From assembly GCA_944390485.1 (NCBI GenBank), contig CALXPQ010000003.1, positions 124,001 through 188,000 on the forward strand: 64,000 nucleotides of DNA, read 5' to 3'. The notes under the pieces are model-generated. The model saw only the letters and a list, made by a program, of their open reading frames with translations, was not told the origin of the DNA and did not search any database. This document shows positions 1-64,000 of this stretch, piece by piece; the first letter of the stretch is position 1, and each line of letters starts with the position of its first letter. Position numbers and translations under genes: made by a program. The stretch comes from Veillonellales bacterium. Its GTDB lineage: Bacteria > Bacillota > Negativicutes > Veillonellales > Dialisteraceae.

Positions 1-930
1 GTGTACGTGTCGAAATATTATTCCGCGCTGGACGACGGGGCGCAGCTGCAGTTCCTCGGCGAGTGCCAGCAGCAGACCGGCGTGTACGACGATCCCGCGG
101 CGGACGCGCGGGTGCAGGGGATCTATCAGCAGCTGAAAGCCTCCGGGCACATCAAGCGGGATTACTCTATCTACGTGTCGCCCGAAGAGGAGATCAACGC
201 GTTCATGAGCCTCGGCGGCGTGATGTGCGTTAACAAGGGCGCGCTCGACGAGTTCGACGACGCGGAGCTGGCCTATGTGATGGCGCACGAGCTGGCCCAC
301 GGCGAGGAGCGGCATTCCGTCTCCGGCGTGAAAAAGCGCGTGGGGCTCACGACGGCGCTGAACATCTATCTCGCCGACGATCCGACCATCGGCTCCGTGC
401 TGCTGGCGAACATCGCCGGGAATTACGTGTCGAACGCGGTCTTCACGAAGGATCAGGAGAAGGAGGCGGACGACCTCGGCTTCGATTACCTCGTAGATGC
501 GGGGTACAATCCGGGCGCGGCGGCGGCCTCCATGGCGGTGCTCCGCGACCGCTACGGCGAGAGCTCGCCCAGCGGCATCCAGGCGGTGCTCGCGCCGGGG
601 AACCATCCCGCCACGACGGACCGGGTGAACAAGAACATCAAGCGCATGTACGAATATTCCGGCGATCGCGTGAATGTGAAGGACGGGTATATCACGGTGA
701 ACGGGAAGAAAGCGTTCCGCGGCGTCCCCATGGGCGCGTATACCGGCGAGGAGCGCACGTACCTCGCGGCGGGGCGGCTGGCGAAGCTCTGCCATGACGG
801 GCGGCTCACCGAAGCGTCCTACGACGGGAGCGGCATCGTGTGCGGCGGCGAATCCATCTACACGGTGAGCGCCGGAGAGGACGGCGCGGCCATGGCGGCG
901 GCGCTCAATGAAGGCATCCGGAAGGAGTAA
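1..930 (+). CDS. M48 family zinc metalloprotease, 5'-truncated by window edge
   Basis: Peptidase of the M48 (Ste24/HtpX/BepA-like) family. The zinc motif HELAH is at residues 96-100 of the visible part, and a downstream Glu in KEADDLG (about residue 155) is the likely third ligand. The visible 309 aa begin inside the protein: M48 proteins of this type normally start with a signal peptide or membrane segment, which is not seen here, so the GTG at base 1 is probably not the true start. A substrate cannot be deduced; in diderms such proteins often act on outer-membrane proteins in the periplasm. It ends 7 bases before the carbonic anhydrase-like gene, which suggests co-transcription. Family call is secure, exact role is not. 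Confidence 0.85.
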   Translation: MYVSKYYSALDDGAQLQFLGECQQQTGVYDDPAADARVQGIYQQLKASGHIKRDYSIYVSPEEEINAFMSLGGVMCVNKGALDEFDDAELAYVMAHELAHGEERHSVSGVKKRVGLTTALNIYLADDPTIGSVLLANIAGNYVSNAVFTKDQEKEADDLGFDYLVDAGYNPGAAAASMAVLRDRYGESSPSGIQAVLAPGNHPATTDRVNKNIKRMYEYSGDRVNVKDGYITVNGKKAFRGVPMGAYTGEERTYLAAGRLAKLCHDGRLTEASYDGSGIVCGGESIYTVSAGEDGAAMAAALNEGIRKE

Positions 931-937
931 AGACAGT

Positions 938-1501
938 ATGGACCTCAGGAAAAGAATCGAAGCGGCCAATGCGGCCTATGTGGAGCGGAAGGGGCCGTCC
1001 GGCCATCCGGACCGGAAATGGGCCATCCTGACCTGCATGGATGCGCGCATGGATCCCGTGCAGTTCGCCGGCCTCGCGGACGACGCCTACGTGATCCGCA
1101 ATGCGGGCGGGCGCGTCACGGAGGACGCGGTGCGCTCCCTCGTGGTGTCGGCGAAGCTGCTCGGCACGAAGGAGTGGTATGTGATCCATCACACGGAGTG
1201 CGGCATGGCGTCTTTCACCAATGAGACGATGCGCGCGCTCCTCGCGGAGAGCACCGGCCCGGCCGTGCAGGAAGGCGGCGTCTGGCGGAATGCGGCACCT
1301 TTCCTTCCCGGCGCGGAGACGGCCATGGATTTCCTGCCCGTCGCAGGAGAGCCGGCCTGCCTCATCGCGGACGTGAAGGCGCTCCGGGCGCATCCCCTCG
1401 TGCCGCGGACCATCCCCATCTACGGGTACATGTACGACATCCATACGGGAAAGCTCACGGAGATCGAAGAAGCCTCCGAAGCGGGGCGGCCGCTCCGGTG
1501 A
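938..1501 (+). CDS. Beta-carbonic anhydrase-like protein
   Basis: Member of the beta-carbonic anhydrase fold, which interconverts CO2 and bicarbonate at a zinc ion. Visible ligands are Cys33 (CMDAR, with the Asp35/Arg37 dyad), His85 and Cys88 (HTEC). Length is 187 aa, as in the compact bacterial clade. The ATG at 938 is chosen because GAAGGAG lies about ten bases upstream; an in-frame ATG at 908 sits inside the preceding gene and lacks a ribosome site. It directly follows the M48 gene and is followed by an intrinsic terminator, so the two probably form one transcript. Some members of this clade are poorly active, so the enzymatic assignment is inference from family. Confidence 0.85.
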   Translation: MDLRKRIEAANAAYVERKGPSGHPDRKWAILTCMDARMDPVQFAGLADDAYVIRNAGGRVTEDAVRSLVVSAKLLGTKEWYVIHHTECGMASFTNETMRALLAESTGPAVQEGGVWRNAAPFLPGAETAMDFLPVAGEPACLIADVKALRAHPLVPRTIPIYGYMYDIHTGKLTEIEEASEAGRPLR

Positions 1502-1509
1502 AAGAAGGA

Positions 1510-1535
1510 CAGCCTGCGGAAAGCGGGCTGTTTTT
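1510..1535 (+). terminator. Intrinsic terminator after carbonic anhydrase-like gene
   Basis: Hairpin AGCCTGC / GCGGGCT (one G-T wobble) followed by a run of T. Confidence 0.7.
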
Positions 1536-1546
1536 GCGTGGAGGTG

Positions 1547-1555
1547 TGCTACAAT
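1547..1555 (+). promoter_or_regulatory. Extended -10 promoter for dacF-divIC
   Basis: TGCTACAAT, an extended -10 element about 65 bases before the dacF start; no good -35 is visible. Confidence 0.5.
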
Positions 1556-1619
1556 AGGGGAGATACAGAAAAGGACAGGATTTCCATAAGGCCGGACAGA
1601 CGGCCGGAAGGGACGGATT

Positions 1620-2561
1620 ATGAAGAGATGGATTCGGGCGGCGCTGGGCGCGGTGCTCCTCGCCTGCGCGGGCGCGGGGTACGCGGTGTGGACGACGCCG
1701 CCTCCGCCGCAGCCGCCGGTGCTGCCGCCTCCGCCGGCGACGCAGGCGCTCTCCGCGGCCGTGCTGGACGGAGAGACGGGCGAGCTCTACGCGGTGAAGG
1801 ACGGGGAGCGCCGCATCTACCCGGCGAGCACGACGAAGATCCTCACGTGCATCATCGCGCTGGAAGAGGGGAAGGCCCTCCTCGATGCGGACGCCGTGGT
1901 AACGCCGCTCGCCGTCTCACAGGACGGGACGAATCTGGGGCTCCGGCCGGACCTGCCCATTTCCCTCCGGGAAGTGCTCTACGGCATGATGCTCGTATCG
2001 GGCAATGACGCCGCCGTGGCCGTGGCGGAGACCGTGGGCGGCTCGTACGGCCGGTTCATCGAGATGATGAACGAGAAGTGCGCCTCCATCGGCGTGTCCC
2101 ATTCCCATTTCGCCAATCCGAACGGCCTCACGGACCCGAATCACTACACCACCGCGCCGGACATGGTGAAGATTGCGCGGTATGCCATGCGGAATCCGGA
2201 ATTCCGGGCCATCGTGGCCTCGAAGTCCCACGACATGGTCTACCGGGACGGCATGTACCGCGTGGTGGAGAACCGCAATGAATTCCTGTCGAGCGGCTAT
2301 CCCGGCGCGAACGGCATCAAGACGGGCACCACCGAGGCGGCGGGGGACTGCCTCGTGGCCTCGGCGGAGCAGGACGGCCGCCTCATGATCGCCGCGGTGT
2401 ACCACGACGAGGCCCGCTGGGAAGACGTGAAGACCTGGCTGGACTACGGATTCGCCGCGGCGCGGGAGGAGGCGGCGTATGAAGAGGCGCTCGCCGCGGA
2501 GCCGCCGCTGTATAAGTGGATCAATACGATGCTGGGGAGGGAGCCGCATGCGCAGACGTAG
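1620..2561 (+). CDS. dacF: D-alanyl-D-alanine carboxypeptidase, S11 family (DacF/PBP5-like)
   Basis: Penicillin-binding protein of peptidase family S11 that trims the terminal D-Ala from peptidoglycan pentapeptides. All three active-site motifs are visible: S70-T-T-K73, S127-G-N129 and K234-T-G236. An N-terminal hydrophobic segment (about residues 5-22) followed by a proline-rich stretch suits a secreted or anchored enzyme. At 313 aa it is shorter than the usual 380-aa family members, so the C-terminal beta domain and amphipathic anchor are reduced. The start follows a GGAAGGGA ribosome site. The 3' end overlaps divIC by 14 bases, so the two are translated from one message. Confidence 0.92.
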   Translation: MKRWIRAALGAVLLACAGAGYAVWTTPPPPQPPVLPPPPATQALSAAVLDGETGELYAVKDGERRIYPASTTKILTCIIALEEGKALLDADAVVTPLAVSQDGTNLGLRPDLPISLREVLYGMMLVSGNDAAVAVAETVGGSYGRFIEMMNEKCASIGVSHSHFANPNGLTDPNHYTTAPDMVKIARYAMRNPEFRAIVASKSHDMVYRDGMYRVVENRNEFLSSGYPGANGIKTGTTEAAGDCLVASAEQDGRLMIAAVYHDEARWEDVKTWLDYGFAAAREEAAYEEALAAEPPLYKWINTMLGREPHAQT

Positions 2562-2817
2562 CCGGTACAGCCTGTGGCGCATCCTGTTCTGGGGGCTGGT
2601 CATCGTCGTGGCCGTGGCGTTTTGCCGGAAGCTCTACCTCATCTACGAGCTGCACGGGCAGATCGCGGAGGCCGAGGAGACGAGGCAGGAGCTGCTGCAG
2701 GAAAAAGAAGAGCTGGAGAACCGGAAGAAGGCGCTCTCGGACCCGGAAGTGATCGAGCGGAAAGCGCGGGACGACCTGGGCATGGTGAAGCCGGGCGAGG
2801 TGCCTTACGTACGGTAG
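2548..2817 (+). CDS. divIC: Septum formation initiator DivIC/FtsB-like
   Basis: Small bitopic cell-division protein of 89 aa. A transmembrane segment lies at about residues 10-30, followed by a Glu/Arg-rich coiled coil (31-66) and the conserved C-terminal pattern DPEVIERKARDDLGMVKPGE, typical of the FtsB/DivIC family. In the divisome it pairs with a FtsL-type partner. The ATG at 2548 is chosen over upstream in-frame starts because GGGGAGGGAG sits six bases before it. The neighbours (S1 protein, then tilS-hpt-ftsH) match the divIC-yabR-tilS-hpt-ftsH order of Bacillus, which supports the DivIC name. Confidence 0.88.
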   Translation: MRRRSRYSLWRILFWGLVIVVAVAFCRKLYLIYELHGQIAEAEETRQELLQEKEELENRKKALSDPEVIERKARDDLGMVKPGEVPYVR

Positions 2818-2820
2818 GGA

Positions 2821-2843
2821 AGAGCGGGAGACCGCTCTTTTTT
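2821..2843 (+). terminator. Intrinsic terminator after divIC
   Basis: Perfect 7-bp stem AGAGCGG-GAGA-CCGCTCT followed by six T. Confidence 0.9.
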
Positions 2844-2914
2844 CGTGCGCGCCCGGCGGGGAGAAGGCGCGGGAAAGGCAGAAAATACGGGAGATTTTCT
2901 CCCTTTTCCCTGTA

Positions 2915-2943
2915 TTGCGTGTTGCGGGAAAGTTTCGTATAAT
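2915..2943 (+). promoter_or_regulatory. Sigma-70 type promoter for the S1 protein gene
   Basis: TTGCGT, 17-base spacer, TATAAT. The coding start lies 44 bases after the -10 box. Confidence 0.8.
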
Positions 2944-2986
2944 GAAATCAATATTTTACTGAATATAAGGGGGCAGTGTTTTTTTC

Positions 2987-3484
2987 ATGGATCTTGAAAT
3001 CGGCAGCATCGTAGAGGGTACCGTCACCGGGATCGCCAAGTTCGGCGCATTTGTGGAACTTCCGGATAAGAAAGTGGGGCTCGTACATATTTCGGAAGTG
3101 TCCAGTGAGTATGTCAATGATGTGAATGACTATCTGAAGGTGCACGATACCGTGAAGGTCAAGATCATCTCTGTCGATGCGAAGGGAAAGATTGCCCTCT
3201 CCATCAAGCAGGCGCAGGCGCCGGCGGCGCGGGAGAAGCGCCCCGAGCACGGGCCGTCCCGTCCGGACGGACGCACGGGCGCGCACCGGCCGCAGGGCCA
3301 TTCGTTCTCCGCGCGGGCGGAGGGCCGTCCGAACCGGGAATTCCGGGCGCGGAAGCATGAATCGTCCGTGTCGTTCGAGGATAAATTGAGCCGCTTCCTG
3401 AAGGATAGCGACGAGCGGCTGCTGGATCTGAAACGGAATGTAGAGTCGAAACGCGGGGGCCGCGGAGCCCGCCGCGCGGATTGA
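2987..3484 (+). CDS. yabR: S1 domain RNA-binding protein (YabR/GSP13-like)
   Basis: Residues 1-75 form one S1 RNA-binding domain (LEIGSIVEGTVTGIAKFGAF through LVHISEV and KVKIISVDAKGKIALSIK). The remaining 90 residues are a basic, disordered Arg/Gly/Pro-rich tail that ends in a short amphipathic stretch and KRGGRGARRAD. YabR/general stress protein 13 relatives bind ribosomes or RNA; the exact role here is unknown. The gene has its own consensus promoter and sits between divIC and the ppx-tilS unit, as yabR does in Bacillus. The tail is longer than in Bacillus YabR. Confidence 0.85.
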   Translation: MDLEIGSIVEGTVTGIAKFGAFVELPDKKVGLVHISEVSSEYVNDVNDYLKVHDTVKVKIISVDAKGKIALSIKQAQAPAAREKRPEHGPSRPDGRTGAHRPQGHSFSARAEGRPNREFRARKHESSVSFEDKLSRFLKDSDERLLDLKRNVESKRGGRGARRAD

Positions 3485-3505
3485 GTTGTGATTCGCGAGC
3501 TTTGA

Positions 3506-3530
3506 GGAGGGGGCATCTGATGCTCCCTCC
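3506..3530 (+). terminator. Strong hairpin after yabR, possible terminator
   Basis: GGAGGGGGCATC pairs with GATGCTCCCTCC to form an 11-12 bp stem. The T-tract after it (ATTATTT) is weak, so it may attenuate rather than stop transcription into ppx. Confidence 0.5.
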
Positions 3531-3587
3531 ATTATTTGAGAAGGGGCGTTTCGCAAGCGGCGCTTCTTCCCGGATGCAGGAGGAATC

Positions 3588-4490
3588 ATGATCAGGGCGG
3601 TCATTGACATTGGTACGAATTCGGTGCGGCTGCTCGCGGCGGAGAAGCTGCCGGGCGGCGAGTGGAAGACGCTGAAGAAAGGGCTCATCTCGTCCCGCCT
3701 GGGCGAGGGCATGACGACCCACGCCGGCCTCTCGGAAGCGGCCTGCCGGCGGACGCTGGAAGCGGTGGCGCAGTTCGCGGACGAAGCCCGCGCGGCAGGC
3801 GCCGACGAGATCCGCGCCTACGGGACGGAGATCCTCCGGGCGTCCCCGCAGGGCGGCGCGTTCGCGGCGATGGCGGAAGAGAAGACCGGCATCCCCGTGA
3901 AGATCCTCTCCGGGGAGATGGAAGCCTTCTACAGCTACATCGGCGCGGTGGGGCTCTCTTCCTCGGTGGCGGCCGTGACGGACATCGGCGGCGGCTCGAC
4001 GGAAGTGTGCATGGGCTTCGGCCCGGCCATCGGCTACAGGCACAGCTTCCCCATCGGATGCGTGCGCTGCTCCGGCCTGTTCGACACGACCACCGCGCGG
4101 GGCATCGGCGAGCTGAAGAAATACTGCTTCCAGAAATTCCAGGATTCGAAAGACCTCGTGCCGGTGAAGCAGTGGATCTGCGTGGGCGGCACGGCCACCT
4201 CCATCGCGGCGATGCTCCAGAAGCTGGAGACCTACGACGCGGAGAAGGTGCAGGACTACGTGGTCCGGCAGGACGACGTGACCCGCCTCCTGCGGGACCT
4301 CTACCAGATGTCCTACGAAGAGCGCTGCCATGTGAAGGGGCTCCGCGCGGACCGGGCGGACATCATCGTGGCGGGCGTGGCCATCGTGGACAGCCTCATG
4401 GAATATTTCGCCCTGTCGGAAATGACCGTGAGCGACCGGGGCCTCACGGAAGGGCTGCTCGACGAGGATACGATCCGGCCGGAAGCGTGA
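3588..4490 (+). CDS. Ppx/GppA phosphatase family protein
   Basis: Exopolyphosphatase/guanosine pentaphosphatase family protein with the actin-like ASKHA fold. The N-terminal phosphate-1 loop DIGTNSVRLL (residues 7-16) and the second loop DIGGGSTEV (about residues 131-139) are intact. At 300 aa it is the short single-module form without the HD-like C-terminal domain. Members hydrolyse long-chain polyphosphate or pppGpp; which one applies here cannot be told. It starts after AGGAGG and its stop overlaps the tilS start (TGATG), so the two are translationally coupled. In Bacillus spoIIE and kinase genes occupy this position. Confidence 0.88.
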   Translation: MIRAVIDIGTNSVRLLAAEKLPGGEWKTLKKGLISSRLGEGMTTHAGLSEAACRRTLEAVAQFADEARAAGADEIRAYGTEILRASPQGGAFAAMAEEKTGIPVKILSGEMEAFYSYIGAVGLSSSVAAVTDIGGGSTEVCMGFGPAIGYRHSFPIGCVRCSGLFDTTTARGIGELKKYCFQKFQDSKDLVPVKQWICVGGTATSIAAMLQKLETYDAEKVQDYVVRQDDVTRLLRDLYQMSYEERCHVKGLRADRADIIVAGVAIVDSLMEYFALSEMTVSDRGLTEGLLDEDTIRPEA

Positions 4491-5848
4491 TGGACGGATT
4501 CCTTACCAAGGTGCGCCGCTTCGGCCGGAGCCGCGGACTGTGGCGGCCGGGGGACCGCATCCTCGCCGCCGTGTCCGGCGGGCCGGATTCGCTGGCGCTT
4601 CTGCTGGCGCTCCATGCGCTGGCGGACACAGAGGGCTTCTCCCTCGCGTGCTGCACGGTGAACCATCATCTGCGGGAAGAAGCGGCGGCGGAGACCGCGT
4701 TCGTGGCGAAGGTCGCCGGGGAGCTCTCCGTGCCCTGCCTCATAGAAGACGCGGACGTTCCGGCGTGGCGGCGCGCGCACGGCGGGTCGGTGGAGACCGC
4801 GGCGCGGGAGCTGCGCTATGCGGCCCTCGGCCGCGCCGCCGAAGCGGCCGGCTGCCGCCGCATCGCCGCGGCGCATCACAAAGGCGACCAGGCGGAGACG
4901 GTGCTCTACCATGTCCTGCGGGGCAGCGGCACCCGGGGACTGGCAGGCATGCGGCCCGTGTCCGGCCGTCTCATCCGGCCCTTCCTGTGCGTGACGCGGG
5001 AAGAAATCACGGCGTATCTGCGGGGCTTCCCCTACGAGCCCTGCCACGACCGGACGAACGACATCCCCGACGCGGTGCGGAACCGGCTGCGGCTCCTGCT
5101 GCTTCCGGAGCTCGAAGCGTACAATCCGCAGATCAGGGAGACCCTGTGCCGCACGGCGGAGATCGCCGCGGCGGAAGACGACTACATGGAAGCGGAGACC
5201 GCGAAGTACGAAGCGGCGCTCGCCGCGCGGGACGGAGGGCTCGAAGCGGAAGCGGCGCTCTTCGAACGGATGCCGGCGGCGCTCGCGCGGCGGCTCCTGC
5301 GCCGGATCTGGCAGCGCTGCGGCGGACGGACGCCGGATTTCACGGAGACGGAGCGGCTCCTCCGGTTCCTCCGCGCCGCGGAGAGCGGGAAATGGACGTC
5401 CGCGGCGGGCACGGCGGTGCGCCTCTCCGGCGGGCGGGCTTTTTTTTATCCCGGGAGCACGCGCGAAGGGACGGAGCCGCCCCGCGCGGCGGGATCGTGG
5501 GAGCTCGTGCAGACCGTCACGGCGGAGCCGCCGGCGGCGCATTCCCCGGACGAAATCGTCCTCGATGCGGACGCCGTGGGGACGGTCCGGCTCCGCTTCC
5601 CCGCGCCGGGAGACCGCTTCGCCCCGAAGGGATTCTCCGGCACGAAGAAACTTTTCCCTTACATGAATGAACTGCACATCCCCGCGGAGGCGCGGCGCAC
5701 ATGGCCGCTCGCGGCGGATGAACGCCATATATACTGGATCGGACGGAAGAAAGCGTCGCGGTACGGCGCGCCGTCGGAAAAAACGAAACGCTGGCTGCGG
5801 CTGGCACTGAGGAGGAAGTCGGATGGAACAGATGATGAAAGACATTGA
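4490..5848 (+). CDS. tilS: tRNA(Ile)-lysidine synthetase
   Basis: TilS adds lysine to C34 of tRNA-Ile(CAU), switching its identity from Met to Ile. The PP-loop ATPase motif SGGPDS is at residues 29-34, with conserved AAHHKGDQAETVL and HDRTN motifs downstream. The C-terminal domain (about 350-452) carries LRFPAPGDRFAPKGFSGTKK, typical of the TilS C domain. Length of 452 aa is normal. The ATG at 4490 overlaps the ppx stop; a longer reading frame extends upstream but only inside ppx. The 3' end overlaps hpt by 26 bases, the same tilS-hpt coupling as in Bacillus. Confidence 0.95.
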   Translation: MDGFLTKVRRFGRSRGLWRPGDRILAAVSGGPDSLALLLALHALADTEGFSLACCTVNHHLREEAAAETAFVAKVAGELSVPCLIEDADVPAWRRAHGGSVETAARELRYAALGRAAEAAGCRRIAAAHHKGDQAETVLYHVLRGSGTRGLAGMRPVSGRLIRPFLCVTREEITAYLRGFPYEPCHDRTNDIPDAVRNRLRLLLLPELEAYNPQIRETLCRTAEIAAAEDDYMEAETAKYEAALAARDGGLEAEAALFERMPAALARRLLRRIWQRCGGRTPDFTETERLLRFLRAAESGKWTSAAGTAVRLSGGRAFFYPGSTREGTEPPRAAGSWELVQTVTAEPPAAHSPDEIVLDADAVGTVRLRFPAPGDRFAPKGFSGTKKLFPYMNELHIPAEARRTWPLAADERHIYWIGRKKASRYGAPSEKTKRWLRLALRRKSDGTDDERH

Positions 5849-6374
5849 GCATGTGCTGGTATCCAGAGAGCGCCTGGACGCGCGGGTGCGCGAGATCGGG
5901 CGGCAGATCACGGAAGATTACGCCGGGCGGGACGTGGTGCTCGTGGGCATCCTGAAAGGAGCCATGCCTTTCCTGTGCGACCTCATGCGGGCGGTGGACC
6001 TGCCGGTCACCATCGACACGATGTGCGTGTCCAGCTACGGCAGCGGCACCGTCTCCTCGGGCAGCGTGAACATCAAGAAGGACCTCGACAAAGACATCCG
6101 GGGCAAGGACGTGATCATCGTGGAGGACATCATCGACACGGGCATCACCATGGCGGCGCTGGTGCCGCTCCTCCGGCAGCGCGGGGCCTCCTCCGTGGAG
6201 CTCGCCATCTGCCTCGATAAGAAGGAGCGCCGCGTGAAGGATGTGCCGGTGAAATACGTGGGCTTCGAGGTGCCCGATGAATTCATCGTGGGCTACGGCT
6301 GCGACTATGCGGAGAAGTACCGCAACCTGCCGGAAGTGTGCACGCTGAAGAGCGAAGTGTACACGCGGGCGTGA
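5823..6374 (+). CDS. hpt: Hypoxanthine phosphoribosyltransferase
   Basis: Purine salvage enzyme that makes IMP or GMP from hypoxanthine or guanine and PRPP. The PRPP-binding loop VIIVEDIIDTGITM (about residues 97-110) is intact, and the length of 183 aa is typical. The gene starts inside the 3' end of tilS with a GAGGAGG ribosome site. The tilS-hpt-ftsH order is conserved in Firmicutes. There is no terminator of note before the ftsH promoter region, so some read-through is likely. Confidence 0.95.
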   Translation: MEQMMKDIEHVLVSRERLDARVREIGRQITEDYAGRDVVLVGILKGAMPFLCDLMRAVDLPVTIDTMCVSSYGSGTVSSGSVNIKKDLDKDIRGKDVIIVEDIIDTGITMAALVPLLRQRGASSVELAICLDKKERRVKDVPVKYVGFEVPDEFIVGYGCDYAEKYRNLPEVCTLKSEVYTRA

Positions 6375-6396
6375 CCGGGGATATCGAAATTTTTCA

Positions 6397-6425
6397 TCGA
6401 CAGTCCGCGGGGAATATGTTAAAAT
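6397..6425 (+). promoter_or_regulatory. Probable ftsH promoter
   Basis: TCGACA, 17-base spacer, TAAAAT. The local sequence is AT-rich within a GC-rich region, and the coding start is about 80 bases downstream. Confidence 0.6.
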
Positions 6426-6503
6426 AATCATTGACTTATCATATTTTTAATAAGGCTTGACGTACAGAGAGGCGGCCCGGCCGCCGTTCAAAGGAGGAAC
6501 CGA

Positions 6504-8399
<1,896 letters not shown>

Positions 8400-8416
8400 C
8401 TGCATACAGGAACGGA

Positions 8417-8447
8417 AAGGAGTCCGGCACGCACCGGGCTCCTTTTT
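8417..8447 (+). terminator. Intrinsic terminator after ftsH
   Basis: AGGAGTCCGG / CCGGGCTCCT stem with one mismatch, followed by TTTTT. Confidence 0.8.
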
Positions 8448-8469
8448 GCGCGGTTGCTGCAGGCGGCGG

Positions 8470-8497
8470 TGGACAGAGAAAGGATTTCTGCTATAAT
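8470..8497 (+). promoter_or_regulatory. Promoter of the YjiG/YjiH-like pair
   Basis: TGGACA, 16-base spacer, TATAAT with an extended TGC. This is the first promoter of the accessory block. Confidence 0.7.
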
Positions 8498-8526
8498 GGC
8501 GGAAACGACAGAAGGAGGATGGTTGT

Positions 8527-9009
8527 ATGGGAGACGTCAAAGAAGAAAAAACATTGTCAATCCCCGAATACTTCATGCTCGGGGCGAAGAAGGGCTTTTA
8601 TATCACGGTGGAACTCATCGCGCCGGCCATGGTCATGGCTTACGTGATCATCACTTTTCTGCAGCTGTCGGGGCTCATGCCGCTCATCGGGCAGGCGCTG
8701 GGGCCGGTGATGGGCCTCTTCGGGCTGCCCGGCGAGGCGTCGGTGGTGCTCCTCGCGGCGTTCTTCGCGAAGGCGGCGGGCGCGGCCACGGCGGCGTCCA
8801 TGTACGCGGCGGGCGTGCTCACCGCGGAGGAGGCGACGATCCTCTTCCCGGCGTGCATCACCATGGGGACGCTCGTGGGCCACTTCGCGCGCATCGTGCT
8901 GGTGTGCAAAGTGCGGCCCCTCTATTATCCGGTCCTGCTGGCGACGCCCATCATCGACGCGGTGATCGTCATGTACCTCACGCGCTTCGTGCTCGCGCTG
9001 TATCTGTAA
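8527..9009 (+). CDS. YjiG-like nucleoside-recognition/Gate domain membrane protein
   Basis: Polytopic inner-membrane protein of 160 aa with four or five hydrophobic segments and a Gate-type stretch with repeated small residues (AAFFAKAAGAATAASMYAAG). With the next gene it resembles the E. coli YjiG (about 153 aa) and YjiH (about 227 aa) pair, which sits beside the isoaspartyl dipeptidase gene iadA. The transported substrate is not established for the family. The pair is the first unit of a block of racemase and amidohydrolase genes, which suggests transport of a peptide- or acyl-amino-acid-like compound (inference). Ten bases separate it from its partner gene. Confidence 0.7.
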   Translation: MGDVKEEKTLSIPEYFMLGAKKGFYITVELIAPAMVMAYVIITFLQLSGLMPLIGQALGPVMGLFGLPGEASVVLLAAFFAKAAGAATAASMYAAGVLTAEEATILFPACITMGTLVGHFARIVLVCKVRPLYYPVLLATPIIDAVIVMYLTRFVLALYL

Positions 9010-9019
9010 GGAGGCTGCC

Positions 9020-9688
9020 ATGAGTCAGAATATCGAACATCAGAATGTGAAAGAGCTCCATGAGCAGAAGGTCACGTGGAAAGGCTGGCTGTCGCTCCTG
9101 TTCCTCGTGGTGTGCTTCTCCGGCGTCTTCGCGCACTCGGACAGCTTCCTCCGCGCTTTCGACCTGACGGCGCTCCTCGGCCAGTTCGGCCACGCCGAAG
9201 GGGCGAAGGTGAGCCTGCAGGGCACGGGCGGCTCCGGCGCGCGGGAGGCGTTCGTCCTGGCGCTCACCATGGCGCCCACCACGATGATCGCCCAGGGGCT
9301 CATCGAAGTGTGTCAGCATCTGGGCGCGCTCACCGCGGCGGGGAAACTGTTCCAGCCGTTCTTCCGGGTGCTCCTCGGCGTGCCCGGCGTGGTGGGCCTC
9401 GCCTTCGTGTCGAGCTTCACCTCGTCCGACGTGGGGGCCTTCATGACGAAGAACATGGCCGACGAGAAGCTCATCACCGACGACCACCGCACCATCTTCG
9501 CGGCGTACCAGTACGCGGGTTCCGCCACGATCAACAACACCATCGGCTCCGGCGCGGCGCTCCTGCCGATCACGCTCCTCCCGGTGGGGATCATCATCGG
9601 TCTCATCATCGTGGTGAAATTCATCGGCGCGAACATCGTCCGATTCTACCTCGTGTGGCACCACCGCCGCCATCCGGAAGCGGAATGA
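9020..9688 (+). CDS. YjiH-like nucleoside-recognition/Gate domain membrane protein
   Basis: Polytopic membrane protein of 222 aa. Hydrophobic segments lie near residues 24-42, 72-90, 115-135 and 180-205. The Gate-type polar motif SSFTSSDVGAFMTKNMADEK, followed by TINNTIGSGAALLP, fits the YjiH half of the YjiG/YjiH pair. It is almost certainly translated with and acts with the preceding protein. Start ATG follows AAGGAGGCTGCC. A terminator follows, so the pair is its own transcript, although the racemase promoter overlaps that terminator. Confidence 0.7.
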   Translation: MSQNIEHQNVKELHEQKVTWKGWLSLLFLVVCFSGVFAHSDSFLRAFDLTALLGQFGHAEGAKVSLQGTGGSGAREAFVLALTMAPTTMIAQGLIEVCQHLGALTAAGKLFQPFFRVLLGVPGVVGLAFVSSFTSSDVGAFMTKNMADEKLITDDHRTIFAAYQYAGSATINNTIGSGAALLPITLLPVGIIIGLIIVVKFIGANIVRFYLVWHHRRHPEAE

Positions 9689-9703
9689 CCGGACGGTCCC
9701 GGA

Positions 9704-9737
9704 GAAACGCAGCGCTCTGCAGCGGCGTTTCTTTTTT
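9704..9737 (+). terminator. Intrinsic terminator after the YjiG/YjiH-like pair
   Basis: GAAACGC / GCGTTTC outer stem with inner GC pairs, then six T. Confidence 0.8.
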
Positions 9738-9745
9738 GTTATAAT
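9737..9745 (+). promoter_or_regulatory. Extended -10 promoter of first racemase gene
   Basis: TGTTATAAT begins in the T-tract of the preceding terminator, 33 bases before the ATG. A -35 would have to lie within the terminator stem. Confidence 0.6.
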
Positions 9746-9777
9746 GATTTCATATTGGTTTGCCATGGAGGTGCGCT

Positions 9778-10890
9778 ATGAGAATTGACCGCGTAGATAT
9801 CATCCGGGTGCTGAATCCTTTCCGGCATCCTTTCCAGACGAGCTTCACCCGCTTCGAGAACCGGGACGCGCTGCTCGTGAAGATCTATTCCGAAGGGCTC
9901 GTGGGCTGGGGCGAATGCAAAGCCTTCTACGGCCCCTTCTACAATCCGGAGGACAACGGCACGGTGCTGCACGTGCTGGGCGACATCATCATCCCCCGCA
10001 TCCTGCATCAGGAGGTGGAGAGCCCCGAAGCGTTCATGAAGAGCTTCGCCTACATCCGGGGCAACCGCCTCGCGAAAGCGGCGGTGGAAAACGCCCTGTG
10101 GGACCTCATGACCCAGCGCACGGGGAAATCACTGAAGACGCTCCTCGGCGGCACGCAGAAGGAGATCAAGGTGGGCGTGTCCCTCGGCATCGAGAAGGAC
10201 ATCAACGTGCTCTTCCATGAGATCGAGCATTATCTGGAGCTGGGCTACCACCGCACGAAGATCAAGATCCATCCGGGGAAGGACATCGAAGTCATCCGTG
10301 CCATCCGGAAGGAATTCGGCGACATCACGCTCACCGTGGACGCGAACTCCGCCTACACGCTGGACGACATCGACCTCTTCCGCGCCATGGACGAGTACCA
10401 TCTCCAGTACATCGAGCAGCCCCTCGGCGAGGAGGACATCGTGGACCATGCCGCGCTCCAGAAGGCCATCGAGACGCCGATCTGCCTCGACGAGAGCATC
10501 GTGTCCTACGAAGCGGCGGAAGCGGCCATCCGCCTCGGGAGCTGCAAGGTCATCAACATCAAGTCGTCCCGCTGCGGCGGCCTCTATGAAGGCAAGCGCA
10601 TCCACGACCTGTGCGTCGAGCACGGCCTGCCCGTGTGGTGCGGCGGCATGACGGAGCTCGGCATCGGCCGCGCGCAGAACATTTCCTTCGCGAGCCTGCC
10701 GGGGTTCACGGAACTCGCGCACGACGTGGCCGCGGCGAGCCGGTACTTCGAGGAAGACATCACCGATCCCATGGTGGACATCACGGACCGCTGCACTATC
10801 GTCGTCCCGGACGAGGAGAACGGCATCCGTTACACGGTGGACGAAAAGGCGGTGGACCGCATGACCGCCGGCCACTGGATCTATCGGTAA
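9778..10890 (+). CDS. Enolase-superfamily N-acylamino-acid racemase / OSBS-type protein (paralogue 1)
   Basis: 370-aa member of the MenC type 2/N-succinylamino-acid racemase subgroup of the enolase superfamily. Catalytic residues are all visible: K161-I-K163 at the end of the second barrel strand, metal ligands D188 (VDANSAY), E213 (IEQPL) and D238 (CLDES), and the opposite base K262 (NIKSSRCGG). The capping domain carries PFQTSFTRFENRDALLV and VGWGEC. No other menaquinone genes are nearby, while amidohydrolases and transporters are, so racemisation or epimerisation of N-acyl amino acids or dipeptides is likelier than o-succinylbenzoate synthesis. The ATG at 9778 has GGAGGTG just upstream; an in-frame ATG at 9760 does not. 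Confidence 0.85.
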   Translation: MRIDRVDIIRVLNPFRHPFQTSFTRFENRDALLVKIYSEGLVGWGECKAFYGPFYNPEDNGTVLHVLGDIIIPRILHQEVESPEAFMKSFAYIRGNRLAKAAVENALWDLMTQRTGKSLKTLLGGTQKEIKVGVSLGIEKDINVLFHEIEHYLELGYHRTKIKIHPGKDIEVIRAIRKEFGDITLTVDANSAYTLDDIDLFRAMDEYHLQYIEQPLGEEDIVDHAALQKAIETPICLDESIVSYEAAEAAIRLGSCKVINIKSSRCGGLYEGKRIHDLCVEHGLPVWCGGMTELGIGRAQNISFASLPGFTELAHDVAAASRYFEEDITDPMVDITDRCTIVVPDEENGIRYTVDEKAVDRMTAGHWIYR

Positions 10891-10905
10891 GGCCATATGA
10901 AAAAG

Positions 10906-10949
10906 AAATCACGCCCGTCCTGCTTCGCGCAGGGGAGCGTGATTTTTTT
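10906..10949. terminator. Bidirectional terminator between racemase 1 and the regulator
   Basis: AAATCACGC / GCGTGATTT stem around an inner CCTGC-GCAGG hairpin, with A-rich left and T-rich right flanks. It can stop transcription from both convergent genes. Confidence 0.75.
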
Positions 10950-10964
10950 GTGGGAGACCGCGGG

Positions 10965-12281
10965 TCAGCCGCGGATGCGGAGCTCGAGGAGGCGGCTCGG
11001 CCGGCCCGTGCGGGCGGTGTACTGGCGGCCCGCCTCCCGCGCGAGGCCGCCGTCGATGAGCTTCAGGAGGATGCGGTTCATCGTGCGGGGCGTCACGCCG
11101 GTGAAGTCGGCCAGCTCCGCCGAGGTGAAGCGCGTGCGGCCCGTGTCCCGGCACAGGCGGTACAGGAGCGTCAGGATGCGCACGGAGACACCGGTCTTCG
11201 CCGCGAGAGGCAGGAACGTCTCCTGCACAGGGTGCTCCGGCTCCTTCTGCTTGAACCGGCCGTCCCGCGAGAGGGGCAGGGGCGAGGTGAAGCCCGGCCC
11301 GATGAGGTAGGCCTGGTCGCTTCCGCGGAGGACCGCCCGGGCGAGGGCGCGCTCCGCGTGGAGCTTCGCTTCCTCGGCGGACGCGCCGAAGCCGAAGCCC
11401 ATGGAGACCGTGAGGGGCGACGCGCCGCGCACGCGGGCGGGCAGGAGGATCTGCCGGTAGTGGTTGGTGGCCGCCTCGATGAGCGCCCGCGTGGAGATGA
11501 GGAGGTACCCCGCAGGCGGCCGCTCGATGCACGCCGCCCGGATGTCCCGGGCGAACTGCCACACCGGACGGGCCGCCGCGAGGAGGGCCGCGCCCAGATC
11601 GTACCCGCGGTCCGCGGGGAACTGCTCCTCCGGCGCGGTGAAGCGGAGCGCGATGGCCGCGAGACCGCTGCCCCGGCTCCTGTGGAGCTCGTACGACAGG
11701 ATGATCCGTTCGATGCCCGCGCGGATGTCCTCGAAGGACGGCTGGAGGACGTACGCCGGCACGCCCCGCTCCTCGAGGAGCGTCCGCACGCGGTAAAAGA
11801 TGGTGACGCAGAAATCGGCGGCGCCGGACCGGACGAGCGCGGCCATGCGGTCCGCCTCGAGGGCGAGCTGCTCCTCGTTGTATTCGCGGGCCGGGAGGAG
11901 CGTCACCTGATACGACTCCGGCGGGATGCCGATCTCGTGGAAGGCGAGGCGGTACACGTCCTCCCGCGGCCAGTCGGTGGCGATGCGCATGGCCCGGCCG
12001 GCCACGGCGGCGCGGAAGAGGAGGCGCAGCAGCGCCGACGCCGAGCGGGGGATGGCGGTCCACGGCACGGACGGGGCGACCGTCTCCGCGGCGTAGCGGC
12101 GCGCGGTCTCCCCGAGGAAGAGGAAGGCGTCCGCCCGGTTCTGCTGGCCGGACAGGAGATGGGGGATCTCCAGGATGGTGCGGTAGGCGACGGGGAGGAA
12201 CTCCGTGTCCGGGAATTCCCGGGCGGTGAAGCGCAGGAGCTCCGGCACGATCTCCACGGGGGCGACGAGGCCGATTTTCAT
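10965..12281 (-). CDS. Transcriptional regulator with sensor, degenerate GGDEF-like and C-terminal winged-helix regions
   Basis: 438-aa protein on the opposite strand within the catabolic block. The N-terminal 190 residues look like an alpha/beta sensor (KIGLVAPVEIVPELLRF, later ADAFLFLGE and ADFCVTIFYRV). The middle (about 200-330) has a GGDEF/cyclase-like pattern ending VSMGFGFGASAEEAKLHAER but no GGDEF signature. The last 85 residues hold a winged-helix candidate (FTSAELADFTGVTPRTMNRI). The specific family was not recognised. The start is taken as ATG at 12281, because AGGTGAT lies five bases upstream; a GTG three codons earlier lacks a ribosome site. It faces the MFS gene across 174 bases and probably controls the block (inference). 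Confidence 0.6.
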   Translation of the reverse strand: MKIGLVAPVEIVPELLRFTAREFPDTEFLPVAYRTILEIPHLLSGQQNRADAFLFLGETARRYAAETVAPSVPWTAIPRSASALLRLLFRAAVAGRAMRIATDWPREDVYRLAFHEIGIPPESYQVTLLPAREYNEEQLALEADRMAALVRSGAADFCVTIFYRVRTLLEERGVPAYVLQPSFEDIRAGIERIILSYELHRSRGSGLAAIALRFTAPEEQFPADRGYDLGAALLAAARPVWQFARDIRAACIERPPAGYLLISTRALIEAATNHYRQILLPARVRGASPLTVSMGFGFGASAEEAKLHAERALARAVLRGSDQAYLIGPGFTSPLPLSRDGRFKQKEPEHPVQETFLPLAAKTGVSVRILTLLYRLCRDTGRTRFTSAELADFTGVTPRTMNRILLKLIDGGLAREAGRQYTARTGRPSRLLELRIRG

Positions 12282-12298
12282 GGATATCACCTGGTTTT

Positions 12299-12348
12299 GG
12301 ACAGAATAAAGGTCTATTCAGGACAGCCTGTTTCTTCTATGATACAGA
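12299..12348. promoter_or_regulatory. Candidate operator and promoter between regulator and MFS gene
   Basis: Direct repeat GGACAG at 12299-12304 and 12321-12326 (22 bases apart), inverted repeat GAATA-N6-TATTC at 12304-12319 and palindrome ACAG-C-CTGT at 12323-12331. A possible MFS promoter overlaps them: AGGACA (12320-12325), 17 bases, TACAGA (12343-12348) with TG at 12340. The -35 and -10 are weak, as expected for an activated promoter. Confidence 0.45.
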
Positions 12349-12355
12349 TAAGTCA

Positions 12356-12440
12356 ATTTCATGTAAAGCAGGCTGCGGCCTGCGAGGCAAGGGAGCCACG
12401 GGGAGGCGGCAGGAGCGCGTCCCTGTGGCTCGCTGCGCAG
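12356..12440 (+). other. Structured 5' leader of the MFS gene
   Basis: Two strong stem-loops precede the start: GCAGGC-TGCG-GCCTGC (12368-12383) and a 12-bp stem GAGCCACGGGGA / TCCCTGTGGCTC (12393-12431). No U-tract follows, so they are not a classical terminator. The second ends just before the GGGAGG ribosome site. Not matched to a known riboswitch. Confidence 0.5.
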
Positions 12441-12455
12441 ATGGGAGGTTTTAGT

Positions 12456-13667
12456 GTGAGCTGGCTGAAAAAATTTCAGACGGAAAACCGATACGTGGTT
12501 TTCTTCTTTCTCTATGTAGGGTTCTGCATCTCCTACATCGACCGCTCGGCTATCGGGCTGGCTCTGCCGTCCGTGTCGAAGGATTTCAATCTCGCCCCGA
12601 CGGAGATGGGCGTCGTCATCAGCGTCTTCTTCATCGGCTATTCCATCATGCAGATCCCCGGCGGGTGGTTCTCGGATAAATTCGGGTCGAAGACCGTCAT
12701 CTGCGTGGCGCTCGCCCTGTGGTCCGTCTTCACCTTCACCACCGGCCACGCGCAGACGCTCGCCGGGCTGCTCTTCCTGCGGTTCGTCTTCGGTCTCTGC
12801 GAAGGGCCGTACGCGGGCTCCTGCTTCCGCGCAGTGGCTGAATATTTCCCCCGCGAGGTCCGCGCGAAATACACGGGATTCGTCCTCTCCTCGAACTACA
12901 TCGGCAGCGCCCTCGCTCCGGTGGTCGTGGTGCCGCTCATCCTCTGGTTCGGCTGGCGCGGCATGTTCCAGGTGCTCGGGCTCATCGGCCTGGCATACGT
13001 CTTCCTCTACGTCTTCCTCGTGAAGCCCCGCAAGCCGGCGGAAGAAAAGAAAGACGACAAGAAGAATCAGTCGAAATACTTCCTCCAGCTGCTGAAAATG
13101 CCGCTGGTGTGGAAACTCATCCTCTGCGCGTTCTGCGTGTCCTGCATCAATAAGGGGCTCGACGCGTGGGTCCCCACGTACCTCATCGCGGAGCGCGGCA
13201 TCGACCTCAAGGCGGTCGGCTACCTCACGCCGATCCCCTTCATCGCGTCCTTCATCTCCAGCGCCTCCTGCGGCTGGATCATGGATAAATATTTCGACAA
13301 CAAAGAAAAATACCTCATCGCCCTCTCCGGCGGCGGCACGGCGTTCTTCCTCTTCCTCATGTACAATGCGGAGACCATCGCCACGGTCGTCATCTTCCAG
13401 TGCGGCGTGTATTTCTTCAAATCCACCATCATGGCCCTCACCGTCGGCCTCACGCTGAAAGTCGTCACCGGCGCCATCTCCGGCTCCGCGTCCGCCCTCG
13501 TCAATATGGGCGGTCAGGTGGCGGGCTTCCTGTCCCCGGCCTTCATGGGCTTCCTCTACGCTTCGAGCGGTTCTTTCGGCTCGGTCTTCTACTATCTCAT
13601 GACGATGGGCGCGCTGTGCGTCGTATTCGCACTGTCCATCCGCAAGAGACCGGAAGTCCAGGCCTGA
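12456..13667 (+). CDS. MFS transporter (anion:cation symporter-like)
   Basis: 403-aa major facilitator with about 12 membrane segments. The MFS signature region GGWFSDKFGSKTVICVAL lies after helix 2, and the early FCISYIDRSAIGLALPSVSKD is typical of the anion:cation symporter group that carries organic acids. The translational start is taken as GTG at 12456, seven bases after GGGAGG; a much longer open frame upstream is artefactual because it runs through the opposing regulator. Between regulator and second racemase, it is the natural importer for the substrate of the downstream racemase and amidohydrolases (inference). Confidence 0.85.
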   Translation: MSWLKKFQTENRYVVFFFLYVGFCISYIDRSAIGLALPSVSKDFNLAPTEMGVVISVFFIGYSIMQIPGGWFSDKFGSKTVICVALALWSVFTFTTGHAQTLAGLLFLRFVFGLCEGPYAGSCFRAVAEYFPREVRAKYTGFVLSSNYIGSALAPVVVVPLILWFGWRGMFQVLGLIGLAYVFLYVFLVKPRKPAEEKKDDKKNQSKYFLQLLKMPLVWKLILCAFCVSCINKGLDAWVPTYLIAERGIDLKAVGYLTPIPFIASFISSASCGWIMDKYFDNKEKYLIALSGGGTAFFLFLMYNAETIATVVIFQCGVYFFKSTIMALTVGLTLKVVTGAISGSASALVNMGGQVAGFLSPAFMGFLYASSGSFGSVFYYLMTMGALCVVFALSIRKRPEVQA

Positions 13668-13690
13668 TTCATTCCATAATCATTTCCGGA

Positions 13691-13728
13691 GAGCCGGTCC
13701 CTTCCCGCGAGGGAATCGGGCCGGCTCT
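13691..13728 (+). other. Intercistronic hairpin between MFS and second racemase
   Basis: Long stem GAGCCGG...CCGGCTC enclosing TTCCC-GCGA-GGGAA. It is followed by only TTCC, so it is more likely a processing or stability element, or a leaky terminator, than a full stop. Confidence 0.5.
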
Positions 13729-13753
13729 TCCTGCACAGTAAGGAGGCTGCAGC

Positions 13754-14866
13754 ATGAAAATCAGCAAAGTGGTATTGCGCCGGATGCATCTGGACTTCAA
13801 GAAGCCGTTCCGCACGAGCTTCGGTCTCATCGAGAAAGATTTCTCCCTGATCGAGCTCTGGGACGACGAAGGCAATGTGGGCCGCGGGGCGTGCTCCGCG
13901 TTCCTCCGCCCGTGGTACAACGAAGAGACCACCATCGGCGCGCTCTATGTCATCCAGAATTACCTCATCCCGTCCCTTTTCGACATGGGCGACATCAAGG
14001 ACCCGGTCCATTTCTTCGACGAGACCGGCTGGATCCGCCGGAACCGCATGGCCCGCGCGTCCGTGGACTGCGCGCTGTGGGAATTGTACTCGAAAGAGCA
14101 GGGCCTGCCGGAATACAAAGCTCTCGGCGGCGTGAAGAATGAGATCGAAGCGGGCGTGTCCCTCGGCATCGAAGAGACGCCGGACAAGCTGCTCCAGACG
14201 GTCGAGCAGTACATGAAGCAGGGCTACCGCCGCGTGAAATGCAAGATCAAGCCGGGCAAGGACATCAACTACCTCAGCGCGGTGCGGAAAGAATTCGGCG
14301 ACATCCTGCTCATGGCGGACGCGAACTCCGCCTATACCCTGGACGACATCAATCTCTTCAGGGAAATGGACGACCTGAATCTCCTCATGATCGAGCAGCC
14401 GCTCGCTTCGGACGACATCGTGGACCACCGCCATCTCCAGGCGGCCATCAAGACGCCGATCTGCCTCGACGAGAGCATCGACTCCGTGGACGACGCGCGG
14501 CGCGCCATCGAGCTCGGAAGCTGCAGGATCATCAATATCAAAGTCGCCCGCGTGGGCGGCCTCACCGAAGCGCGGCGCATCCAGCAGTATGCCGGCGAGC
14601 ACGGCGTGTACTGCTGGTGCGGCGGCATGGTGGACGACGGCGTGGCGCGCGGCCACAATCTCGCCGTGGCGACGCTTCCGTACTACCGCTATCCGAACGA
14701 CATCCCCGGCAGCGACCGCTACTACGCGGTGGACATCGTCACGCCGTCCACCTACATCGACAGCCATGCCATGATCCGCGTGCCGGATCTGCCGGGCACG
14801 GGCTTCGATCTGAATCAGGAAGTGGTCGATCAGCATACGGTCGAGAAATGGGAGTACACGAAATGA
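13754..14866 (+). CDS. Enolase-superfamily N-acylamino-acid racemase / OSBS-type protein (paralogue 2)
   Basis: 370-aa paralogue of the 9778-10890 protein. Catalytic residues are K162-C-K164, D189 (ADANSAY), E214 (IEQPL), D239 (CLDES) and K263 (NIKVARVGG). The loop after barrel strand 7 differs from the first copy: CGGMVDDGVARGHN here against CGGMTELGIGRAQN there, which suggests a different substrate. Start ATG follows AAGGAGGCTGCAGC. The stop overlaps the start of the first M20 gene (ATGA), so racemase and amidohydrolase are translationally coupled. That coupling argues for an N-acyl-amino-acid or peptide substrate rather than menaquinone synthesis. Confidence 0.85.
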   Translation: MKISKVVLRRMHLDFKKPFRTSFGLIEKDFSLIELWDDEGNVGRGACSAFLRPWYNEETTIGALYVIQNYLIPSLFDMGDIKDPVHFFDETGWIRRNRMARASVDCALWELYSKEQGLPEYKALGGVKNEIEAGVSLGIEETPDKLLQTVEQYMKQGYRRVKCKIKPGKDINYLSAVRKEFGDILLMADANSAYTLDDINLFREMDDLNLLMIEQPLASDDIVDHRHLQAAIKTPICLDESIDSVDDARRAIELGSCRIINIKVARVGGLTEARRIQQYAGEHGVYCWCGGMVDDGVARGHNLAVATLPYYRYPNDIPGSDRYYAVDIVTPSTYIDSHAMIRVPDLPGTGFDLNQEVVDQHTVEKWEYTK

Positions 14867-16014
14867 AGACGATGCAGGATATTTTCGCGGCCATCGACAG
14901 CGCGAAGCCGGCCATGATGGAGACCTGGCGCTCCCTCGTGGACCGGGACTGCGGCTCCGGCAACAAAGCGGGCGTCGACGCGGTGGGACAGGACATCAAA
15001 GCTTTCCTCGAACCGCTGGGATTCAAAGTCCGCTTCCACAAATATGAACAGGCGGGCAACATGCTCGTCGCCGAGTACGGCGACATGACGAAGCCTTTCG
15101 TCATCCTCACCGGCCACATGGACACGGTCTTCGCGGACGGCACCGCGGCGGAGCGCCCCTTCACCGTGAAGGACGGCCGCGTCACCGGCCCGGGCGTGCT
15201 GGACATGAAAGGCGGCATCACCGTCATGCTCTATGCGGTGAAGACCCTCCTCGAGGCGGGCTGGGACCGGTACCCGCTGAAGATCATTCTCGCCGGGGAC
15301 GAAGAAGTGGGTCACGGCTGGTCGGACGCGGCGTCGGACTACCGGAAAGAGGCGAAGGGCGCATGCATGGCCTTCAACTATGAGACCGGCTTCATCGACG
15401 ACGGCATCGTCCTCGAGCGCAAGGGCTGCGCGCAGTACCGCTTCGATTTCCACGGCGTGGGAGCCCACGCGGGGAACAATCCGGAAGACGGCCGGAGCGC
15501 CGTGAAGGAGCTCTGCCACAAGGCCCTCGAGATGGAAGCGCTCACCGATTTCGCCGAAGGCACCACCGTCAATGTGGGCGTCATCTCCGGCGGCACCGTG
15601 CCGAACGCCATCCCGGAGAACGCCTGGTGCCGGGTGGACGTGCGCTTCAAGACCATGGCGGGCATCGAGCGCGTGGAAAAGGCCTTTAAGGAAATCACCG
15701 ATGAAACGTACATCGACGGCGTCACCACCGCCTGCCGCTGCGAAGTGAAGATGGGCGCCATGGAGCGCCTCGCTTCCTCGGAAGCGCTCTTCGAGAAGGC
15801 GCAGGCCGTCGCAGCCGAAGCGGGCCTGCCGGCCATGAAGGCCATCGCCGTGGGCGGCGGCAGCGACTCCGCCTACGTCACCGCCGAAGGCGTGCCCACC
15901 CTCTGCGCCATGGGCGTCAAGGGCCAGTACAATCACACCGTGCGCGAATGGGCGGAAGAAAGCTCTCTCACCGAGCGGGCGAAGCTCTCCGCGGCGCTGC
16001 TCATGAAACTCTGA
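14863..16014 (+). CDS. M20 family metallopeptidase/amidohydrolase (paralogue A)
   Basis: 383-aa zinc hydrolase of the ArgE/DapE/carboxypeptidase G2 group. Metal ligands and the catalytic acid are in place: H85 (GHMDTVF), D114 (GVLDMKGG), E147 and E148 (GDEEVGH), E174 (NYETGF) and H358 (YNHTVREW). The dimerisation lid domain lies at about 185-295. Such enzymes cleave N-acyl or peptide bonds to a free amino acid. The ATG at 14863 overlaps the racemase stop; a longer frame extends upstream only within the racemase. The next gene is its paralogue, eleven bases away. Confidence 0.87.
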   Translation: MKTMQDIFAAIDSAKPAMMETWRSLVDRDCGSGNKAGVDAVGQDIKAFLEPLGFKVRFHKYEQAGNMLVAEYGDMTKPFVILTGHMDTVFADGTAAERPFTVKDGRVTGPGVLDMKGGITVMLYAVKTLLEAGWDRYPLKIILAGDEEVGHGWSDAASDYRKEAKGACMAFNYETGFIDDGIVLERKGCAQYRFDFHGVGAHAGNNPEDGRSAVKELCHKALEMEALTDFAEGTTVNVGVISGGTVPNAIPENAWCRVDVRFKTMAGIERVEKAFKEITDETYIDGVTTACRCEVKMGAMERLASSEALFEKAQAVAAEAGLPAMKAIAVGGGSDSAYVTAEGVPTLCAMGVKGQYNHTVREWAEESSLTERAKLSAALLMKL

Positions 16015-16024
16015 GGAGGCAGCT

Positions 16025-17194
16025 ATGGAAGCAAGAGATACAGCGTATCAGTGGGTGGACGCCCACAGAAATGACATGATCGATCTCTGGAAAGAGATGG
16101 TCACCATCGACTCCGGCATCGGCGTCAAGGAAGGCGGCATGGCCATGGGAAACCTCTGCGCGGGCATCCTCGAAGACCTGGGCTTCTCCATCCGCCGCGT
16201 GTCCTACGAGAAATGCGGGGACACCATCATCGCCGAGCGGGGCGACATGACGAAGCCCTACATCATCCTTATGGGCCACATGGACACAGTCTTCTTCCGG
16301 GGCGAACCCGAGCGCCGTCCATTCACCATCAGGGACGGCAAAGCCTACGGGCCGGGCGTGCTGGACATGAAGGGCGGCGTGGCCATCCTTCTCTCCGCGC
16401 TCCGCGCGCTCGACGCGGCGGGCGTCAGCGATTTCCCGGTGAAAGTCATCCTCGTGGCGGACGAAGAGCCGGCGCACTGCTTCTCCGACGCGCCGCAGCT
16501 CATCGAGAAAGAAGCCAAGGGCGCGAAGTGCGCGTTCAATTTCGAGACCGGCTTCACGGACAACAGCCTCGTGGTGCAGCGCAAGGGATGCTGGCGCTTC
16601 TTCGTCGAAGTCTTCGGCCGCGGCTGCCACGTGGGCAACGACCCCGAGAACGGCCGCAGCGCGATCCTCGAGATGGCGCATAAGATCATCGAGATCGAGA
16701 AGCTCACCGACTTCTCGAAGGCGTACAACGTGAACGTGGGCACCATCGAAGGAGGCACCGTGGCGAACGCCGCGCCGGCGTACTGCAAGGTGGAGTGCGA
16801 CTTCCGCTACACCCATCCGGAAGACCTGCCCGTCCTCCGGCAGAAAGTGGCCGACGTGTGCGCGAAGACCTGGGTGCCGGACACCGTGACGAAGCTCACG
16901 GACAGCTTCGGCTTCGCCGTCATGCCCCGCCTCGAAGGGAACATGAAGCTCCTCGAAGTGGCGCAGGAAGTGGCGGCGGAGAGCGGCTTCCCCCGGCCGG
17001 AAGCGCGGCTCTGCGGCGGCGGCAGCGACGCGGCGTACACCACCGCGGCGGGCGTGCCGACCCTCTGCGCCACCGGCGTGGAAGGCGCGCGGAACCATAC
17101 CGTCGAAGAATGGGCGGACGTGGAGAGCTTCTTCCTCCGGGTGAAGCAGATGGCAGGCATCCTGCTGAAAGTGAAAGACCGCGAGTCCTTCTGA
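16025..17194 (+). CDS. M20 family metallopeptidase/amidohydrolase (paralogue B)
   Basis: 389-aa paralogue of the preceding gene with the same ligand positions: H85, D114, E147, E148 and H358. The active-site strand reads VADEEPAH where paralogue A reads AGDEEVGH. The two share the TGFxD context after the acidic pair and the GGGSD(S/A)AY(V/T)T near the C terminus. Start follows GAGGAGGCAGCT. An intrinsic terminator ends the operon. Two hydrolases beside two racemases point to paired substrate ranges, for example different side chains or opposite stereochemistry; this is inference. Confidence 0.86.
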   Translation: MEARDTAYQWVDAHRNDMIDLWKEMVTIDSGIGVKEGGMAMGNLCAGILEDLGFSIRRVSYEKCGDTIIAERGDMTKPYIILMGHMDTVFFRGEPERRPFTIRDGKAYGPGVLDMKGGVAILLSALRALDAAGVSDFPVKVILVADEEPAHCFSDAPQLIEKEAKGAKCAFNFETGFTDNSLVVQRKGCWRFFVEVFGRGCHVGNDPENGRSAILEMAHKIIEIEKLTDFSKAYNVNVGTIEGGTVANAAPAYCKVECDFRYTHPEDLPVLRQKVADVCAKTWVPDTVTKLTDSFGFAVMPRLEGNMKLLEVAQEVAAESGFPRPEARLCGGGSDAAYTTAAGVPTLCATGVEGARNHTVEEWADVESFFLRVKQMAGILLKVKDRESF

Positions 17195-17207
17195 GGCGTC
17201 AGATCGC

Positions 17208-17240
17208 AAAAGGCACAGGGCATGTCCCCGTGCCTTTTCC
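17208..17240 (+). terminator. Intrinsic terminator of the racemase-amidohydrolase operon
   Basis: AAAGGCACAGGG pairs with CCCCGTGCCTTT across CATGT, followed by TTTTCCTTT. Confidence 0.8.
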
Positions 17241-17256
17241 TTTGCGCCGCCTTCAT

Positions 17257-17284
17257 TTGACATCGCGCCTGTTTTTGCTATACT
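17257..17284 (+). promoter_or_regulatory. Near-perfect promoter of the thiW leader
   Basis: TTGACA, 16-base spacer, TATACT with extended TGC. It is one of the strongest consensus promoters in the window. Confidence 0.85.
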
Positions 17285-17290
17285 GGAGCC

Positions 17291-17500
17291 GATAGAATTG
17301 GGTCCGATCGAGGGGGAGCGCCCTGGATCGCAGGTGGTTGCATAGCGAGGGAACCCGTGTTTCGGGGTGAGAGGGCACTTTGGAGTGCCGACCGACCGGC
17401 GTCTTGCCATGGCGCTGTGCACGGCACCCGGAGCCCGGAAGGCTTCACGCTCCACACAGGCCGCGGCGGCCGGAGATTTCGCGGAGGAGTGAAGAAACTC
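17291..17500 (+). ncRNA. Long structured leader RNA before thiW, class not identified
   Basis: About 210 bases between promoter and start are non-coding and fold readily. Stems include GATC-x-AGGG around 17308-17331 (one mismatch), CCCG-TGTTT-CGGG, GGCACT-TTGG-AGTGCC and GGCCG-CGG-CGGCC. thiW genes are commonly controlled by TPP riboswitches, but the TPP signatures CUGAGA and CCUGAUC were not found here. It could be a divergent riboswitch, another leader class or an sRNA that reads into thiW. No clear terminator precedes the thiW start. Confidence 0.5.
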
Positions 17501-18031
17501 ATGGAAAAAGATCAGAAAATCAGGCGGCTCGTCCTGCTGGCCATGCTCATCGGGCTGGGCGTCGTCATCTCGCCGATCCTGCGCATCGAGGGCATGTGCC
17601 CCATGGCGCACCTCATCAATATCGTGTGCGCCGTCCTCATGGGGCCGTGGTACGCCCTGCTCTGCGCGACGCTTATCGGCATCATCCGCATGACCCTCAT
17701 GGGCATCCCGCCGCTGGCGCTCACCGGCGCGGTCTTCGGGGCCGTCCTGTCGGGCCTGCTGTACCGCGCGTCCCGGGGGCGCATCCTCGCCGCCGTCATC
17801 GGCGAGGTCATCGGCACCGGCATCATCGGGGCCGTCGCCTCTTATCCGGTGATGGAATTTCTCTACGGCCGCACCGGCCTCTCGTGGATGTACTACGTGC
17901 CCAGCTTCATCTGCGGCACCCTCATCGGCGGCTCCATCGCCTTCGCCCTGCTCACCGTCCTCTCCCGGAACGGCACGCTCCGGGAATTCCAGCGGAAGCT
18001 GGGCATCCAGGTCTACGACCGGAGAGCGTGA
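17501..18031 (+). CDS. thiW: Energy-coupling factor S component ThiW
   Basis: 176-aa membrane protein with five or six hydrophobic segments, matching the ThiW family, predicted substrate-binding subunit of an ECF transporter for the thiazole moiety of thiamin. Characteristic stretches are ISPILRIEGMCPMAHLIN, LMGPWYALLCATLIGIIRM and GEVIGTGIIGAVASYP. The energising module (EcfA/EcfT) is not in the window and would be shared. The ATG at 17501 follows GGAGGAG; an in-frame GTG at 17489 lies too close to that site. A terminator follows immediately, making this a single-gene unit behind its long leader. Confidence 0.85.
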   Translation: MEKDQKIRRLVLLAMLIGLGVVISPILRIEGMCPMAHLINIVCAVLMGPWYALLCATLIGIIRMTLMGIPPLALTGAVFGAVLSGLLYRASRGRILAAVIGEVIGTGIIGAVASYPVMEFLYGRTGLSWMYYVPSFICGTLIGGSIAFALLTVLSRNGTLREFQRKLGIQVYDRRA

Positions 18032-18038
18032 AAGCAAG

Positions 18039-18063
18039 GATACGGGCCGTCCCGTATCTTTTT
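18039..18063 (+). terminator. Intrinsic terminator after thiW
   Basis: Perfect 8-bp stem GATACGGG / CCCGTATC with a CCGT loop, then five T. Confidence 0.92.
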
Positions 18064-18090
18064 CTTTGCCCGGAGAGAGGAGGAACCGCC

Positions 18091-18552
18091 ATGCACATCC
18101 GGCCTTTCCGCCCGGAAGACGGCCCCGCCGCGGCGCGGCTTTTCCGGGAGACCGTCCTCGCCGTGAACCGGAAAGATTATAACGAGGCCGCCTGCCGGGC
18201 CTGGGCGGCCGGCGCGGAGGACGAAGCCGCGTGGACCGCGTCCTTTGCGGGGCACCCGGCCTTTGCTGCGGAAGAGGAAGGCGCACTCCTCGGCTTCGGA
18301 GACGTCCGGCCGGACGGGTACGTGGACCGCCTCTTCGTCCACGCGGCCCGGCAGGGCGAAGGCATCGGGACGGCGCTCCTCGCGGCGCTCGTCCATGCGG
18401 CGGGGACGCGGCGTCTCCGCACGGAAGCCTCCCTCACGGCGCGGTCCTTCTTCCTCGCCCGGGACTGGCAGATCGTGCGGCGGCAGACCGTGGCGCGCCG
18501 CGGCGTCAGACTTGAGAATCTCGTCATGGAAACAGAAAGGAGCACTGTATGA
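18091..18552 (+). CDS. GNAT family N-acetyltransferase
   Basis: 153-aa acyltransferase of the GNAT fold. The acetyl-CoA loop is visible as RQGEGIGTALLAALV (Q/R-x-x-G-x-G/A, about residues 89-103), after the beta-4 strand VDRLFVHA. The sequence most resembles YafP-like stand-alone GNATs whose substrates are unknown. The ATG at 18091 follows GAGAGGAGG. Its stop overlaps the start of the LOG gene (ATGA), so the two are coupled. In Geobacillus a GNAT succinyltransferase works with an N-succinylamino-acid racemase; this gene lies 0.9 kb beyond the racemase block behind two terminators, so a functional link is only a possibility. Confidence 0.8.
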   Translation: MHIRPFRPEDGPAAARLFRETVLAVNRKDYNEAACRAWAAGAEDEAAWTASFAGHPAFAAEEEGALLGFGDVRPDGYVDRLFVHAARQGEGIGTALLAALVHAAGTRRLRTEASLTARSFFLARDWQIVRRQTVARRGVRLENLVMETERSTV

Positions 18553-19106
18553 AACAGCTCACCGTGTACTGCGGGGCCAATCCCGGCCGCGATCCCGCGT
18601 TCCGCCGGGCCGCGGAAGAAACCGGCCGCTGGCTGGCGCGCCGTCACATCCGCATGATCTACGGCGGCGGCCGCACCGGCCTCATGGGGGCCTGCGCCGA
18701 CGCGCTCCTCGCCGCGGGCGGGGAAGCGGTGGGCGTCATTCCGTCCTTCCTGAAGACGCGGGAAGAAGCCCACACCGGCCTCACGGCCATGATCACCGTG
18801 GAGACCATGGCCGAGCGGAAAGAAAAGATGATCGCCATGGGAGACGCCTTCCTCGCGCTGCCCGGCGGGCCGGGGACCCTCGAGGAAATCGCCGAGACCT
18901 ACTCTCTCTACCGCCTCCGCCGCCACGCGAAGCCCGTCCTCGTGTACAGCGTGGACGGCTGCTATGACCTCCTCGACGCGTACTTCGCCGCCATGGAGCG
19001 GAACGGCTTCCTCTCGGCGGACGACCGGGCGGGCCTCCATTTCATAAATAGCCTCGCCGAAGCGGAAGCCGTCCTCTGCGCCGCGGGCTTCGATTTCGGT
19101 CAATAA
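18549..19106 (+). CDS. LOG family protein (nucleotide 5'-monophosphate phosphoribohydrolase-like)
   Basis: 185-aa Rossmann-fold protein of the TIGR00730/LOG family. The signature PGGPGTLEE (residues 105-113) and the upstream MIYGGGRTGLMG and VIPSFL are intact. Family members release adenine or other bases from nucleoside monophosphates; in bacteria without plant partners the physiological role is unclear. It is translated from the same message as the GNAT gene and ends in a bidirectional terminator shared with the HAD gene. Confidence 0.88.
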   Translation: MKQLTVYCGANPGRDPAFRRAAEETGRWLARRHIRMIYGGGRTGLMGACADALLAAGGEAVGVIPSFLKTREEAHTGLTAMITVETMAERKEKMIAMGDAFLALPGGPGTLEEIAETYSLYRLRRHAKPVLVYSVDGCYDLLDAYFAAMERNGFLSADDRAGLHFINSLAEAEAVLCAAGFDFGQ

Positions 19107-19143
19107 AAAAAGAGCTCGTACCATTTCGGGTACGGGCTTTTTT
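19104..19143. terminator. Bidirectional terminator between LOG and HAD genes
   Basis: A-tract, GAGCTCGTACC / GGGTACGGGCTTT stem, T-tract. Convergent genes on both sides. Confidence 0.85.
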
Positions 19144-19817
19144 CATGCCTGCGGGAGGAGGAGACGGGCCAGGTCCGCCGGCGAGTCCGCGATGAAATCC
19201 GGCCCGGCCGCCGTGAGGTCCGCCCGCGTGCCGTAGCCGTACGTCACCGCGGCCGCGTCGAGCCCGTTGTGGTGCGCGCCGAGGATGTCGTACTTCGTGT
19301 CGCCCACCATCAGCGCCGGCCGCGCGCCTTCGCCGAGAAGGGCGAGCGTCTTCGCGATGACCCGGTCCTTGTTGTCCGCGCCGGTCCTGTTGTCCAGCTC
19401 GTCTTCGATGCGGCTCCCGCTGATGACCGCGAAGCACGGCGCGAGGCCGAAATGCGCCATGAGCCGCCGCACGTGGGGCTCCGGCTTGCTCGACGCCACC
19501 GCGAGGCGGCATCCCGCCGCGGCGCACGACCGGATCAGCTCCGCGATGCCCGGGTACAGCTCGCACTCGAAGATGCCCTCCGACTCGTAGCGGTCGCGGA
19601 AGCGGGAGATCACCCGCTCGATCGCTTCCGGCGGGAGGCCGTACGCCGCGCGGAGCTCCACATTGAGCGGCGGCCCGATGAACCGCGTGAGCGCCGCGTC
19701 CTCCGGCTCGTCGATGCCCACGCCCGCGAGGCCGTACCGGAGCGAGCGGATGATGCCCGGCGCGGACCGGGAGATCGTGCCGTCCAGATCAAAAAGCACA
19801 GACTGATACTGTTTCAT
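19143..19817 (-). CDS. HAD superfamily hydrolase, phosphoglycolate phosphatase-like
   Basis: 224-aa HAD-IA phosphatase. Motif I is FDLDGT (residues 8-13), motif II is the SSKPEPH region, and motif IV is the MVGDTKYDILGA segment. The helical cap lies between residues 15 and 85 (RFIGPPLNVELR and following). It resembles Gph/PpaX-type enzymes that remove phosphate from small metabolites. The start is the ATG at 19817 with AAAGGA just upstream on the minus strand; a longer frame to 19967 overlaps the opposite gene's leader and lacks a ribosome site. Confidence 0.88.
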   Translation of the reverse strand: MKQYQSVLFDLDGTISRSAPGIIRSLRYGLAGVGIDEPEDAALTRFIGPPLNVELRAAYGLPPEAIERVISRFRDRYESEGIFECELYPGIAELIRSCAAAGCRLAVASSKPEPHVRRLMAHFGLAPCFAVISGSRIEDELDNRTGADNKDRVIAKTLALLGEGARPALMVGDTKYDILGAHHNGLDAAAVTYGYGTRADLTAAGPDFIADSPADLARLLLPQA

Positions 19818-19960
19818 AGAAATCCTTTCTGAAAATCCGTGGGATATGTCCAGTATACCATACCGTCCCGTTGACACCGCGCGAAAAAAAGCGCACGATG
19901 GAAGAAACGATACGCCCCGCGCGGGCAAGTGGGCGGGCCCCGCCCGGAAAGGAGATTCCC

Positions 19961-20371
19961 ATGACATACAGACACCTTGCCGCCGCTGTTTTCGCCGCCG
20001 CGGCGCTCATGGCCGCCGGCCCGGCAGACGCCGCCGTCGCCACCGTGGATATGCGCGTCCTCTTCACGGACAACGCGGAGTGGCAGGCCGCCGCCCGCGC
20101 CGCCGGAGAGCGGCGGGCCCAGCTCGAGCGCGAATTCGACCAGAAATCCGAAGGCCTCACCGGAGAAGCCCTCGCGGCCCTCCTGCAGGAATATCGGGAC
20201 AAGGCCCGCGCCGCCGAGCGGGACGAGCTGACCGCCTCGTACAATAAGGTGCTCGCCGTCATTGCCGAAGTGGCCCGGGAAGAAGGCTACGACACCGTCG
20301 TCCGCGCGCGGAGCGTCCTCTACGGCGCCGCCGACGGCGACATCACCGCCGCGGTGAAAGCCCGCCTGTGA
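19961..20371 (+). CDS. OmpH/Skp-like periplasmic chaperone
   Basis: 136-aa secreted protein. A signal peptide spans about residues 1-24 (small Ala-rich, cleavage near PADA-A). The mature part starts with VATVDMRVLF, has a charged coiled-coil hairpin (about 40-95) and ends with the conserved GYDTVVRARSVLYGAADGDIT pattern of the OmpH/Skp family, which escorts outer-membrane proteins. This supports a diderm cell. Start ATG follows GGAAAGGAG. It is flanked by its own terminator and faces away from the HAD gene. Confidence 0.82.
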   Translation: MTYRHLAAAVFAAAALMAAGPADAAVATVDMRVLFTDNAEWQAAARAAGERRAQLEREFDQKSEGLTGEALAALLQEYRDKARAAERDELTASYNKVLAVIAEVAREEGYDTVVRARSVLYGAADGDITAAVKARL

Positions 20372-20383
20372 GCAGAGAAAGAG

Positions 20384-20407
20384 AAGACCGGGAAGCCGGT
20401 CTTTTTT
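20384..20407 (+). terminator. Intrinsic terminator after the Skp-like gene
   Basis: Perfect stem AAGACCGG-GAAG-CCGGTCTT, then T-tract. Confidence 0.92.
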
Positions 20408-20474
20408 CATGCCTGCTTTCCTGTTACAGGGGTGATATGATTTGTTTATAATGCGAAATTTTTCATTATGGATA

Positions 20475-20503
20475 TTGACTTGAAGACAGGGTAGAAATAC
20501 AAT
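20475..20503 (+). promoter_or_regulatory. Strong promoter of a short transcription unit
   Basis: TTGACT, 17-base spacer, TACAAT. An additional TATAAT lies upstream at 20447-20452. The intergenic region is AT-rich compared with its surroundings. Confidence 0.8.
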
Positions 20504-20535
20504 GAAAAACACACTATGCAAAGGAGGTGAACTGC

Positions 20536-20631
20536 ATGCGCTCCGTCCGCCGTGACTGCGAAAGGAAATTTTTGATGCTCTTAAAGCCCATACGGGGGGG
20601 GGTGCGAAAGCTTATGACGACCCGGCCCTGA
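20536..20631 (+). CDS. Possible 31-aa small ORF with perfect ribosome site and G9 tract
   Basis: ATG at 20536 follows AAAGGAGGTGA at ideal spacing. The frame encodes 31 residues (MRSVRRDCERK... ending LMTTRP) and passes through nine consecutive G at 20594-20602. One extra T in the T5 run at 20570 would switch it into a frame that is open to about 20753 and reads KAYDDPALTGIADERNTRGF, which looks protein-like. It may be a leader peptide, a slippage-controlled small protein or a decayed gene. The region after it also folds strongly and ends in a terminator. No homologue recognised. Confidence 0.35.
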   Translation: MRSVRRDCERKFLMLLKPIRGGVRKLMTTRP

Positions 20632-20689
20632 CCGGGATCGCTGACGAAAGAAATACCCGGGGCTTCGTGTGCTCCGGCACAGATAGACG

Positions 20690-20716
20690 AAGGCTGCTTT
20701 TGACGCGGCCTTTTTT
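20690..20716 (+). terminator. Intrinsic terminator of the short unit, upstream of the zinc-ribbon gene
   Basis: AAGGCTGC / GCGGCCTT stem, six T. Upstream stems are CCCGG-CCCTGA-CCGGG and CTTCGT...ACGAAG with an inner GTGC-TCCG-GCAC, so the unit is either a small structured RNA or an attenuated leader. Confidence 0.75.
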
Positions 20717-20755
20717 GCGTGCCCAATTCCCGGCGGGCGGAGCCTGCGGGCCCAT

Positions 20756-21097
20756 ATGGAACTGAAAAAAGTCTGCGCCCAGTGCGGGAAACCTTTCACC
20801 GCGGACCGCCGGAACCAGCGCTACTGCTCGGAAGCGTGCCGCCGCCTCGCGTACCGGCGGCACCCGAGACGGGAAGAGGACGAGGGAGACGGCCCGGTCC
20901 TGCGCACCTTCCTCTGCGCGCGGTGCGGCCGCGTGGTGCGCGTGACGAGCCCGGATGACCGCCGGAAGAAATTCTGCTCGTCCCACTGCGAGCGGCTTTA
21001 CTGGAAGCACTCGAAACCGTCCGCCCGGCCGGAGCCAAAGCAAACGGACAATCCGCCGCCGCGGACCGTCACCCTAGCAGATTTATACCGATTCTGA
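20756..21097 (+). CDS. Double zinc-ribbon hypothetical protein
   Basis: 113-aa protein with two similar metal-binding modules. Residues 7-34 carry C-x2-C...C-x3-C (CAQCGKPF...RYCSEACRR), and residues 53-80 repeat the pattern (CARCGRVVRV...KFCSSHCERLYW). The linker is acidic and the tail is Pro-rich. The modules resemble MYM/FCS-type or small bacterial zinc ribbons; no specific function is known to me. The ribosome site is weak, and a terminator sits just upstream, so expression may depend on read-through. The autotransporter starts 30 bases downstream and may be co-transcribed. Confidence 0.65.
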   Translation: MELKKVCAQCGKPFTADRRNQRYCSEACRRLAYRRHPRREEDEGDGPVLRTFLCARCGRVVRVTSPDDRRKKFCSSHCERLYWKHSKPSARPEPKQTDNPPPRTVTLADLYRF

Positions 21098-21126
21098 ATC
21101 TATGAAATAAAGAAAGGAAGTACCCG

Positions 21127-24100
21127 ATGAAAAAGAAATTACTCACGAAACAGATTCTTATGGCCCTTGCTATGAGCGCCGTCGTATGCACCAATGGTAT
21201 GGCAGAGGAACTTGGCCAAATTACCGGTTCCTATAATAATGATGGTAAACCTTTTACGGAAGATGTTACGTTTGAAAACACAGACCCAAAGAAAGCCTCT
21301 ATTGAACCAGAAAATGGTGCTGTAAATATCCATATCAAAACAGAAGAAGAACATTCCATTACCTTGGATTCGGCGGGCAGTGGGATTCACGCGCAAAACG
21401 GAGCTGGTACCATTGAATTGAATTCGTCCGCAAATAATACAATTTCATTTGGTGGAGAAGGAAATGGCATAACTACTAAGAATTCAGACAGTGAAAAGAT
21501 TTCTATCGCATTGAAGGCGGCACAGGACAATGTCATCGATGCCAAAGGTGAGACAATGGAAGCCGGTCAGGATGGGATTCATCTGGAAGGAAAAGGCCAG
21601 ACAGAAATCACACTGGACGCAGGTGGTAATAATAAATTTACTGTCAATGATGATGGGATCCGCACAACTGCTGGAAGTCAGGGTGAGATTACCGTATCTG
21701 CTGGTGTGGGTAATATTATTGCTGCGGGCAATAACGGCATTCATCATGAAGGTAGCGGCACCATCACTCTGTCGGCGCAGACTAATACCATTACTGCAGG
21801 AAATAACGGGATTCAGGTTGGAAAAGGCGGGAATGTGTCGTTGGACGCTGGTATAAACCGTGTCAGCGGCGTTAATAACGGTGTGTATGTTTCCGGTGAA
21901 GACAGCAAGGCGACCATGAAAGGGGATACTACGATTATTGTCAATGACGCAACTTCGACCAATCTGAATAATACCAGTGGTATCCATGTGACTGACGGCG
22001 GCAGTTATGTCGTTGACAAGACGGACGTAGATAATATGAGCATTGACGTTACAGCGCATGATACAGATTCCTATGGCATTTTTGCTGAAAATAACAGCAC
22101 AGTAGAAATTGATACTAATAAATTTACTTTATCTGTAAAAAAGGATATGAATAGTTCAACTGTTAACAAAGGCGCAGTATATGGAATTGCCGGTCGTCAA
22201 GGTGCATCCACTACAATTTCTACAAGTGGGGATGTAACCGTTACGGTAACAGGGAATGGGGAACAGGCAAACGGGATTTATTCTGAGAATCTTTCAAGTA
22301 CAAATGCAAATGTTCAAAATAGCATTCAATTAACAGGAAATTCTATCAACCTCACGGTGGACGGAGACATTGAAAAAAGTGAAATTGATTCGAGTGCCAT
22401 TAGGCTTTATCAAGGTGGATTGGGTACATTGTCAAATACAGTAACAATTACAGGCACAGGAAATAAAGATAATTCCATTACCAGTACGACTAAAGGCATA
22501 AAAATTTTCGCAACCAGCGGATTGGCAACTGTTAATATTACTTCTGAGACAGAAAGCAATTATTTAATATCTCAGAGAGCGGCTATGGAGTTGGTTAATG
22601 GAAGTGTATTTCTAACAGCTGAGAACGGAATTAATCATATAGAAGCGACGGATAATTCAGGGTTTGGATATGGTGCTATTGCCGCACAAAGCGCACATGT
22701 AAAATTGAAAGCGAAAAGTAACGAAATTATCGGGCACTGGACAGGTGGTATTGCAGGTAGTGCAACGATAATGAACCAAAATCCTGACCAGAAAGAGCAG
22801 GGGGTACAGGTCATTGCCACGGATGGTAATAACAAGGTCATTACGGAAGGACAGTATTCCGCTATTTCTGCATCTGATGGTTATGAGATTAACTTGTCTG
22901 CGGAAAAGGGAAATAATGAGATTGCCGGTACGAGTGAAGCATATGCACAGGGAGATCCAAAAAATAGTATTATAAAGTCAACGGGAGGGGAAATAACATT
23001 AACCGCGAAAGCGGGAACTGATCCAACTGGACAAGAATCAGCATCTTTGGGAAGTAATATTATACAAAGCGACCCGGACGGAGCGGCATACTATAAGATG
23101 GATGCCCTTTATGCAGAAGGACAAACGAATGCATCCGGAGGAAGTGGGGAAAATGTGCGGACTGGCAATATTGCACTTTCCGCTGTGGCTTCTAATATAC
23201 TGTATGGTTCAGTGACAGCAAAGGCAAATGGTCATATTGAGTTAATAGGGACTGATAATTATATCGAAACGGCCACAATTTCTGATGTTTATAATGGCCC
23301 TGTTGGACCTGCTTATAGCGATGGGGCATATCATTATGCAATCCGTGCCGTAGGCGGCATGAAAAATGAAATAGAATCAGAAGGGGATTCATCACAGATT
23401 CAGATTACGGCGAATGGTGGTATAAATCGGATTATCAGTCAAGGCAATGTGCAGGCGGAAGAGGCAGACAGTGAAAGAGCTGTTTTTGCCACAGAAGGCG
23501 GAAGCATTGCCATCGACGGCACAAGTATCATCACCGCCGGCGCATGGGAAGACAATAATGCCAAGGGCTATCAGGCGAATAACAAGAGCGCTTCTCTCCT
23601 TGCGGGGACTCTCGACGAGAGCAAAGCCGTGATGGATGAGAACAAAAACATTATTTTTGACCATGCGCTTATGGGCGAAAATAACGTGTCGTCCATTTCC
23701 CTCAATTACGGCGCGGGGAGCGCTGTCACCGGGGATATCGTCGCCGGGTATGGCGGTGAGATTTCCGTCACGGAGAAGGCAGGCGATGCCGGCGTCAGCA
23801 CCATGGCGGAGGTACCGGCCATGACGCTCCGGGGCAATGTGCTTGCGGCAAATGGCGGGCAGGTGACGCTCGATCTGGGCGCGGGCAGCTACTGGGCAGG
23901 CCGCGCGGATGATTATCAGGACGCAGCCAGCGAAGAGTGGCGGAAGACGCACACTGATTTGTACAAGTCTATTTTCAGCAAGCCTGTGGAAGAAGGGACG
24001 AATCCCATCCAGATGAACGGCACTGTCGATGTGACGCTCGGACAGGCTGCGACGTGGGACGTGATGGGCCAGAGCTGGGTGACGAAGCTCGGCGGCGACG

Positions 24101-25521
24101 GCGGCATCATCGACATGCGGAACACGCTGGGCGACGAATCGAGCACGTCTCATGCGGTTCACATCGGCACGCTGAACGGCAATCACACCTTCGTGATGGA
24201 CCTGAACTGGAATCAGCATAATATCAGCGACATGCTGTACATTTATGATACGGAAAATTCCTCCGGCCAGCAGACCGTATTCCTGAATTCGCTCACCGGC
24301 GTGGAGAATATGCAGGACGGCGACAAGCTGCGCTTCGCTACGGTCAAGACGGATAAGCTCTCCTTTACGGGCGAGTACCGCGGAGAGGGCGGCTATGACA
24401 ACGGCAGCAGCAAAGTGATGGTGCGCGATACCGGGCTGAACGATATGGCGCTCACCATCGGCAATGAAAAGTATGTGGAAGCCAATCATAAAGAAAATGC
24501 AGAGTACAACGGCGAAGCGTTCTCCAATGCAAAGCCCGGCGACGAATATGTGGATACCATTTACGGGGACGGCAGCACCAACTGGTACCTGACGAGAGAA
24601 AAAGCGGAAGACGAACTGTCCGACGCAGGCAAGACGGTCATCGCCATGTCCAAAGTAAACTACTCCAATGCCGTGTACATGGACCGGCTGAACAAGCGCA
24701 TGGGCGAGGCGCGGTACATCGACGGGGACGACGGCCTGTGGGTGCGGATGCGTCATGACCGTATCGGCAAAGACGACGCCTTCCGCAGCATGAACACCAT
24801 GTTCGAGCTCGGCTACGACTGGCACGCGAAAGGACAGAAAGACGGCGAACACCGGCAAGGCGTGGCCTTCGACTACATGCGCGGCACGGCGGACTATCAG
24901 AACGTGGCGGGCGACGGCGACGTGCGCAGAGCCGGCGTGTGGCTCTACGACACGTGGCTCGGCGACAAGGGCCACTACTCTGACTACGTGGTGAAATACG
25001 GCCGCCTCTCCAATGACTTCGACATCTACGGCCGCACCACAGGTGAAAAGATCAGCGGCGACTACGACAACGACGTATGGAGCGTGAGCGCGGAGTACGG
25101 GCGGAAGAAAGACATCGGGAACGAATGGTACTTCGAACCGCAGGTGCAGGCGCAGTACGCCTATGTGACGAGCGCGGACTACACCACGAGCCAGGGGACG
25201 AAAGTAGAGCTCGACGGGATCGACAGCCTGATTGGCCGCGCGGGCTTCCGTCTCGGGCGCGACACGAGCGAAGGGAACACGGTGTACTTCAAGGCAGACA
25301 TCCTGCACGAATTCCTGGGCGACCAGAGCATCCGTGCCATGGACGCGACAGGGACGCTCTCCACGACGTATGAGAACGAAGGTACGTGGTACGACGTGGG
25401 CTTCGGGTTCTCGCACAAGATGGGAGAAGACAGCTACCTCTTCCTCGACGTGGAACACAGCTTCGGGAATGACAACGAAGACACGTATCAGGTGAACATC
25501 GGACTGAACCGAGCATTCTGA
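21127..25521 (+). CDS. Autotransporter (type Va secreted adhesin-like protein)
   Basis: 1464-aa protein. A signal peptide spans residues 1-26 (cleavage MA-EE). The passenger (about 27-1150) has beta-helix-like repeats of 24-30 residues, clearest at about 150-260, each containing a variant of AGNNGI, as expected of pectate-lyase-like fibres. The C-terminal 265 residues form an autotransporter beta-barrel with alternating aromatic strands and the terminal residue Phe (GLNRAF). Passenger codons from roughly 21,200 to 23,480 are AT-rich (one counted 60-base line is 40% GC), while the barrel is near 57%, suggesting exchange or diversifying selection on the exposed part. Ribosome site AAAGGAAG. A terminator follows. 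Confidence 0.92.
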   Translation: MKKKLLTKQILMALAMSAVVCTNGMAEELGQITGSYNNDGKPFTEDVTFENTDPKKASIEPENGAVNIHIKTEEEHSITLDSAGSGIHAQNGAGTIELNSSANNTISFGGEGNGITTKNSDSEKISIALKAAQDNVIDAKGETMEAGQDGIHLEGKGQTEITLDAGGNNKFTVNDDGIRTTAGSQGEITVSAGVGNIIAAGNNGIHHEGSGTITLSAQTNTITAGNNGIQVGKGGNVSLDAGINRVSGVNNGVYVSGEDSKATMKGDTTIIVNDATSTNLNNTSGIHVTDGGSYVVDKTDVDNMSIDVTAHDTDSYGIFAENNSTVEIDTNKFTLSVKKDMNSSTVNKGAVYGIAGRQGASTTISTSGDVTVTVTGNGEQANGIYSENLSSTNANVQNSIQLTGNSINLTVDGDIEKSEIDSSAIRLYQGGLGTLSNTVTITGTGNKDNSITSTTKGIKIFATSGLATVNITSETESNYLISQRAAMELVNGSVFLTAENGINHIEATDNSGFGYGAIAAQSAHVKLKAKSNEIIGHWTGGIAGSATIMNQNPDQKEQGVQVIATDGNNKVITEGQYSAISASDGYEINLSAEKGNNEIAGTSEAYAQGDPKNSIIKSTGGEITLTAKAGTDPTGQESASLGSNIIQSDPDGAAYYKMDALYAEGQTNASGGSGENVRTGNIALSAVASNILYGSVTAKANGHIELIGTDNYIETATISDVYNGPVGPAYSDGAYHYAIRAVGGMKNEIESEGDSSQIQITANGGINRIISQGNVQAEEADSERAVFATEGGSIAIDGTSIITAGAWEDNNAKGYQANNKSASLLAGTLDESKAVMDENKNIIFDHALMGENNVSSISLNYGAGSAVTGDIVAGYGGEISVTEKAGDAGVSTMAEVPAMTLRGNVLAANGGQVTLDLGAGSYWAGRADDYQDAASEEWRKTHTDLYKSIFSKPVEEGTNPIQMNGTVDVTLGQAATWDVMGQSWVTKLGGDGGIIDMRNTLGDESSTSHAVHIGTLNGNHTFVMDLNWNQHNISDMLYIYDTENSSGQQTVFLNSLTGVENMQDGDKLRFATVKTDKLSFTGEYRGEGGYDNGSSKVMVRDTGLNDMALTIGNEKYVEANHKENAEYNGEAFSNAKPGDEYVDTIYGDGSTNWYLTREKAEDELSDAGKTVIAMSKVNYSNAVYMDRLNKRMGEARYIDGDDGLWVRMRHDRIGKDDAFRSMNTMFELGYDWHAKGQKDGEHRQGVAFDYMRGTADYQNVAGDGDVRRAGVWLYDTWLGDKGHYSDYVVKYGRLSNDFDIYGRTTGEKISGDYDNDVWSVSAEYGRKKDIGNEWYFEPQVQAQYAYVTSADYTTSQGTKVELDGIDSLIGRAGFRLGRDTSEGNTVYFKADILHEFLGDQSIRAMDATGTLSTTYENEGTWYDVGFGFSHKMGEDSYLFLDVEHSFGNDNEDTYQVNIGLNRAF

Positions 25522-25532
25522 GGATGAACACG

Positions 25533-25562
25533 AAAAAAGAGACCTCTCGGGGTCTCTTTTTT
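25533..25562 (+). terminator. Intrinsic terminator after autotransporter
   Basis: AAAAAAGAGACC / GGTCTCTTTTTT, a symmetric bidirectional-type stem. Confidence 0.92.
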
Positions 25563-26115
25563 GCGAGGCTTTATATTGCGGGGTTTCATGAATATGTGGA
25601 ACTGCTCCGATGTTTGCGAAACGTCCGTGTCGAAAATGAAGTTTGCGTCTCATGCACGATACAGGTTCAGCACTGGTGCAGCTTCCCCGCCCGTTCCGTC
25701 GGAGGCCGACCCCGCAGGGGAAAATTTTTCGTTCCCGCCGTGAAGAGGCCGCGCCGTGTTTGAGCGAGCATAGCGAGCGAGTTGCGCGGACTTAGGCGGA
25801 AACAAAAAATTTTAGGCTGGAGACGCGCGGCGGCGCCCCCTTTCTTGGCCGACACTCTTTCCGGGCGGCCGGAAAGAATGTCGGGGACCATGGAATCCCA
25901 TTCCCCAAATGGAAAAATTCGTACATGAGTCAGCACATACGGTCGCTCTATGCGAGTTTGTATTGCCTGTGCAAAAAAGCATTTTTGCCTATGTGGGTCC
26001 GCTCCGGTATATGTGAAACGTACGTGCTGCAAGGAAAAAACGCCCCGCCTGCGCAGAAAAATTTTTCATCGTGATGCTGGCCCGCCCTGCATGGGTTTCC
26101 ATAAAGGGCGCAGCC
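25563..26115. other. Gene-free region with hairpin and short repeats
   Basis: About 0.55 kb without a credible coding frame. It holds GCGAG repeats around 25763-25780 (GAGCGAGCATAGCGAGCGAG), a long perfect-looking hairpin at 25849-25884, a GGAAT-CCC-ATTCC palindrome near 25892 and several AAAATTTT blocks. Left (about 25620) and right (about 26010) parts share GAAACGT-C/A-CGTG and GAAAATTTTTC segments, as if derived from related sequence. It may be the remnant of a mobile element or an untranslated regulatory region. Confidence 0.5.
25849..25884. repeat. 16-bp inverted repeat (hairpin)
   Basis: CCGACACTCTTTCCGG, loop GCGG, CCGGAAAGAATGTCGG. Fifteen of sixteen pairs match. There is no T-tract on either side, so it is not a standard terminator. 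Confidence 0.8.
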
Positions 26116-26145
26116 TTGCCGCCTAGGATTGTCCCGTGATACAAT
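26116..26145 (+). promoter_or_regulatory. Promoter of the PhzF-family gene
   Basis: TTGCCG, 18-base spacer, TACAAT with extended TGA. Confidence 0.65.
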
Positions 26146-26178
26146 GCAGAAAAATCGAAAGAAAGCGGGGAATGAAAG

Positions 26179-26961
26179 ATGAAACAGTATGTGGTGGACG
26201 CCTTCACGAAAGAGGTTTTCCGCGGGAATCCTGCGGCGGTGTGCGTCATGGACGCGTGGCTGCCGGACGAGGTGATGCAGAAGATCGCCATCGAGAATCA
26301 GCTTTCGGAGACGGCTTTCGCGGTGAAGCAGGGAGACCGGTACGGCCTGCGGTGGTTCACGCCGGGCGGCGAGATCGACCTGTGCGGCCATGCGACGCTG
26401 GGCACGGCGTATGCGATCCTTCGTTTCTATGAACCAGAGGCGGACGCGGTGTCTTTCTCGACCATGAGCGGCGTGCTCACGGTGACGAAGAAGGACGGGC
26501 GCTACGAGATGGAATTCCCCGCGTACGACCTGAAGGAGGTGCCGGTGACGGACGAGATGGAAGCGGCCATCGGCGCGCGGCCGCTCGCGGCGTACATGGC
26601 GCGGGACCTGCTCTGCGTGATGGACAGCGAGGATTTCGTGCGGAACGCCGCGCCGGATCAGGAGAAGGTGGCGGCCCTGCCGGGGCTCCTGCTCCACATC
26701 ACCGCCGCGGGGAAGGACTATGACTGCGTGTCCCGGTCCTTCGCGCCGAAGCTCGCCGTGCCGGAGGACCCGGTGTGCGGCTCCGGCCACTGCCACATTT
26801 TCCCGTACTGGGCGAAGGCGCTCGGGAAGACGGAGCTTCTCGGCTGGCAGGCGTCGGCCCGGGGCGGCGCGGTGTACGGCCGCGTGGAGGGAGACAAGGT
26901 CTTCCTCGGCGGCGAGGCGGCGCTTTTCTCGGAAGCGGAGATCTATCCGGAAGGCAAATAA
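26179..26961 (+). CDS. PhzF family isomerase/epimerase
   Basis: 260-aa protein of the PhzF fold (two diaminopimelate-epimerase-like halves). Conserved stretches are VDAFTKEVFRGNPAAVC (start), NQLSETAFAV, RWFTPGGEIDLCGHATLGTA and EDPVCGSGHCHIFPYW. The catalytic Glu of this family is in SETAF. Most members outside phenazine clusters have unknown substrates, and no phenazine genes are present here. It stands alone between its own extended -10 promoter and a terminator. Confidence 0.88.
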   Translation: MKQYVVDAFTKEVFRGNPAAVCVMDAWLPDEVMQKIAIENQLSETAFAVKQGDRYGLRWFTPGGEIDLCGHATLGTAYAILRFYEPEADAVSFSTMSGVLTVTKKDGRYEMEFPAYDLKEVPVTDEMEAAIGARPLAAYMARDLLCVMDSEDFVRNAAPDQEKVAALPGLLLHITAAGKDYDCVSRSFAPKLAVPEDPVCGSGHCHIFPYWAKALGKTELLGWQASARGGAVYGRVEGDKVFLGGEAALFSEAEIYPEGK

Positions 26962-26968
26962 AAGAGAA

Positions 26969-26995
26969 AGGGGAGCGGCGGCGCTCCTCTTTTTG
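26969..26995 (+). terminator. Intrinsic terminator after PhzF gene
   Basis: GGGGAGC / GCTCCTC stem followed by TTTTT. Confidence 0.8.
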
Positions 26996-27036
26996 CATGG
27001 ATTTCGGCGGGGCGCTTTTCTTCGGGGGAAGGGCCA

Positions 27037-27045
27037 TGCTATAAT
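27037..27045 (+). promoter_or_regulatory. Extended -10 promoter of the helicase gene
   Basis: TGCTATAAT. The 78-base leader contains CGCGGA-GT-TCCGCG (27073-27086) followed by TCTTTTCCTT, an attenuator-like hairpin that fits the autoregulated leaders known for DEAD-box genes. Confidence 0.65.
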
Positions 27046-27123
27046 AAGCTGAATTATTGTCCGAATCGGGGGCGCGGAGTTCCGCGTCTTTTCCTTCGGC
27101 GGAATCTGGAATGGAGGCATCGT

Positions 27124-28662
27124 ATGTACGAAACATTTGAAGAACTGGGCATTGTGCCGCAGATTTTGAAAGCGGTGGAGGACATGGGCTTCGAGGAGCC
27201 CACGCCGATCCAGAAGGCGGCCATCCCCGCGGCGCTCGCCGGCCGGGACCTCATCGGGCAGGCGCAGACGGGCACGGGGAAGACGGCGGCTTTCGGCATC
27301 CCGATTCTTCAGCGCATCGACATGTCCCGTCCCGCCCCGCAGGCGGTGGTGCTCTCGCCCACGCGGGAGCTCGCGGTGCAGTCCGCCGAGGAGATCAATC
27401 ATCTGGCGGAGTTCCTGCCCATCCACGCCGTGCCGATTTACGGCGGGCAGGACATCAACCGCCAGTTCCGCGCGCTGCGCCAGCATCCGCAGGTGATCGT
27501 CGCCACGCCGGGCCGGCTCATGGACCACATGAAGCGCGGCTCCATCGACCTGTCCCACGTGCAGGTGCTCGTGCTGGACGAGGCGGATGAAATGATGGAC
27601 ATGGGCTTCATCGACGACATCCGCACGATCCTCTCCGCGATGCCGGAGGAGCGGCAGACCATGCTCTTCTCTGCGACGATGCCCGGCCCCATCCAGGAGT
27701 TGGCGGACACGTTCCTGAAAGAGCCGGAGCACGTGCAGATCAAGGCGGCAACGGTCACCATCGACCTGATCGAGCAGGAGTACATCGAGCTGCCGGACCG
27801 CCAGAAATTCGACGCGCTGTGCCGCCTGCTGGACATGCAGGAGCCGGATCTGGCCATCGTCTTCGTCCGCACGAAGCGCCGCGCCGACGAGGTGACGGAG
27901 GCGCTGAAGAAGCGCGGCTACGCGGCGGAGGGCATCCATGGCGACCTGTCGCAGGCGAAGCGCGACTCGGTCATCCGCCAGTTCAAGGAAAATACCATCG
28001 ATATCCTCGTGGCGACGGACGTGGCGGCCCGCGGGCTGGACATCAGCGGCGTGACGCACGTGTACAATTTCGACATGCCGCAGGACCCGGAGAGCTACGT
28101 GCACCGCGTGGGCCGCACGGGCCGGGCCGGCCGCACGGGCATGGCGACCACGTTCGTCATTTCCCGCGAGATGGGGCAGCTCCACGACATCGAGCGGCTC
28201 ATCCGCCGGCGCATCAAGCGCCGCGCCGTGCCGACGCTCTCGGACGTCATCGAGGGCAACCAGCGCGAGGCCATCGAGAGCCTGCGCGCGGCCGCGGGCG
28301 GCGAGGGGCTCGAGACGTACCGCGAGACGGCGGAGGAGCTCCTCAATGATTACGACTCCATCTCTCTCGTGGCGGCGGCGATCAAGCTGCTCACGAAGCA
28401 GCCCGACGTGACGCCCGTGCGCATCACCGAGGAGAAGCCCCAGTTCCGGAAGCGCCGGAGCGGCGACGGCCGGCGCATGCGCCGCGGCGGGGACCGCCCG
28501 CGCCGGGAAGCGCGCGGAGAAGACGGCGAAGGCGGCCAGTCCCGCCGGGATGGACGGAGAAGCGGCCCGCGCCGCGGGAGCCGCAGCCGCGGCGGAGAGA
28601 CCGGCGCGCCGCGCCGCCCGGCTCATCAGACGTCGTTCAAGCCGTATTTCAAGGAAGACTGA
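27124..28662 (+). CDS. DEAD-box ATP-dependent RNA helicase (CshA/DeaD-like)
   Basis: 512-aa RNA helicase acting in ribosome assembly and mRNA decay. Q motif (EEPTPIQKAAIP), Walker A AQTGTGKT, PTRELA, DEAD in LVLDEADEMMDMGF, SAT in LFSATMP, and HRVGRTGRAGR are all present. Residues 440-512 form a basic Arg/Gly-rich tail that binds RNA. The tail is typical of CshA-type enzymes in Firmicutes. The start follows TGGAGGCATCGT. The 3' end converges on nadE with a shared terminator. Confidence 0.95.
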   Translation: MYETFEELGIVPQILKAVEDMGFEEPTPIQKAAIPAALAGRDLIGQAQTGTGKTAAFGIPILQRIDMSRPAPQAVVLSPTRELAVQSAEEINHLAEFLPIHAVPIYGGQDINRQFRALRQHPQVIVATPGRLMDHMKRGSIDLSHVQVLVLDEADEMMDMGFIDDIRTILSAMPEERQTMLFSATMPGPIQELADTFLKEPEHVQIKAATVTIDLIEQEYIELPDRQKFDALCRLLDMQEPDLAIVFVRTKRRADEVTEALKKRGYAAEGIHGDLSQAKRDSVIRQFKENTIDILVATDVAARGLDISGVTHVYNFDMPQDPESYVHRVGRTGRAGRTGMATTFVISREMGQLHDIERLIRRRIKRRAVPTLSDVIEGNQREAIESLRAAAGGEGLETYRETAEELLNDYDSISLVAAAIKLLTKQPDVTPVRITEEKPQFRKRRSGDGRRMRRGGDRPRREARGEDGEGGQSRRDGRRSGPRRGSRSRGGETGAPRRPAHQTSFKPYFKED

Positions 28663-28671
28663 CACAAAAAG

Positions 28672-28700
28672 AAGACAGACCTTTTCGGAGGCCTGTCTTT
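28672..28700. terminator. Bidirectional terminator between helicase and nadE
   Basis: AAGACAG / CTGTCTT stem with A- and T-rich flanks between convergent genes. Confidence 0.8.
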
Positions 28701-28715
28701 TCGTTTGCCCGTTTT

Positions 28716-30602
28716 TCAGCGGGCGGGGGAGAGGAGCTTTTCTTTCAGCGCGAGGTAGGCGTCGGTGAAGTAGGGGGCGAGCTGGGATTCGCGCAGGTCG
28801 TAGCCGTAGGGGCGGCGGGAGACGGCGATGAGCGGCGGGGACTGGATGCGTTTCGCCACGGCGAAGCCCGCGAAGAGTTTCCACCATTTTTCCAGATCGG
28901 CGATGAAGGAGGCCGCGTCGGGGAAAAGATCGCGCACCGCAAGGGGCGTGCCGATATTCTGCTCGAGGGTCCCGTCGGCATACCACCGGAGGATGTCTTC
29001 CGGGGTCTTCCGCTCCCACGGTTCGACAAAGGCGCGGAAGAGGTAGTCGTGGTAGTCGTACACGAGGGGATCGCCGAGTCCCTTGTCCACGGCCTGCGCG
29101 TCGGAGAGCTCCGCGCTGGGTCGGATGGCGAAGGTGCCTTCGGGGATGACCGCTTCGCCGAACCATTCGTTCAGCGCGCGGCCCGTCTGGTAGACCTGGT
29201 GCTTCCACAGGTCGGCGGTCGCGGCGAGGGCGCCGGCCATGTCGCCGTAGAGGGTGGCGTAGCCGATGGTGAATTCGGTCTTGTTCGCGTTGCACGTGAA
29301 GACGCCCCCGAAGGACGCGGCGAGCGCGGCGAGGATGCGGGCGCTCCGGTCGCGGGCCTGCATGTTTTCCCGCATGAAGGATGAGGGCGCGAGATTTTTT
29401 TCGCCGTCCGCTGTGCGGATGGTGAGCGAGGCGAGGGTGTCCGCCGTGCGGTCCACGAAGTCCCCGATGGGGATCGTCACGTAGGGAGCGCCGAGGCGGG
29501 CGGCGAGGTCGGCGGCGAGGCCCTTCGTGGTCTCCGAGTTGAACCGCGTGGGCGTATTCACGAGGAGGAGCCGGTCCGCGGGGAGGACGGAGCGGTACAG
29601 CGCGGCGTTCACCGCGGAGTCGATGCCGCCGGAGACGCCGATGACCGCGCGGGACGCGCCGATGTCCGCGAGGAAGCGGGAGACGCCGTAGCGGAGCGCC
29701 GGGAGGAGCAGGCTGCCCGTGCGGGGCGGCATGGGGGTCTCCGGCGCGAGCGTGCGCGAAGCCCGGTCGAAGAGGAAGGAGGAGCGCGCCTCTTCATAGG
29801 GCGCGGCTTCGCCGGCGAGCCGGCCGTCCGCATCGTAGGCGGCGGTCATGCCGTCGAAGGTATAGCAGTCCTTGCCGTTGTTCTGGAGGCCGCGGCAGTT
29901 CACGTAGAGCATGGGCACGTGGAGGCGGGAGAGCGCCGCGGTGAGCATGCGGTGGCGCTTGTCGTTCTTGCCGAGGGTGAAGGGCGAGGCGGAGAGATTG
30001 AAGAAAAGGTCCGGCCCGTGCGCGGCGAGGAGGTCCATGGGGTGCGTGGCGTAGTTCTCGTCCCAGCTGTCTTCGCAGAGGAGGACGCCCGCGGCGACCG
30101 GCCCGTCCTTCGCGGGGAGGTCGAAAGGCTGGAGGAAGGCCGAGAGGGAGAGGCCGTCTTCCGCCGCGGCGACGGCGGCGGGGGTGAAGTAGCGCCGGTC
30201 GTCGAACTGGCGGTAGTTCGGGAGGAGCGTCTTCACCGCATAGGGGCGGCGGCTCCCGCGGGGGGAGAGGAAGCCGCCGTCCGCGGCGGCGAAGGCGGCG
30301 TTGTATTTTCGCACGCGCCCGTCGTCCTGGATGCGGTCCCAGTCCACGGCGCAGCTCCCCCAGACGATGGTGAGGCCGCGGGCCGCGGCGGCGATGCGCG
30401 CGTTGGCCGCTTCGCATTCCCGGAGGAACGCGGTCTGGTCCCACAGGTCCCCGATGAGGTAACCCGTGAGGCACATTTCCGGCAGGACGAGGATGTCCGC
30501 GCCGGCGGCTTTCGCGCGGCGGATCTCTTCTTCGATCTGTTCCCGGTTGGCCCGGATGTCTCCCGGGCGGATGTCGAGCTGAGCGGTGATGATGCGGATC
30601 AT
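28716..30602 (-). CDS. nadE: Glutamine-dependent NAD+ synthetase
   Basis: 628-aa two-domain enzyme that converts deamido-NAD to NAD using glutamine nitrogen. The N-terminal nitrilase-like glutaminase has the Glu-Lys-Cys triad, with Glu in LVLPEMCLTGY and Cys in GVLLCEDSW. The C-terminal synthetase has the PP-loop SGGIDS (VIGVSGGIDSAVNAAL). Length is typical of fused NadE. Start ATG at 30602 follows AAAAGGAGACC on the minus strand. It has its own extended -10 promoter, divergent from the radical SAM gene. Confidence 0.95.
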   Translation of the reverse strand: MIRIITAQLDIRPGDIRANREQIEEEIRRAKAAGADILVLPEMCLTGYLIGDLWDQTAFLRECEAANARIAAAARGLTIVWGSCAVDWDRIQDDGRVRKYNAAFAAADGGFLSPRGSRRPYAVKTLLPNYRQFDDRRYFTPAAVAAAEDGLSLSAFLQPFDLPAKDGPVAAGVLLCEDSWDENYATHPMDLLAAHGPDLFFNLSASPFTLGKNDKRHRMLTAALSRLHVPMLYVNCRGLQNNGKDCYTFDGMTAAYDADGRLAGEAAPYEEARSSFLFDRASRTLAPETPMPPRTGSLLLPALRYGVSRFLADIGASRAVIGVSGGIDSAVNAALYRSVLPADRLLLVNTPTRFNSETTKGLAADLAARLGAPYVTIPIGDFVDRTADTLASLTIRTADGEKNLAPSSFMRENMQARDRSARILAALAASFGGVFTCNANKTEFTIGYATLYGDMAGALAATADLWKHQVYQTGRALNEWFGEAVIPEGTFAIRPSAELSDAQAVDKGLGDPLVYDYHDYLFRAFVEPWERKTPEDILRWYADGTLEQNIGTPLAVRDLFPDAASFIADLEKWWKLFAGFAVAKRIQSPPLIAVSRRPYGYDLRESQLAPYFTDAYLALKEKLLSPAR

Positions 30603-30631
30603 GGCAGGTCTCCTTTTCGTTCGTTTCTTTT

Positions 30632-30640
30632 ATTGTAGCA
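30632..30640 (-). promoter_or_regulatory. Extended -10 promoter of nadE
   Basis: TGCTACAAT read on the minus strand, 30 bases before the start. Confidence 0.6.
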
Positions 30641-30681
30641 TAGGGCGCGGCAAAACTTTTCCCCGCGGCGGTTCTGTTGTA

Positions 30682-30690
30682 TGATATAAC
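30682..30690 (+). promoter_or_regulatory. Extended -10 promoter of the yhcC-to-era run
   Basis: TGATATAAC, 16 bases before the start codon; the leader would be very short. Confidence 0.5.
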
Positions 30691-30705
30691 CTGAAGGAGT
30701 GTCAT

Positions 30706-31686
30706 ATGGGACGATACCGAAATTATTCCGACGCGCTCCGGGCGCGGTACGGGGAGAAAGTATACAAGGTGCCGGTGGCGCTGCCCGTGACGTGCCCGAA
30801 CCGGGACGGCACGCTCGGCCGCGGCGGCTGCATTTTCTGCGGCTCCATCGGCGCGGACTACGAGACGAAGGCCGTGGGTCTCTCCGTCACGGCGCAGCTC
30901 GAGCGGAGCATCGCCCATATCGGACCGAAGTACAGGGCGAAGAAATTCATCGCCTATTTCCAGAATTTCACCAATACCTACGCGTCGCCGGAGACGTTCC
31001 GCGCGTGGATGGAGGAGGCGGCGCGCCATCCGGCGGTGGCGGAGCTGGACGTGTCCACCCGGCCGGACTGCATCCACGAGGCGTATCTCGACATCCTGCG
31101 GGAGACGGCGGAGACGTACGGCGTGGGCGTCACCATCGAGCTGGGGCTCCAGTCATCGAATCCGCACACGCTCGCCGTCCTCGGGCGGGGGCACACGGCG
31201 GCGGAATTCATCGACGCAGCGCTCCGCATCGGGCGGTACGGCTTCGGCCTCTGCGCGCACGTCATCGCGGACCTGCCGTGGGACGACCGCACGGACGTCG
31301 TGGAGACGGCGAAGCTCCTGTCGGTCCTGCCGGTGACGCAGGCGAAGCTCCACTCGCTCTACATCGTGAAGGGGACGAAGCTCGCGGCGATGCACGCGGC
31401 AGGAGAGGTGCAGCTCCTCCCGATGGAGGAATACATCGAGCGGGTGCTGCTCTTCCTGTCGTACCTGCGGGAGGACATCGTCATCCAGCGCATCGTGGGG
31501 CGGGCATCCGGCCCGTATACGGTGACGGTGAACGGCGGCGAGCCCTGGTGGGAAGTGAAGAAGCGCATCGACGAGGCGATGATCCTGCGGGACATCGCGC
31601 AGGGCGACCGGTGCGACTATATCGGCGGGAAGGCGGTGCGCCGCTGGACCGGCGGACCCTGCGGGATTGAACAGAGAAAGGCGTGA
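30706..31686 (+). CDS. Radical SAM protein, YhcC/TIGR01212 family
   Basis: 326-aa radical S-adenosylmethionine protein. The cluster cysteines lie in the family-specific pattern CPNRDGTLGRGGCIFC (Cys29, Cys41 and Cys44, counted from the start), followed by a TIM-barrel core with ELGLQS and HVIADLPWD. Substrate and reaction are unknown for the family. Start ATG follows GAAGGAGTGTC. The stop overlaps the phoH start, so it leads a tightly packed operon through ybeY, cdd and era. Confidence 0.85.
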   Translation: MGRYRNYSDALRARYGEKVYKVPVALPVTCPNRDGTLGRGGCIFCGSIGADYETKAVGLSVTAQLERSIAHIGPKYRAKKFIAYFQNFTNTYASPETFRAWMEEAARHPAVAELDVSTRPDCIHEAYLDILRETAETYGVGVTIELGLQSSNPHTLAVLGRGHTAAEFIDAALRIGRYGFGLCAHVIADLPWDDRTDVVETAKLLSVLPVTQAKLHSLYIVKGTKLAAMHAAGEVQLLPMEEYIERVLLFLSYLREDIVIQRIVGRASGPYTVTVNGGEPWWEVKKRIDEAMILRDIAQGDRCDYIGGKAVRRWTGGPCGIEQRKA

Positions 31687-32693
31687 GTGTTATTTCTGAC
31701 GAATACGTACAGGAGATCGTGATGGAGGATTTCCACGAGGCGTCGCGCATCCTCGCGCGGGGCAGCAATTACCTGAAGCTCATCGGGGAGCACTACGGCT
31801 GCCAGGTGGCGGGCCGGGGCAACGTGATCCGCCTCGCGGGCGAAGAGGACGCGGTGACGAAGGCGGCGGCGGTCATCGGAGAGCTGCGGCGCATGTCGAA
31901 GCAGCGCATCTATCTCTCGGAGCGCCACGTGCGGCAGACCATGAAGTTCCTCGACGAGGGGAACCACCACCTCATCCACGACCTCGAGGCGGACACGGTG
32001 AATGTGACGAAGAACGGCAAGCCTATCCACCCGCGGACGCTCGGGCAGAAGCGCTATGTGGACGCGATCCGGAACCATTCCATCACCTTCGGCATCGGGC
32101 CGGCGGGCACGGGCAAGACCTATCTCGCGGTGGCGCTGGGGGCGTTCTACCTGCGCAACCACGACGTGGAGCGGATCATCCTCGTGCGGCCCGCCGTGGA
32201 GGCGGGGGAGAAGCTGGGCTTCCTCCCGGGGGACATGCAGGAAAAGGTGAATCCCTACCTGCGGCCGCTCTTCGACGGGCTGCTCGCCATGTTCGGGCCG
32301 GAGGATTTCCTGCACCTGCAGCAGAAGGGGGCCATCGAGGTGGCGCCCCTCGCGTACATGCGCGGGCGGACGCTGGAGAAATCCTTCGTCATCCTGGACG
32401 AGGCGCAGAATACCACGGTGGAGCAGATCAAGATGTTCCTCACGCGGCTGGGCTTCCGGTCGAAGATGGTGGTGAACGGCGACGTGACGCAGATCGACCT
32501 GCCGCCCCACGTGAAGTGCGGGCTCACGGACGCGGTGCGCGTGCTCCGGGGCATCCCGGACATCGAGACGGTGCGATTCAGCGAGGAGGACGTGGTGCGC
32601 CACGACCTGGTGGCGGCCATCATCCACGCCTATGAGGAAGACGGAAAGAAACGGAAAAAAGCAGAAGGGACCGAACATGGAAATCACGATTAA
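31683..32693 (+). CDS. phoH: PhoH family ATPase (PhoH-like, YlaK/PhoL type)
   Basis: 336-aa P-loop ATPase. Walker A GPAGTGKT is at about 139-146 and Walker B with DEAQN is in FVILDEAQNTT. The N-terminal KH-like region precedes it. Partnered with ybeY it is thought to act in RNA metabolism. The GTG at 31683 overlaps the previous stop; an in-frame ATG at 31722 has a better ribosome site (AGGAGA) but would cut the first conserved strand (EIVMEDFHEASRIL), so the GTG is preferred with some doubt. The end overlaps ybeY. Confidence 0.92.
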   Translation: MSVISDEYVQEIVMEDFHEASRILARGSNYLKLIGEHYGCQVAGRGNVIRLAGEEDAVTKAAAVIGELRRMSKQRIYLSERHVRQTMKFLDEGNHHLIHDLEADTVNVTKNGKPIHPRTLGQKRYVDAIRNHSITFGIGPAGTGKTYLAVALGAFYLRNHDVERIILVRPAVEAGEKLGFLPGDMQEKVNPYLRPLFDGLLAMFGPEDFLHLQQKGAIEVAPLAYMRGRTLEKSFVILDEAQNTTVEQIKMFLTRLGFRSKMVVNGDVTQIDLPPHVKCGLTDAVRVLRGIPDIETVRFSEEDVVRHDLVAAIIHAYEEDGKKRKKAEGTEHGNHD

Positions 32694-33144
32694 TTACAGC
32701 AATATGGGCTACTACAGCGAGGAGCTGGAGCGCCTCATCCGCGAGGTGCTCGCGAAGGGCGCGGAGCTCCAGCAGGTGCGGGAGGACGCGGAGATCAGCG
32801 TGCTCATCTGCGACGGCCCGGTGATCCACGAGCTGAACCGCACGTACCGCGGCGTGGACGCGCCCACGGACGTGCTGTCCTTCGCGCTGAACGAAGGGGA
32901 GGACGACGTGCCCGAGGAAGAGGCCGAGCTGGGGGATATCGTCATCAATCTGGACCGCGCGGAGGAGCAGGCCGCCGAGTACGGCCACAGCCGCGAGCGG
33001 GAGGTGGCGTACCTGGCGGTGCACGGATTCCTGCACATCCTGGGGTACGACCACTACGACCCGGAGGAAAAGAAAGCCATGCGCGCCGCGGAGGAGGCGA
33101 TCCTCTCCGCCTGCGGGCTGGAGCGGGTGATGAATGAGGACTGA
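32677..33144 (+). CDS. ybeY: Endoribonuclease YbeY (16S rRNA maturation)
   Basis: 155-aa zinc-dependent endoribonuclease for 16S rRNA 3' processing and ribosome quality control. The metal motif HGFLHILGYDH gives ligands H116, H120 and H126. PTDVLSFAL and GDIVINLD are also characteristic. The ATG at 32677 has GAAGGGA seven bases upstream and lies inside the end of phoH; an in-frame ATG at 32632 is less well placed. The 3' end overlaps cdd by 11 bases. Confidence 0.94.
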   Translation: MEITINYSNMGYYSEELERLIREVLAKGAELQQVREDAEISVLICDGPVIHELNRTYRGVDAPTDVLSFALNEGEDDVPEEEAELGDIVINLDRAEEQAAEYGHSREREVAYLAVHGFLHILGYDHYDPEEKKAMRAAEEAILSACGLERVMNED

Positions 33145-33541
33145 GGAGATCGCCCGGCTCGTCCGGCACGCCATGGATGCCCGGCTCCACGCGTACGCGC
33201 CGTATTCGCATTTCCCCGTGGGGGCGGCGGCGCTCACGCTGGACGGGCGGATCTTCACGGGGTGCAACGTGGAGAACGCCTCCTATCCGGCGGGGCTCTG
33301 CGCGGAGCGGAACGCCGTGGGAAGCGCGGTCGCCGCGGGGGTGACGGAATTCCGGGCGATCGCCGTGTGCGGGAGCCTCTCGGAGTACACCACGCCGTGC
33401 GGCCTGTGCCGCCAGTTTCTGGCGGAATTCCGGGTGCCGCTCGTGATCTGCGCCCGGAGCGAAGAAGACTACATCATTATGACTGAAGAAGAACTGCTGC
33501 CCCGCGCGTTCGGCGGGGACGCGGGCAAGGAGAAAGCATGA
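33134..33541 (+). CDS. cdd: Cytidine deaminase
   Basis: 135-aa homotetrameric-type cytidine deaminase for pyrimidine salvage. Zinc ligands C56, C89 and C92 and catalytic E58 (CAE...PCGLC) are present, with YSHFPVGAA and GCNVENASYPAGLCAERNA typical. Both ends overlap neighbours (ybeY and era), so it is strictly part of the operon. The phoH-ybeY-cdd-era order is common in Firmicutes. Confidence 0.95.
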   Translation: MRTEEIARLVRHAMDARLHAYAPYSHFPVGAAALTLDGRIFTGCNVENASYPAGLCAERNAVGSAVAAGVTEFRAIAVCGSLSEYTTPCGLCRQFLAEFRVPLVICARSEEDYIIMTEEELLPRAFGGDAGKEKA

Positions 33542-34452
33542 ATCCATCTGAAACCAAGACGCCTTTCCATTCCGGCTTCGTCGCCCTCGTGGGCCGGCCG
33601 AACGTGGGGAAATCCACCCTGATGAACGCCGTGCTCGGCGAGAAGATCTCCATCGTGTCCGCCCACGCGCAGACCACGCGCACGAAGATCACCGGCGTGT
33701 GGAACGGCGACCGCTGCCAGGCGGTCTTCCTGGACACGCCGGGCATGCACAAGCCCCAGTCGAAGCTGGGCGAAGTGATCCGGCAGCAGGCCGTGGATGC
33801 GCTGGACGAGGTGGACGTCATCGTCTTCCTCTGCGCGTGCGACGACCCTCTCGGCGCGGGCGACCGGTACATCCTGAAGCTCATCGAGGGGAAGAAGGTG
33901 CCCGTCTTCCTCGTGCTCTCCAAGATCGACCTCATCAGCAAAGAGAAGCTCATGAAGAAGATCATCCAGTACAGCCAGATCTATCCGTTCAAGGAGATCA
34001 TCCCGCTCTCCGCCGTGACGGGGGACAATCTGGACGAATTCACGAAGATGATCGCGAAATACCTGCCGGAGGGGCCGAAGTATTTCCCCGACGACATGGT
34101 GACGGACCAGCCGGAGCGGAACATTGTGCAGGAGATCGTCCGGGAGAAGCTGCTGCTCCGCACCCGCGACGAGGTGCCGCACGCCATCGGCGTCTTCGCG
34201 GAGGAATTCAAAGAGCGGGAGAACGGCAAGGTCTACATCCGCTGCACCATCCTCGTGGAGCGGGATTCGCAGAAGCGCATCATCATCGGCAAGAACGGCT
34301 CGCTCCTGAAGGAGGCCGGCCGGGACGCACGGGAGGAGATCCAGCGCCTCATCGGCGCGCCGGTGTATCTCGACCTGTGGGTCAAGGTGACGCGCGACTG
34401 GAAGAACAAGGATTACGTGCTCCGGGAGCTGGGCTACAAGGAGCATAAATGA
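33538..34452 (+). CDS. era: GTPase Era
   Basis: 304-aa GTPase for 30S subunit maturation. G1 GRPNVGKST, the switch region TTRTKITGV, G3 DTPGMHKP and G4 SKID are present in the N domain; the C-terminal KH domain includes KRIIIGKNGSLLKEAGRDAR. Starts with ATG overlapping the cdd stop (ATGA). A strong terminator follows, ending the run begun at the radical SAM gene. Confidence 0.97.
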   Translation: MNPSETKTPFHSGFVALVGRPNVGKSTLMNAVLGEKISIVSAHAQTTRTKITGVWNGDRCQAVFLDTPGMHKPQSKLGEVIRQQAVDALDEVDVIVFLCACDDPLGAGDRYILKLIEGKKVPVFLVLSKIDLISKEKLMKKIIQYSQIYPFKEIIPLSAVTGDNLDEFTKMIAKYLPEGPKYFPDDMVTDQPERNIVQEIVREKLLLRTRDEVPHAIGVFAEEFKERENGKVYIRCTILVERDSQKRIIIGKNGSLLKEAGRDAREEIQRLIGAPVYLDLWVKVTRDWKNKDYVLRELGYKEHK

Positions 34453-34457
34453 GGGGA

Positions 34458-34479
34458 AGCGGCTGCGGCCGCTTTTTTT
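34458..34479 (+). terminator. Intrinsic terminator after era
   Basis: AGCGGC-TGCG-GCCGCT type stem and seven T. Confidence 0.9.
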
Positions 34480-34493
34480 CTGTCCGGGAAATA

Positions 34494-34502
34494 TGGTATG
34501 AT
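34494..34502 (+). promoter_or_regulatory. Extended -10 promoter of the CorC-recO unit
   Basis: TGGTATGAT in a short AT-rich stretch about 95 bases before the coding region. Confidence 0.5.
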
Positions 34503-34616
34503 AAAAAATAATGCGCCGCACGGGAAGCGGCGCGGCTGCCCGCAGGCAGCGCTTCTGCTTTCCCTTTTCCTGTCCAACTGGAGGAATGACTTATCGACAC
34601 CCAATTAGAACTGGCG

Positions 34617-35942
34617 GTGGGCTACCTGCTGGCCGCGCTCGCCGCCGCCGTGCTGAACAGTTTCTGCGTGAGCGTCCATTCGGCCATGGCCCGCGTGCGG
34701 AAAGACTACATCGAGCACAATGACGACCAGGACCCGCAGCTCATCGAGCGGGTCGCGCCGTACTACCGGCACCCGGCGTACGCGCTGGCGGGCTCGCAGC
34801 TGGCGGGCATGCTCTGCGCCGCCGTGTACATCCTCGCGCTCTCCCAGTGCTGGCGGAACGTGCTGGCGGTGGGCGTCCACTGGGGCATCGTGCTGCCCTT
34901 CTGGGCGAAGGCGGCCGCGGCGTTCGTTCTTTTCCTCATCGCGATGATGCTCTACTGGATCTTCACGGTGCGCATCCCCGGCGACGCGGCGCTCATCCGG
35001 CCCATCGAGAAGATCGCCGCGCGCACGTGGCTCCTCTCGCTCATCCGCCGCCTGCTCCATCCGCTGACGGCGCTGGGCGTCTTCGCCTCCCGGAAGGTGC
35101 TCCGCCTGCGCGGGCTCCCCGCGACGAACGAAGCGGAATTCACCTATTCCGAGAGCGAGATCCGGAGCATCGTGGAGGAAAGCCACCGCGGGGGCAAGCT
35201 CTCCGCGCTGGAGAACCTGCTCATCAAGAATTCCTTCGATTTCTTCGACCTCATGACGCAGGAGATCATGATCCCCCGGAGCGAGATGACCGTGCTGTAC
35301 TACGGAGACAGCATGGAGCACATGCGGCGGGTCATCTCCCAGTCGCACCACACGTGCTATCCCATCTGCCGGGACGATAAGGACCACATCCTCGGCTTCA
35401 TCCACGTGAAGGACTTCCTCGAGAGCGTGGCGAAGGGCGAGACGGACGTGAAGCGCATCATCCGGAACATCCTCACCGTGCCGGAGGTCATGCCCACGCC
35501 GAAGCTGCTTCAGCTCATGCGCAGCCGCCGCATCTATCTCGCGGTGGTGGTGGACGAGTACGGCAGCACCGCCGGGCTTGTCACGCTGGAGGACATCATC
35601 GAGGAGCTCATCGGCGAGATCCCGCAGGAAAAGGACCCCACGCCGGTGGAGATCCTGAAGAAGGACGACGGCACGTACGAATTCGACGGGCTGGTCATCC
35701 TGGACGACATCGCGGACCGCCTCGGCATCGAGTTCGACGAGGAGGGCAGCGGGAACAACACCATCGGCGGCTACATCTTCTCCCAGCTCGAGCGCATCCC
35801 GAAGGCGGGGGACACGGTGGTGATCGGCCGGTGGAAATTCACGGTGCTCCGCATGGAAGGCTTCCGGATCATCCGCGTGGCGGCGGCCCCGGCGGCGCCG
35901 GAGGAGATCGCGCCGGAAGCGGAGAAGCCTCATGAAGACTAA
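34617..35942 (+). CDS. HlyC/CorC (CNNM) family membrane protein with CBS domains
   Basis: 441 aa from the first standard start codon. The N-terminal DUF21/CNNM membrane domain has about four segments (1-165), followed by a CBS pair (about 205-330, with MIPRSEMTVLYY and VVDEYGSTAGLVTLEDIIEE) and a C-terminal CorC/HlyC transporter-associated domain (350-430). The family is linked to Mg2+ or other cation transport and membrane repair. The start is uncertain: the only good ribosome site (GGAGG, 34580-34584) points to 34591-34593, where the frame reads CTT ATC GAC rather than ATG, GTG or TTG. The 3' end overlaps recO by 11 bases. Confidence 0.88.
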   Translation: MGYLLAALAAAVLNSFCVSVHSAMARVRKDYIEHNDDQDPQLIERVAPYYRHPAYALAGSQLAGMLCAAVYILALSQCWRNVLAVGVHWGIVLPFWAKAAAAFVLFLIAMMLYWIFTVRIPGDAALIRPIEKIAARTWLLSLIRRLLHPLTALGVFASRKVLRLRGLPATNEAEFTYSESEIRSIVEESHRGGKLSALENLLIKNSFDFFDLMTQEIMIPRSEMTVLYYGDSMEHMRRVISQSHHTCYPICRDDKDHILGFIHVKDFLESVAKGETDVKRIIRNILTVPEVMPTPKLLQLMRSRRIYLAVVVDEYGSTAGLVTLEDIIEELIGEIPQEKDPTPVEILKKDDGTYEFDGLVILDDIADRLGIEFDEEGSGNNTIGGYIFSQLERIPKAGDTVVIGRWKFTVLRMEGFRIIRVAAAPAAPEEIAPEAEKPHED

Positions 35943-36618
35943 TCGCAAAGCCCCGGAGAACGGCGAAGGCGTCGTGCTCTCCGTGCGGCATGCAGGAGAA
36001 GGCGGGCGGAGCGTCCGCCTTTTCACGCGCACGGAGGGAAAGCTCTCCTTCTTCGCGTCGCGGAGCACGCTCCGCCGGTGCGGCGCGGGACTGCTCGCGC
36101 CTTTCACGCCGCTCCGGTACAGCGCGGCCCCGTCGGACTACGGAGGCATCCTCACCCAGTACGAGGGGCGGGCCTTTTTTGACATGACGGCGCTCTCCTA
36201 CGAGGAGCTGGCCCAGTGGTATTACGCCGTGGAAATCGCGGAGCAGTTCTTCCCGGAGGGGCAGCCCGACGGGACCGCCTATGCGCTCCTTCTGGCGGGG
36301 GCGGCGCAGGGGGCGGCGCGGAACCGCACGGTGACCGCCTTCATCCTGTCGGTGCAGCTCCTCGCGGCGGCCGGGAGCGACCCCGCGGAGGAGGAGCCCA
36401 TGAGGGCGCTCCGCCTCTCCCCGGAGGGGCAGGCGCTCCTCGGCGCGTTCCGGCAGTGGCGCTGGGAAGGGGACTTCCCGCTCCGTATCGGGCGGGGGGC
36501 GTTCCTCGAGACGGCGCGGTACCTCGACCGGTTCATCGAGCGCTATGGCGGCGTGGCCATGAAGACGCGGGGGGCCTTCCTCGCGCTGCCGGCCGGCACG
36601 GGGACGCCTTCGCAATGA
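35932..36618 (+). CDS. recO: DNA repair protein RecO
   Basis: 228-aa recombination mediator that loads RecA with RecF/RecR. The N-terminal OB fold reads GEGVVLSVRHAGEGGRSVRL with LAPFTPLRYS and GGILTQYEG; the helical C-terminal domain ends with RYLDRFIERYGGVAMKTRGAFL, the typical RecO finish. The usual zinc-binding cysteine cluster is absent, leaving only one Cys near residue 47. Position after era (with CorC inserted) matches other Firmicutes. A bidirectional terminator follows. Confidence 0.88.
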   Translation: MKTNRKAPENGEGVVLSVRHAGEGGRSVRLFTRTEGKLSFFASRSTLRRCGAGLLAPFTPLRYSAAPSDYGGILTQYEGRAFFDMTALSYEELAQWYYAVEIAEQFFPEGQPDGTAYALLLAGAAQGAARNRTVTAFILSVQLLAAAGSDPAEEEPMRALRLSPEGQALLGAFRQWRWEGDFPLRIGRGAFLETARYLDRFIERYGGVAMKTRGAFLALPAGTGTPSQ

Positions 36619-36630
36619 AACAGACACAGA

Positions 36631-36663
36631 AAAAGCCGTGAGACAGATCATCTCACGGCTTTT
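36631..36663. terminator. Bidirectional terminator between recO and the crotonase
   Basis: AAAAGCCGTGAGA / TCTCACGGCTTTT, a perfect 13-bp stem between convergent genes. Confidence 0.93.
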
Positions 36664-36676
36664 CGCATGGGCGGAC

Positions 36677-37462
36677 TTATTTCTTCGTCTTGTTCATGAA
36701 AGCGGTCATGCGCGCTTTCTGCTCCGGATCGTCGAAGCAGAGGCCGAAGTACTGCGCCTCCGCGGCGATGGCCGCGTCGATATCGAGATCGCGGCCGTCA
36801 TTGACGACGAGCTTCGTGTAGCGCACGGCGCACTTCCCGCTCGCCTGGATCTCCTTCGCGGTGGCGAGGGCCGCGCCCATGAGGGACGCCTGGTCCGGGA
36901 GCACGCGGTTCACCAAGCCGATGCGGAGCGCTTCCGCCGCGTCGATGAAGCGGGCGGTGTAGAGGAGTTCTTTCGCCATGCCGGTGCCCACCGCGCGGGC
37001 GAGGCGCTGCGTGCCGCCGAAGCAGGCGTTGATACCCCACTTCGCTTCGGGCTGGCCGAGCTTCGCATTCGCCGACGCGTAGCGGAAATCGCACGCGAGG
37101 GCCAGTTCGCAGCCGCCGCCGAGGGCGTAGCCGTTCACCGCGGCGATGACCGGCTGGGGCGCGCGCTCGATGAGAGAAGTCACGCGCTCGCCGAGGAGCG
37201 CCCAGTCACGGCCGGAATGCGCGTCCATCACAGCCATTTCCTTGATGTCCGCGCCGGCGACGAACGCCTTGTCTCCCGCGCCGGTCAGGATGACCACGTC
37301 CGCTTCGGGCGCGTCATAGAGTCCGGTGAAGAACGCTTCCAGTTCCTTCATCAGTTCCATATTGATCGCGTTCATGGCTTTCGGCCGGTTGATCGTCACA
37401 GTGACGATGCCGTCCTGATTGTCCACGAGAAGATTTTTCCATCCATCCATTACGAGTGCCAT
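36677..37462 (-). CDS. Enoyl-CoA hydratase/isomerase (crotonase) family protein
   Basis: 261-aa crotonase-fold enzyme. The oxyanion-hole motif AGADIKEM and both catalytic glutamates typical of hydratases are present (GGGCELALACD and GQPEAKWGINACFGG). This fits short-chain 3-hydroxyacyl-CoA dehydration, as in butyrate or beta-oxidation routes, but no acyl-CoA dehydrogenase or thiolase is adjacent. The ATG at 37462 has GGAGG six bases upstream on the minus strand; a frame extending to 37513 lacks a ribosome site. Single-gene unit with its own promoter. Confidence 0.9.
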   Translation of the reverse strand: MALVMDGWKNLLVDNQDGIVTVTINRPKAMNAINMELMKELEAFFTGLYDAPEADVVILTGAGDKAFVAGADIKEMAVMDAHSGRDWALLGERVTSLIERAPQPVIAAVNGYALGGGCELALACDFRYASANAKLGQPEAKWGINACFGGTQRLARAVGTGMAKELLYTARFIDAAEALRIGLVNRVLPDQASLMGAALATAKEIQASGKCAVRYTKLVVNDGRDLDIDAAIAAEAQYFGLCFDDPEQKARMTAFMNKTKK

Positions 37463-37533
37463 ATGCTGCCTCCTCACTGGCTGTCTGCGAGCCATACCGA
37501 TGCCCGGCGGCATGCCGGGTATTCCTTTTTTTC

Positions 37534-37542
37534 ATTATATCA
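37534..37542 (-). promoter_or_regulatory. Extended -10 promoter of the crotonase gene
   Basis: TGATATAAT on the minus strand. Confidence 0.65.
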
Positions 37543-37580
37543 CCCGGCCGGCAGGGCGATACAGATTGTAAATTTTACTT

Positions 37581-37586
37581 TATAAT
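37581..37586 (+). promoter_or_regulatory. -10 box of the decarboxylase gene
   Basis: TATAAT with a weak GATACA at -35 (37558-37563), spacing 17. Back to back with the crotonase promoter. Confidence 0.5.
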
Positions 37587-37624
37587 ACAGACAAGCGAAT
37601 GGGGAAATGAAAAGAGGGATCATG

Positions 37625-39676
37625 ATGCACAGACTGCCCATTGCCGTATCGCAGAAAGCCTTTTCCTATATCCGCGGGCTGCCCGGGTGGGAGCTCGTGC
37701 CGCTGGAGTCGCTCGGGGAGCGGGACGCCGCGGCGTTCGTGCTGTGCCTCGGCGAGGAGAAGCGGTGGCTCGGCCGCTGCGGGGACGCGCCGCTCGTGCT
37801 GGCGGAAGCGCACACGCTCGACCTGGAGAGCTGCGTGGACCGCGCCGCCGCGGCGTATGAGCGCCGCCTCCTGCCGCCCTTCACGGGGGCGCTCGCCGCG
37901 CGGGCGGGCAGCGGGCCGCTGTACTTCGCCACGCCGGGCCATCACGGCGGCCGGTTCTTCCGCGAGACCGCCGGGGGCCGGCTCTTCCTGTCGCTCCTGG
38001 GCGAGGGGGCGTTTCGCATGGACCTGTCCGACTCGGACGATGCCATCGGGGATACGTCCGCCCACGAGGGGCCGGGCGGCGCGGCGGAAGCGCTCGCGGC
38101 GGAGGTGTACCATGCGGACCAGACGTACTTCGTGCTGAACGGCACGTCCGCGGCGAACCGCATCTGCTGCGCCGCGCTTCTCGCGCCGGGCGATCTGGTG
38201 CTCTTCGACCGGAACAGCCACAAGTCGGTCTATCAGGGGGCGCTCGACGCGTGCGGGGCCGCTGCGGCGTACCTGCCGGGCGTGCGGAACGGAGACGGGG
38301 TCATCGGCGGCATCCCGGAGGAGGCCTTCCATGAGCCGTACCTGCGGGAGCTGGCGCGCCGCGCCATGCCCGGCCGGGAAAAAGCGAAGCGGCCCTTCCG
38401 GTTGGCGTGCCTCCAGCTCGCGACTTACGACGGGATCTTCCTCAACGCGCGGAAGGTGCTGGAGAAGATCGGCCCGCTGTGCGATTATATCCTCTTCGAC
38501 GCGGCGTGGGCGGGGTACGAATCGTTCCTGCCCTTCCTGGCGGACGAGAGCCCGCTCACGCTGCCCCTCACGGCGAAGAGCCCCGGGCTCCTCGTGACGC
38601 AGTCTGTGCACAAGCAGCTCGCGGGCTTTTCCCAGACGTCCCAGATCCACCGGAAGGACAGCCATCTCCTCGGGAAGAAGCGCCGCGTGCCGGACGACGT
38701 CTTCCAGAACGCCTTCCTCCATCACGTGTCCACGTCGCCGAATTTCCCGCTCTTCGCCGGGCTGGAGATGAACGCGGCCATCCACCGGGAGAAGGGGCCC
38801 GCGCTCTGGGCGGAGGCGGTGCGCTTCGGGGTGGAGCTCCGGAAGGACATCCTCCGGTCCTGCCGGTACCTGCGGCCATTCCAGCCGGAGCGCGTGGACG
38901 GCGCGCCCTGGGCGTCGTACGACACGGAGACCATCGCGTCGGAGCGGCGGTTCTGGGAGATCGCGCCGGGGAAATCCTGGCACGGCTTCCGGCACATCGG
39001 CGAAGGGCAGTGCCTGCTCGACCCGTGCAAGGTGCTGGTCGCGACCGGGCCCATCCCGGGGCCGGCGGCGTCGAAATTCCTGCAGGCACGGGGCATCGTG
39101 CCGGAGAAATCGGACCTGCAGACGCTCCTCTTCCTCGCGGAGCCCGGAGACGATGCGGAGAAGCGGGAGCGTCTCGCAGCGGCGCTCGCCGGCATGGAGG
39201 CGGCCTATGACGAAGGCATGCTCCTCGGCGAAGCCCTGCCGCAGGCCGCGCGGGCCGGCAGCGTCGATCCGGACATGACCTTCCGTGCGCTCTGCAAGGC
39301 CCAGCGGGCGTTCTTCCGGGACCGCGGCGCGGCGGATCTTCTGCAGCGGCTCTTCAGCCGGAAATCCCTGCCGGAGGCAGCCATGACAGGCCGGGCGGCG
39401 TGCGACGCTTTCGTGCGGGGCGAGCGGGCGCTCGTGCCGCTGGAGGAGGCGGAGGGGCGCACGGCCCTCGAGGCGGCGGCGGCCTACCCGCCGGGCATCT
39501 GCATCCCCGCGGCGGGCGAGGTGTGGAACCGCGCCGCTCTGGACTGGTGCCGGTGCCTCTTCGAGTTCGGCGAGGCGTTCCCCGCCTTCGCGCCGGAGCT
39601 CCACGGCGTGCACCTGCGGGAGGAAGAAGACGGCCGGCGCACGCCCTGCGTGTGGGTCTATAAAAAAGGAAAATAA
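37625..39676 (+). CDS. Orn/Lys/Arg decarboxylase family protein
   Basis: 683-aa fold-I PLP decarboxylase that makes a polyamine or diamine (putrescine, cadaverine or agmatine). The PLP lysine is in TQSVHKQLAGFSQ (K330), preceded by FATPGHHGG, NGTSAANR and LFDAAWAGYE. The C-terminal domain is of the large inducible type. Substrate cannot be fixed by eye; length and layout fit ornithine decarboxylases. The ATG at 37625 has GAGGG six bases upstream; ATGs at 37607 and 37622 are alternatives. speD lies 24 kb away, so polyamine genes are split. Confidence 0.86.
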   Translation: MHRLPIAVSQKAFSYIRGLPGWELVPLESLGERDAAAFVLCLGEEKRWLGRCGDAPLVLAEAHTLDLESCVDRAAAAYERRLLPPFTGALAARAGSGPLYFATPGHHGGRFFRETAGGRLFLSLLGEGAFRMDLSDSDDAIGDTSAHEGPGGAAEALAAEVYHADQTYFVLNGTSAANRICCAALLAPGDLVLFDRNSHKSVYQGALDACGAAAAYLPGVRNGDGVIGGIPEEAFHEPYLRELARRAMPGREKAKRPFRLACLQLATYDGIFLNARKVLEKIGPLCDYILFDAAWAGYESFLPFLADESPLTLPLTAKSPGLLVTQSVHKQLAGFSQTSQIHRKDSHLLGKKRRVPDDVFQNAFLHHVSTSPNFPLFAGLEMNAAIHREKGPALWAEAVRFGVELRKDILRSCRYLRPFQPERVDGAPWASYDTETIASERRFWEIAPGKSWHGFRHIGEGQCLLDPCKVLVATGPIPGPAASKFLQARGIVPEKSDLQTLLFLAEPGDDAEKRERLAAALAGMEAAYDEGMLLGEALPQAARAGSVDPDMTFRALCKAQRAFFRDRGAADLLQRLFSRKSLPEAAMTGRAACDAFVRGERALVPLEEAEGRTALEAAAAYPPGICIPAAGEVWNRAALDWCRCLFEFGEAFPAFAPELHGVHLREEEDGRRTPCVWVYKKGK

Positions 39677-39681
39677 AAGGA

Positions 39682-39708
39682 GGCTCCGCTTTCGGCGGGG
39701 TCGCTTTT
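39682..39708 (+). terminator. Probable terminator after decarboxylase
   Basis: GGCTCCGC-TTTCG-GCGGGGTC stem followed by GCTTTT. Confidence 0.65.
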
Positions 39709-39732
39709 CCCGTGTCTCCGCCCGGGCCGGTG

Positions 39733-39741
39733 TGATACAAT
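39733..39741 (+). promoter_or_regulatory. Extended -10 promoter of rlmB-yacP
   Basis: TGATACAAT, 32 bases before the start. Confidence 0.6.
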
Positions 39742-39772
39742 AGAGGCGGTATTTCAGGAACGGAGACAGGCA

Positions 39773-40618
39773 ATGAAAAAAGAAACGAAACGGCCGGCGG
39801 ACCGCCCGGCGCAGACGGACAGAGGACAGCCCCGTCGGACGGACGGACGGGGCCGCGGCGCGCGGCCGCAGGACCGGCGCGCGAAGAAAGGAGACGGGCC
39901 GCTCTACGCGGGCGGGCGGAACGCCGTAGCGGAAGCGCTCGCGGCGGGTCTCGTGAAGCGCCTCTTCATCAAGGAGGGGCGGAAGGATGAACGGCTCCGG
40001 ACGCTCGCGGCGGACACGGCGGCGAAGGGTCTCCCCGTGGAAGAACGGGACGAAGCGGCGCTCTCGCGCCTCGTGCCGGACCTCGTCCATCAGGGCGCGG
40101 TGGCGGAGCTTGTGCCCTACGAGTACGCGGACCTGGACGACGTGCTCGCGAAGTGGGAGGGGCGCGACCCCTTCTTCATCCTGCTGGACGGGCTGGAAGA
40201 CGTGCGGAATCTCGGGGCCATCATCCGCACGGCGGAGTGCGCCGGCGCGGCGGCGGTGCTCCTGCCGGAACACCGGAGCTGCCCCGTGACCTACGCGGCG
40301 ATGAAGACCGCCGCCGGGGCGTGCGCGTACCTGCCGGTGGTCCGCATCGGCAATATCAGCCGCACGCTGGAAAAACTGAAACAGAAAGGATTCTGGGTGG
40401 TGGGCACCGACATGGACGGCGAGTCCCTCTACAGTGGGGCGAACCTCCGGGGGCCGCTGGTGATCGTCATGGGCGCGGAAGGACAGGGCATGGCCCGCCT
40501 CACGCGGGAAGCGTGCGATTTCTGCGTGCGCATCCCCATGAAGGGGCACGTGTCCTCGCTGAACGTGTCCGTGGCGGCGGCGCTCCTCCTGTATGAAGCG
40601 GCGCGGCAGCGGACGTGA
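39773..40618 (+). CDS. rlmB: 23S rRNA 2'-O-methyltransferase RlmB/TrmH family
   Basis: 281-aa SpoU-class knotted methyltransferase. The catalytic and SAM-binding motifs are LEDVRNLGAIIRTAECAGA (motif 1), VIVMGAEGQGMARLT (motif 2) and IPMKGHVSSLNVSVAAALLLYE (motif 3). A substrate-binding L30e-like domain precedes them, and the first 40 residues are a basic extension. RlmB (G2251) is the usual role for this subgroup, but other 2'-O-methylations are possible. Followed by yacP as in Bacillus. Confidence 0.88.
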   Translation: MKKETKRPADRPAQTDRGQPRRTDGRGRGARPQDRRAKKGDGPLYAGGRNAVAEALAAGLVKRLFIKEGRKDERLRTLAADTAAKGLPVEERDEAALSRLVPDLVHQGAVAELVPYEYADLDDVLAKWEGRDPFFILLDGLEDVRNLGAIIRTAECAGAAAVLLPEHRSCPVTYAAMKTAAGACAYLPVVRIGNISRTLEKLKQKGFWVVGTDMDGESLYSGANLRGPLVIVMGAEGQGMARLTREACDFCVRIPMKGHVSSLNVSVAAALLLYEAARQRT

Positions 40619-40639
40619 CTGCCGCAGAAAGAATGCATC

Positions 40640-41146
40640 ATGAAAGATCTGTATTTTGTGGACGCCTACAACGTCATCTTCTGGGAGCCGGCGGAATTCC
40701 CGCGGGACGATCTGGAATCGAGCCGGAAAAAGCTTCTGGACCTCCTCCTCGACTTCGGCGCGCATAACGATGTGGAGATCGTGGCAGTCTTCGACGGACA
40801 GGGGCAGGGCAATAAAGTGACCGAGCAGCGGCTCGCGCCGTTCTTTACGGAAGTCTTCACACCGAAGACCATGACGGCGGACAGCTACATCGAGAAAGAA
40901 TCGTACCGCCGGCGGGACGAGTACCGGTCCATCTACGTGGTCTCCTCCGACGGGCCGGTGCAGAACCAGATCCTCGGGAACGGCGCGTACCGCATGGCCG
41001 TGGCGGACCTCATGCGGGCGCTCTCCGAGGACAAGCGGGAGCAGCACCGGTTCATCCGGACGAACAACCGGGCGAACCTCAGGAACGAAGTGGGGCGGAA
41101 CCTCCCCGACGACGTGCGCCGCCGGCTCGACGCGCTCCGGAAATAG
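40640..41146 (+). CDS. yacP: NYN/PIN-domain endoribonuclease YacP (Rae1-like)
   Basis: 168-aa ribonuclease of the YacP/NYN family. The fold begins LYFVDAYNVIFWEP, with acidic metal ligands expected at D7 and in the later VFDG, TADSYIEKES and VVSSDGPVQNQI segments. In Bacillus the homologue Rae1 cleaves mRNA in the ribosomal A site. Immediately downstream of rlmB, as in the cysS-mrnC-trmH-yacP cluster. Start ATG follows an AGAAAGAATG region with a weak ribosome site. Confidence 0.87.
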   Translation: MKDLYFVDAYNVIFWEPAEFPRDDLESSRKKLLDLLLDFGAHNDVEIVAVFDGQGQGNKVTEQRLAPFFTEVFTPKTMTADSYIEKESYRRRDEYRSIYVVSSDGPVQNQILGNGAYRMAVADLMRALSEDKREQHRFIRTNNRANLRNEVGRNLPDDVRRRLDALRK

Positions 41147-41152
41147 GCTTCC

Positions 41153-41181
41153 TTGACCGCCGTCATAAATTGAGATATACT
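41153..41181 (+). promoter_or_regulatory. Consensus promoter of secG-rnr-smpB
   Basis: TTGACC, 17-base spacer, TATACT, 60 bases before the secG start. Confidence 0.85.
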
Positions 41182-41240
41182 GAATTTAATATTGACGATG
41201 TGCGCGCATTTTTCCGATGCGCGGAGGAGGAAGAATCAAC

Positions 41241-41477
41241 GTGAAACTATTCCTGATGGCACTGGCGTGCATTATTTCCATTCTGCTGATCGTAGTCATC
41301 GTTTCCCAGGAGCCGAAAACGGCGGGCATGGGAGCGGGCATGGGCGGCTCCGGCAATTCCATGCTGGGCGGCCGCACCCGCGGCAAAGACGCGGTCCTCG
41401 CGAAAATGACCGTGGGCTTTGGCGTCGTATTCGTCATCGTGTGCCTGCTGCTCGGCCGGTATATGAATACATTTTGA
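41241..41477 (+). CDS. secG: Preprotein translocase subunit SecG
   Basis: 78-aa membrane protein with two hydrophobic helices (about 3-22 and 53-75) joined by a Gly/Met/Ser-rich loop, the usual SecG pattern (VIVSQEPKTAGMGAGMGGSG). It supports SecYE in protein export. The GTG at 41241 is chosen because GGAGGAGGAAG lies upstream; an in-frame ATG at 41217 has no ribosome site. Heads the secG-rnr-smpB run common in Firmicutes. Confidence 0.92.
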   Translation: MKLFLMALACIISILLIVVIVSQEPKTAGMGAGMGGSGNSMLGGRTRGKDAVLAKMTVGFGVVFVIVCLLLGRYMNTF

Positions 41478-41487
41478 GGAATGGGAG

Positions 41488-41512
41488 AGGCTTGCCGCGG
41501 CAGGCCTTTTTT
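41488..41512 (+). terminator. Terminator-like hairpin between secG and rnr
   Basis: GGCTTGC-CGCG-GCAGGCC stem then a T-tract. rnr has no clear promoter of its own, so this is probably an attenuator with read-through. Confidence 0.7.
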
Positions 41513-41534
41513 CTTTCTATCGTAGGAGAATGAC

Positions 41535-43607
41535 ATGGAGAGTAAAGAATTGCTGACGTATGCGCCCGGCACGACCGTGGAGGGCGTATACAAATCGTAC
41601 GGGCCGAAATTCGGCTTCCTCATCACCGACAAGGAGCATGAGGACATCTACATCGCGGAGCGGGACCGCCAGACCGCCGTGAACAACGACACGGTGGTGG
41701 TGAAGGTCACCCGCGGCACCACGGGCCGCCACAGGGTGGAAGGCCGCATCATGAACATCACCCAGCGGGCGAACCAGACCGTAGTGGGCACCTATGAAAT
41801 GCTCGCCGACGGCGGCGAGGTGGTGCCTGTGGACGAGCGGATCAATATGGTGATCCACATCCCGCTCGGCGCAGAGCTGGACGCTACCACCGGCGCGAAG
41901 GTCGTGGTGGAAGTGACGAAGTGGCCGGGGCAGCAGACGGACGCGGAAGGGCGCGTGACGGAGCTCCTCGGCTACGAAGGAGACAAGGGCCTCGACATCG
42001 ACGTGCTCATCGCCCAGCATCACCTGCCCCACGTCTTCACGGACGAGCTCATGGAGGAGGCGGATCATCTGCCCCGGGAGATCGAGGTGGAGGAAGATAC
42101 CGCTGATTTCCGGGACCTGCCCCTCGTCACCATCGACGGGCCGGACTCGAAGGACCTGGACGACGCGGTGTACTGTGAGCGCCGGGCGGGCGGCCATTTC
42201 ATGCTCGGCGTGTATATCGCCGACGTGAGCCGCTATGTGCGGCGGGGCATGCTCCTCGACGAGGAAGCGTTCCGCCGGGGGAACAGCGTCTATCTCGCGG
42301 ACCGGGTCATCCCCATGCTGCCGTTCCAGCTGTCGAACGACCTGTGCAGCCTGAACGCGGGGTGTGACCGCTACGCCATGGCGTGCCTCATGGACGTCGC
42401 GCCGGACGGCAAAGTCACCACGGAGCGCATCACCCCGGCGGTGATCCGGGTGGGCCGCCGGTGCAACTACCCCGAGATCAACAAAGCCTTCGACGAAGGC
42501 ATCGCGCCGGACGACCTGAAGCCCTTCCTGCCCATGCTGGAAGATCTGCGGGCCTGCGCGGCCGCCCTGCGGGAAGACCGGCGGAAGCGCGGCGCCATCG
42601 AATTCGAATTCCCGGAATACAAAGTGGTGCTCGACGAGGACGGCAAGCCTCTGCGCATCGTGAAGCGCCTCCGCGGGGAGTCGGAGAAGATGATCGAGGA
42701 CGCGATGATCGCCGCCAATGAAGCGGTGGCGCGCTTCCTCCGCGATACGGGCCATACCTCGGTGTACCGCGTCCATCCGAAGCCGGACCCGGACCGTGTG
42801 GAAGCCCTGCAGCGCCTCACGCGAATCCTCGGTACGAATGTGCAGGTGCCGGACGCACCGGAGCCGAAAGACCTGCAGCAGCTCATCGAGAGCGTGAAGG
42901 GCGAGGACATCGCCGCGGCCATCGAAGTGATGTCCCTCCGCACGCTGTCCCAGGCGTGCTACTCCACGGAGAACGAAGGGCATTTCGGCATCGCCTCGGA
43001 ATGCTACACCCATTTCACCTCGCCGATCCGCCGCTATCCCGACCTGATGGTGCACCGCCTCATCCGGCAGGCGCTCTTCGAGAAGCCGAAGGAAGCGGTG
43101 CTCGCCCGCCGGCAGGCGTTCCTGGAGAAGGCCTGCGCCCACTGCTCGGAGACGGAGCAGGCCGCGGTGGAGACCGAGCGCGACACGAACGACCTGAAGA
43201 TGACCGAATACATGGAACCCTTCGTGGGCGAGCCCTTCGACGGCACGGTCACCGGCGTGACCCGCTTCGGCATCTTCGTCGGCCTCGACAACGGCGTGGA
43301 AGGCCTCGCGCGGCTCGACACGATGGACGAGGAATTTGAATACAACGAAGACACCATGACCCTCCGGGGCACGCTCTCCGGCACGGTGTACTCCCTCGGC
43401 ATGCCCGTGCGGGTGACGCTCATCCGGGCGGATAAGGAAAAGCGCGAAGTGGACTTCGTCATCGGTGAGATCCATTCGCCGCTCGGCCTGGAGAGAAAGG
43501 TGCGGCGGGGCGGAGCGTCCCGGTCCAGCGCGAAGAAGAAAGGGAAGAACAGCGGCAGCCGCGCGCCGCGCCCGAAGAACGCCAAAGGGAAGAAGGGCAG
43601 ACGGTGA
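41535..43607 (+). CDS. rnr: Ribonuclease R
   Basis: 690-aa 3'-5' exoribonuclease. Cold-shock-like domains at the N terminus ([15 protein letters not shown]), RNB catalytic domain with the acidic cluster [16 protein letters not shown], and ITVFRYPDL-type pattern [16 protein letters not shown]. The C-terminal S1 domain ([20 protein letters not shown]) is followed by a basic Lys/Arg/Gly tail. Length of 690 aa is normal. Partnered with smpB, with which RNase R acts in tmRNA-mediated mRNA decay; their reading frames touch (GTGATG). Confidence 0.96.
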
Positions 43608-44080
43608 TGGCGAAGACAAAACCCTCCGCGCCGCCGGCGGCGGTGAACCGGCAGGCGTACCACAATTATTTCATCCACGACACGTACGAGGCGGGCGTGG
43701 CCCTCACCGGCACGGAAGTGAAATCCATCCGCGCGGGCAAGGTGAATCTCCGGGACAGCTTCGCCAAAGCGGAGCATGGGGAGATCTTCCTGTGGAACGC
43801 GCACATCAGCCCCTACGAGCAGGGGAACCGCTTCAACCACGATCCGCTCCGCACGCGGAAGCTCCTCCTGCACCGCCGGGAGATCCTGAAGATCGAGCAG
43901 GCCCTGAAAACGAAAGGATACACGCTCATCCCGCTGAAGCTCTATTTCAAGCACGGCCTCGTGAAGTGCGAGATCGCGCTCGCCACGGGGAAGAAGCTCT
44001 ACGACAAGCGGCAGGACATGGCGGCGAAAGCGGCCAAGCGCGATCTGGACCGCCGCATCAAGGAGCAGCGGTACGACTGA
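43607..44080 (+). CDS. smpB: SsrA-binding protein SmpB
   Basis: 157-aa protein required for tmRNA trans-translation. Conserved segments are [47 protein letters not shown] and a basic C-terminal tail ([15 protein letters not shown]). The ATG at 43607 overlaps the rnr stop; a GTG one codon earlier is possible. The tmRNA gene itself is not in the window. A strong terminator follows. Confidence 0.96.
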
Positions 44081-44084
44081 ACGG

Positions 44085-44113
44085 AAAAAAGCGCCGGCAG
44101 AGCCGGCGCTTTT
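44085..44113. terminator. Bidirectional terminator after smpB
   Basis: AAAAAGCGCCGGC-AGA-GCCGGCGCTTTT, perfect stem. Could also serve the minus-strand tRNA. Confidence 0.93.
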
Positions 44114-44157
44114 CCTGTGGAAAGGGCAAGAAAAAACTGCCCCGAAGGGCAGCGGTG

Positions 44158-44232
44158 TGGAGCGCCTAGAGGGATTCGAACCCTCGCACCTGGTTCCGGA
44201 GACCAGTGCTCTATCCCCTGAGCTATAGGCGC
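44158..44232 (-). tRNA. tRNA-Arg(CCG)
   Basis: Full cloverleaf on the minus strand. The acceptor GCGCCTA pairs with TAGGCGC; D-arm GCTC/GAGC; anticodon stem CTGGT/ACCAG with loop CTCCGGA, anticodon CCG; T-arm AGGG-TTCGAAT-CCCT. CCA is encoded. The discriminator base is U, unusual for arginine tRNAs, where A or G is common. Confidence 0.95.
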
Positions 44233-44252
44233 ACAGTGATTTAACGGAATCA

Positions 44253-44281
44253 ATTATACCATACCCTTCCGATTTCCTCAA
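44253..44281 (-). promoter_or_regulatory. Promoter of tRNA-Arg
   Basis: TTGAGG, 17-base spacer, TATAAT (with extended TGG) on the minus strand. Confidence 0.8.
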
Positions 44282-44295
44282 CCAGCGGGGCGGTA

Positions 44296-44304
44296 TGATA
44301 CAAT
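44296..44304 (+). promoter_or_regulatory. Extended -10 promoter of the 44336 gene
   Basis: TGATACAAT, 31 bases before the start. Confidence 0.6.
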
Positions 44305-44335
44305 AGGAAAAAGAAAGACGAAGAAGGAGGACGCC

Positions 44336-44563
44336 ATGGACGAAGAGAGACGGGACGACGAGGAGCTCTCGCCGGAGGAACTGGCCGAGCTCATGCAGGC
44401 GTATAAAAAAGAACTGGCGCACATCTACCGCACGGCGGCGGCGAAGCGGGGCCTGCTCGCCCGGCGGGGCGGCGCGGGACTGGAGCAGATGCTCCGGAAA
44501 AGCGACGAAGACATGCGCGCGGACATCGACGCGCTCAAGCGGAAGTACGGCATCCATTACTGA
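44336..44563 (+). CDS. Small acidic hypothetical protein
   Basis: 75-aa protein, strongly charged and predicted all-helical: an acidic N terminus (DEERRDDEELSPEELAEL) followed by a basic middle and a helical end. It has no Cys, no signal peptide and no membrane segment. AAGGAGG ribosome site and its own promoter support that it is expressed. Family not recognised. Confidence 0.6.
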   Translation: MDEERRDDEELSPEELAELMQAYKKELAHIYRTAAAKRGLLARRGGAGLEQMLRKSDEDMRADIDALKRKYGIHY

Positions 44564-44567
44564 ACGC

Positions 44568-44664
44568 TTGACAGAACGCGCTGTTTATATGAAGATAAGG
44601 ATTAAATGATTTCACAGCCCCGGGCTGGTTCTCGCGGGCATTTCGCCCTTTTCGGGAGGTTTCT
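44568..44664 (+). promoter_or_regulatory. Probable coaX promoter and short leader
   Basis: TTGACA at 44568-44573 with GAAGAT 17 bases on, or AT-rich TATATG nearer. The leader contains GGGC-ATTTC-GCCC followed by TTTTC, a small attenuator-like hairpin just before the GGGAGG ribosome site. Confidence 0.45.
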
Positions 44665-45444
44665 ATGCTTCTTGCTTTTGATGTGGGAAATACGAATATC
44701 GTCTGCGGCGTCTACCGCGGAAGCCAGCTCCTCGACCACTGGCGCATCTCGACCAACACGCTCCAGACGGCCGACGGCTACGCGGTGCAGCTGGGCATGC
44801 TCTTCCAGCTGAACGGGCTCCGCTTCAGCGAGGTGGAGGACGTGATCATCTCCACGGTGGTGCCGCCGATCATCCCGATCCTCCAGACGCTGTCCAAGCG
44901 CTACTTCCACGTGACGCCTATCCTCGTCGGCCCGGGCATCAAGACGGGCATGAACATCCTCTACGACAATCCGAAGGAGCTTGGCGCGGACCGCATCGTG
45001 AACGCGGTGGCGGTCATCAATAAGTACGGCGGCCCGGCGATCATCATCGACATGGGCACGGCCACCACCTTCTGCGTCATCAATGAGAAGTGCCAGTACC
45101 TCGGCGGCGCGGTCGCCCCGGGCATCGGCATCTCCATGGAGGCGCTCTTCCAGCGCGCGTCCAAGCTGCCCCGCATCGAGCTGAAGAAAGTGCCGTCGTG
45201 CATCTGCAAGAACACCGTGAGCGCCATGCAGGCGGGCATCTACTACGGCTTCGTCGGCCAGATCGACGGCGTGGTGAACCGCATCAAAGAGGAGATGGGG
45301 CTCCCGGACATCACCGTCATCGCCACGGGGGGCCTCGCGCCGCTCATCGCCTCCGGCACGGACACCATCGACATCGTGGACCCGATGCTCACGCTGGAGG
45401 GCCTGCTCATCCTCTACGAGAAGAACCGCACGGAGCGGAAATAA
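44665..45444 (+). CDS. coaX: Type III pantothenate kinase
   Basis: 259-aa ASKHA-fold kinase for the first step of coenzyme A synthesis, the CoaX type that does not respond to CoA feedback. Motifs: LLAFDVGNTNIVCGVY (phosphate loop), VGPGIKTGMNI, GADRIVNAVA and IDMGTATTFCVI. Length is typical. It lies immediately upstream of tRNA-Glu. Confidence 0.95.
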   Translation: MLLAFDVGNTNIVCGVYRGSQLLDHWRISTNTLQTADGYAVQLGMLFQLNGLRFSEVEDVIISTVVPPIIPILQTLSKRYFHVTPILVGPGIKTGMNILYDNPKELGADRIVNAVAVINKYGGPAIIIDMGTATTFCVINEKCQYLGGAVAPGIGISMEALFQRASKLPRIELKKVPSCICKNTVSAMQAGIYYGFVGQIDGVVNRIKEEMGLPDITVIATGGLAPLIASGTDTIDIVDPMLTLEGLLILYEKNRTERK

Positions 45445-45459
45445 AATTTTGACGGGGAC

Positions 45460-45488
45460 TTGAAAAAACTTTGACGGCCGGGTATAAT
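45460..45488 (+). promoter_or_regulatory. Promoter of tRNA-Glu
   Basis: TTGAAA, 17-base spacer, TATAAT, 11 bases before the mature tRNA. Confidence 0.85.
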
Positions 45489-45499
45489 ACATATCACAT

Positions 45500-45575
45500 G
45501 GCCGGTTAGTCAAACGGTTAAGACGCTGCGTTCTCAGCGCAGAGAGTATGGGTTCGAATCCCATACCGGTCACCA
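45500..45575 (+). tRNA. tRNA-Glu(CTC)
   Basis: The acceptor GGCCGGT pairs with ACCGGTC; anticodon stem CTGCG/CGCAG with loop TTCTCAG, anticodon CTC; T-arm ATGGG-TTCGAAT-CCCAT. CCA is encoded, discriminator A. Confidence 0.95.
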
Positions 45576-45577
45576 TG

Positions 45578-45617
45578 AAAAAAAGGAACCTGATGCGAAA
45601 CGCCGGGTTCCTTTTTT
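45578..45617 (+). terminator. Terminator after tRNA-Glu
   Basis: AAAAAGGAACC / GGGTTCCTTTTT stem. Confidence 0.88.
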
Positions 45618-45648
45618 GCTGCGCCTGTGTCAGGAGCGGCTGAGACGC

Positions 45649-45679
45649 AAAAAAGGGCGGGAGAGGTCCCGCCCTTTTT
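45649..45679. terminator. Bidirectional terminator at the end of the SDR gene
   Basis: AAAAAAGGGCGGG-AGAGGT-CCCGCCCTTTTT. Acts mainly for the minus-strand SDR gene. Confidence 0.9.
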
Positions 45680-45695
45680 CCGTGGGCCGTCCGCA

Positions 45696-46466
45696 TCAGA
45701 GAAACGCGCCGTTGCACACCTGGAGCACCTGCCCCTTCACGTGGCGGCCCATCTTGCTCGCCAGGTACAGGCACGCGTAGGCCTGGTCGATGGGGTCGCA
45801 TTCCGGACCGGGGAAGTACACGAAGTGGCCGCTGTACTTCAGCATCTCTGCGCCGCCGGGCTGCTCGCCCGCGCGGTTCGCCAGATGGGCCGGCGTGACC
45901 GTCGCGCCGGGGGCCACCGCGTTGCACCGGATGTTCGTGTCGATGAGGCGCATGGCCACGTTCTTCGTGAGCGTATTGAGCGCGCCCTTCGTGGCGGTGT
46001 ACGTGGCGCCGCAGAAGGGGCGCGTGCCGTTCACGGACGAAATATTGATGATGCACCCGTCGTTCTTCGGCAGGAAGATCTTGAGGGCCTCCCGAATGTA
46101 GCGCATGGGCCCGATGAAGTTGATGTCCGTCACGTAGTGCGCCCAGTCATCGTCCGTCTCGTCGATGAGCTTCTGCTCGCCGATGCCCGCGTTGTTGATG
46201 AGGATATCCAGCGTGCCGTATTCTTTGAGCGTCGCTTCGAAAACGCGCTGCGTATCTTCGGGGGAGCGCACGTCCGCCGCGACGCCGATGGCCCGGCCGC
46301 CTTTCGCGCGGATGTCCTCCACCACCGCGTCGAGCTTCTCCTGCCCGCGCGCCACGAGCGTCAGCGCCGCGCCTTCCTCGGCGAAGAGCTCCGCCATCGT
46401 CCGGCCCATGCCGTAGCTTGCGCCGGTGATGATGGCGATTTTTCCTTTCAGCATTTCCTTTTCCAT
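45696..46466 (-). CDS. Short-chain dehydrogenase/reductase
   Basis: 256-aa classical SDR. The cofactor motif is TGASYGMG (residues 14-21), NNAGIG follows, and the catalytic residues are Ser in NISSVNG and Y-T-A-T-K. The acidic residue that selects NAD is not obvious after beta-2 (LVARGQEKL), which favours NADP. Substrate unknown. Start ATG at 46466 follows AAAGGAGACGAATC on the minus strand. It lies divergent from the thioesterase gene. Confidence 0.88.
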   Translation of the reverse strand: MEKEMLKGKIAIITGASYGMGRTMAELFAEEGAALTLVARGQEKLDAVVEDIRAKGGRAIGVAADVRSPEDTQRVFEATLKEYGTLDILINNAGIGEQKLIDETDDDWAHYVTDINFIGPMRYIREALKIFLPKNDGCIINISSVNGTRPFCGATYTATKGALNTLTKNVAMRLIDTNIRCNAVAPGATVTPAHLANRAGEQPGGAEMLKYSGHFVYFPGPECDPIDQAYACLYLASKMGRHVKGQVLQVCNGAFL

Positions 46467-46586
46467 GATTCGTCTCCTTTCGTGACCATTCGTTGTCTCT
46501 GGCTGCTCTTACAGTACCACCGGAGGCGGCCCGGAAGCCAATGCCCTTTTTTTATCCGGCGCCATAGCCGCGGGGTATGCCCCTCG

Positions 46587-46615
46587 TTGCGCGCCGCGGC
46601 CCGCTCCGATACAAT
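46587..46615 (+). promoter_or_regulatory. Promoter of the thioesterase unit
   Basis: TTGCGC, 17-base spacer, TACAAT. Confidence 0.7.
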
Positions 46616-46640
46616 AGAAAAAAGAAAGGGGGACATCCAC

Positions 46641-47126
46641 ATGACCCTTGAAGACCTTGTGCAGAAAGCGGAGCGGGGCGAATCCTTCCGCGTGCCGCCG
46701 GCGCTCATGCCGGACTATATCCGCTGGCTCTACACCACGCACCGGTGCCTCCACACCCTCTTCGGCGTCCGCGTGGAATCCGTGCGCCGGGGAGACATCG
46801 TCCTCTCTCTGCCTCTCACCGCGGACTATACGAACTCCGGGGGCTTCCTCTACGGAGGCGTCCTTGCCGCCATGGCCGATGCCATCTCTCTCGGCCTCAT
46901 CGCCGGCGTGGGAAAATCCGCGGTCACCACCCAGCTTTTCATGAATTTCGTGAAGTCTCATCCCGCCTCGGGGCGCGTCACCCTCCACGGCGCGCTCCGC
47001 CACAACGGCGGCCGGCTCATCACTCTCCGCGGGGAAATTTTCGGGGAAACGGGGGAACTCCTGGCCGACATGAACATCGCCATGACCGTCGTGGGGCGGC
47101 TTCCTGAAGTGCCGGAGGACTGGTGA
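46641..47126 (+). CDS. PaaI-type hotdog-fold thioesterase
   Basis: 161-aa acyl-CoA thioesterase of the PaaI/YdiI group. The hotdog signature SGGFLYGGVLAAMADAISLGL (an N/S-x-x-G-x-x-x-G-G family variant with the acidic residue in the helix) is followed by TTQLFMNFV and LTLRGEIFGETGELLADMNI-like strands. Substrate unknown. The ATG at 46641 follows GGGGGACATCC; a longer frame upstream runs through the opposite SDR gene and is discarded. The next gene starts at its stop codon. Confidence 0.85.
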   Translation: MTLEDLVQKAERGESFRVPPALMPDYIRWLYTTHRCLHTLFGVRVESVRRGDIVLSLPLTADYTNSGGFLYGGVLAAMADAISLGLIAGVGKSAVTTQLFMNFVKSHPASGRVTLHGALRHNGGRLITLRGEIFGETGELLADMNIAMTVVGRLPEVPEDW

Positions 47127-47617
47127 TGAAGAAAATGCTTCTCTGGGCTGCGGCGGTCCTCTGCATGATCGGCGCGGGACTTCTCGTCTGGGGCGCGCGG
47201 GACTTCTTCGCCGTGCGTCCCGCCTCCGCCTACGAAGACGCGGGCGTGCAGACTTTCTATCCCCGCCGGGTCGAGCCCGTCGCGCGGGACAATACGGGCG
47301 GCACCGCGCGCAGCCGCCGCCTCCATCCCACGAAGACCGTGTGGACCGTGGTGTACCGCACCGCCGACCGCCGCTGGTCCTGGCGTCGGGACATGCCCAG
47401 CGAGACCAGCGCGAAGCAGGCCGTCGAATCCGGCGCGCCGGAAACGCGCCGCGTCCTCGCCGTGCGGGGCGAAAAGACCCGCGTCATCGCCGCGTCCGAC
47501 GAGACCCCCGAAGTCTACGTGAGCCGCGCCCGCGAAGGCGCGCTCTACCGCATGGAAGGCGGCGCAGCCTCCCTCCTCCTCGGCGCTGGCTTCCTCCTCC
47601 GGCGGCGAAAGAAATAA
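47126..47617 (+). CDS. Membrane-anchored hypothetical protein
   Basis: 163-aa protein. A hydrophobic N-terminal segment (residues 4-25) is followed by a basic extracytoplasmic domain of about 110 residues and a second hydrophobic stretch near the end (GAASLLLGAGFLL) with an RRRKK tail that would stay in the cytoplasm. The layout resembles DUF3592-type proteins, but no family motif is clear. The ATG at 47126 has GGAGG eight bases upstream and overlaps the thioesterase stop, so the two are co-expressed. Function unknown. Confidence 0.6.
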   Translation: MKKMLLWAAAVLCMIGAGLLVWGARDFFAVRPASAYEDAGVQTFYPRRVEPVARDNTGGTARSRRLHPTKTVWTVVYRTADRRWSWRRDMPSETSAKQAVESGAPETRRVLAVRGEKTRVIAASDETPEVYVSRAREGALYRMEGGAASLLLGAGFLLRRRKK

Positions 47618-47637
47618 GAAAAAATTTTTACACGCTG

Positions 47638-47666
47638 TTGACGGAAAGAAAAAGCTGTGCTACAAT
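47638..47666 (+). promoter_or_regulatory. Promoter of tRNA-Val
   Basis: TTGACG, 17-base spacer, TACAAT with extended TGC. Confidence 0.85.
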
Positions 47667-47683
47667 TCTTTACGTCATCACAT

Positions 47684-47760
47684 GGGGTTATAGCTCAGCT
47701 GGTTAGAGCGCTTCGTTGACATCGAAGAGGTCTTGTGTTCGAATCACAATAGTCCCACCA
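47684..47760 (+). tRNA. tRNA-Val(GAC)
   Basis: The acceptor GGGGTTA pairs with TAGTCCC (two G-T pairs); anticodon stem CTTCG/CGAAG with loop TTGACAT, anticodon GAC; T-arm TTGTG-TTCGAAT-CACAA. CCA is encoded, discriminator A. Confidence 0.95.
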
Positions 47761-47766
47761 GACGGA

Positions 47767-47794
47767 AAGGTGCTTCTGCGGAAGCGCCTTTTTT
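47767..47794 (+). terminator. Terminator after tRNA-Val
   Basis: AAGGTGCTTC / GAAGCGCCTT stem (one wobble), then T-tract. Confidence 0.88.
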
Positions 47795-47810
47795 CTTTGC
47801 CCGGCGTTCG

Positions 47811-47839
47811 TTGAAGAAACAGGGGCCATCGTTTATGAT
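47811..47839 (+). promoter_or_regulatory. Promoter of cca
   Basis: TTGAAG, 17-base spacer, TATGAT. Confidence 0.65.
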
Positions 47840-47894
47840 AGGTAGATAAGATACGACAGGAAATACAAAGACGAAAGGGAGGTGAGAGACAGGC

Positions 47895-49391
47895 ATGACG
47901 GGATGGAAGAATTGGTTCGGGCGGAAGGATTTCGGGCGGCTTTCCCCGGAGGAGCGGCTGGCGCGGGTGGACGCGGGCGCTCTTTCCGTACTGCGGGTCC
48001 TCGCGGACGCGGGACATGAGGCGTACCTCGTGGGCGGCTGCGTGCGGGACCTCGCCATGGGTCTCGTCCCTCACGACTGGGACATCACCACGTCCGCTCG
48101 GCCGGAGGAGACGGCGCAGGCGCTCACCGCGGCCGGCGTGCGCGCGGTGGACGGCGGAGGCCGGCGCTACGGCACGGTGATCGCCGTGAGAGACGGCGTG
48201 AATTACGAGGTGACCACGTTCCGCCGGGAGGTGTACGGCGCGGACGCGCACCGGCCGGCGTTGGTGATCTTTGCGGACACGCTCCGGGAGGACTTGGCGC
48301 GGCGGGATTTCACGGTGAACGCCATGGCGCTCGGCGCGGACGGCGTGCTTCATGATGAATTCGGCGGGATGAAAGACCTCGCGGCGAAGCGGCTCCGCAC
48401 GGTGGGCGATGCGGCGGAGCGCTTTCAGGAAGATGCGCTGCGCCTCTTCCGGGCGTGCCGCTTCGTTGGCCAGCTGGATTTCCTGGCGGACCGGAGCCTC
48501 GTCGAGGGGATGGAGGCGGCCTTCCCGCGGGTGAGCGGCCTCTCTCTCGAGCGGGTGAAGAGCGAGGTGGAGCGGCTCCTCGTGACGCCCCATGCGGCGC
48601 GGGGTCTGGACCTTCTCGTGCGGTCGGGGCTGTGCGGCTGCTCGTGCCGCGTGCGGGAGAACGGGCAGGACACGGCGGTGGCGGTGCTGCCCGAGCTCAG
48701 CCATCTGGTGGATCTGCCGCAGATGAAGGAATTTCACCGGTACGACGCGTGGTACCATACGCTGGCCGTGGTGGAAGCCGCGCCGGCGGAACGCATCGCC
48801 CGGTGGTCGGCGCTCCTGCACGACGTGGGCAAGGGCATGCCCGGCGTGCGCCGCGTGGAGGGCGCGAAGATCACCGATTACAACCATGACCGCGTGGGCG
48901 CAGAGATGGCGCGGACTCTGCTCCGGCGGTGGCGTTTCCCGGAGAAAGAAGTCCATCTCATCACATGGCTCGTGGAGAATCACATGAAATTCCACTATTT
49001 CGCCAATGTGGAAGAGGCGGACGTGGTGAAATGGGTGCGCCATCTGGCGATGCACCGGGAATTTCCTTCGCAGGCGGCGCTCATCGGGGCCATCCGGGAA
49101 ATGACCGCGCTCGCGAAAGCGGACATCATCGGCTGCGGGCGGCCTCTCTCCGCCACGGAAGGGCACGAGACGTTCGGCCGGTGCATGGTGGACGTGGCGG
49201 CATCCATCCCCGTCACGACGGGCGAGCTCCATTACGACGGGCGGACCATCGAGGCGCTGGGGCCGGCCGCGGCGGAGGGCATGCAGAACCTGCTCCGCCG
49301 GGTGCAGAACGGCGAGCTGGAAAACGGGCCGGAGCCCCTGTACCGGGCGGCCGTGCGGTTCAGAAAGCGGCATTCCCATGAAACGGCGTAA
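47895..49391 (+). CDS. cca: CCA tRNA nucleotidyltransferase with HD domain
   Basis: 498-aa class II nucleotidyltransferase that builds or repairs the tRNA 3' CCA. The head domain has VGGCVRDLAMGLVPHDWDIT, with the two catalytic Asp in DWD, and the neck has RRDFTVNAMAL. An HD phosphohydrolase domain follows (SALLHDVGKGMPG). All tRNAs seen here already encode CCA, so a repair role is likely. The start follows GGGAGGTGAGAGACAGGC. The 3' end overlaps the PBP gene by 14 bases. Confidence 0.94.
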   Translation: MTGWKNWFGRKDFGRLSPEERLARVDAGALSVLRVLADAGHEAYLVGGCVRDLAMGLVPHDWDITTSARPEETAQALTAAGVRAVDGGGRRYGTVIAVRDGVNYEVTTFRREVYGADAHRPALVIFADTLREDLARRDFTVNAMALGADGVLHDEFGGMKDLAAKRLRTVGDAAERFQEDALRLFRACRFVGQLDFLADRSLVEGMEAAFPRVSGLSLERVKSEVERLLVTPHAARGLDLLVRSGLCGCSCRVRENGQDTAVAVLPELSHLVDLPQMKEFHRYDAWYHTLAVVEAAPAERIARWSALLHDVGKGMPGVRRVEGAKITDYNHDRVGAEMARTLLRRWRFPEKEVHLITWLVENHMKFHYFANVEEADVVKWVRHLAMHREFPSQAALIGAIREMTALAKADIIGCGRPLSATEGHETFGRCMVDVAASIPVTTGELHYDGRTIEALGPAAAEGMQNLLRRVQNGELENGPEPLYRAAVRFRKRHSHETA

Positions 49392-51351
49392 TCCTCTGAA
49401 GCTGCTGCGGGACCGCAGCCGGACGCTGTGCGCCCTCTTCCTCGCGGGCGCGCTGTGCATCGCCGGCCGGCTGGTCTACGTGCAGCTCATCCAGCACGAC
49501 CGGTACGCCGAGTGGAGCGTGCGCCAGACGCGGGACATGCAGGAGCTCTACTCCGAGCGGGGCACCATCTACGACCGGAACGGGAAGCAGCTGGCTTTTT
49601 CCATCATGGTGAAGTCGCTCTATGCGGACCCGGGCATGCTGAACGTTTCGCCGGACGAAGCGGCGCAGCTCCTCGCGCCGGTCCTGAAGATTAGCGAGGG
49701 GACGCTCGCGGAGAAGATGAAGCAGGACACGCGCTTCGTGTGGCTGGAGCGCGTCATGGACCCGGATATGACCGCCGCGGCGAAAGCGGTCATCAAAGAG
49801 CATAAATGGAAAGGCTTCGGCTTCGTGGACGAGAGCAAGCGCTACTATCCGAACGGCGGCCTGCTGGCGAATGTGCTGGGCTTCGTCGGCATCGACGGCA
49901 AGGGGCTGGACGGACTGGAGAAATCGCTGGACGAGCTGATCCGGGGCAGCGTGAACCGGCAGGTGCTCATGCTGGACGCGCGGGGCAATCCCATCCTGCA
50001 TTCCACCATGGCGCCCTACGAGGGGCGGGAGACGAAGTCGGTGTACCTCACCATCGATGAGAGCATCCAGTTTTTCGCGGAGCGCGCGCTCGACCGGGCC
50101 ATGGCGTCCACGCGGGCGCAGGGGGGCATCGTCATCGTTATGGACCCGAAGACCGGCGGCATCCTCGCCATGGTGAACCGGCCATCGTACGATCCGAATC
50201 ATTTTTATAACGCCACGGAAAATGAATTCAAGAACCGCGCGGTGGTGGACATCTACGAGCCGGGCTCCACATTCAAGCCGGTGGTGGCGGCTACGGCGCT
50301 CGACGCGGGGACGTACACCACGGACGAGGTGTGGCACGATCCGGGAGAGATCGTGGCGTCCGGCCACGCCGTGCGGAACTGGGACGACGAGTCCTACGGC
50401 GACGTGCGCATGGTGGATATCCTGAAATTTTCCATCAATACGGGCTTCGCGCACATCGGGCTCCTCACCGGCGGGGACATCCTCACGAAGTACGCGGAGC
50501 GCTTCGGCTTCGGCCGGGCCACGGGCATCGAGCTCCCCGGCGAAGGGGACGGCATCCTCTTCGATCCGGAGGAAATGCGGCCCATCGATGTGGCGTCCAT
50601 GTCCATCGGACAGGGCATCGCCGTGACGCCGCTCCAGATGGTGCAGGCGTACAGCGCCATCGCGAACGGCGGGCAGATGGTGAAGCCCCATCTCATCGCG
50701 TCCATCCGGAATCCCGACGGCACGGTGTATCAGGAGACGGAGGCGGAGAGCGCGGGACAGCCCGTGTCGAAGCAGGTGGCGGACACCGTGAAGGACATGA
50801 TGGAGAAGGAAGTCTCCGAAGGGGGCGGCGGCAATGCGCGCGTCCCCGGCTACCACATGGGCGGCAAGACCGGCACCGCGCAGAAGATCGACACGGTCCA
50901 CGGCGGCTATCTGGAGGGGCAGTACATCGCCTCTTTCTGCGGCTTCGGCCCCACGGAGGACCCGCGGGCGATCTGTCTCGTCGTGCTGGACAATCCGCAG
51001 GGCATGTACTACGGCGGCATGGTGGCCGCGCCGGTCTTCTCGGAGATCATGAGCCAGATCATGCGGTACATGGGCATCCACGCCATCGAAGATCCGGCGG
51101 CCCGCAAGGCTGCGGCGGCGCAGGCGGCGGCCGTGCCCGAGGCGGCGCTGCCCGCACTGCCCGAAGCGGACGCGCCGGCCGTGACTGTGCCGGACTTCCG
51201 TGGCTGGTCCATGCGCGATGTGGGCGAGTGGCTCACGCAGGCCGGCCTCGGCTTCCGCCCGGACGGTTCCGGCTTCGCGGACAGCCAGGACCCGCCTCCC
51301 TGGACGACGGTGGAGCGCGGGCGGGACGTGTCCGTCCATTTCTCCCAGTGA
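49378..51351 (+). CDS. Class B penicillin-binding protein (transpeptidase) with one PASTA domain
   Basis: 657-aa peptidoglycan transpeptidase of the FtsI/SpoVD type. A single transmembrane anchor lies at about residues 17-35, a pedestal dimerisation domain follows ([15 protein letters not shown]), and the catalytic domain has S297-T-F-K300, S352-I-N354 and K497-T-G499. The last 60 residues form one PASTA domain ([18 protein letters not shown]). A short Ala/Pro linker separates them. The gene overlaps cca and lies outside a dcw cluster, so it may be an accessory division or elongation PBP. Confidence 0.93.
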
Positions 51352-51355
51352 AAAG

Positions 51356-51380
51356 AAGCACCCGGCATAGGGTGCTTTTT
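51356..51380 (+). terminator. Terminator after the PBP gene
   Basis: AAGCACCC / GGGTGCTT stem, then TTTTT. Confidence 0.9.
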
Positions 51381-51425
51381 GCGTGCCCGCCCGGCGGCTT
51401 TCCGCTCCACCGCGGGCGGGCGCTG

Positions 51426-51434
51426 TGTTATAAT
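51426..51434 (+). promoter_or_regulatory. Extended -10 promoter of pnp
   Basis: TGTTATAAT. The leader to the start is about 45 bases. Confidence 0.65.
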
Positions 51435-51482
51435 ATACTTTATGGTAAAAAAAGAAGAATAGAGATGCAGAGGAGGAACGAG

Positions 51483-53570
51483 ATGTTCAAGACATTTTCC
51501 ATGGAACTGGCAGGCCGCCAGCTTACGATCGAGACCGGCAAGATGGCCAAGCAGGCGTCGGGCGCCGTGCTGGTGCGCTACGGGGACACCGTCGTGCTGG
51601 TGACGTCCACCGCGAGCAAGACCGCCCGCGAGGGGACGGACTTTTTCCCGCTCACCGTCGACTACGAAGAAAAGATGTACTCCGTGGGCAAGATGCCCGG
51701 CGGGTTTCTGAGACGGGAAGGCCGTCCGGGCAATTCCGCCATCCTGAATGCGCGCCTCATCGACCGGCCGATCCGCCCGCTGTTCGACAAGCGCTGCCGC
51801 AATGACGTGCATGTGGTGGCCACGGTGCTGTCCGTTGACTACGACAACGCGCCGGAGCTGTGCGGCATGCTGGGCGCGTCTGCGTCGCTCGCCATCTCCG
51901 ACATCCCGTGGGACGGCCCCATCGCCGGCGTGCGCGTGGGCCGCGTGAACGGCGAATTCGTCGTGAACCCCACGCAGGCCCAGCTGGAAGAGTCCACCAT
52001 GAACATCACCGTCGCCGGTTCGGAAACGGCCATCCTCATGGTCGAAGGCGGCGCGAAGGAAGCGCCCGAGGAAGAAGTGCTGGACGCCATCATGTTCGCC
52101 CATGAGCAGATCAAGAAGCTCGTGGCGTTCCAGAAGACCATCATCGCCGAAGTGGGCAAGCCGAAGCGCCAGCTCGTCTTCCCGGAGATCCCCGAAGAGA
52201 TCGAGAACGCCATCCGCGCCTATGCGGAAGAGCCTCTGAAGCAGGCCATCTTCAATCCGGACAAGCTCACCCGCGAAGCGCACATGGCGGAAGTGAAGGA
52301 AGAAGCGGAAGCGCATTTCAAGGAAATCTATCCGGACAACGCCTCCGACGTGGCTACGTGCCTGGACCATCTCACGAAAGAGATCGTCCGCCACATGATC
52401 TCCGTCGACAAGATCCGTCCGGACGGACGCGCCCTCGATGAGATCCGCCCCATCACCTGCGAAGTGGGCCTCCTGCCGCGCGTGCACGGCTCGGCGCTCT
52501 TCACCCGCGGGCAGACGCAGGCCCTCACCGTCACCACGCTCGCGCCCATGTCCGAGACGCAGATCATCGACGACCTCACCCCGGTGACGGAGAAGCGCTA
52601 CATTCACCAGTACAATTTCCCGTCGTACAGCGTGGGCGAGACGAAGAGCTCCCGCGGTCCCGGACGGCGTGAGATCGGCCACGGCGCGCTCGCTGAACGG
52701 GCGCTCCTGCCGGTCATTCCCTCCGTGGAAGAATTCCCGTACGCCATCCGCGTCGTCTCCGAGATCCTCGAATCGAACGGCTCCTCCTCGCAGGCGTCCG
52801 TCTGCGGCAGCACCATGTCCCTCATGAACGCGGGTGTGCCGATCAAGGCGCCGGTGGCGGGCATCGCCATGGGCCTCGTGCAGGAAGGAGAGCATTTCAC
52901 CATCCTCACCGACATCCAGGGCATGGAAGACGCGCTGGGCGACATGGACTTCAAGGTGGCCGGCACGGCGAAGGGCGTCACCGCCATCCAGATGGACATC
53001 AAGATCCACGGCCTGTCCCGGGACATCCTCCTCGCCGCTCTCCAGCAGGCGCGGAAAGGCCGCCTCTTCATTCTGGACAAGATGGCCGCATGCATCGCAA
53101 AGCCCGCGGATCATCTCTCCCCGTATGCACCGAAGATCATCACCATGACCATCCCGGTGGAAAAGATCCGCGACGTCATCGGCACCGGCGGCAAGACCAT
53201 CAACAAGATCATCAGCGAGACCGGCGTGAAGATGGACGTGGAGGAAGACGGCCGCATCTACATCGCGACGCCCGACGAAGAGGCGGCGCAGCGCGCGAAG
53301 AAGATGGTGGAAGCGCTCACCCACGACGTGGCGCCCGGCGAGACCTATCTCGGCCGCGTGACCCGCCTCATGAAGTTCGGCGCGTTCGTGGAGATCCTCC
53401 CCGGCAAGGAAGGCATGGTGCACGTGTCCCAGCTGGCGCTCCAGCGCGTGGAGAAGCCGGAGGACGTGGTCCATGAAGGCGACGAGATCATGGTCAAGGT
53501 CACGGAAATCGACGACAAGGGCCGCATCAACCTGTCCCGCAAGGCGCTCCTCCTGGAGAAGCGCAAATGA
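51483..53570 (+). CDS. pnp: Polyribonucleotide nucleotidyltransferase
   Basis: 695-aa PNPase, a phosphorolytic 3'-5' exoribonuclease. Two RNase PH-like domains (1-220 and 315-540, with [20 protein letters not shown] and [20 protein letters not shown]-like core), then KH ([20 protein letters not shown]) and S1 ([20 protein letters not shown]) domains. The ATG at 51483 has AGAGGAGG upstream; a longer frame runs back through the PBP gene and is artefactual. The stop overlaps dut (ATGA). The nucleotide-handling neighbours dut and nudF are co-transcribed. Confidence 0.97.
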
Positions 53571-54010
53571 GCCGCGGATTCGAAGTCGTCTCGGCCTGGG
53601 AAGGGCGGGGCATCCGCCTTCCCGTCCGGAAGACCGCCGAAAGCGCGGGCTATGACATCGAGAGCGCCGAAGATGCCGACCTCCTCCCGGGGCGCGTGAC
53701 GGTGCTCGCCACGGGCCTCAAGGCGTACATGGAGCATGGGGAATACCTCGCGGTCCACATCCGCTCCAGCATGGGCATCAAGCACGGCCTCATGCTGGCG
53801 AACGGCACGGGCATCATCGACGGGGACTATTACAATAACGAAGACAACGAAGGGCACATCATGATCGCCGTGTACAACGCGTCCGGCGAGCCCTTCCATG
53901 TAGCGAAGGGCGACCGCATCGCCCAGGGGATTTTCTGCCGGTATCTCACCGCGGACGGCGACAGCGCGGACGGCGTGCGCCGCGGCGGCGTGGGAAGCAC
54001 GGGGGTGTGA
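53567..54010 (+). CDS. dut: dUTP diphosphatase
   Basis: 147-aa trimeric-type dUTPase that keeps uracil out of DNA. Motifs: [11 protein letters not shown] (1), [10 protein letters not shown] (2), [20 protein letters not shown] (3), [11 protein letters not shown] (4) and GGVGSTGV (5), all five in order. Motif 3 matches the Bacillus YncF/YosS type. The ATG overlaps the pnp stop. Confidence 0.95.
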
Positions 54011-54013
54011 GCC

Positions 54014-54547
54014 ATGATCGAGAAGGAAAAACTGCTGAAACGGACGCCCGTCTATGAAGGGAAGCTGCTCCACATCTACAAAGACGATGTGGAGATCGGC
54101 GGGCGGAACACCTGGCGCGAAGTGGTGCTCCACCCCGGCGCGTGCGCTATCATCCCGGTGACGGAGGACGGGTGCGTCCTCTTCGTCCGGCAGTACCGCT
54201 ACGCCGTTGAAGAAGCGCTGCTGGAGATCCCCGCAGGGAAGATCGATCCCGGCGAGGCGCCGGAGACCTGCGCCGCCCGGGAACTCACCGAGGAGACCGG
54301 CTTCCGCTCGGATCATCTGCGGAAGCTCGGCTCGGTCTTCACCACGCCCGGCTTCTGCAATGAGACCATCCACCTCTACCTGGCGGACCATCTCATCCCG
54401 GCGCACCAGCACCTCGACGCGGACGAATACCTCGACGTGGTGAAGCTGCCGATCGCGGAAGTGAAGCGCCGGATCGCCGCCGGCGAGATCCACGATGCGA
54501 AGACGCTCGCCGCGTTCGCCATCGCCATGGGCGAGCTGGACAAATAA
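54014..54547 (+). CDS. nudF: NUDIX hydrolase, ADP-ribose pyrophosphatase type
   Basis: 177-aa Nudix hydrolase. The Nudix box is GKIDPGEAPETCAARELTEETGF (about residues 76-98), with an upstream VRQYRYAVEEALLEIPAG typical of ADP-ribose pyrophosphatases that clear ADP-ribose. Three bases after dut, same message. Terminator follows. Confidence 0.9.
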   Translation: MIEKEKLLKRTPVYEGKLLHIYKDDVEIGGRNTWREVVLHPGACAIIPVTEDGCVLFVRQYRYAVEEALLEIPAGKIDPGEAPETCAARELTEETGFRSDHLRKLGSVFTTPGFCNETIHLYLADHLIPAHQHLDADEYLDVVKLPIAEVKRRIAAGEIHDAKTLAAFAIAMGELDK

Positions 54548-54564
54548 AAGCAAAACGAAGAAAG

Positions 54565-54587
54565 GCACCGCACGGGCGGTGCTTTTT
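54565..54587 (+). terminator. Terminator after nudF
   Basis: GCACCGC-ACGG-GCGGTGC, then T-tract. Confidence 0.92.
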
Positions 54588-54616
54588 CTGTGCGTTTTTT
54601 CCGGCGGGGAATCCGG

Positions 54617-54622
54617 TATAAT
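54617..54622 (+). promoter_or_regulatory. -10 box of the phosphorylase gene
   Basis: TATAAT 25 bases before the start codon, in the context CCGGTATAATAG; no convincing -35. Confidence 0.5.
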
Positions 54623-54646
54623 AGAAGAAAAAAGGAGGCGGTACCG

Positions 54647-55957
54647 ATGAATGCAGAGCGGCTCATCGAGAAGAAACGGGACGGCGGCGTCCTCACGGCG
54701 GAGGAAATCCGCGGGCTCATCGAGGGATATACGGCGGGCGATGTGCCGGATTACCAGATGGCGGCGTGGTGCATGGCCGTGTATTTCCAGGGGCTCACCG
54801 CGGCGGAGACGGCGGCGCTCACCCGGGCCATGGCGGCATCCGGCCCGCGGGCGGACCTGTCGTCCATCCCCGGCGTGAAGGTGGACAAGCACTCCACCGG
54901 CGGCGTGGGTGACACGGTGACGCTCGTCACGGCGCCCATCGCGGCGGCGGCCGGCGTGCCCATCGCGAAGCTCTCCGGCCGGTCGCTGGGATTCACCGGC
55001 GGCACGGTGGACAAGCTCTCCGCCATCCCCGGCTACCGCACGGCGCTGTCTTTTGAAGAATTCATCCGGCAGGTGAGGGAGCACGGCATCGCCATGGCGG
55101 GCCAGTCGGCGGAGCTGTGCCCGGCGGACGCCCTGCTCTACGCGCTCCGCGACGCCACGGGGACGGTGGAGTCTCTGCCGCTCATCGCCTCGTCTGTGAT
55201 GAGCAAGAAGATCGCCGCCGGGGCGGACGCGGTGGTGCTGGACGTGAAGTGCGGCCGCGGCGCGTTCATGAAGAACCGGAAAGCGGCGGAAGCGCTCATG
55301 GAGGAAATGACCGCGCTCGGCACGGCGGCGGGCATCCGCGTGATCGCCTTCGTGACGGACATGGAGATCCCCCTCGGATGCGCCATCGGGAACAGCGTCG
55401 AGGTGGACGAAGCGGTGGAGGTGCTCTCCGGCGGGGGCGGGCAGCGGCTCGCCGCGCTCTCGAAGACCATCGCCGGCGCCATGATCTGCGCGGGGGAAAA
55501 GGCGGAGACCCTCGCCGAAGGGCGGCGCATCGCCGAAGCGATGATCGAAAGCGGCCGGGCGCTGGACAAGCTGAAGGAATGCATCGCGGCCCAGGGCGGG
55601 GACGCCTCGTGGATTGGCGTGCGGCCCCTCACCCCGCAGGACGGGGCGTACGACGTGTACGCCGGGGCGGACGGCTATGTCGAGGACATCCGGCCGGTGG
55701 AGCTCGCCCGCGTCGTCATGGACATGGGCGGCGGCCGGGAGAAAAAGGAAGACGACGTGGACCTCACAGTGGGGCTCCGCCTGTGGAAGGAAGCGGGCGC
55801 GCCGGTGGCGAAGGGGGAGAAGATCCTCACGCTCTATGGGCGGGACGGCCTCCCCATGGAGGCGCTCGCCCGCCGGGCCGCCGCGGCCGTCCGGATCGGC
55901 CCGGAGCGGAACGTGTTTCCCCTCATCTACCGCATGGCCGACAGCCGGGAAGCGTGA
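54647..55957 (+). CDS. pdp: Pyrimidine-nucleoside phosphorylase
   Basis: 436-aa phosphorylase that releases thymine or uracil from nucleosides for salvage. The family signature KHSTGGVGDTVTL and SGRSLGFTGGTVDKLSAIPG are present, with MAASGPRADL and SSVMSKKIAAGADAVVLDVK. It belongs to the DeoA/Pdp family; discrimination between thymidine and general pyrimidine types is not safe by eye. The ATG at 54647 follows AAAGGAGGCGGTACC. Own promoter; no neighbours in the same pathway apart from cdd 21 kb upstream. Confidence 0.92.
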   Translation: MNAERLIEKKRDGGVLTAEEIRGLIEGYTAGDVPDYQMAAWCMAVYFQGLTAAETAALTRAMAASGPRADLSSIPGVKVDKHSTGGVGDTVTLVTAPIAAAAGVPIAKLSGRSLGFTGGTVDKLSAIPGYRTALSFEEFIRQVREHGIAMAGQSAELCPADALLYALRDATGTVESLPLIASSVMSKKIAAGADAVVLDVKCGRGAFMKNRKAAEALMEEMTALGTAAGIRVIAFVTDMEIPLGCAIGNSVEVDEAVEVLSGGGGQRLAALSKTIAGAMICAGEKAETLAEGRRIAEAMIESGRALDKLKECIAAQGGDASWIGVRPLTPQDGAYDVYAGADGYVEDIRPVELARVVMDMGGGREKKEDDVDLTVGLRLWKEAGAPVAKGEKILTLYGRDGLPMEALARRAAAAVRIGPERNVFPLIYRMADSREA

Positions 55958-55971
55958 CTGCGCCCGATCTG

Positions 55972-55980
55972 TGGTAGAAT
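55972..55980 (+). promoter_or_regulatory. Extended -10 promoter of the CBS-ACT gene
   Basis: TGGTAGAAT. Confidence 0.45.
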
Positions 55981-56025
55981 AGAAAAAGAAATCATTTCCA
56001 TGATTGGCACGAAAGGATGAGCAGC

Positions 56026-56670
56026 ATGTTTGTAGCGAATCGAATGTCACAGAACCCGATCACCATTCCGCCGGACACCGCGGTGACGAAAGCGGCGTCC
56101 ATGATGAAAGCGCATAAAATCAACCGGCTCCCCGTGGTGGAGAACGGCAAGCTCGTAGGCCTCGTGAGCGACGGCGACATCAGCCGCGTCTCCCCGTCCC
56201 CGGCGACGACGCTGTCCCAGTACGAGATCAGCTCGCTCCTGGACAACCTGAAGGTGAAAGACATCATGTCGAAGCGCGTCATCGCCATCAATGCGGACGC
56301 CACCATCGAGGAAGCGGCCTACCTCATGGAGCGGAACAACATCAGCGGCCTGCCCGTGGTGAGCGGCGAAGGCACCGTGGTGGGCGTCATCACCGCCCGG
56401 GACATTCTCCGCGCTTTCGTGAACATGATGGGCCTCGCCGACGGCAAGACGCGCATCGCGCTCCACGTGCACGACCGGCAGGGCGCGATGGAGGACATCT
56501 CCGGCGTGCTCGCGAAAGACGGTGTGAATATCGACAGCCTCGTCACCTACAAGGAGGCGGACGGCGAATACGAGATCGTCATCCGCGGCGATTTCCCCGA
56601 TCTGCTCCTGTCCACGAAGCATCTGGAAGAGCACGGCTACAAAGTGGTCCACACCGTGGAGATCCGCTGA
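56026..56670 (+). CDS. CBS domain pair with C-terminal ACT domain
   Basis: 214-aa soluble protein of the AcuB-like type. Two CBS motifs (RMSQNPITIPPDTAVTKA... and MSKRVIAINADATIEEA...) span residues 1-130, followed by an ACT-like fold (ALHVHDRQGAMEDISGVLAKDGVNIDSL, about 145-214). Such proteins bind adenylates and amino acids and may act as metabolic sensors. The ATG at 56026 has AAAGGA eight bases upstream; ATG 56017 is too close to it. A terminator follows. Target unknown. Confidence 0.85.
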   Translation: MFVANRMSQNPITIPPDTAVTKAASMMKAHKINRLPVVENGKLVGLVSDGDISRVSPSPATTLSQYEISSLLDNLKVKDIMSKRVIAINADATIEEAAYLMERNNISGLPVVSGEGTVVGVITARDILRAFVNMMGLADGKTRIALHVHDRQGAMEDISGVLAKDGVNIDSLVTYKEADGEYEIVIRGDFPDLLLSTKHLEEHGYKVVHTVEIR

Positions 56671-56685
56671 TTCTCTGCACCGAGA

Positions 56686-56711
56686 AGGGCGTCCGGAAGG
56701 GCGCTCTTTTT
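56686..56711 (+). terminator. Terminator after CBS-ACT gene
   Basis: AGGGCGTCC-GGAA-GGGCGCTCT stem (wobbles) and T-tract. Confidence 0.85.
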
Positions 56712-56801
56712 TCGTGCGCTCTTGCGCCGCCGCGGCCGCCATGGTAGGATGGTCTCTGTATTTCAGAAAGGGCCGGGGCGCCGCTCCGGCAGAGGAATCC
56801 C

Positions 56802-58145
56802 ATGACAGCAAAAGAAAATCCCTATAAAAGCCGGTGGGCGGTCTTCTCCATGTCCGTGCCCATCTTCGTGGAGACCGCGCTCCAGATGATGGTGCCGAAC
56901 GTGGACCAGTTCATGCTGAGCCGCTACTCGCAGGACGCGGTGGCCGCCGTCGGCAATGACAACGTGGTCTTCAATATGATCGTGCTCACGCTGGCCGTCA
57001 TGTGCCAGGCGGCGACCATCCTCATCGCGCACTACCGCGGCGCGGGGGACATGACGAAGGTGAGCGAAGTGTGCACTGTGGCGCTCGCCGCGAATTTCGT
57101 GCTCGGCGCGGTGCTCTCGGCGCTGCTCTTCCTGTGCGACGGATGGTTCCTGCAGGTCATCGGCGTGCCCGCGGAGATCTGGGGCGATGCGTCGCTGTAC
57201 CTCCGGTGGATCGGCGCGTTCGTCTTCGTGCAGAGCCTGTACATGGCGTTCATCTCGTTCCTGCGGGGCTGGTCGCTCCTGAAGCTCACCATGATCTGCT
57301 CCCTCGTGATGAACGTGCTCAATATCGGCGGCAATCTCATCCTCATCCACGGCTGGGGGCCCATCCCGTCCCTCGGCGTGGCGGGCGTATGCATCTCCAC
57401 GAATATTTCCAAGATCCTCGGCCTCGTGCTCATCGTGGTCCTCTTCCACCGGTACACGCCGGCGCGGCTCTCGCTGTCGCACCTGCGGCCTTTCCCGTTC
57501 CGCACGCTCCGGCAGATCCTCGCCATCGGCATCCCCTGCGGCGGCGAGACCTTCTCCTACCAGCTCTCCCAGACGGTGATCATGAAATTCGTGAACGTCT
57601 TCGGCATCGCGGTCATCACCACGAAAGTCTACGCCTACATCATCGCCATGATGAGCTACGTCTACTCGCAGGCGCTCGCCATGGCCACGCAGATCCTCGT
57701 GGGCTACTTCAAGGGCGCGGGGGACAATGACGAGGTGGACCGGCGGGTGAAATTCACCATCCTCGTGTCCGTCCTCCTGTCGGGGACCATCTCGGCCTTC
57801 CTCTTCTTCCACAGCGACGCGGTCTTCTCCATCTTCACGGACGACCCGGAGGTGCACGCCCTCGGCAGGGCCATCCTCTTCGTGGAGATCTTCCTCGAGA
57901 TCGGCCGCGCGGTGAATATGAGCATGGTCATGGCGCTCAATGCGGCGGGCGACGTGCGCGCGCCCATCACGGTGGGCATCCTCTTCATGTGGGGCATCGC
58001 CACCTTCGGGGCGTGGCTCCTCGGCATCCATCTCGGCTGGGGCCTCGTGGGCATCTGGACCGCCATGGCCGCCGACGAATGCACCCGCGGCCTCGTCTTC
58101 CTCTGGCGGTGGCGGAGCGGCGTGTGGCGGAAGAAGCTGGTCTGA
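56802..58145 (+). CDS. MATE family efflux transporter
   Basis: 447-aa polytopic protein with about 12 membrane helices in two homologous halves, typical of the MatE family. Characteristic patterns: VPNVDQFMLSRYSQDAVAAVG at the start, and AMATQILVGYFKGAGDNDEV in the middle. Such pumps export drugs or metabolites in exchange for Na+ or H+. Substrate unknown. Preceded by GAGGAATCCC. A stem-loop with a weak T-run follows. Confidence 0.92.
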   Translation: MTAKENPYKSRWAVFSMSVPIFVETALQMMVPNVDQFMLSRYSQDAVAAVGNDNVVFNMIVLTLAVMCQAATILIAHYRGAGDMTKVSEVCTVALAANFVLGAVLSALLFLCDGWFLQVIGVPAEIWGDASLYLRWIGAFVFVQSLYMAFISFLRGWSLLKLTMICSLVMNVLNIGGNLILIHGWGPIPSLGVAGVCISTNISKILGLVLIVVLFHRYTPARLSLSHLRPFPFRTLRQILAIGIPCGGETFSYQLSQTVIMKFVNVFGIAVITTKVYAYIIAMMSYVYSQALAMATQILVGYFKGAGDNDEVDRRVKFTILVSVLLSGTISAFLFFHSDAVFSIFTDDPEVHALGRAILFVEIFLEIGRAVNMSMVMALNAAGDVRAPITVGILFMWGIATFGAWLLGIHLGWGLVGIWTAMAADECTRGLVFLWRWRSGVWRKKLV

Positions 58146-58150
58146 CCGGC

Positions 58151-58185
58151 CGGGCCGCCGCGCGGATCTGCCGGCCCGTTGCTTT
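58151..58185 (+). terminator. Hairpin after MATE gene
   Basis: CGGGCCG / CGGCCCG stem, then TTGCTTTTATTT; moderate terminator. Confidence 0.6.
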
Positions 58186-58196
58186 TATTTCTTACC

Positions 58197-58205
58197 TGTG
58201 ATAAT
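58197..58205 (+). promoter_or_regulatory. Extended -10 promoter of the secreted paralogue pair
   Basis: TGTGATAAT in an AT-rich 50-base segment; a second TATAAC follows at about 58211. Confidence 0.5.
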
Positions 58206-58251
58206 ATTATTTATAACAATTTGAAACTGGTTTTACTCAAGGAGGCAATGT

Positions 58252-58734
58252 ATGAAAAAACTGTGGACAGCCCTTGCGGCCGGCCTTGTGCTCAGCGCCC
58301 CCTGCGCAGCCATGGCGATGGATTCCGCGACGCTTCTGACGAATCCGGCGGAATACCGCGTGATCTATGCGGACGGCGGGAGAGCCGTCTACGCCGATAT
58401 GGATACGGTCCGGGCGATGCAGTCCCGCGATTTCCCGGCGAGCATCGAAAATATTTCCTTCACCATGTACGTGGAGACCTATGCGAAGAATCCCGACGCC
58501 ATGGCGTACCAGACGGGCAATACCGTGACGGACATCCAGCAGTACGAAGCGACCGCCTACGGCAACCACAAGACGGACGAATACCGCCTGGAAGCGAAGC
58601 TCACCGCCGTCTATGACAGCCGCGGTGCACAGATCGGCGATGCGTCTTGGAAAGGAAAGAAAGCCAAAGTCGAAGCCGACGACATCTATTACAGCCTGGT
58701 CCGCGCGGCCCACGCCCCGCAGGCCGGAGAATAA
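58252..58734 (+). CDS. Small secreted protein, tandem paralogue 1
   Basis: 160-aa protein with a signal peptide (residues 1-22, cleavage after AMA). The mature part starts MDSATLLTNPAEYRVIYADG, contains YADMDTVRAMQSRDFPASIEN and is rich in aromatic/charged alternation like a beta-sandwich. About half of its residues match the next gene. No known family recognised. AAGGAGG ribosome site. It is the first of a two-gene unit and is probably periplasmic or surface exposed. Confidence 0.75.
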   Translation: MKKLWTALAAGLVLSAPCAAMAMDSATLLTNPAEYRVIYADGGRAVYADMDTVRAMQSRDFPASIENISFTMYVETYAKNPDAMAYQTGNTVTDIQQYEATAYGNHKTDEYRLEAKLTAVYDSRGAQIGDASWKGKKAKVEADDIYYSLVRAAHAPQAGE

Positions 58735-58747
58735 CGGAGGGATGACC

Positions 58748-59320
58748 ATGAAGAAACTGTACAGCCTGATGCTGGCGGGCCTCGTCCTCGCCGCGCCGGG
58801 AGCGGCCATGGCGATGGACTCCGCCGCGCTCCTCGCGCATCCCGATCAGTACCGCGTGATCTATGCGGGCGAAGATGAAGTGATCTATGCGGACATGGAT
58901 ACCGTCCGCGGCATCCAGACCATGGACTTCCCGAACAGCATCGAGAACATGCACTTCAAGATGTATGTAGAATCCTACAAAGACAAAGTGAACGCCATGG
59001 ATTTCGCGAAAGACAATCTGGTCACGCAGATCCGCGAATTTGACGCGGGCCTCTACGTGAACAAGAACGAGAAATCCTACAAGATGGAACTGAAGCTGGA
59101 CGGCGTGTACGACGCCCGCGGCGCAGCCATCCCGTCGAAGGATCAGGAGGAGACCGGCGACGCGCTGAAGATCCGCGCGAAAGCCAAAGATCTCTATATG
59201 AATCTCTACCGGCTGGAACGGGTCCATCAGGCCGAAGCGGCGAAAGCCGCGGCAGCGGCCGCTCAGGACGCCTCCGCTCCGGCGGAACCTGCCGCGTCGG
59301 CCGCGCCCGCCGCAGAATAA
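58748..59320 (+). CDS. Small secreted protein, tandem paralogue 2
   Basis: 190-aa homologue of the preceding protein: signal peptide (1-22, same AMAMDSA start of the mature part), YRVIYAGEDEVIYADMDTVR and VYDARGA match closely. It has an extra C-terminal Ala/Pro-rich tail (about 160-190) that the first copy lacks. The ATG at 58748 has GGAGGG six bases upstream; an ATG two codons earlier is less well placed. The pair arose by tandem duplication and is terminated together. Function unknown. Confidence 0.75.
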   Translation: MKKLYSLMLAGLVLAAPGAAMAMDSAALLAHPDQYRVIYAGEDEVIYADMDTVRGIQTMDFPNSIENMHFKMYVESYKDKVNAMDFAKDNLVTQIREFDAGLYVNKNEKSYKMELKLDGVYDARGAAIPSKDQEETGDALKIRAKAKDLYMNLYRLERVHQAEAAKAAAAAAQDASAPAEPAASAAPAAE

Positions 59321-59332
59321 ACCCAGCACCTA

Positions 59333-59359
59333 CAGCAGCTCTCCGGGGCTGCTGTTTTT
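59333..59359 (+). terminator. Terminator after the secreted pair
   Basis: CAGCAGC / GCTGCTG stem, then TTTTT. Confidence 0.9.
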
Positions 59360-59402
59360 GCGTGCGGCGGCGGCGGGCGTGGAAATAAAATAAATCAGCG
59401 TA

Positions 59403-59408
59403 TATAAT
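59403..59408 (+). promoter_or_regulatory. -10 box of the methylase-like gene
   Basis: TATAAT in an AT-rich patch, 52 bases before the start; TGGAAA at 59380 is a possible -35 (17-base spacer). Confidence 0.55.
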
Positions 59409-59459
59409 AGATACCGTGAAAAATACGCCGGAAGATACGGCGGCGCAGAGGAGGACATC

Positions 59460-60938
59460 GTGGATCGGATCAGGGAAGAAAAAATCAGGCAGTTTGCCGC
59501 GCTCGGCGTGGAAGAAGCGCAGATCTTCCGGGAAATCATGCGGGCGCGCCATCTGGACTACGTGCTGTTCCATCAGCCTGACAGCCGGTCGAACCGGGAG
59601 TACGGCCTCTCGCAGGAAGATCTGCAGAAAGCGGCGCAGACGCTCACCGCGGAAAAATTCGGCGGCGTGCCGGACGACGCGGAGCAGTACGCCCACATCT
59701 ATACGCTGGCGCTGTCCGTAGATCCCATGATGTTTGCCGGGGCGGACGCGGCGACGGACGCGGTGGCGGCGCTGGCAGGGAAGGCGGTGGCCCATGCGGA
59801 GGCCGCGGGACAGACGGTGCTCTTCGCCGGCGCGGAACAGTACCTGCCGTGCCTGACGGATATCTTCGTGACGCTCCGGGGCAAGCGCATCGCCGTGGCG
59901 GTGGCCGATGAGGCGTGGAAAGAGCCGGTAGCGATGATTTACGCCCGGGGCCGCGCCATGACCATGGATGAGATTCCCGGCGATACGGAACGCTACGATT
60001 ACATCTTCTATGCGGGCCGCGCGGACGGGAACAGCGCGGCGTACTGGCAGGCCCTCGGGGCGCATCTCGCCGAAGGGGGCACCATGGAAGCGCTCCTGCC
60101 GGACGCGCTGCTCCGCTCGGACAAAGAAGCAGTGCAGGCGGTTTTCCGCGAGGCGGCGGCCCGGTGCGTTGTGTCTTCTCTGTACCACGTGACGGACGGG
60201 GAAGAGGAAAAAGATTTCGTGACCTGCGGCGCGCCGGATCCCTCGGGGCGCATCGTCTTCGGCGAGCTGACCGCGGACGGCGGCGTCCGCACCTGGGACC
60301 GGGCGGCGCTCGGCCGAGAAGCGTTCGCCGCGGCGGACAGCTGGGACTACGACCTCTACGCGTGGAACGGCAGCGAGGCGCTGCAGACGATCCTGGCGGC
60401 GGGCCTGCTGGACCCGGACTTCGCCGTGGGGAGCATTTTCCGCGAAGTGCCGGCGCTGAAAGGGACCCTCGGCACTTACGCGGTGATCCATGGGGACGCG
60501 GTGACCGATTCGTGCGTCCGCACCGATCTGGTGAAGGAAGAGCCGGCCGCAGACGTGAAGCGCGTCTCTGCGGGCGATCTCGCCGTGACGCTGCGGCAGG
60601 GCCGCCTCTGCTGCGCCGTGGTGCCGGCGGAGCTGGAAGGCGCAGCCGCCGCCGGGGATGTGACCGTGCTCCGGCCGATGGAGGACTACACGGCAGAGTA
60701 TCTGAAAGCCTATCTGGACGGCCCGATCGGCGGGCTCTTCCTCAGCAGCATGACCGCGGGCGGCGCGTGCCGCATCTGCCCGTCCCGCCTGCTCCGCCTG
60801 CCCGTGCGCCGGGCGTCGCCGGAGCAGATCGGCGCCGTGACCGCCGTGGTGAAGCGGTCCACCGCCGCGCTGGCTGCTGCAGAAGCGGACTGGCGGAAAG
60901 CAAAGCGCGATTCCGTGGGATTGATGATGGGGAGATAA
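59460..60938 (+). CDS. Degenerate N6-DNA-methylase-like protein
   Basis: 492-aa protein. The middle (about 110-280) has the order of a class I SAM methyltransferase: a loop after beta-1 (TVLFAGAEQYLPCLTDIF), then YDYIFYAGRADG at 179-190 where N-6 methylases have NPP-F/Y. The C-terminal part (about 410-470) resembles target-recognition ends of type I restriction enzymes (YLKAYLDGPIGGLFLSSMTAGGACRI, then SRLLRLPVR). With NPPF absent, DNA methylation is unlikely. GTG start fixed by AGAGGAGG. It lies directly upstream of rdgB. Call is from pattern only. Confidence 0.5.
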   Translation: MDRIREEKIRQFAALGVEEAQIFREIMRARHLDYVLFHQPDSRSNREYGLSQEDLQKAAQTLTAEKFGGVPDDAEQYAHIYTLALSVDPMMFAGADAATDAVAALAGKAVAHAEAAGQTVLFAGAEQYLPCLTDIFVTLRGKRIAVAVADEAWKEPVAMIYARGRAMTMDEIPGDTERYDYIFYAGRADGNSAAYWQALGAHLAEGGTMEALLPDALLRSDKEAVQAVFREAAARCVVSSLYHVTDGEEEKDFVTCGAPDPSGRIVFGELTADGGVRTWDRAALGREAFAAADSWDYDLYAWNGSEALQTILAAGLLDPDFAVGSIFREVPALKGTLGTYAVIHGDAVTDSCVRTDLVKEEPAADVKRVSAGDLAVTLRQGRLCCAVVPAELEGAAAAGDVTVLRPMEDYTAEYLKAYLDGPIGGLFLSSMTAGGACRICPSRLLRLPVRRASPEQIGAVTAVVKRSTAALAAAEADWRKAKRDSVGLMMGR

Positions 60939-60939
60939 A

Positions 60940-61533
60940 ATGAGGATCATACTGGCCACACACAATAAAGGAAAGATCAGAGAGTTCCGGGAAGCCTTCA
61001 CCGAGCTGGGCTGGGAAGCGGTGCCGATTTCCGAGATCGCCGACCTGCCGGACCCGGAGGAGACGGGCGCCACCTTCGAGGAGAACGCGCTCCAGAAGGC
61101 GCGGGCCTATGCAGCCGCCGTGGGCGAGCCGGTGCTCTCCGACGACTCCGGCATCATCGCCGACGCACTGGGGGACCGGCCGGGCATCTACTCCGCCCGC
61201 TACGCCGGAACGCACGGGGACGACGAGGCGAATAACCGGAAACTCATCCGGGATCTGGCGCCGTACACGGGCGACGAACGGAAAGGCCGCTATGTGTGCG
61301 TGGTGGCGCTGGTCTGGCCCGACGGACGGGCCGTCACCGCCGAAGGAACCTGCGAGGGCATCATCCGCGACTTCTATGCGGGCACCGGCGGCTTCGGCTA
61401 CGACCCGCTGTTCTTCCTGCCGCAGTTCGGAAAGACCATGGCGGAGATTTCACTGGAAGAAAAGAACAGCATCAGCCACCGCGGGCGGGCGCTCCGCGCG
61501 CTCATCGCCAAACTGAAAACCGAAACCATCTGA
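60940..61533 (+). CDS. rdgB: dITP/XTP pyrophosphatase (RdgB/HAM1)
   Basis: 197-aa house-cleaning enzyme that removes dITP, XTP and other non-canonical purine nucleotides. Signature ATHNKGKIREF at the start, SDDSGIIADALGDRPGIYSARYAG and GGFGYDPLFFLP are intact, as is the C-terminal SHRGRALRAL. Begins one base after the preceding gene's stop. A terminator-like hairpin follows. Confidence 0.95.
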   Translation: MRIILATHNKGKIREFREAFTELGWEAVPISEIADLPDPEETGATFEENALQKARAYAAAVGEPVLSDDSGIIADALGDRPGIYSARYAGTHGDDEANNRKLIRDLAPYTGDERKGRYVCVVALVWPDGRAVTAEGTCEGIIRDFYAGTGGFGYDPLFFLPQFGKTMAEISLEEKNSISHRGRALRALIAKLKTETI

Positions 61534-61534
61534 A

Positions 61535-61566
61535 GACGGGCGCTGCGCCGTCATGAGTTTTTTTCA
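61535..61566 (+). terminator. Terminator-like hairpin after rdgB
   Basis: GACGG / CCGTC stem around GCGCTGCG, then ATGAG and seven T. Confidence 0.65.
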
Positions 61567-61583
61567 AAACAGACCTTCCTGAT

Positions 61584-61615
61584 GAATATTTGATATTCGA
61601 GCATATCAGATATTC
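61584..61615. promoter_or_regulatory. Tandem palindromic operator candidates upstream of speD
   Basis: Two copies of a 15-bp near-palindrome, GAATATTTGATATTC (61584-61598) and GCATATCAGATATTC (61601-61615), 12 of 15 bases identical and 17 bases apart. They lie upstream of the extended -10 TGATATAAT at 61647-61655. Confidence 0.5.
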
Positions 61616-61646
61616 TGCTAATTGGCATGCGAGTATACTATTTGTC

Positions 61647-61655
61647 TGATATAAT
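61647..61655 (+). promoter_or_regulatory. Extended -10 promoter of speD
   Basis: TGATATAAT, 42 bases before the speD start; the leader ends in AAGGAGGGAGAGAGG. Confidence 0.65.
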
Positions 61656-61696
61656 ATACAATATAGCCAGAGGAAGGAGGGAGAGAGGACATCGCC

Positions 61697-62470
61697 ATGG
61701 CAAAAAGAAAACTGAAACTTTTTGGATTCAACAACCTGACCAAGTCGCTCAGCTTCAACATGTATGACATCTGCTACGCGAGCGAGGCGGCGGACCGGGA
61801 AAAGTACATCGCCTACATCGATGAGGAGTACAGCGCGGAGCGCCTCACGAAGCTGCTCCAGGACGTGGCCGACATGATCGGCGCGAACATCCTGAACATC
61901 GCTTCGCAGGACTACGACCCGCAGGGCGCCAGCGTGACGATGCTCATCGCGGAGGAGCCGGTGGAGAATGAGAAGCAGGACATCGTGGGCCATCTGGATA
62001 AGAGCCACATCACCGTCCACACCTATCCGGAAATGCATCCGCAGGACGGCATCTGCACCTTCCGCGCCGACATCGACGTATCCACCTGCGGCAAGATCTC
62101 GCCGCTCAACGCGCTGAATTTCCTGCTGCGGTCCTTCGATGCGGACATCGTCGTGGCGGATTACCGCGTGCGGGGCTTTACCCGCGACGTGAACGGCAAG
62201 AAGATCTTCATCGACCACCGCATCAATTCTATCCAGAATTACATCGCCCCCCAGATCCGGCATAAATACGACATGGTGGATGTCAATGTATATCAGGAGA
62301 ATCTCTTCCACACGAAGATGATGCTCCACGATTTCCATCTGGATAACTACCTCTTCCACACCCGGGAAGAGGACCTGCCGCCGAAAGAAGTGAAGCGCAT
62401 CCGCCGCCTGCTGAAGCAGGAGATGGCGGAAATCTTCAACGGGCGCAACATGCCCGCCGTGAAGGACTGA
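61697..62470 (+). CDS. speD: S-adenosylmethionine decarboxylase proenzyme
   Basis: 257-aa enzyme of the E. coli SpeD type (class 1A) that gives the aminopropyl donor for spermidine. The self-cleavage site is between K102 and S103 in [13 protein letters not shown]; Ser103 becomes the pyruvoyl group. [13 protein letters not shown] contains the catalytic Cys. No spermidine synthase gene lies nearby. It has a dedicated promoter with tandem operator-like palindromes. Confidence 0.95.
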
Positions 62471-62515
62471 CGCGTTTTCTGCGGCCTGCTTTTTACTTTT
62501 GAAAGGAGCTCACTT

Positions 62516-63718
62516 ATGGATTTAAGAGAAGAAGCCATGCAGCTTAGAAGAGAAAAACATCAGATGATCCAGACCGCCCTGGCGGCTCCGGTGAACGATG
62601 CGCACGACCTCGCCGTCGTCTACACCCCGGGCGTCTCCGCGCCGTGCCTGGCCATCAAGGAAGACGAGGACCTCTCCCTCGACCTCACCTGCCGCGGCAA
62701 TATCGTCGCCGTCATCTCCGACGGCACCCGCGTGCTCGGCCTCGGCGACATCGGCCCGGCGGCCTCCCTGCCCGTCATGGAAGGCAAGAGCGCCCTCTAC
62801 AAGCGCTTCGGCAATGTGGACGCCATCCCGATCGTCATCAATACGAAAGACCCGGACGAATTCATCCACACCGTGCAGCTTCTGGAAAAATCCTTCGCCG
62901 GCATCAATCTGGAAGACCTGTCTTCCCCGAAATGCTACGACATCGAAGATAAACTGAAAGCGACCATGAACATCCCGGTCTTCCACGACGACCAGCACGG
63001 CACCGCCATCGCGGCCCTGGCAGCGGTCCTCGGCGGCCTGCGCCTCGTGGGCAAGAAGCTCGATGAAGTGAAAGTCGTCATGAACGGCGCCGGCGCAGCT
63101 GGTTCCGCCATCGCGCGCCTCCTCCTCGAAGCGGGCGTAAAGGATGAAAACATGACCATCCTGAACAGCAAGGGCATCATGTACGATAACGGCAGACTCG
63201 ACCGCATCCAGAAAGAACTGGCGGCCCGCGTCAATCCGGAAAACAAACACGGCACCCTCGCCGACGCGGTGAAAGGCGCGGACGTCCTCCTCGGCTGCTC
63301 CGCACCGGGCGTCTTCACGCCGGAGATCGTCAAGAACATGGCGGAAAAGAACATCGTCTTCGCCATGGCGAACCCGACGCCGGAAATGATGCTCGACGCG
63401 GCCCGCGAAGCCGGCGTCTACATCTTCGGCACCGGCCGGAGCGACATGCCGAACCAGGTCAACAACTCCAGCGTCTTCCCGGGCCTCTTCCGCGGCGCTC
63501 TCGACGTGCGCGCCCGTCAGATCAACGAAGAGATGAAGCTCGCGGCAGCGTACGCGCTGGCGAACCTCATGTCCGACGACGAGCTCGACCCGGATCACGT
63601 CGTAGTCGACGTCTTCGATCCGCGTGTCCCGAAAGCGGTCGCCAAGGCCGTCGCCAAAGCAGCCATCGAGACCGGTGTGGCGAGAGTGAAAGAACTCCCC
63701 GCCCAGTATCAGGACTGA
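62516..63718 (+). CDS. Malic enzyme, NAD(P)-dependent, short form
   Basis: 400-aa malate dehydrogenase (oxaloacetate-decarboxylating). Conserved patterns: [48 protein letters not shown] (metal Asp pair), [14 protein letters not shown] (dinucleotide site) and AMANPTPE. The short form lacks the phosphotransacetylase-like tail of MaeB. Starts after GAAAGGAGCTC. It links C4 acids to pyruvate. Confidence 0.95.
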
Positions 63719-63738
63719 TATCGACAAATAAAGCAAAT

Positions 63739-63768
63739 AAAAAGCGGCTCCTGACGGGCCGCTTTTTG
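63739..63768 (+). terminator. Terminator after malic enzyme
   Basis: AAAAAGCGGC / GCCGCTTTTT stem. Confidence 0.92.
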
Positions 63769-63802
63769 CGTGGGAATTTTTTTGAAAGGGAATTGGCAAA
63801 TA

Positions 63803-63838
63803 AAAAGAGCGCGTGCACATACATGCACGGGCTCTTTT
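63803..63838. terminator. Second hairpin with A- and T-flanks
   Basis: AAAAAGAGC-GCGTGCA...TGCACGG-GCTCTTTT, bidirectional type. It may end a minus-strand unit that lies beyond the window. Confidence 0.75.
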
Positions 63839-63913
63839 GGCGGAATATTCGCGGATACCGCCGTACCCCACGGCAATGGCCTGTGAAGACCTGCCTTATC
63901 TTAGAACCTGATG

Positions 63914-63970
63914 GATATAGGTAAACTGATACATTTAGCCATGTTCTGTTGGACATAGGTAAACGGATAC
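63914..63970. repeat. Pair of 19-bp direct repeats near the window edge
   Basis: GATATAGGTAAACTGATAC at 63914-63932 and GACATAGGTAAACGGATAC at 63952-63970 differ at two positions and are spaced 38 bases apart. The sequence around them is AT-rich and contains no gene. Multiple terminal repeats of this kind are typical of IS21-family element ends; the element body would lie beyond base 64,000. Alternatively, tandem binding sites. Confidence 0.45.
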
Positions 63971-64000
63971 CATCTTCTAAGAACAACATCAGTATAACAG

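Follow-up and report, generated by a model that had tools for sequence, protein, structure and literature searches.

A conserved gene cluster of anaerobic Negativicutes with two predicted N-succinylamino-acid racemases and paired M20 hydrolases: a candidate cassette for the use of N-acyl amino acids

The operon of Geobacillus and other Bacillales that encodes an N-succinylamino-acid racemase (NSAR), an M20 desuccinylase, and a GNAT succinyltransferase converts D-amino acids to their L forms. For most NSAR enzymes, the function in the cell is unsettled, since their fold also serves for the synthesis of o-succinylbenzoate. Here we analyze a cluster that, like the Bacillales operon, links racemases of this subfamily to M20 hydrolases, and from which the same chemistry would be expected. 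Our search of the open-access literature found no description of this cassette, of the function of YjiG/YjiH, or of DUF5058.

Layout and predicted regulation of the cluster

The window (the whole 64,000-nucleotide stretch from a Veillonellales bacterium) carries eight genes between positions 8527 and 17194, in the order and at the positions given by the first-pass annotation. The features are:

8527–9009, plus strand: YjiG-type Gate-domain membrane protein (PRK10519; NF007811, 161.9 bits against a cut-off of 111)
9020–9688, plus strand: YjiH-type membrane protein, likely carrier partner of YjiG (Gate domain, 33.5 bits, a weaker match)
9711–9729, plus strand: terminator-like hairpin in the YjiH/RAC1 gap (consensus scan only)
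9778–10890, plus strand: RAC1, predicted NSAR/OSBS-subfamily racemase (TIGR01928, 347 bits)
10965–12281, minus strand: REG, predicted regulator (PrpR-N-like, degenerate GGDEF-like, and winged helix-turn-helix domains)
12300–12325, plus strand: conserved site GACAGAATAAAGGTCTATTCAGGACA in the REG/MFS gap, likely REG operator
12456–13667, plus strand: MFS carrier (MFS_1), GTG start with GGGAGG 5' of it
13754–14866, plus strand: RAC2, second predicted NSAR/OSBS-subfamily racemase (TIGR01928, 313 bits)
14863–16014, plus strand: M20A, carboxypeptidase-G2-like M20 hydrolase (Peptidase_M20 and M20_dimer)
16025–17194, plus strand: M20B, second M20 hydrolase (Peptidase_M20 and M20_dimer)

RAC2 and M20A overlap in an ATGA at 14863–14866, as had been claimed when the two genes were read as translationally coupled. 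The block as a whole probably comprises more than one operon. A single transcription unit is doubtful because REG lies on the opposite strand, a promoter-like site precedes YjiG (8470–8497, consensus scan), and the hairpin separates YjiH from RAC1, the scan for such terminator-like sites having returned 11 over the region where 5.9 were expected. RAC1 has an alternative, less likely start at an in-frame TTG at 9760. Downstream of the block, ThiW (17489–18031) was considered as a further member and rejected, being an ECF thiamine-precursor component with its own promoter-like site (17257–17284). It adjoins the cluster only within the genus.

The N-terminal part of REG resembles PrpR-N (2q5c, 2pju) and is followed by the degenerate GGDEF-like domain and the winged helix. 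REG is not a PrpR-type sigma-54 regulator, as no AAA+ sigma-54 activation domain was found behind the PrpR-N-like domain, and it represents an unnamed and unannotated regulator family. A class-wide search for REG was sampled at 20 loci, and in 14 of these an M20 gene lies no more than 3 kb away. The GACAGAATAAAGGTCTATTCAGGACA site is present in all five genomes compared, all of them related, and a control pattern gave 0 matches. Second copies stand 5' of MFS2 in one relative (G009) and 5' of RAC1 in another (G004); in the window, a search for this type of operator 5' of YjiG and RAC1 found none.

Predicted racemases, hydrolases, and carriers across genomes

RAC1 and RAC2 share 45% identity, contain MR_MLE_N and MR_MLE_C domains, and score far over the TIGR01928 cut-off in profile searches. 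The first-pass annotation had credited both with a complete catalytic set, and the KxK of an MLE-type barrel, the Asp-Glu-Asp metal ligands, and the second lysine are indeed all present. In the numbering of the Amycolatopsis NSAR, K161, K163, D189, E214, D239, K263, and R266 occur in both window proteins and are invariant in 23 RAC1 and 19 RAC2 homologues. The RAC1 clade also has an invariant K48. R266, the residue that we take to be a conserved marker of the NSAR/OSBS subfamily, is thus arginine in 23/23 and 19/19 sequences, respectively. Phylogenetic analysis placed RAC1 and RAC2 in separate clades, each with 100/100 support, with Bacillales and other NSARs falling between them, so that by sequence the two proteins are distinct clades of the NSAR/OSBS subfamily and a recent tandem duplication is ruled out as their origin. 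An obligate RAC1–RAC2 hetero-oligomer is also unlikely, since each racemase occurs singly (RAC1 alone in G378 and G096; RAC2 alone in G033, G141, and G207).

M20A and M20B (46% identity) keep their metal-site motifs at the same numbering, namely GHMDT at 84, GVLDMKGG at 111, DEE at 146, ETG at 174, and H358. The two-metal ligands and catalytic glutamate are accordingly complete in both, in agreement with the earlier reading. The closest solved relative of M20A is carboxypeptidase G2 (CPG2), a distant one, and M20 sequence as such does not separate hydrolysis of acyl-amino acids from that of dipeptides or aminobenzoyl-glutamate. Long branches and weak deep forks restricted the use of the M20 tree to close relatives. 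M20B relatives occur in most RAC1 loci, and one M20A homologue (in G010) adjoins REG and YjiG/YjiH at a locus where a RAC2 search found no racemase.

The first-pass annotation had proposed a search of neighborhoods across Negativicutes, and had set a random arrangement in close genomes against its own reading. All three genomes of the genus share the same genes in the same order, and RAC2 lies within 10 kb of RAC1, in several gene orders, in 17 of the 23 RAC1 loci (Negativicutes and Fusibacter). These loci also contain an M20 gene (20/23, the exceptions being G094, G095, and Fusibacter), a carrier (18/23), and REG (13/23). The gene cluster is conserved, mainly in anaerobic Negativicutes.

YjiG and YjiH are paired Gate-domain proteins, a pairing that recurs in the loci read and in E. 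coli K-12, and they appear to form a two-gene carrier. All 20 sampled YjiG/YjiH loci have a hydrolase within 3 kb, M20 in 18 and isoaspartyl dipeptidase (IadA) in the other two. The MFS protein best matches an anion/galactonate-type subfamily profile, with a score under that profile's cut-off, and has homologues in 8 of the 23 RAC1 loci.

Other neighbors bear on the substrates. D-aminoacylase is encoded in four RAC1 loci, and D-serine ammonia-lyase, D-amino-acid transaminase, and alanine racemase in some others; none of these enzymes is found in the window's own block. MetQ adjoins all three RAC2-only loci and none of the 23 RAC1 loci, a distribution that, based on three loci, suggests N-acyl-methionine as the RAC2 substrate.

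Proposed function and alternative readings

We propose, with a probability of about 0.72, that the cluster is an inducible cassette that takes up, racemizes, and deacylates N-acyl amino acids, whether D or L. Import would be the task of the MFS protein, with YjiG/YjiH as a second carrier. RAC1 and RAC2 would then convert N-acyl-D forms to N-acyl-L forms and back, two lysines effecting a 1,1-proton transfer by way of a metal-stabilized enolate. As judged from their family, M20A and M20B would hydrolyze the L form to the free L-amino acid and the acyl group, pulling the racemization equilibrium. The PrpR-like domain may let REG respond to a small ligand, and the conserved site between REG and MFS may be where it acts. 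More tentatively, two racemases may have been kept because their substrates differ, RAC2 taking N-acyl-methionine-like compounds and RAC1 other N-acyl-D-amino acids, like the substrates of D-aminoacylase and of the D-serine and D-alanine enzymes. The first-pass annotation had likewise envisaged that compounds with N-acyl groups or D-amino acids are taken up and salvaged through two arms, and this idea is strengthened by the neighbors of RAC1 relatives (D-aminoacylase, D-serine ammonia-lyase, and D-amino-acid transaminase), by MetQ beside the RAC2-only loci, and by the constant company of YjiG/YjiH with M20 or IadA. Peptidoglycan or host N-acyl amino acids as substrate sources are guesses. A broader form of the proposal, to which we give slightly less than even odds, is an undescribed conserved catabolic system built on ancient NSAR clades with these complementary ranges, dedicated importers, a new regulator family, and, in YjiG/YjiH, a carrier family of general use for the substrates of M20 enzymes and isoaspartyl dipeptidase.

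The same neighbors could be read as salvage of dipeptides or isopeptides, with RAC1 and RAC2 as dipeptide epimerases, the M20 proteins as dipeptidases, and YjiG/YjiH carrying β-aspartyl or other dipeptides. M20 proteins do include dipeptidases and the enolase superfamily dipeptide epimerases, the E. coli gene order is iadA-yjiG-yjiH, and IadA adjoins YjiG in 3 of 20 Negativicutes loci. However, RAC1 and RAC2 score only 69–99 bits with Ala-Glu epimerase models, against the 347 and 313 bits obtained with the NSAR/OSBS model; among solved structures, RAC1 matches N-acylamino acid racemases best (300 bits, versus 113 for dipeptide epimerases); and D-aminoacylase and MetQ as neighbors better fit N-acyl amino acids. 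We consider dipeptide salvage unlikely. The menaquinone pathway, in which both enolases would be o-succinylbenzoate synthases misplaced among M20 genes, draws on the name of the best family model, TIGR01928 (o-succinylbenzoate synthase), and on the frequent bifunctionality of NSAR/OSBS enzymes. Yet MenD, through which we looked for the men genes that the first-pass annotation had set against its own reading, was over the cut-off in none of 22 RAC1 genomes, no men genes were seen by eye in the neighborhoods read, and the two enolases are tightly linked with M20 genes and carriers. The MenD search largely refutes a menaquinone role, which we regard as scarcely credible.

The enzyme chemistry would be identical if endogenous D-amino acids were N-succinylated by an acyltransferase encoded elsewhere, racemized, and desuccinylated, as in the Geobacillus-type conversion. 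This pathway gains from a comparison with eight other NSAR loci: six of them, Geobacillus, Cytobacillus, and Lysinibacillus included, have a GNAT, and several of the six also an M20 gene. The first-pass annotation had remarked that the block holds no acyltransferase, and the absence extends to whole genomes: a search for homologues of the GNAT that accompanies NSAR in Bacillales found none in 21 RAC1 genomes but recovered the positive control (G158). In addition, the Bacillales M20 enzymes match the CPG2-like window M20s poorly, and the cassette includes carriers instead. An acyltransferase unrelated to that GNAT could lie elsewhere in the genome, and we give endogenous conversion a slim chance. 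The missing GNAT makes it most likely that the proposed cassette consumes imported N-acyl amino acids.

Comparison with known systems

The cluster offers an NSAR setting that has neither MenD nor the acyltransferase, and whose role can be read from its neighbors and tested directly. If the proposal is correct, cassette-bearing anaerobes can use N-acyl-D-amino acids, and the uncharacterized YjiG/YjiH of E. coli gain a testable function as a carrier for substrates of M20 enzymes or isoaspartyl dipeptidase. For one racemase the cluster also suggests methionine as a starting point in the search for substrates, and it brings a regulator family without annotation to light.

Unlike the Geobacillus-type operon, the window has two racemases of separate clades and a CPG2-like M20 pair, with carriers and a dedicated regulator and without GNAT in locus or genome. 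A second parallel is the industrial "acylase process", in which Amycolatopsis N-acylamino acid racemase, to which RAC1 is close in profile and residues, is combined with L-aminoacylase. Racemization is coupled to enantioselective deacylation there and would be in the cluster as well, but the industrial process is an assembled enzyme pair, whereas the window presents a natural, importer-linked, and apparently regulated cluster with two of each enzyme. The E. coli iadA-yjiG-yjiH genes similarly place the YjiG/YjiH pair beside a metallohydrolase of small substrates, although there it is isoaspartyl dipeptidase instead of M20, and neither a racemase nor REG is present. Finally, abgABT (an M20 pair with the aminobenzoyl-glutamate carrier AbgT) resembles the window in joining two M20 genes to a dedicated carrier, and REG homologues in other Negativicutes adjoin M20 and an AbgT-like carrier (identified by eye). 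In contrast to the window, abgABT has no enolase racemases, and it differs in carrier type and regulator.

Composition and distribution of the block

Re-reading of the window bears out the position (8527–17194) and order of the eight genes described in the first-pass annotation: YjiG and YjiH (a predicted carrier pair), the racemase RAC1, the regulator REG on the opposite strand, the carrier MFS, a second racemase (RAC2), and the hydrolases M20A and M20B. In profile searches, YjiG and YjiH both contain Gate domains, with YjiG exceeding the PRK10519 cut-off, the block carrier is an MFS_1 protein, and each M20 protein has M20 catalytic and dimerisation domains. Each racemase (RAC1 and RAC2 share 45% identity) has both domains of the enolase superfamily and scores far above the cut-off of the menC/N-succinylamino-acid racemase (NSAR) model, TIGR01928. 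The metal motifs of M20A and M20B (46% identity) do stand at the same numbering, and RAC2 and M20A do overlap through an ATGA (14863–14866). Consensus scans placed a promoter-like site upstream of YjiG and, in the YjiH-RAC1 spacer, a terminator-like hairpin; together with the divergence of REG and MFS, these suggest separate transcription units. The GC content of 0.638 in the block is in line with the 0.634 of the window. Downstream, window positions 21127–25521 encode a repeat-rich, 1464-aa autotransporter-like protein with a C-terminal barrel-like region.

The genome containing the window measures 1.83 Mb in ten contigs. Both other genomes of the genus encode the complete set in the same order, flanked by ftsH and thiW, while of two variants within the family, one (G009) carries MFS in duplicate and lacks M20A, and YjiG/YjiH were not seen on the short contig of the other (G004). 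A class-wide search returned strong matches in 31 of 381 genomes. Among 23 RAC1-clade loci that were read, excluding the window itself, 17 have RAC2 no more than 10 kb away, 20 have M20, 13 have REG, and 18 have one or more carriers, these neighbor counts being lower bounds because some contigs are short. Gene orders differ by family (a RAC2-RAC1 tandem; RAC2-M20-REG-DUF5058 pair-RAC1; RAC1-DUF5058 pair-M20-RAC2), so linkage is conserved and order is not. The observation of two racemases, two M20 proteins, carriers, and a regulator in one block is confirmed, and the neighborhood is not random. RAC1 and RAC2 also occur together in Fusibacter ferrireducens. A glycyl radical enzyme and its activase are repeatedly found near RAC1 or REG loci (L171:337–2709, L172, L173, L174:12421–14787, L213, and L216); the enzyme resembles choline TMA-lyase (752 bits, below the model cut-off of 1050).

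Racemase clades and candidate substrates

The catalytic residues reported as kept in both racemases (K161, K163, D189, E214, D239, and K263, Amycolatopsis numbering) are invariant in 23 RAC1 and 19 RAC2 sequences, as is R266. RAC1 and RAC2 form two separate maximum-likelihood clades, each with a long stem and 100/100 support, and Bacillales and other NSAR-like proteins are placed between them. This topology rules out a recent duplication as the origin of the pair, which is thus an association of two old subfamilies, and an obligate hetero-oligomer is unlikely, given that each racemase occurs alone in some genomes. Among the fixed differences are Lys48 in the lid loop of RAC1 and D294 in RAC2, where other NSARs have Glu.

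Four RAC1 loci encode an N-acyl-D-amino-acid-deacylase-like amidohydrolase, named by domain and sequence, with no curated model above cut-off. Elsewhere, RAC1 loci of different genomes contain a D-serine ammonia-lyase (above cut-off), D-amino-acid transaminase-like proteins, a type-III PLP enzyme, or an alanine racemase. A MetQ-type methionine-binding lipoprotein adjoins RAC2 in all three RAC2-clade loci lacking RAC1 (G033, G141, and G207), accompanied by MetN and MetI in G207, and in none of the 23 RAC1 loci; two of the three have M20. Neisseria meningitidis MetQ is described as binding both L- and D-methionine (PMC6739813), and measured NSAR substrates include N-acetyl-methionine (PMC8142540). 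From these few loci, we propose that RAC2 may act on N-acyl-methionine-like substrates and RAC1 on others. In G207 (contig C27, L181/L285), RAC2, M20, and MetQ/MetI/MetN adjoin two nitrogenase-like subunits (below all cut-offs), with Cys/Met PLP enzymes recognized by eye nearby; the region resembles a sulfur-acquisition island and may be of the methylthio-alkane reductase kind.

Carriers and the regulator

Among the 23 RAC1 loci, the candidate carriers are MFS proteins in 8, a two-gene pair with DUF5058 in 11, and YjiG/YjiH in 4. The DUF5058 membrane protein and its partner, a protein without a family match, replace the carrier in L163–L166, L169, L171, L172, L175, L176, L178, and L038, and are probably a new two-gene transporter. 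Independently of the racemases, 20 YjiG loci were sampled from a class-wide search of their own; within 3 kb, 18 have M20 and the remaining two isoaspartyl dipeptidase, against about 0.055 M20 genes expected per locus at the M20 density of the window's genome. Because the sampled loci share ancestry, a nominal P-value does not represent a real probability. The window's genome has four YjiG/YjiH copies, each near an M20 gene, and E. coli K-12 has iadA-yjiG-yjiH. In G010, an M20A relative, YjiH, YjiG, and REG lie together, and the RAC2 search found no racemase; the window's block therefore looks like an M20A-YjiH-YjiG-REG module joined to an MFS-racemase-M20B module.

No Pfam family covers REG, whose members hit winged-helix models and give a weak match to a GGDEF-like one. 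The AlphaFold model of REG (mean pLDDT 84, pTM 0.59) has a pair of Rossmann-like lobes together with a GGDEF-like domain and a winged helix. By structure comparison the first part resembles PrpR-N structures (target-normalized TM 0.62–0.77) and the second GGDEF domains; read directly, the sequences do not keep the GGDEF signature. M20 lies within 3 kb in 14 of 20 REG loci sampled from a class-wide REG search. Five genomes from three genera share a conserved 26-base site in the REG-MFS intergenic region. G009 has another copy ahead of its second MFS, and G004 has a weaker one immediately upstream of RAC1; a reversed control pattern gave no matches. We infer a REG operator. In G009, where the operator-like site is duplicated, REG is split into two open frames (L035:3575–4990), possibly through regulator decay or sequencing error.

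Relation to known NSAR systems

A menaquinone role for the racemases is rejected, as MenD scored above cut-off in none of the 22 genomes with RAC1. The acyltransferase of NSAR operons serves D- to L-amino acid conversion, and a GNAT acyltransferase adjoins the racemase in six of eight further NSAR loci used for comparison; Geobacillus, Cytobacillus, and Lysinibacillus are among the six, several of which also have M20. The noted lack of a dedicated acyltransferase in the block extends to 21 RAC1 genomes, in which a homology search found no homologue of the NSAR-linked GNAT (positive control G158 found, E 9e-45). On the simplest reading, acyl groups would enter with the substrate. G158 itself, also of the Negativicutes, has an NSAR of neither clade adjoining a GNAT (L180), in a Bacillales-like arrangement.

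At the level of sequence, these comparisons support and sharpen the initial interpretation of a two-armed uptake-and-salvage pathway for N-acyl or D-amino-acid compounds. The block would work as an NSAR-acylase pair does; however, because the GNAT that defines the Geobacillus-type pathway was tested for and is missing from the 21 RAC1 genomes searched, the block is not a member of that pathway but a predicted NSAR-acylase-like system distinct from it.
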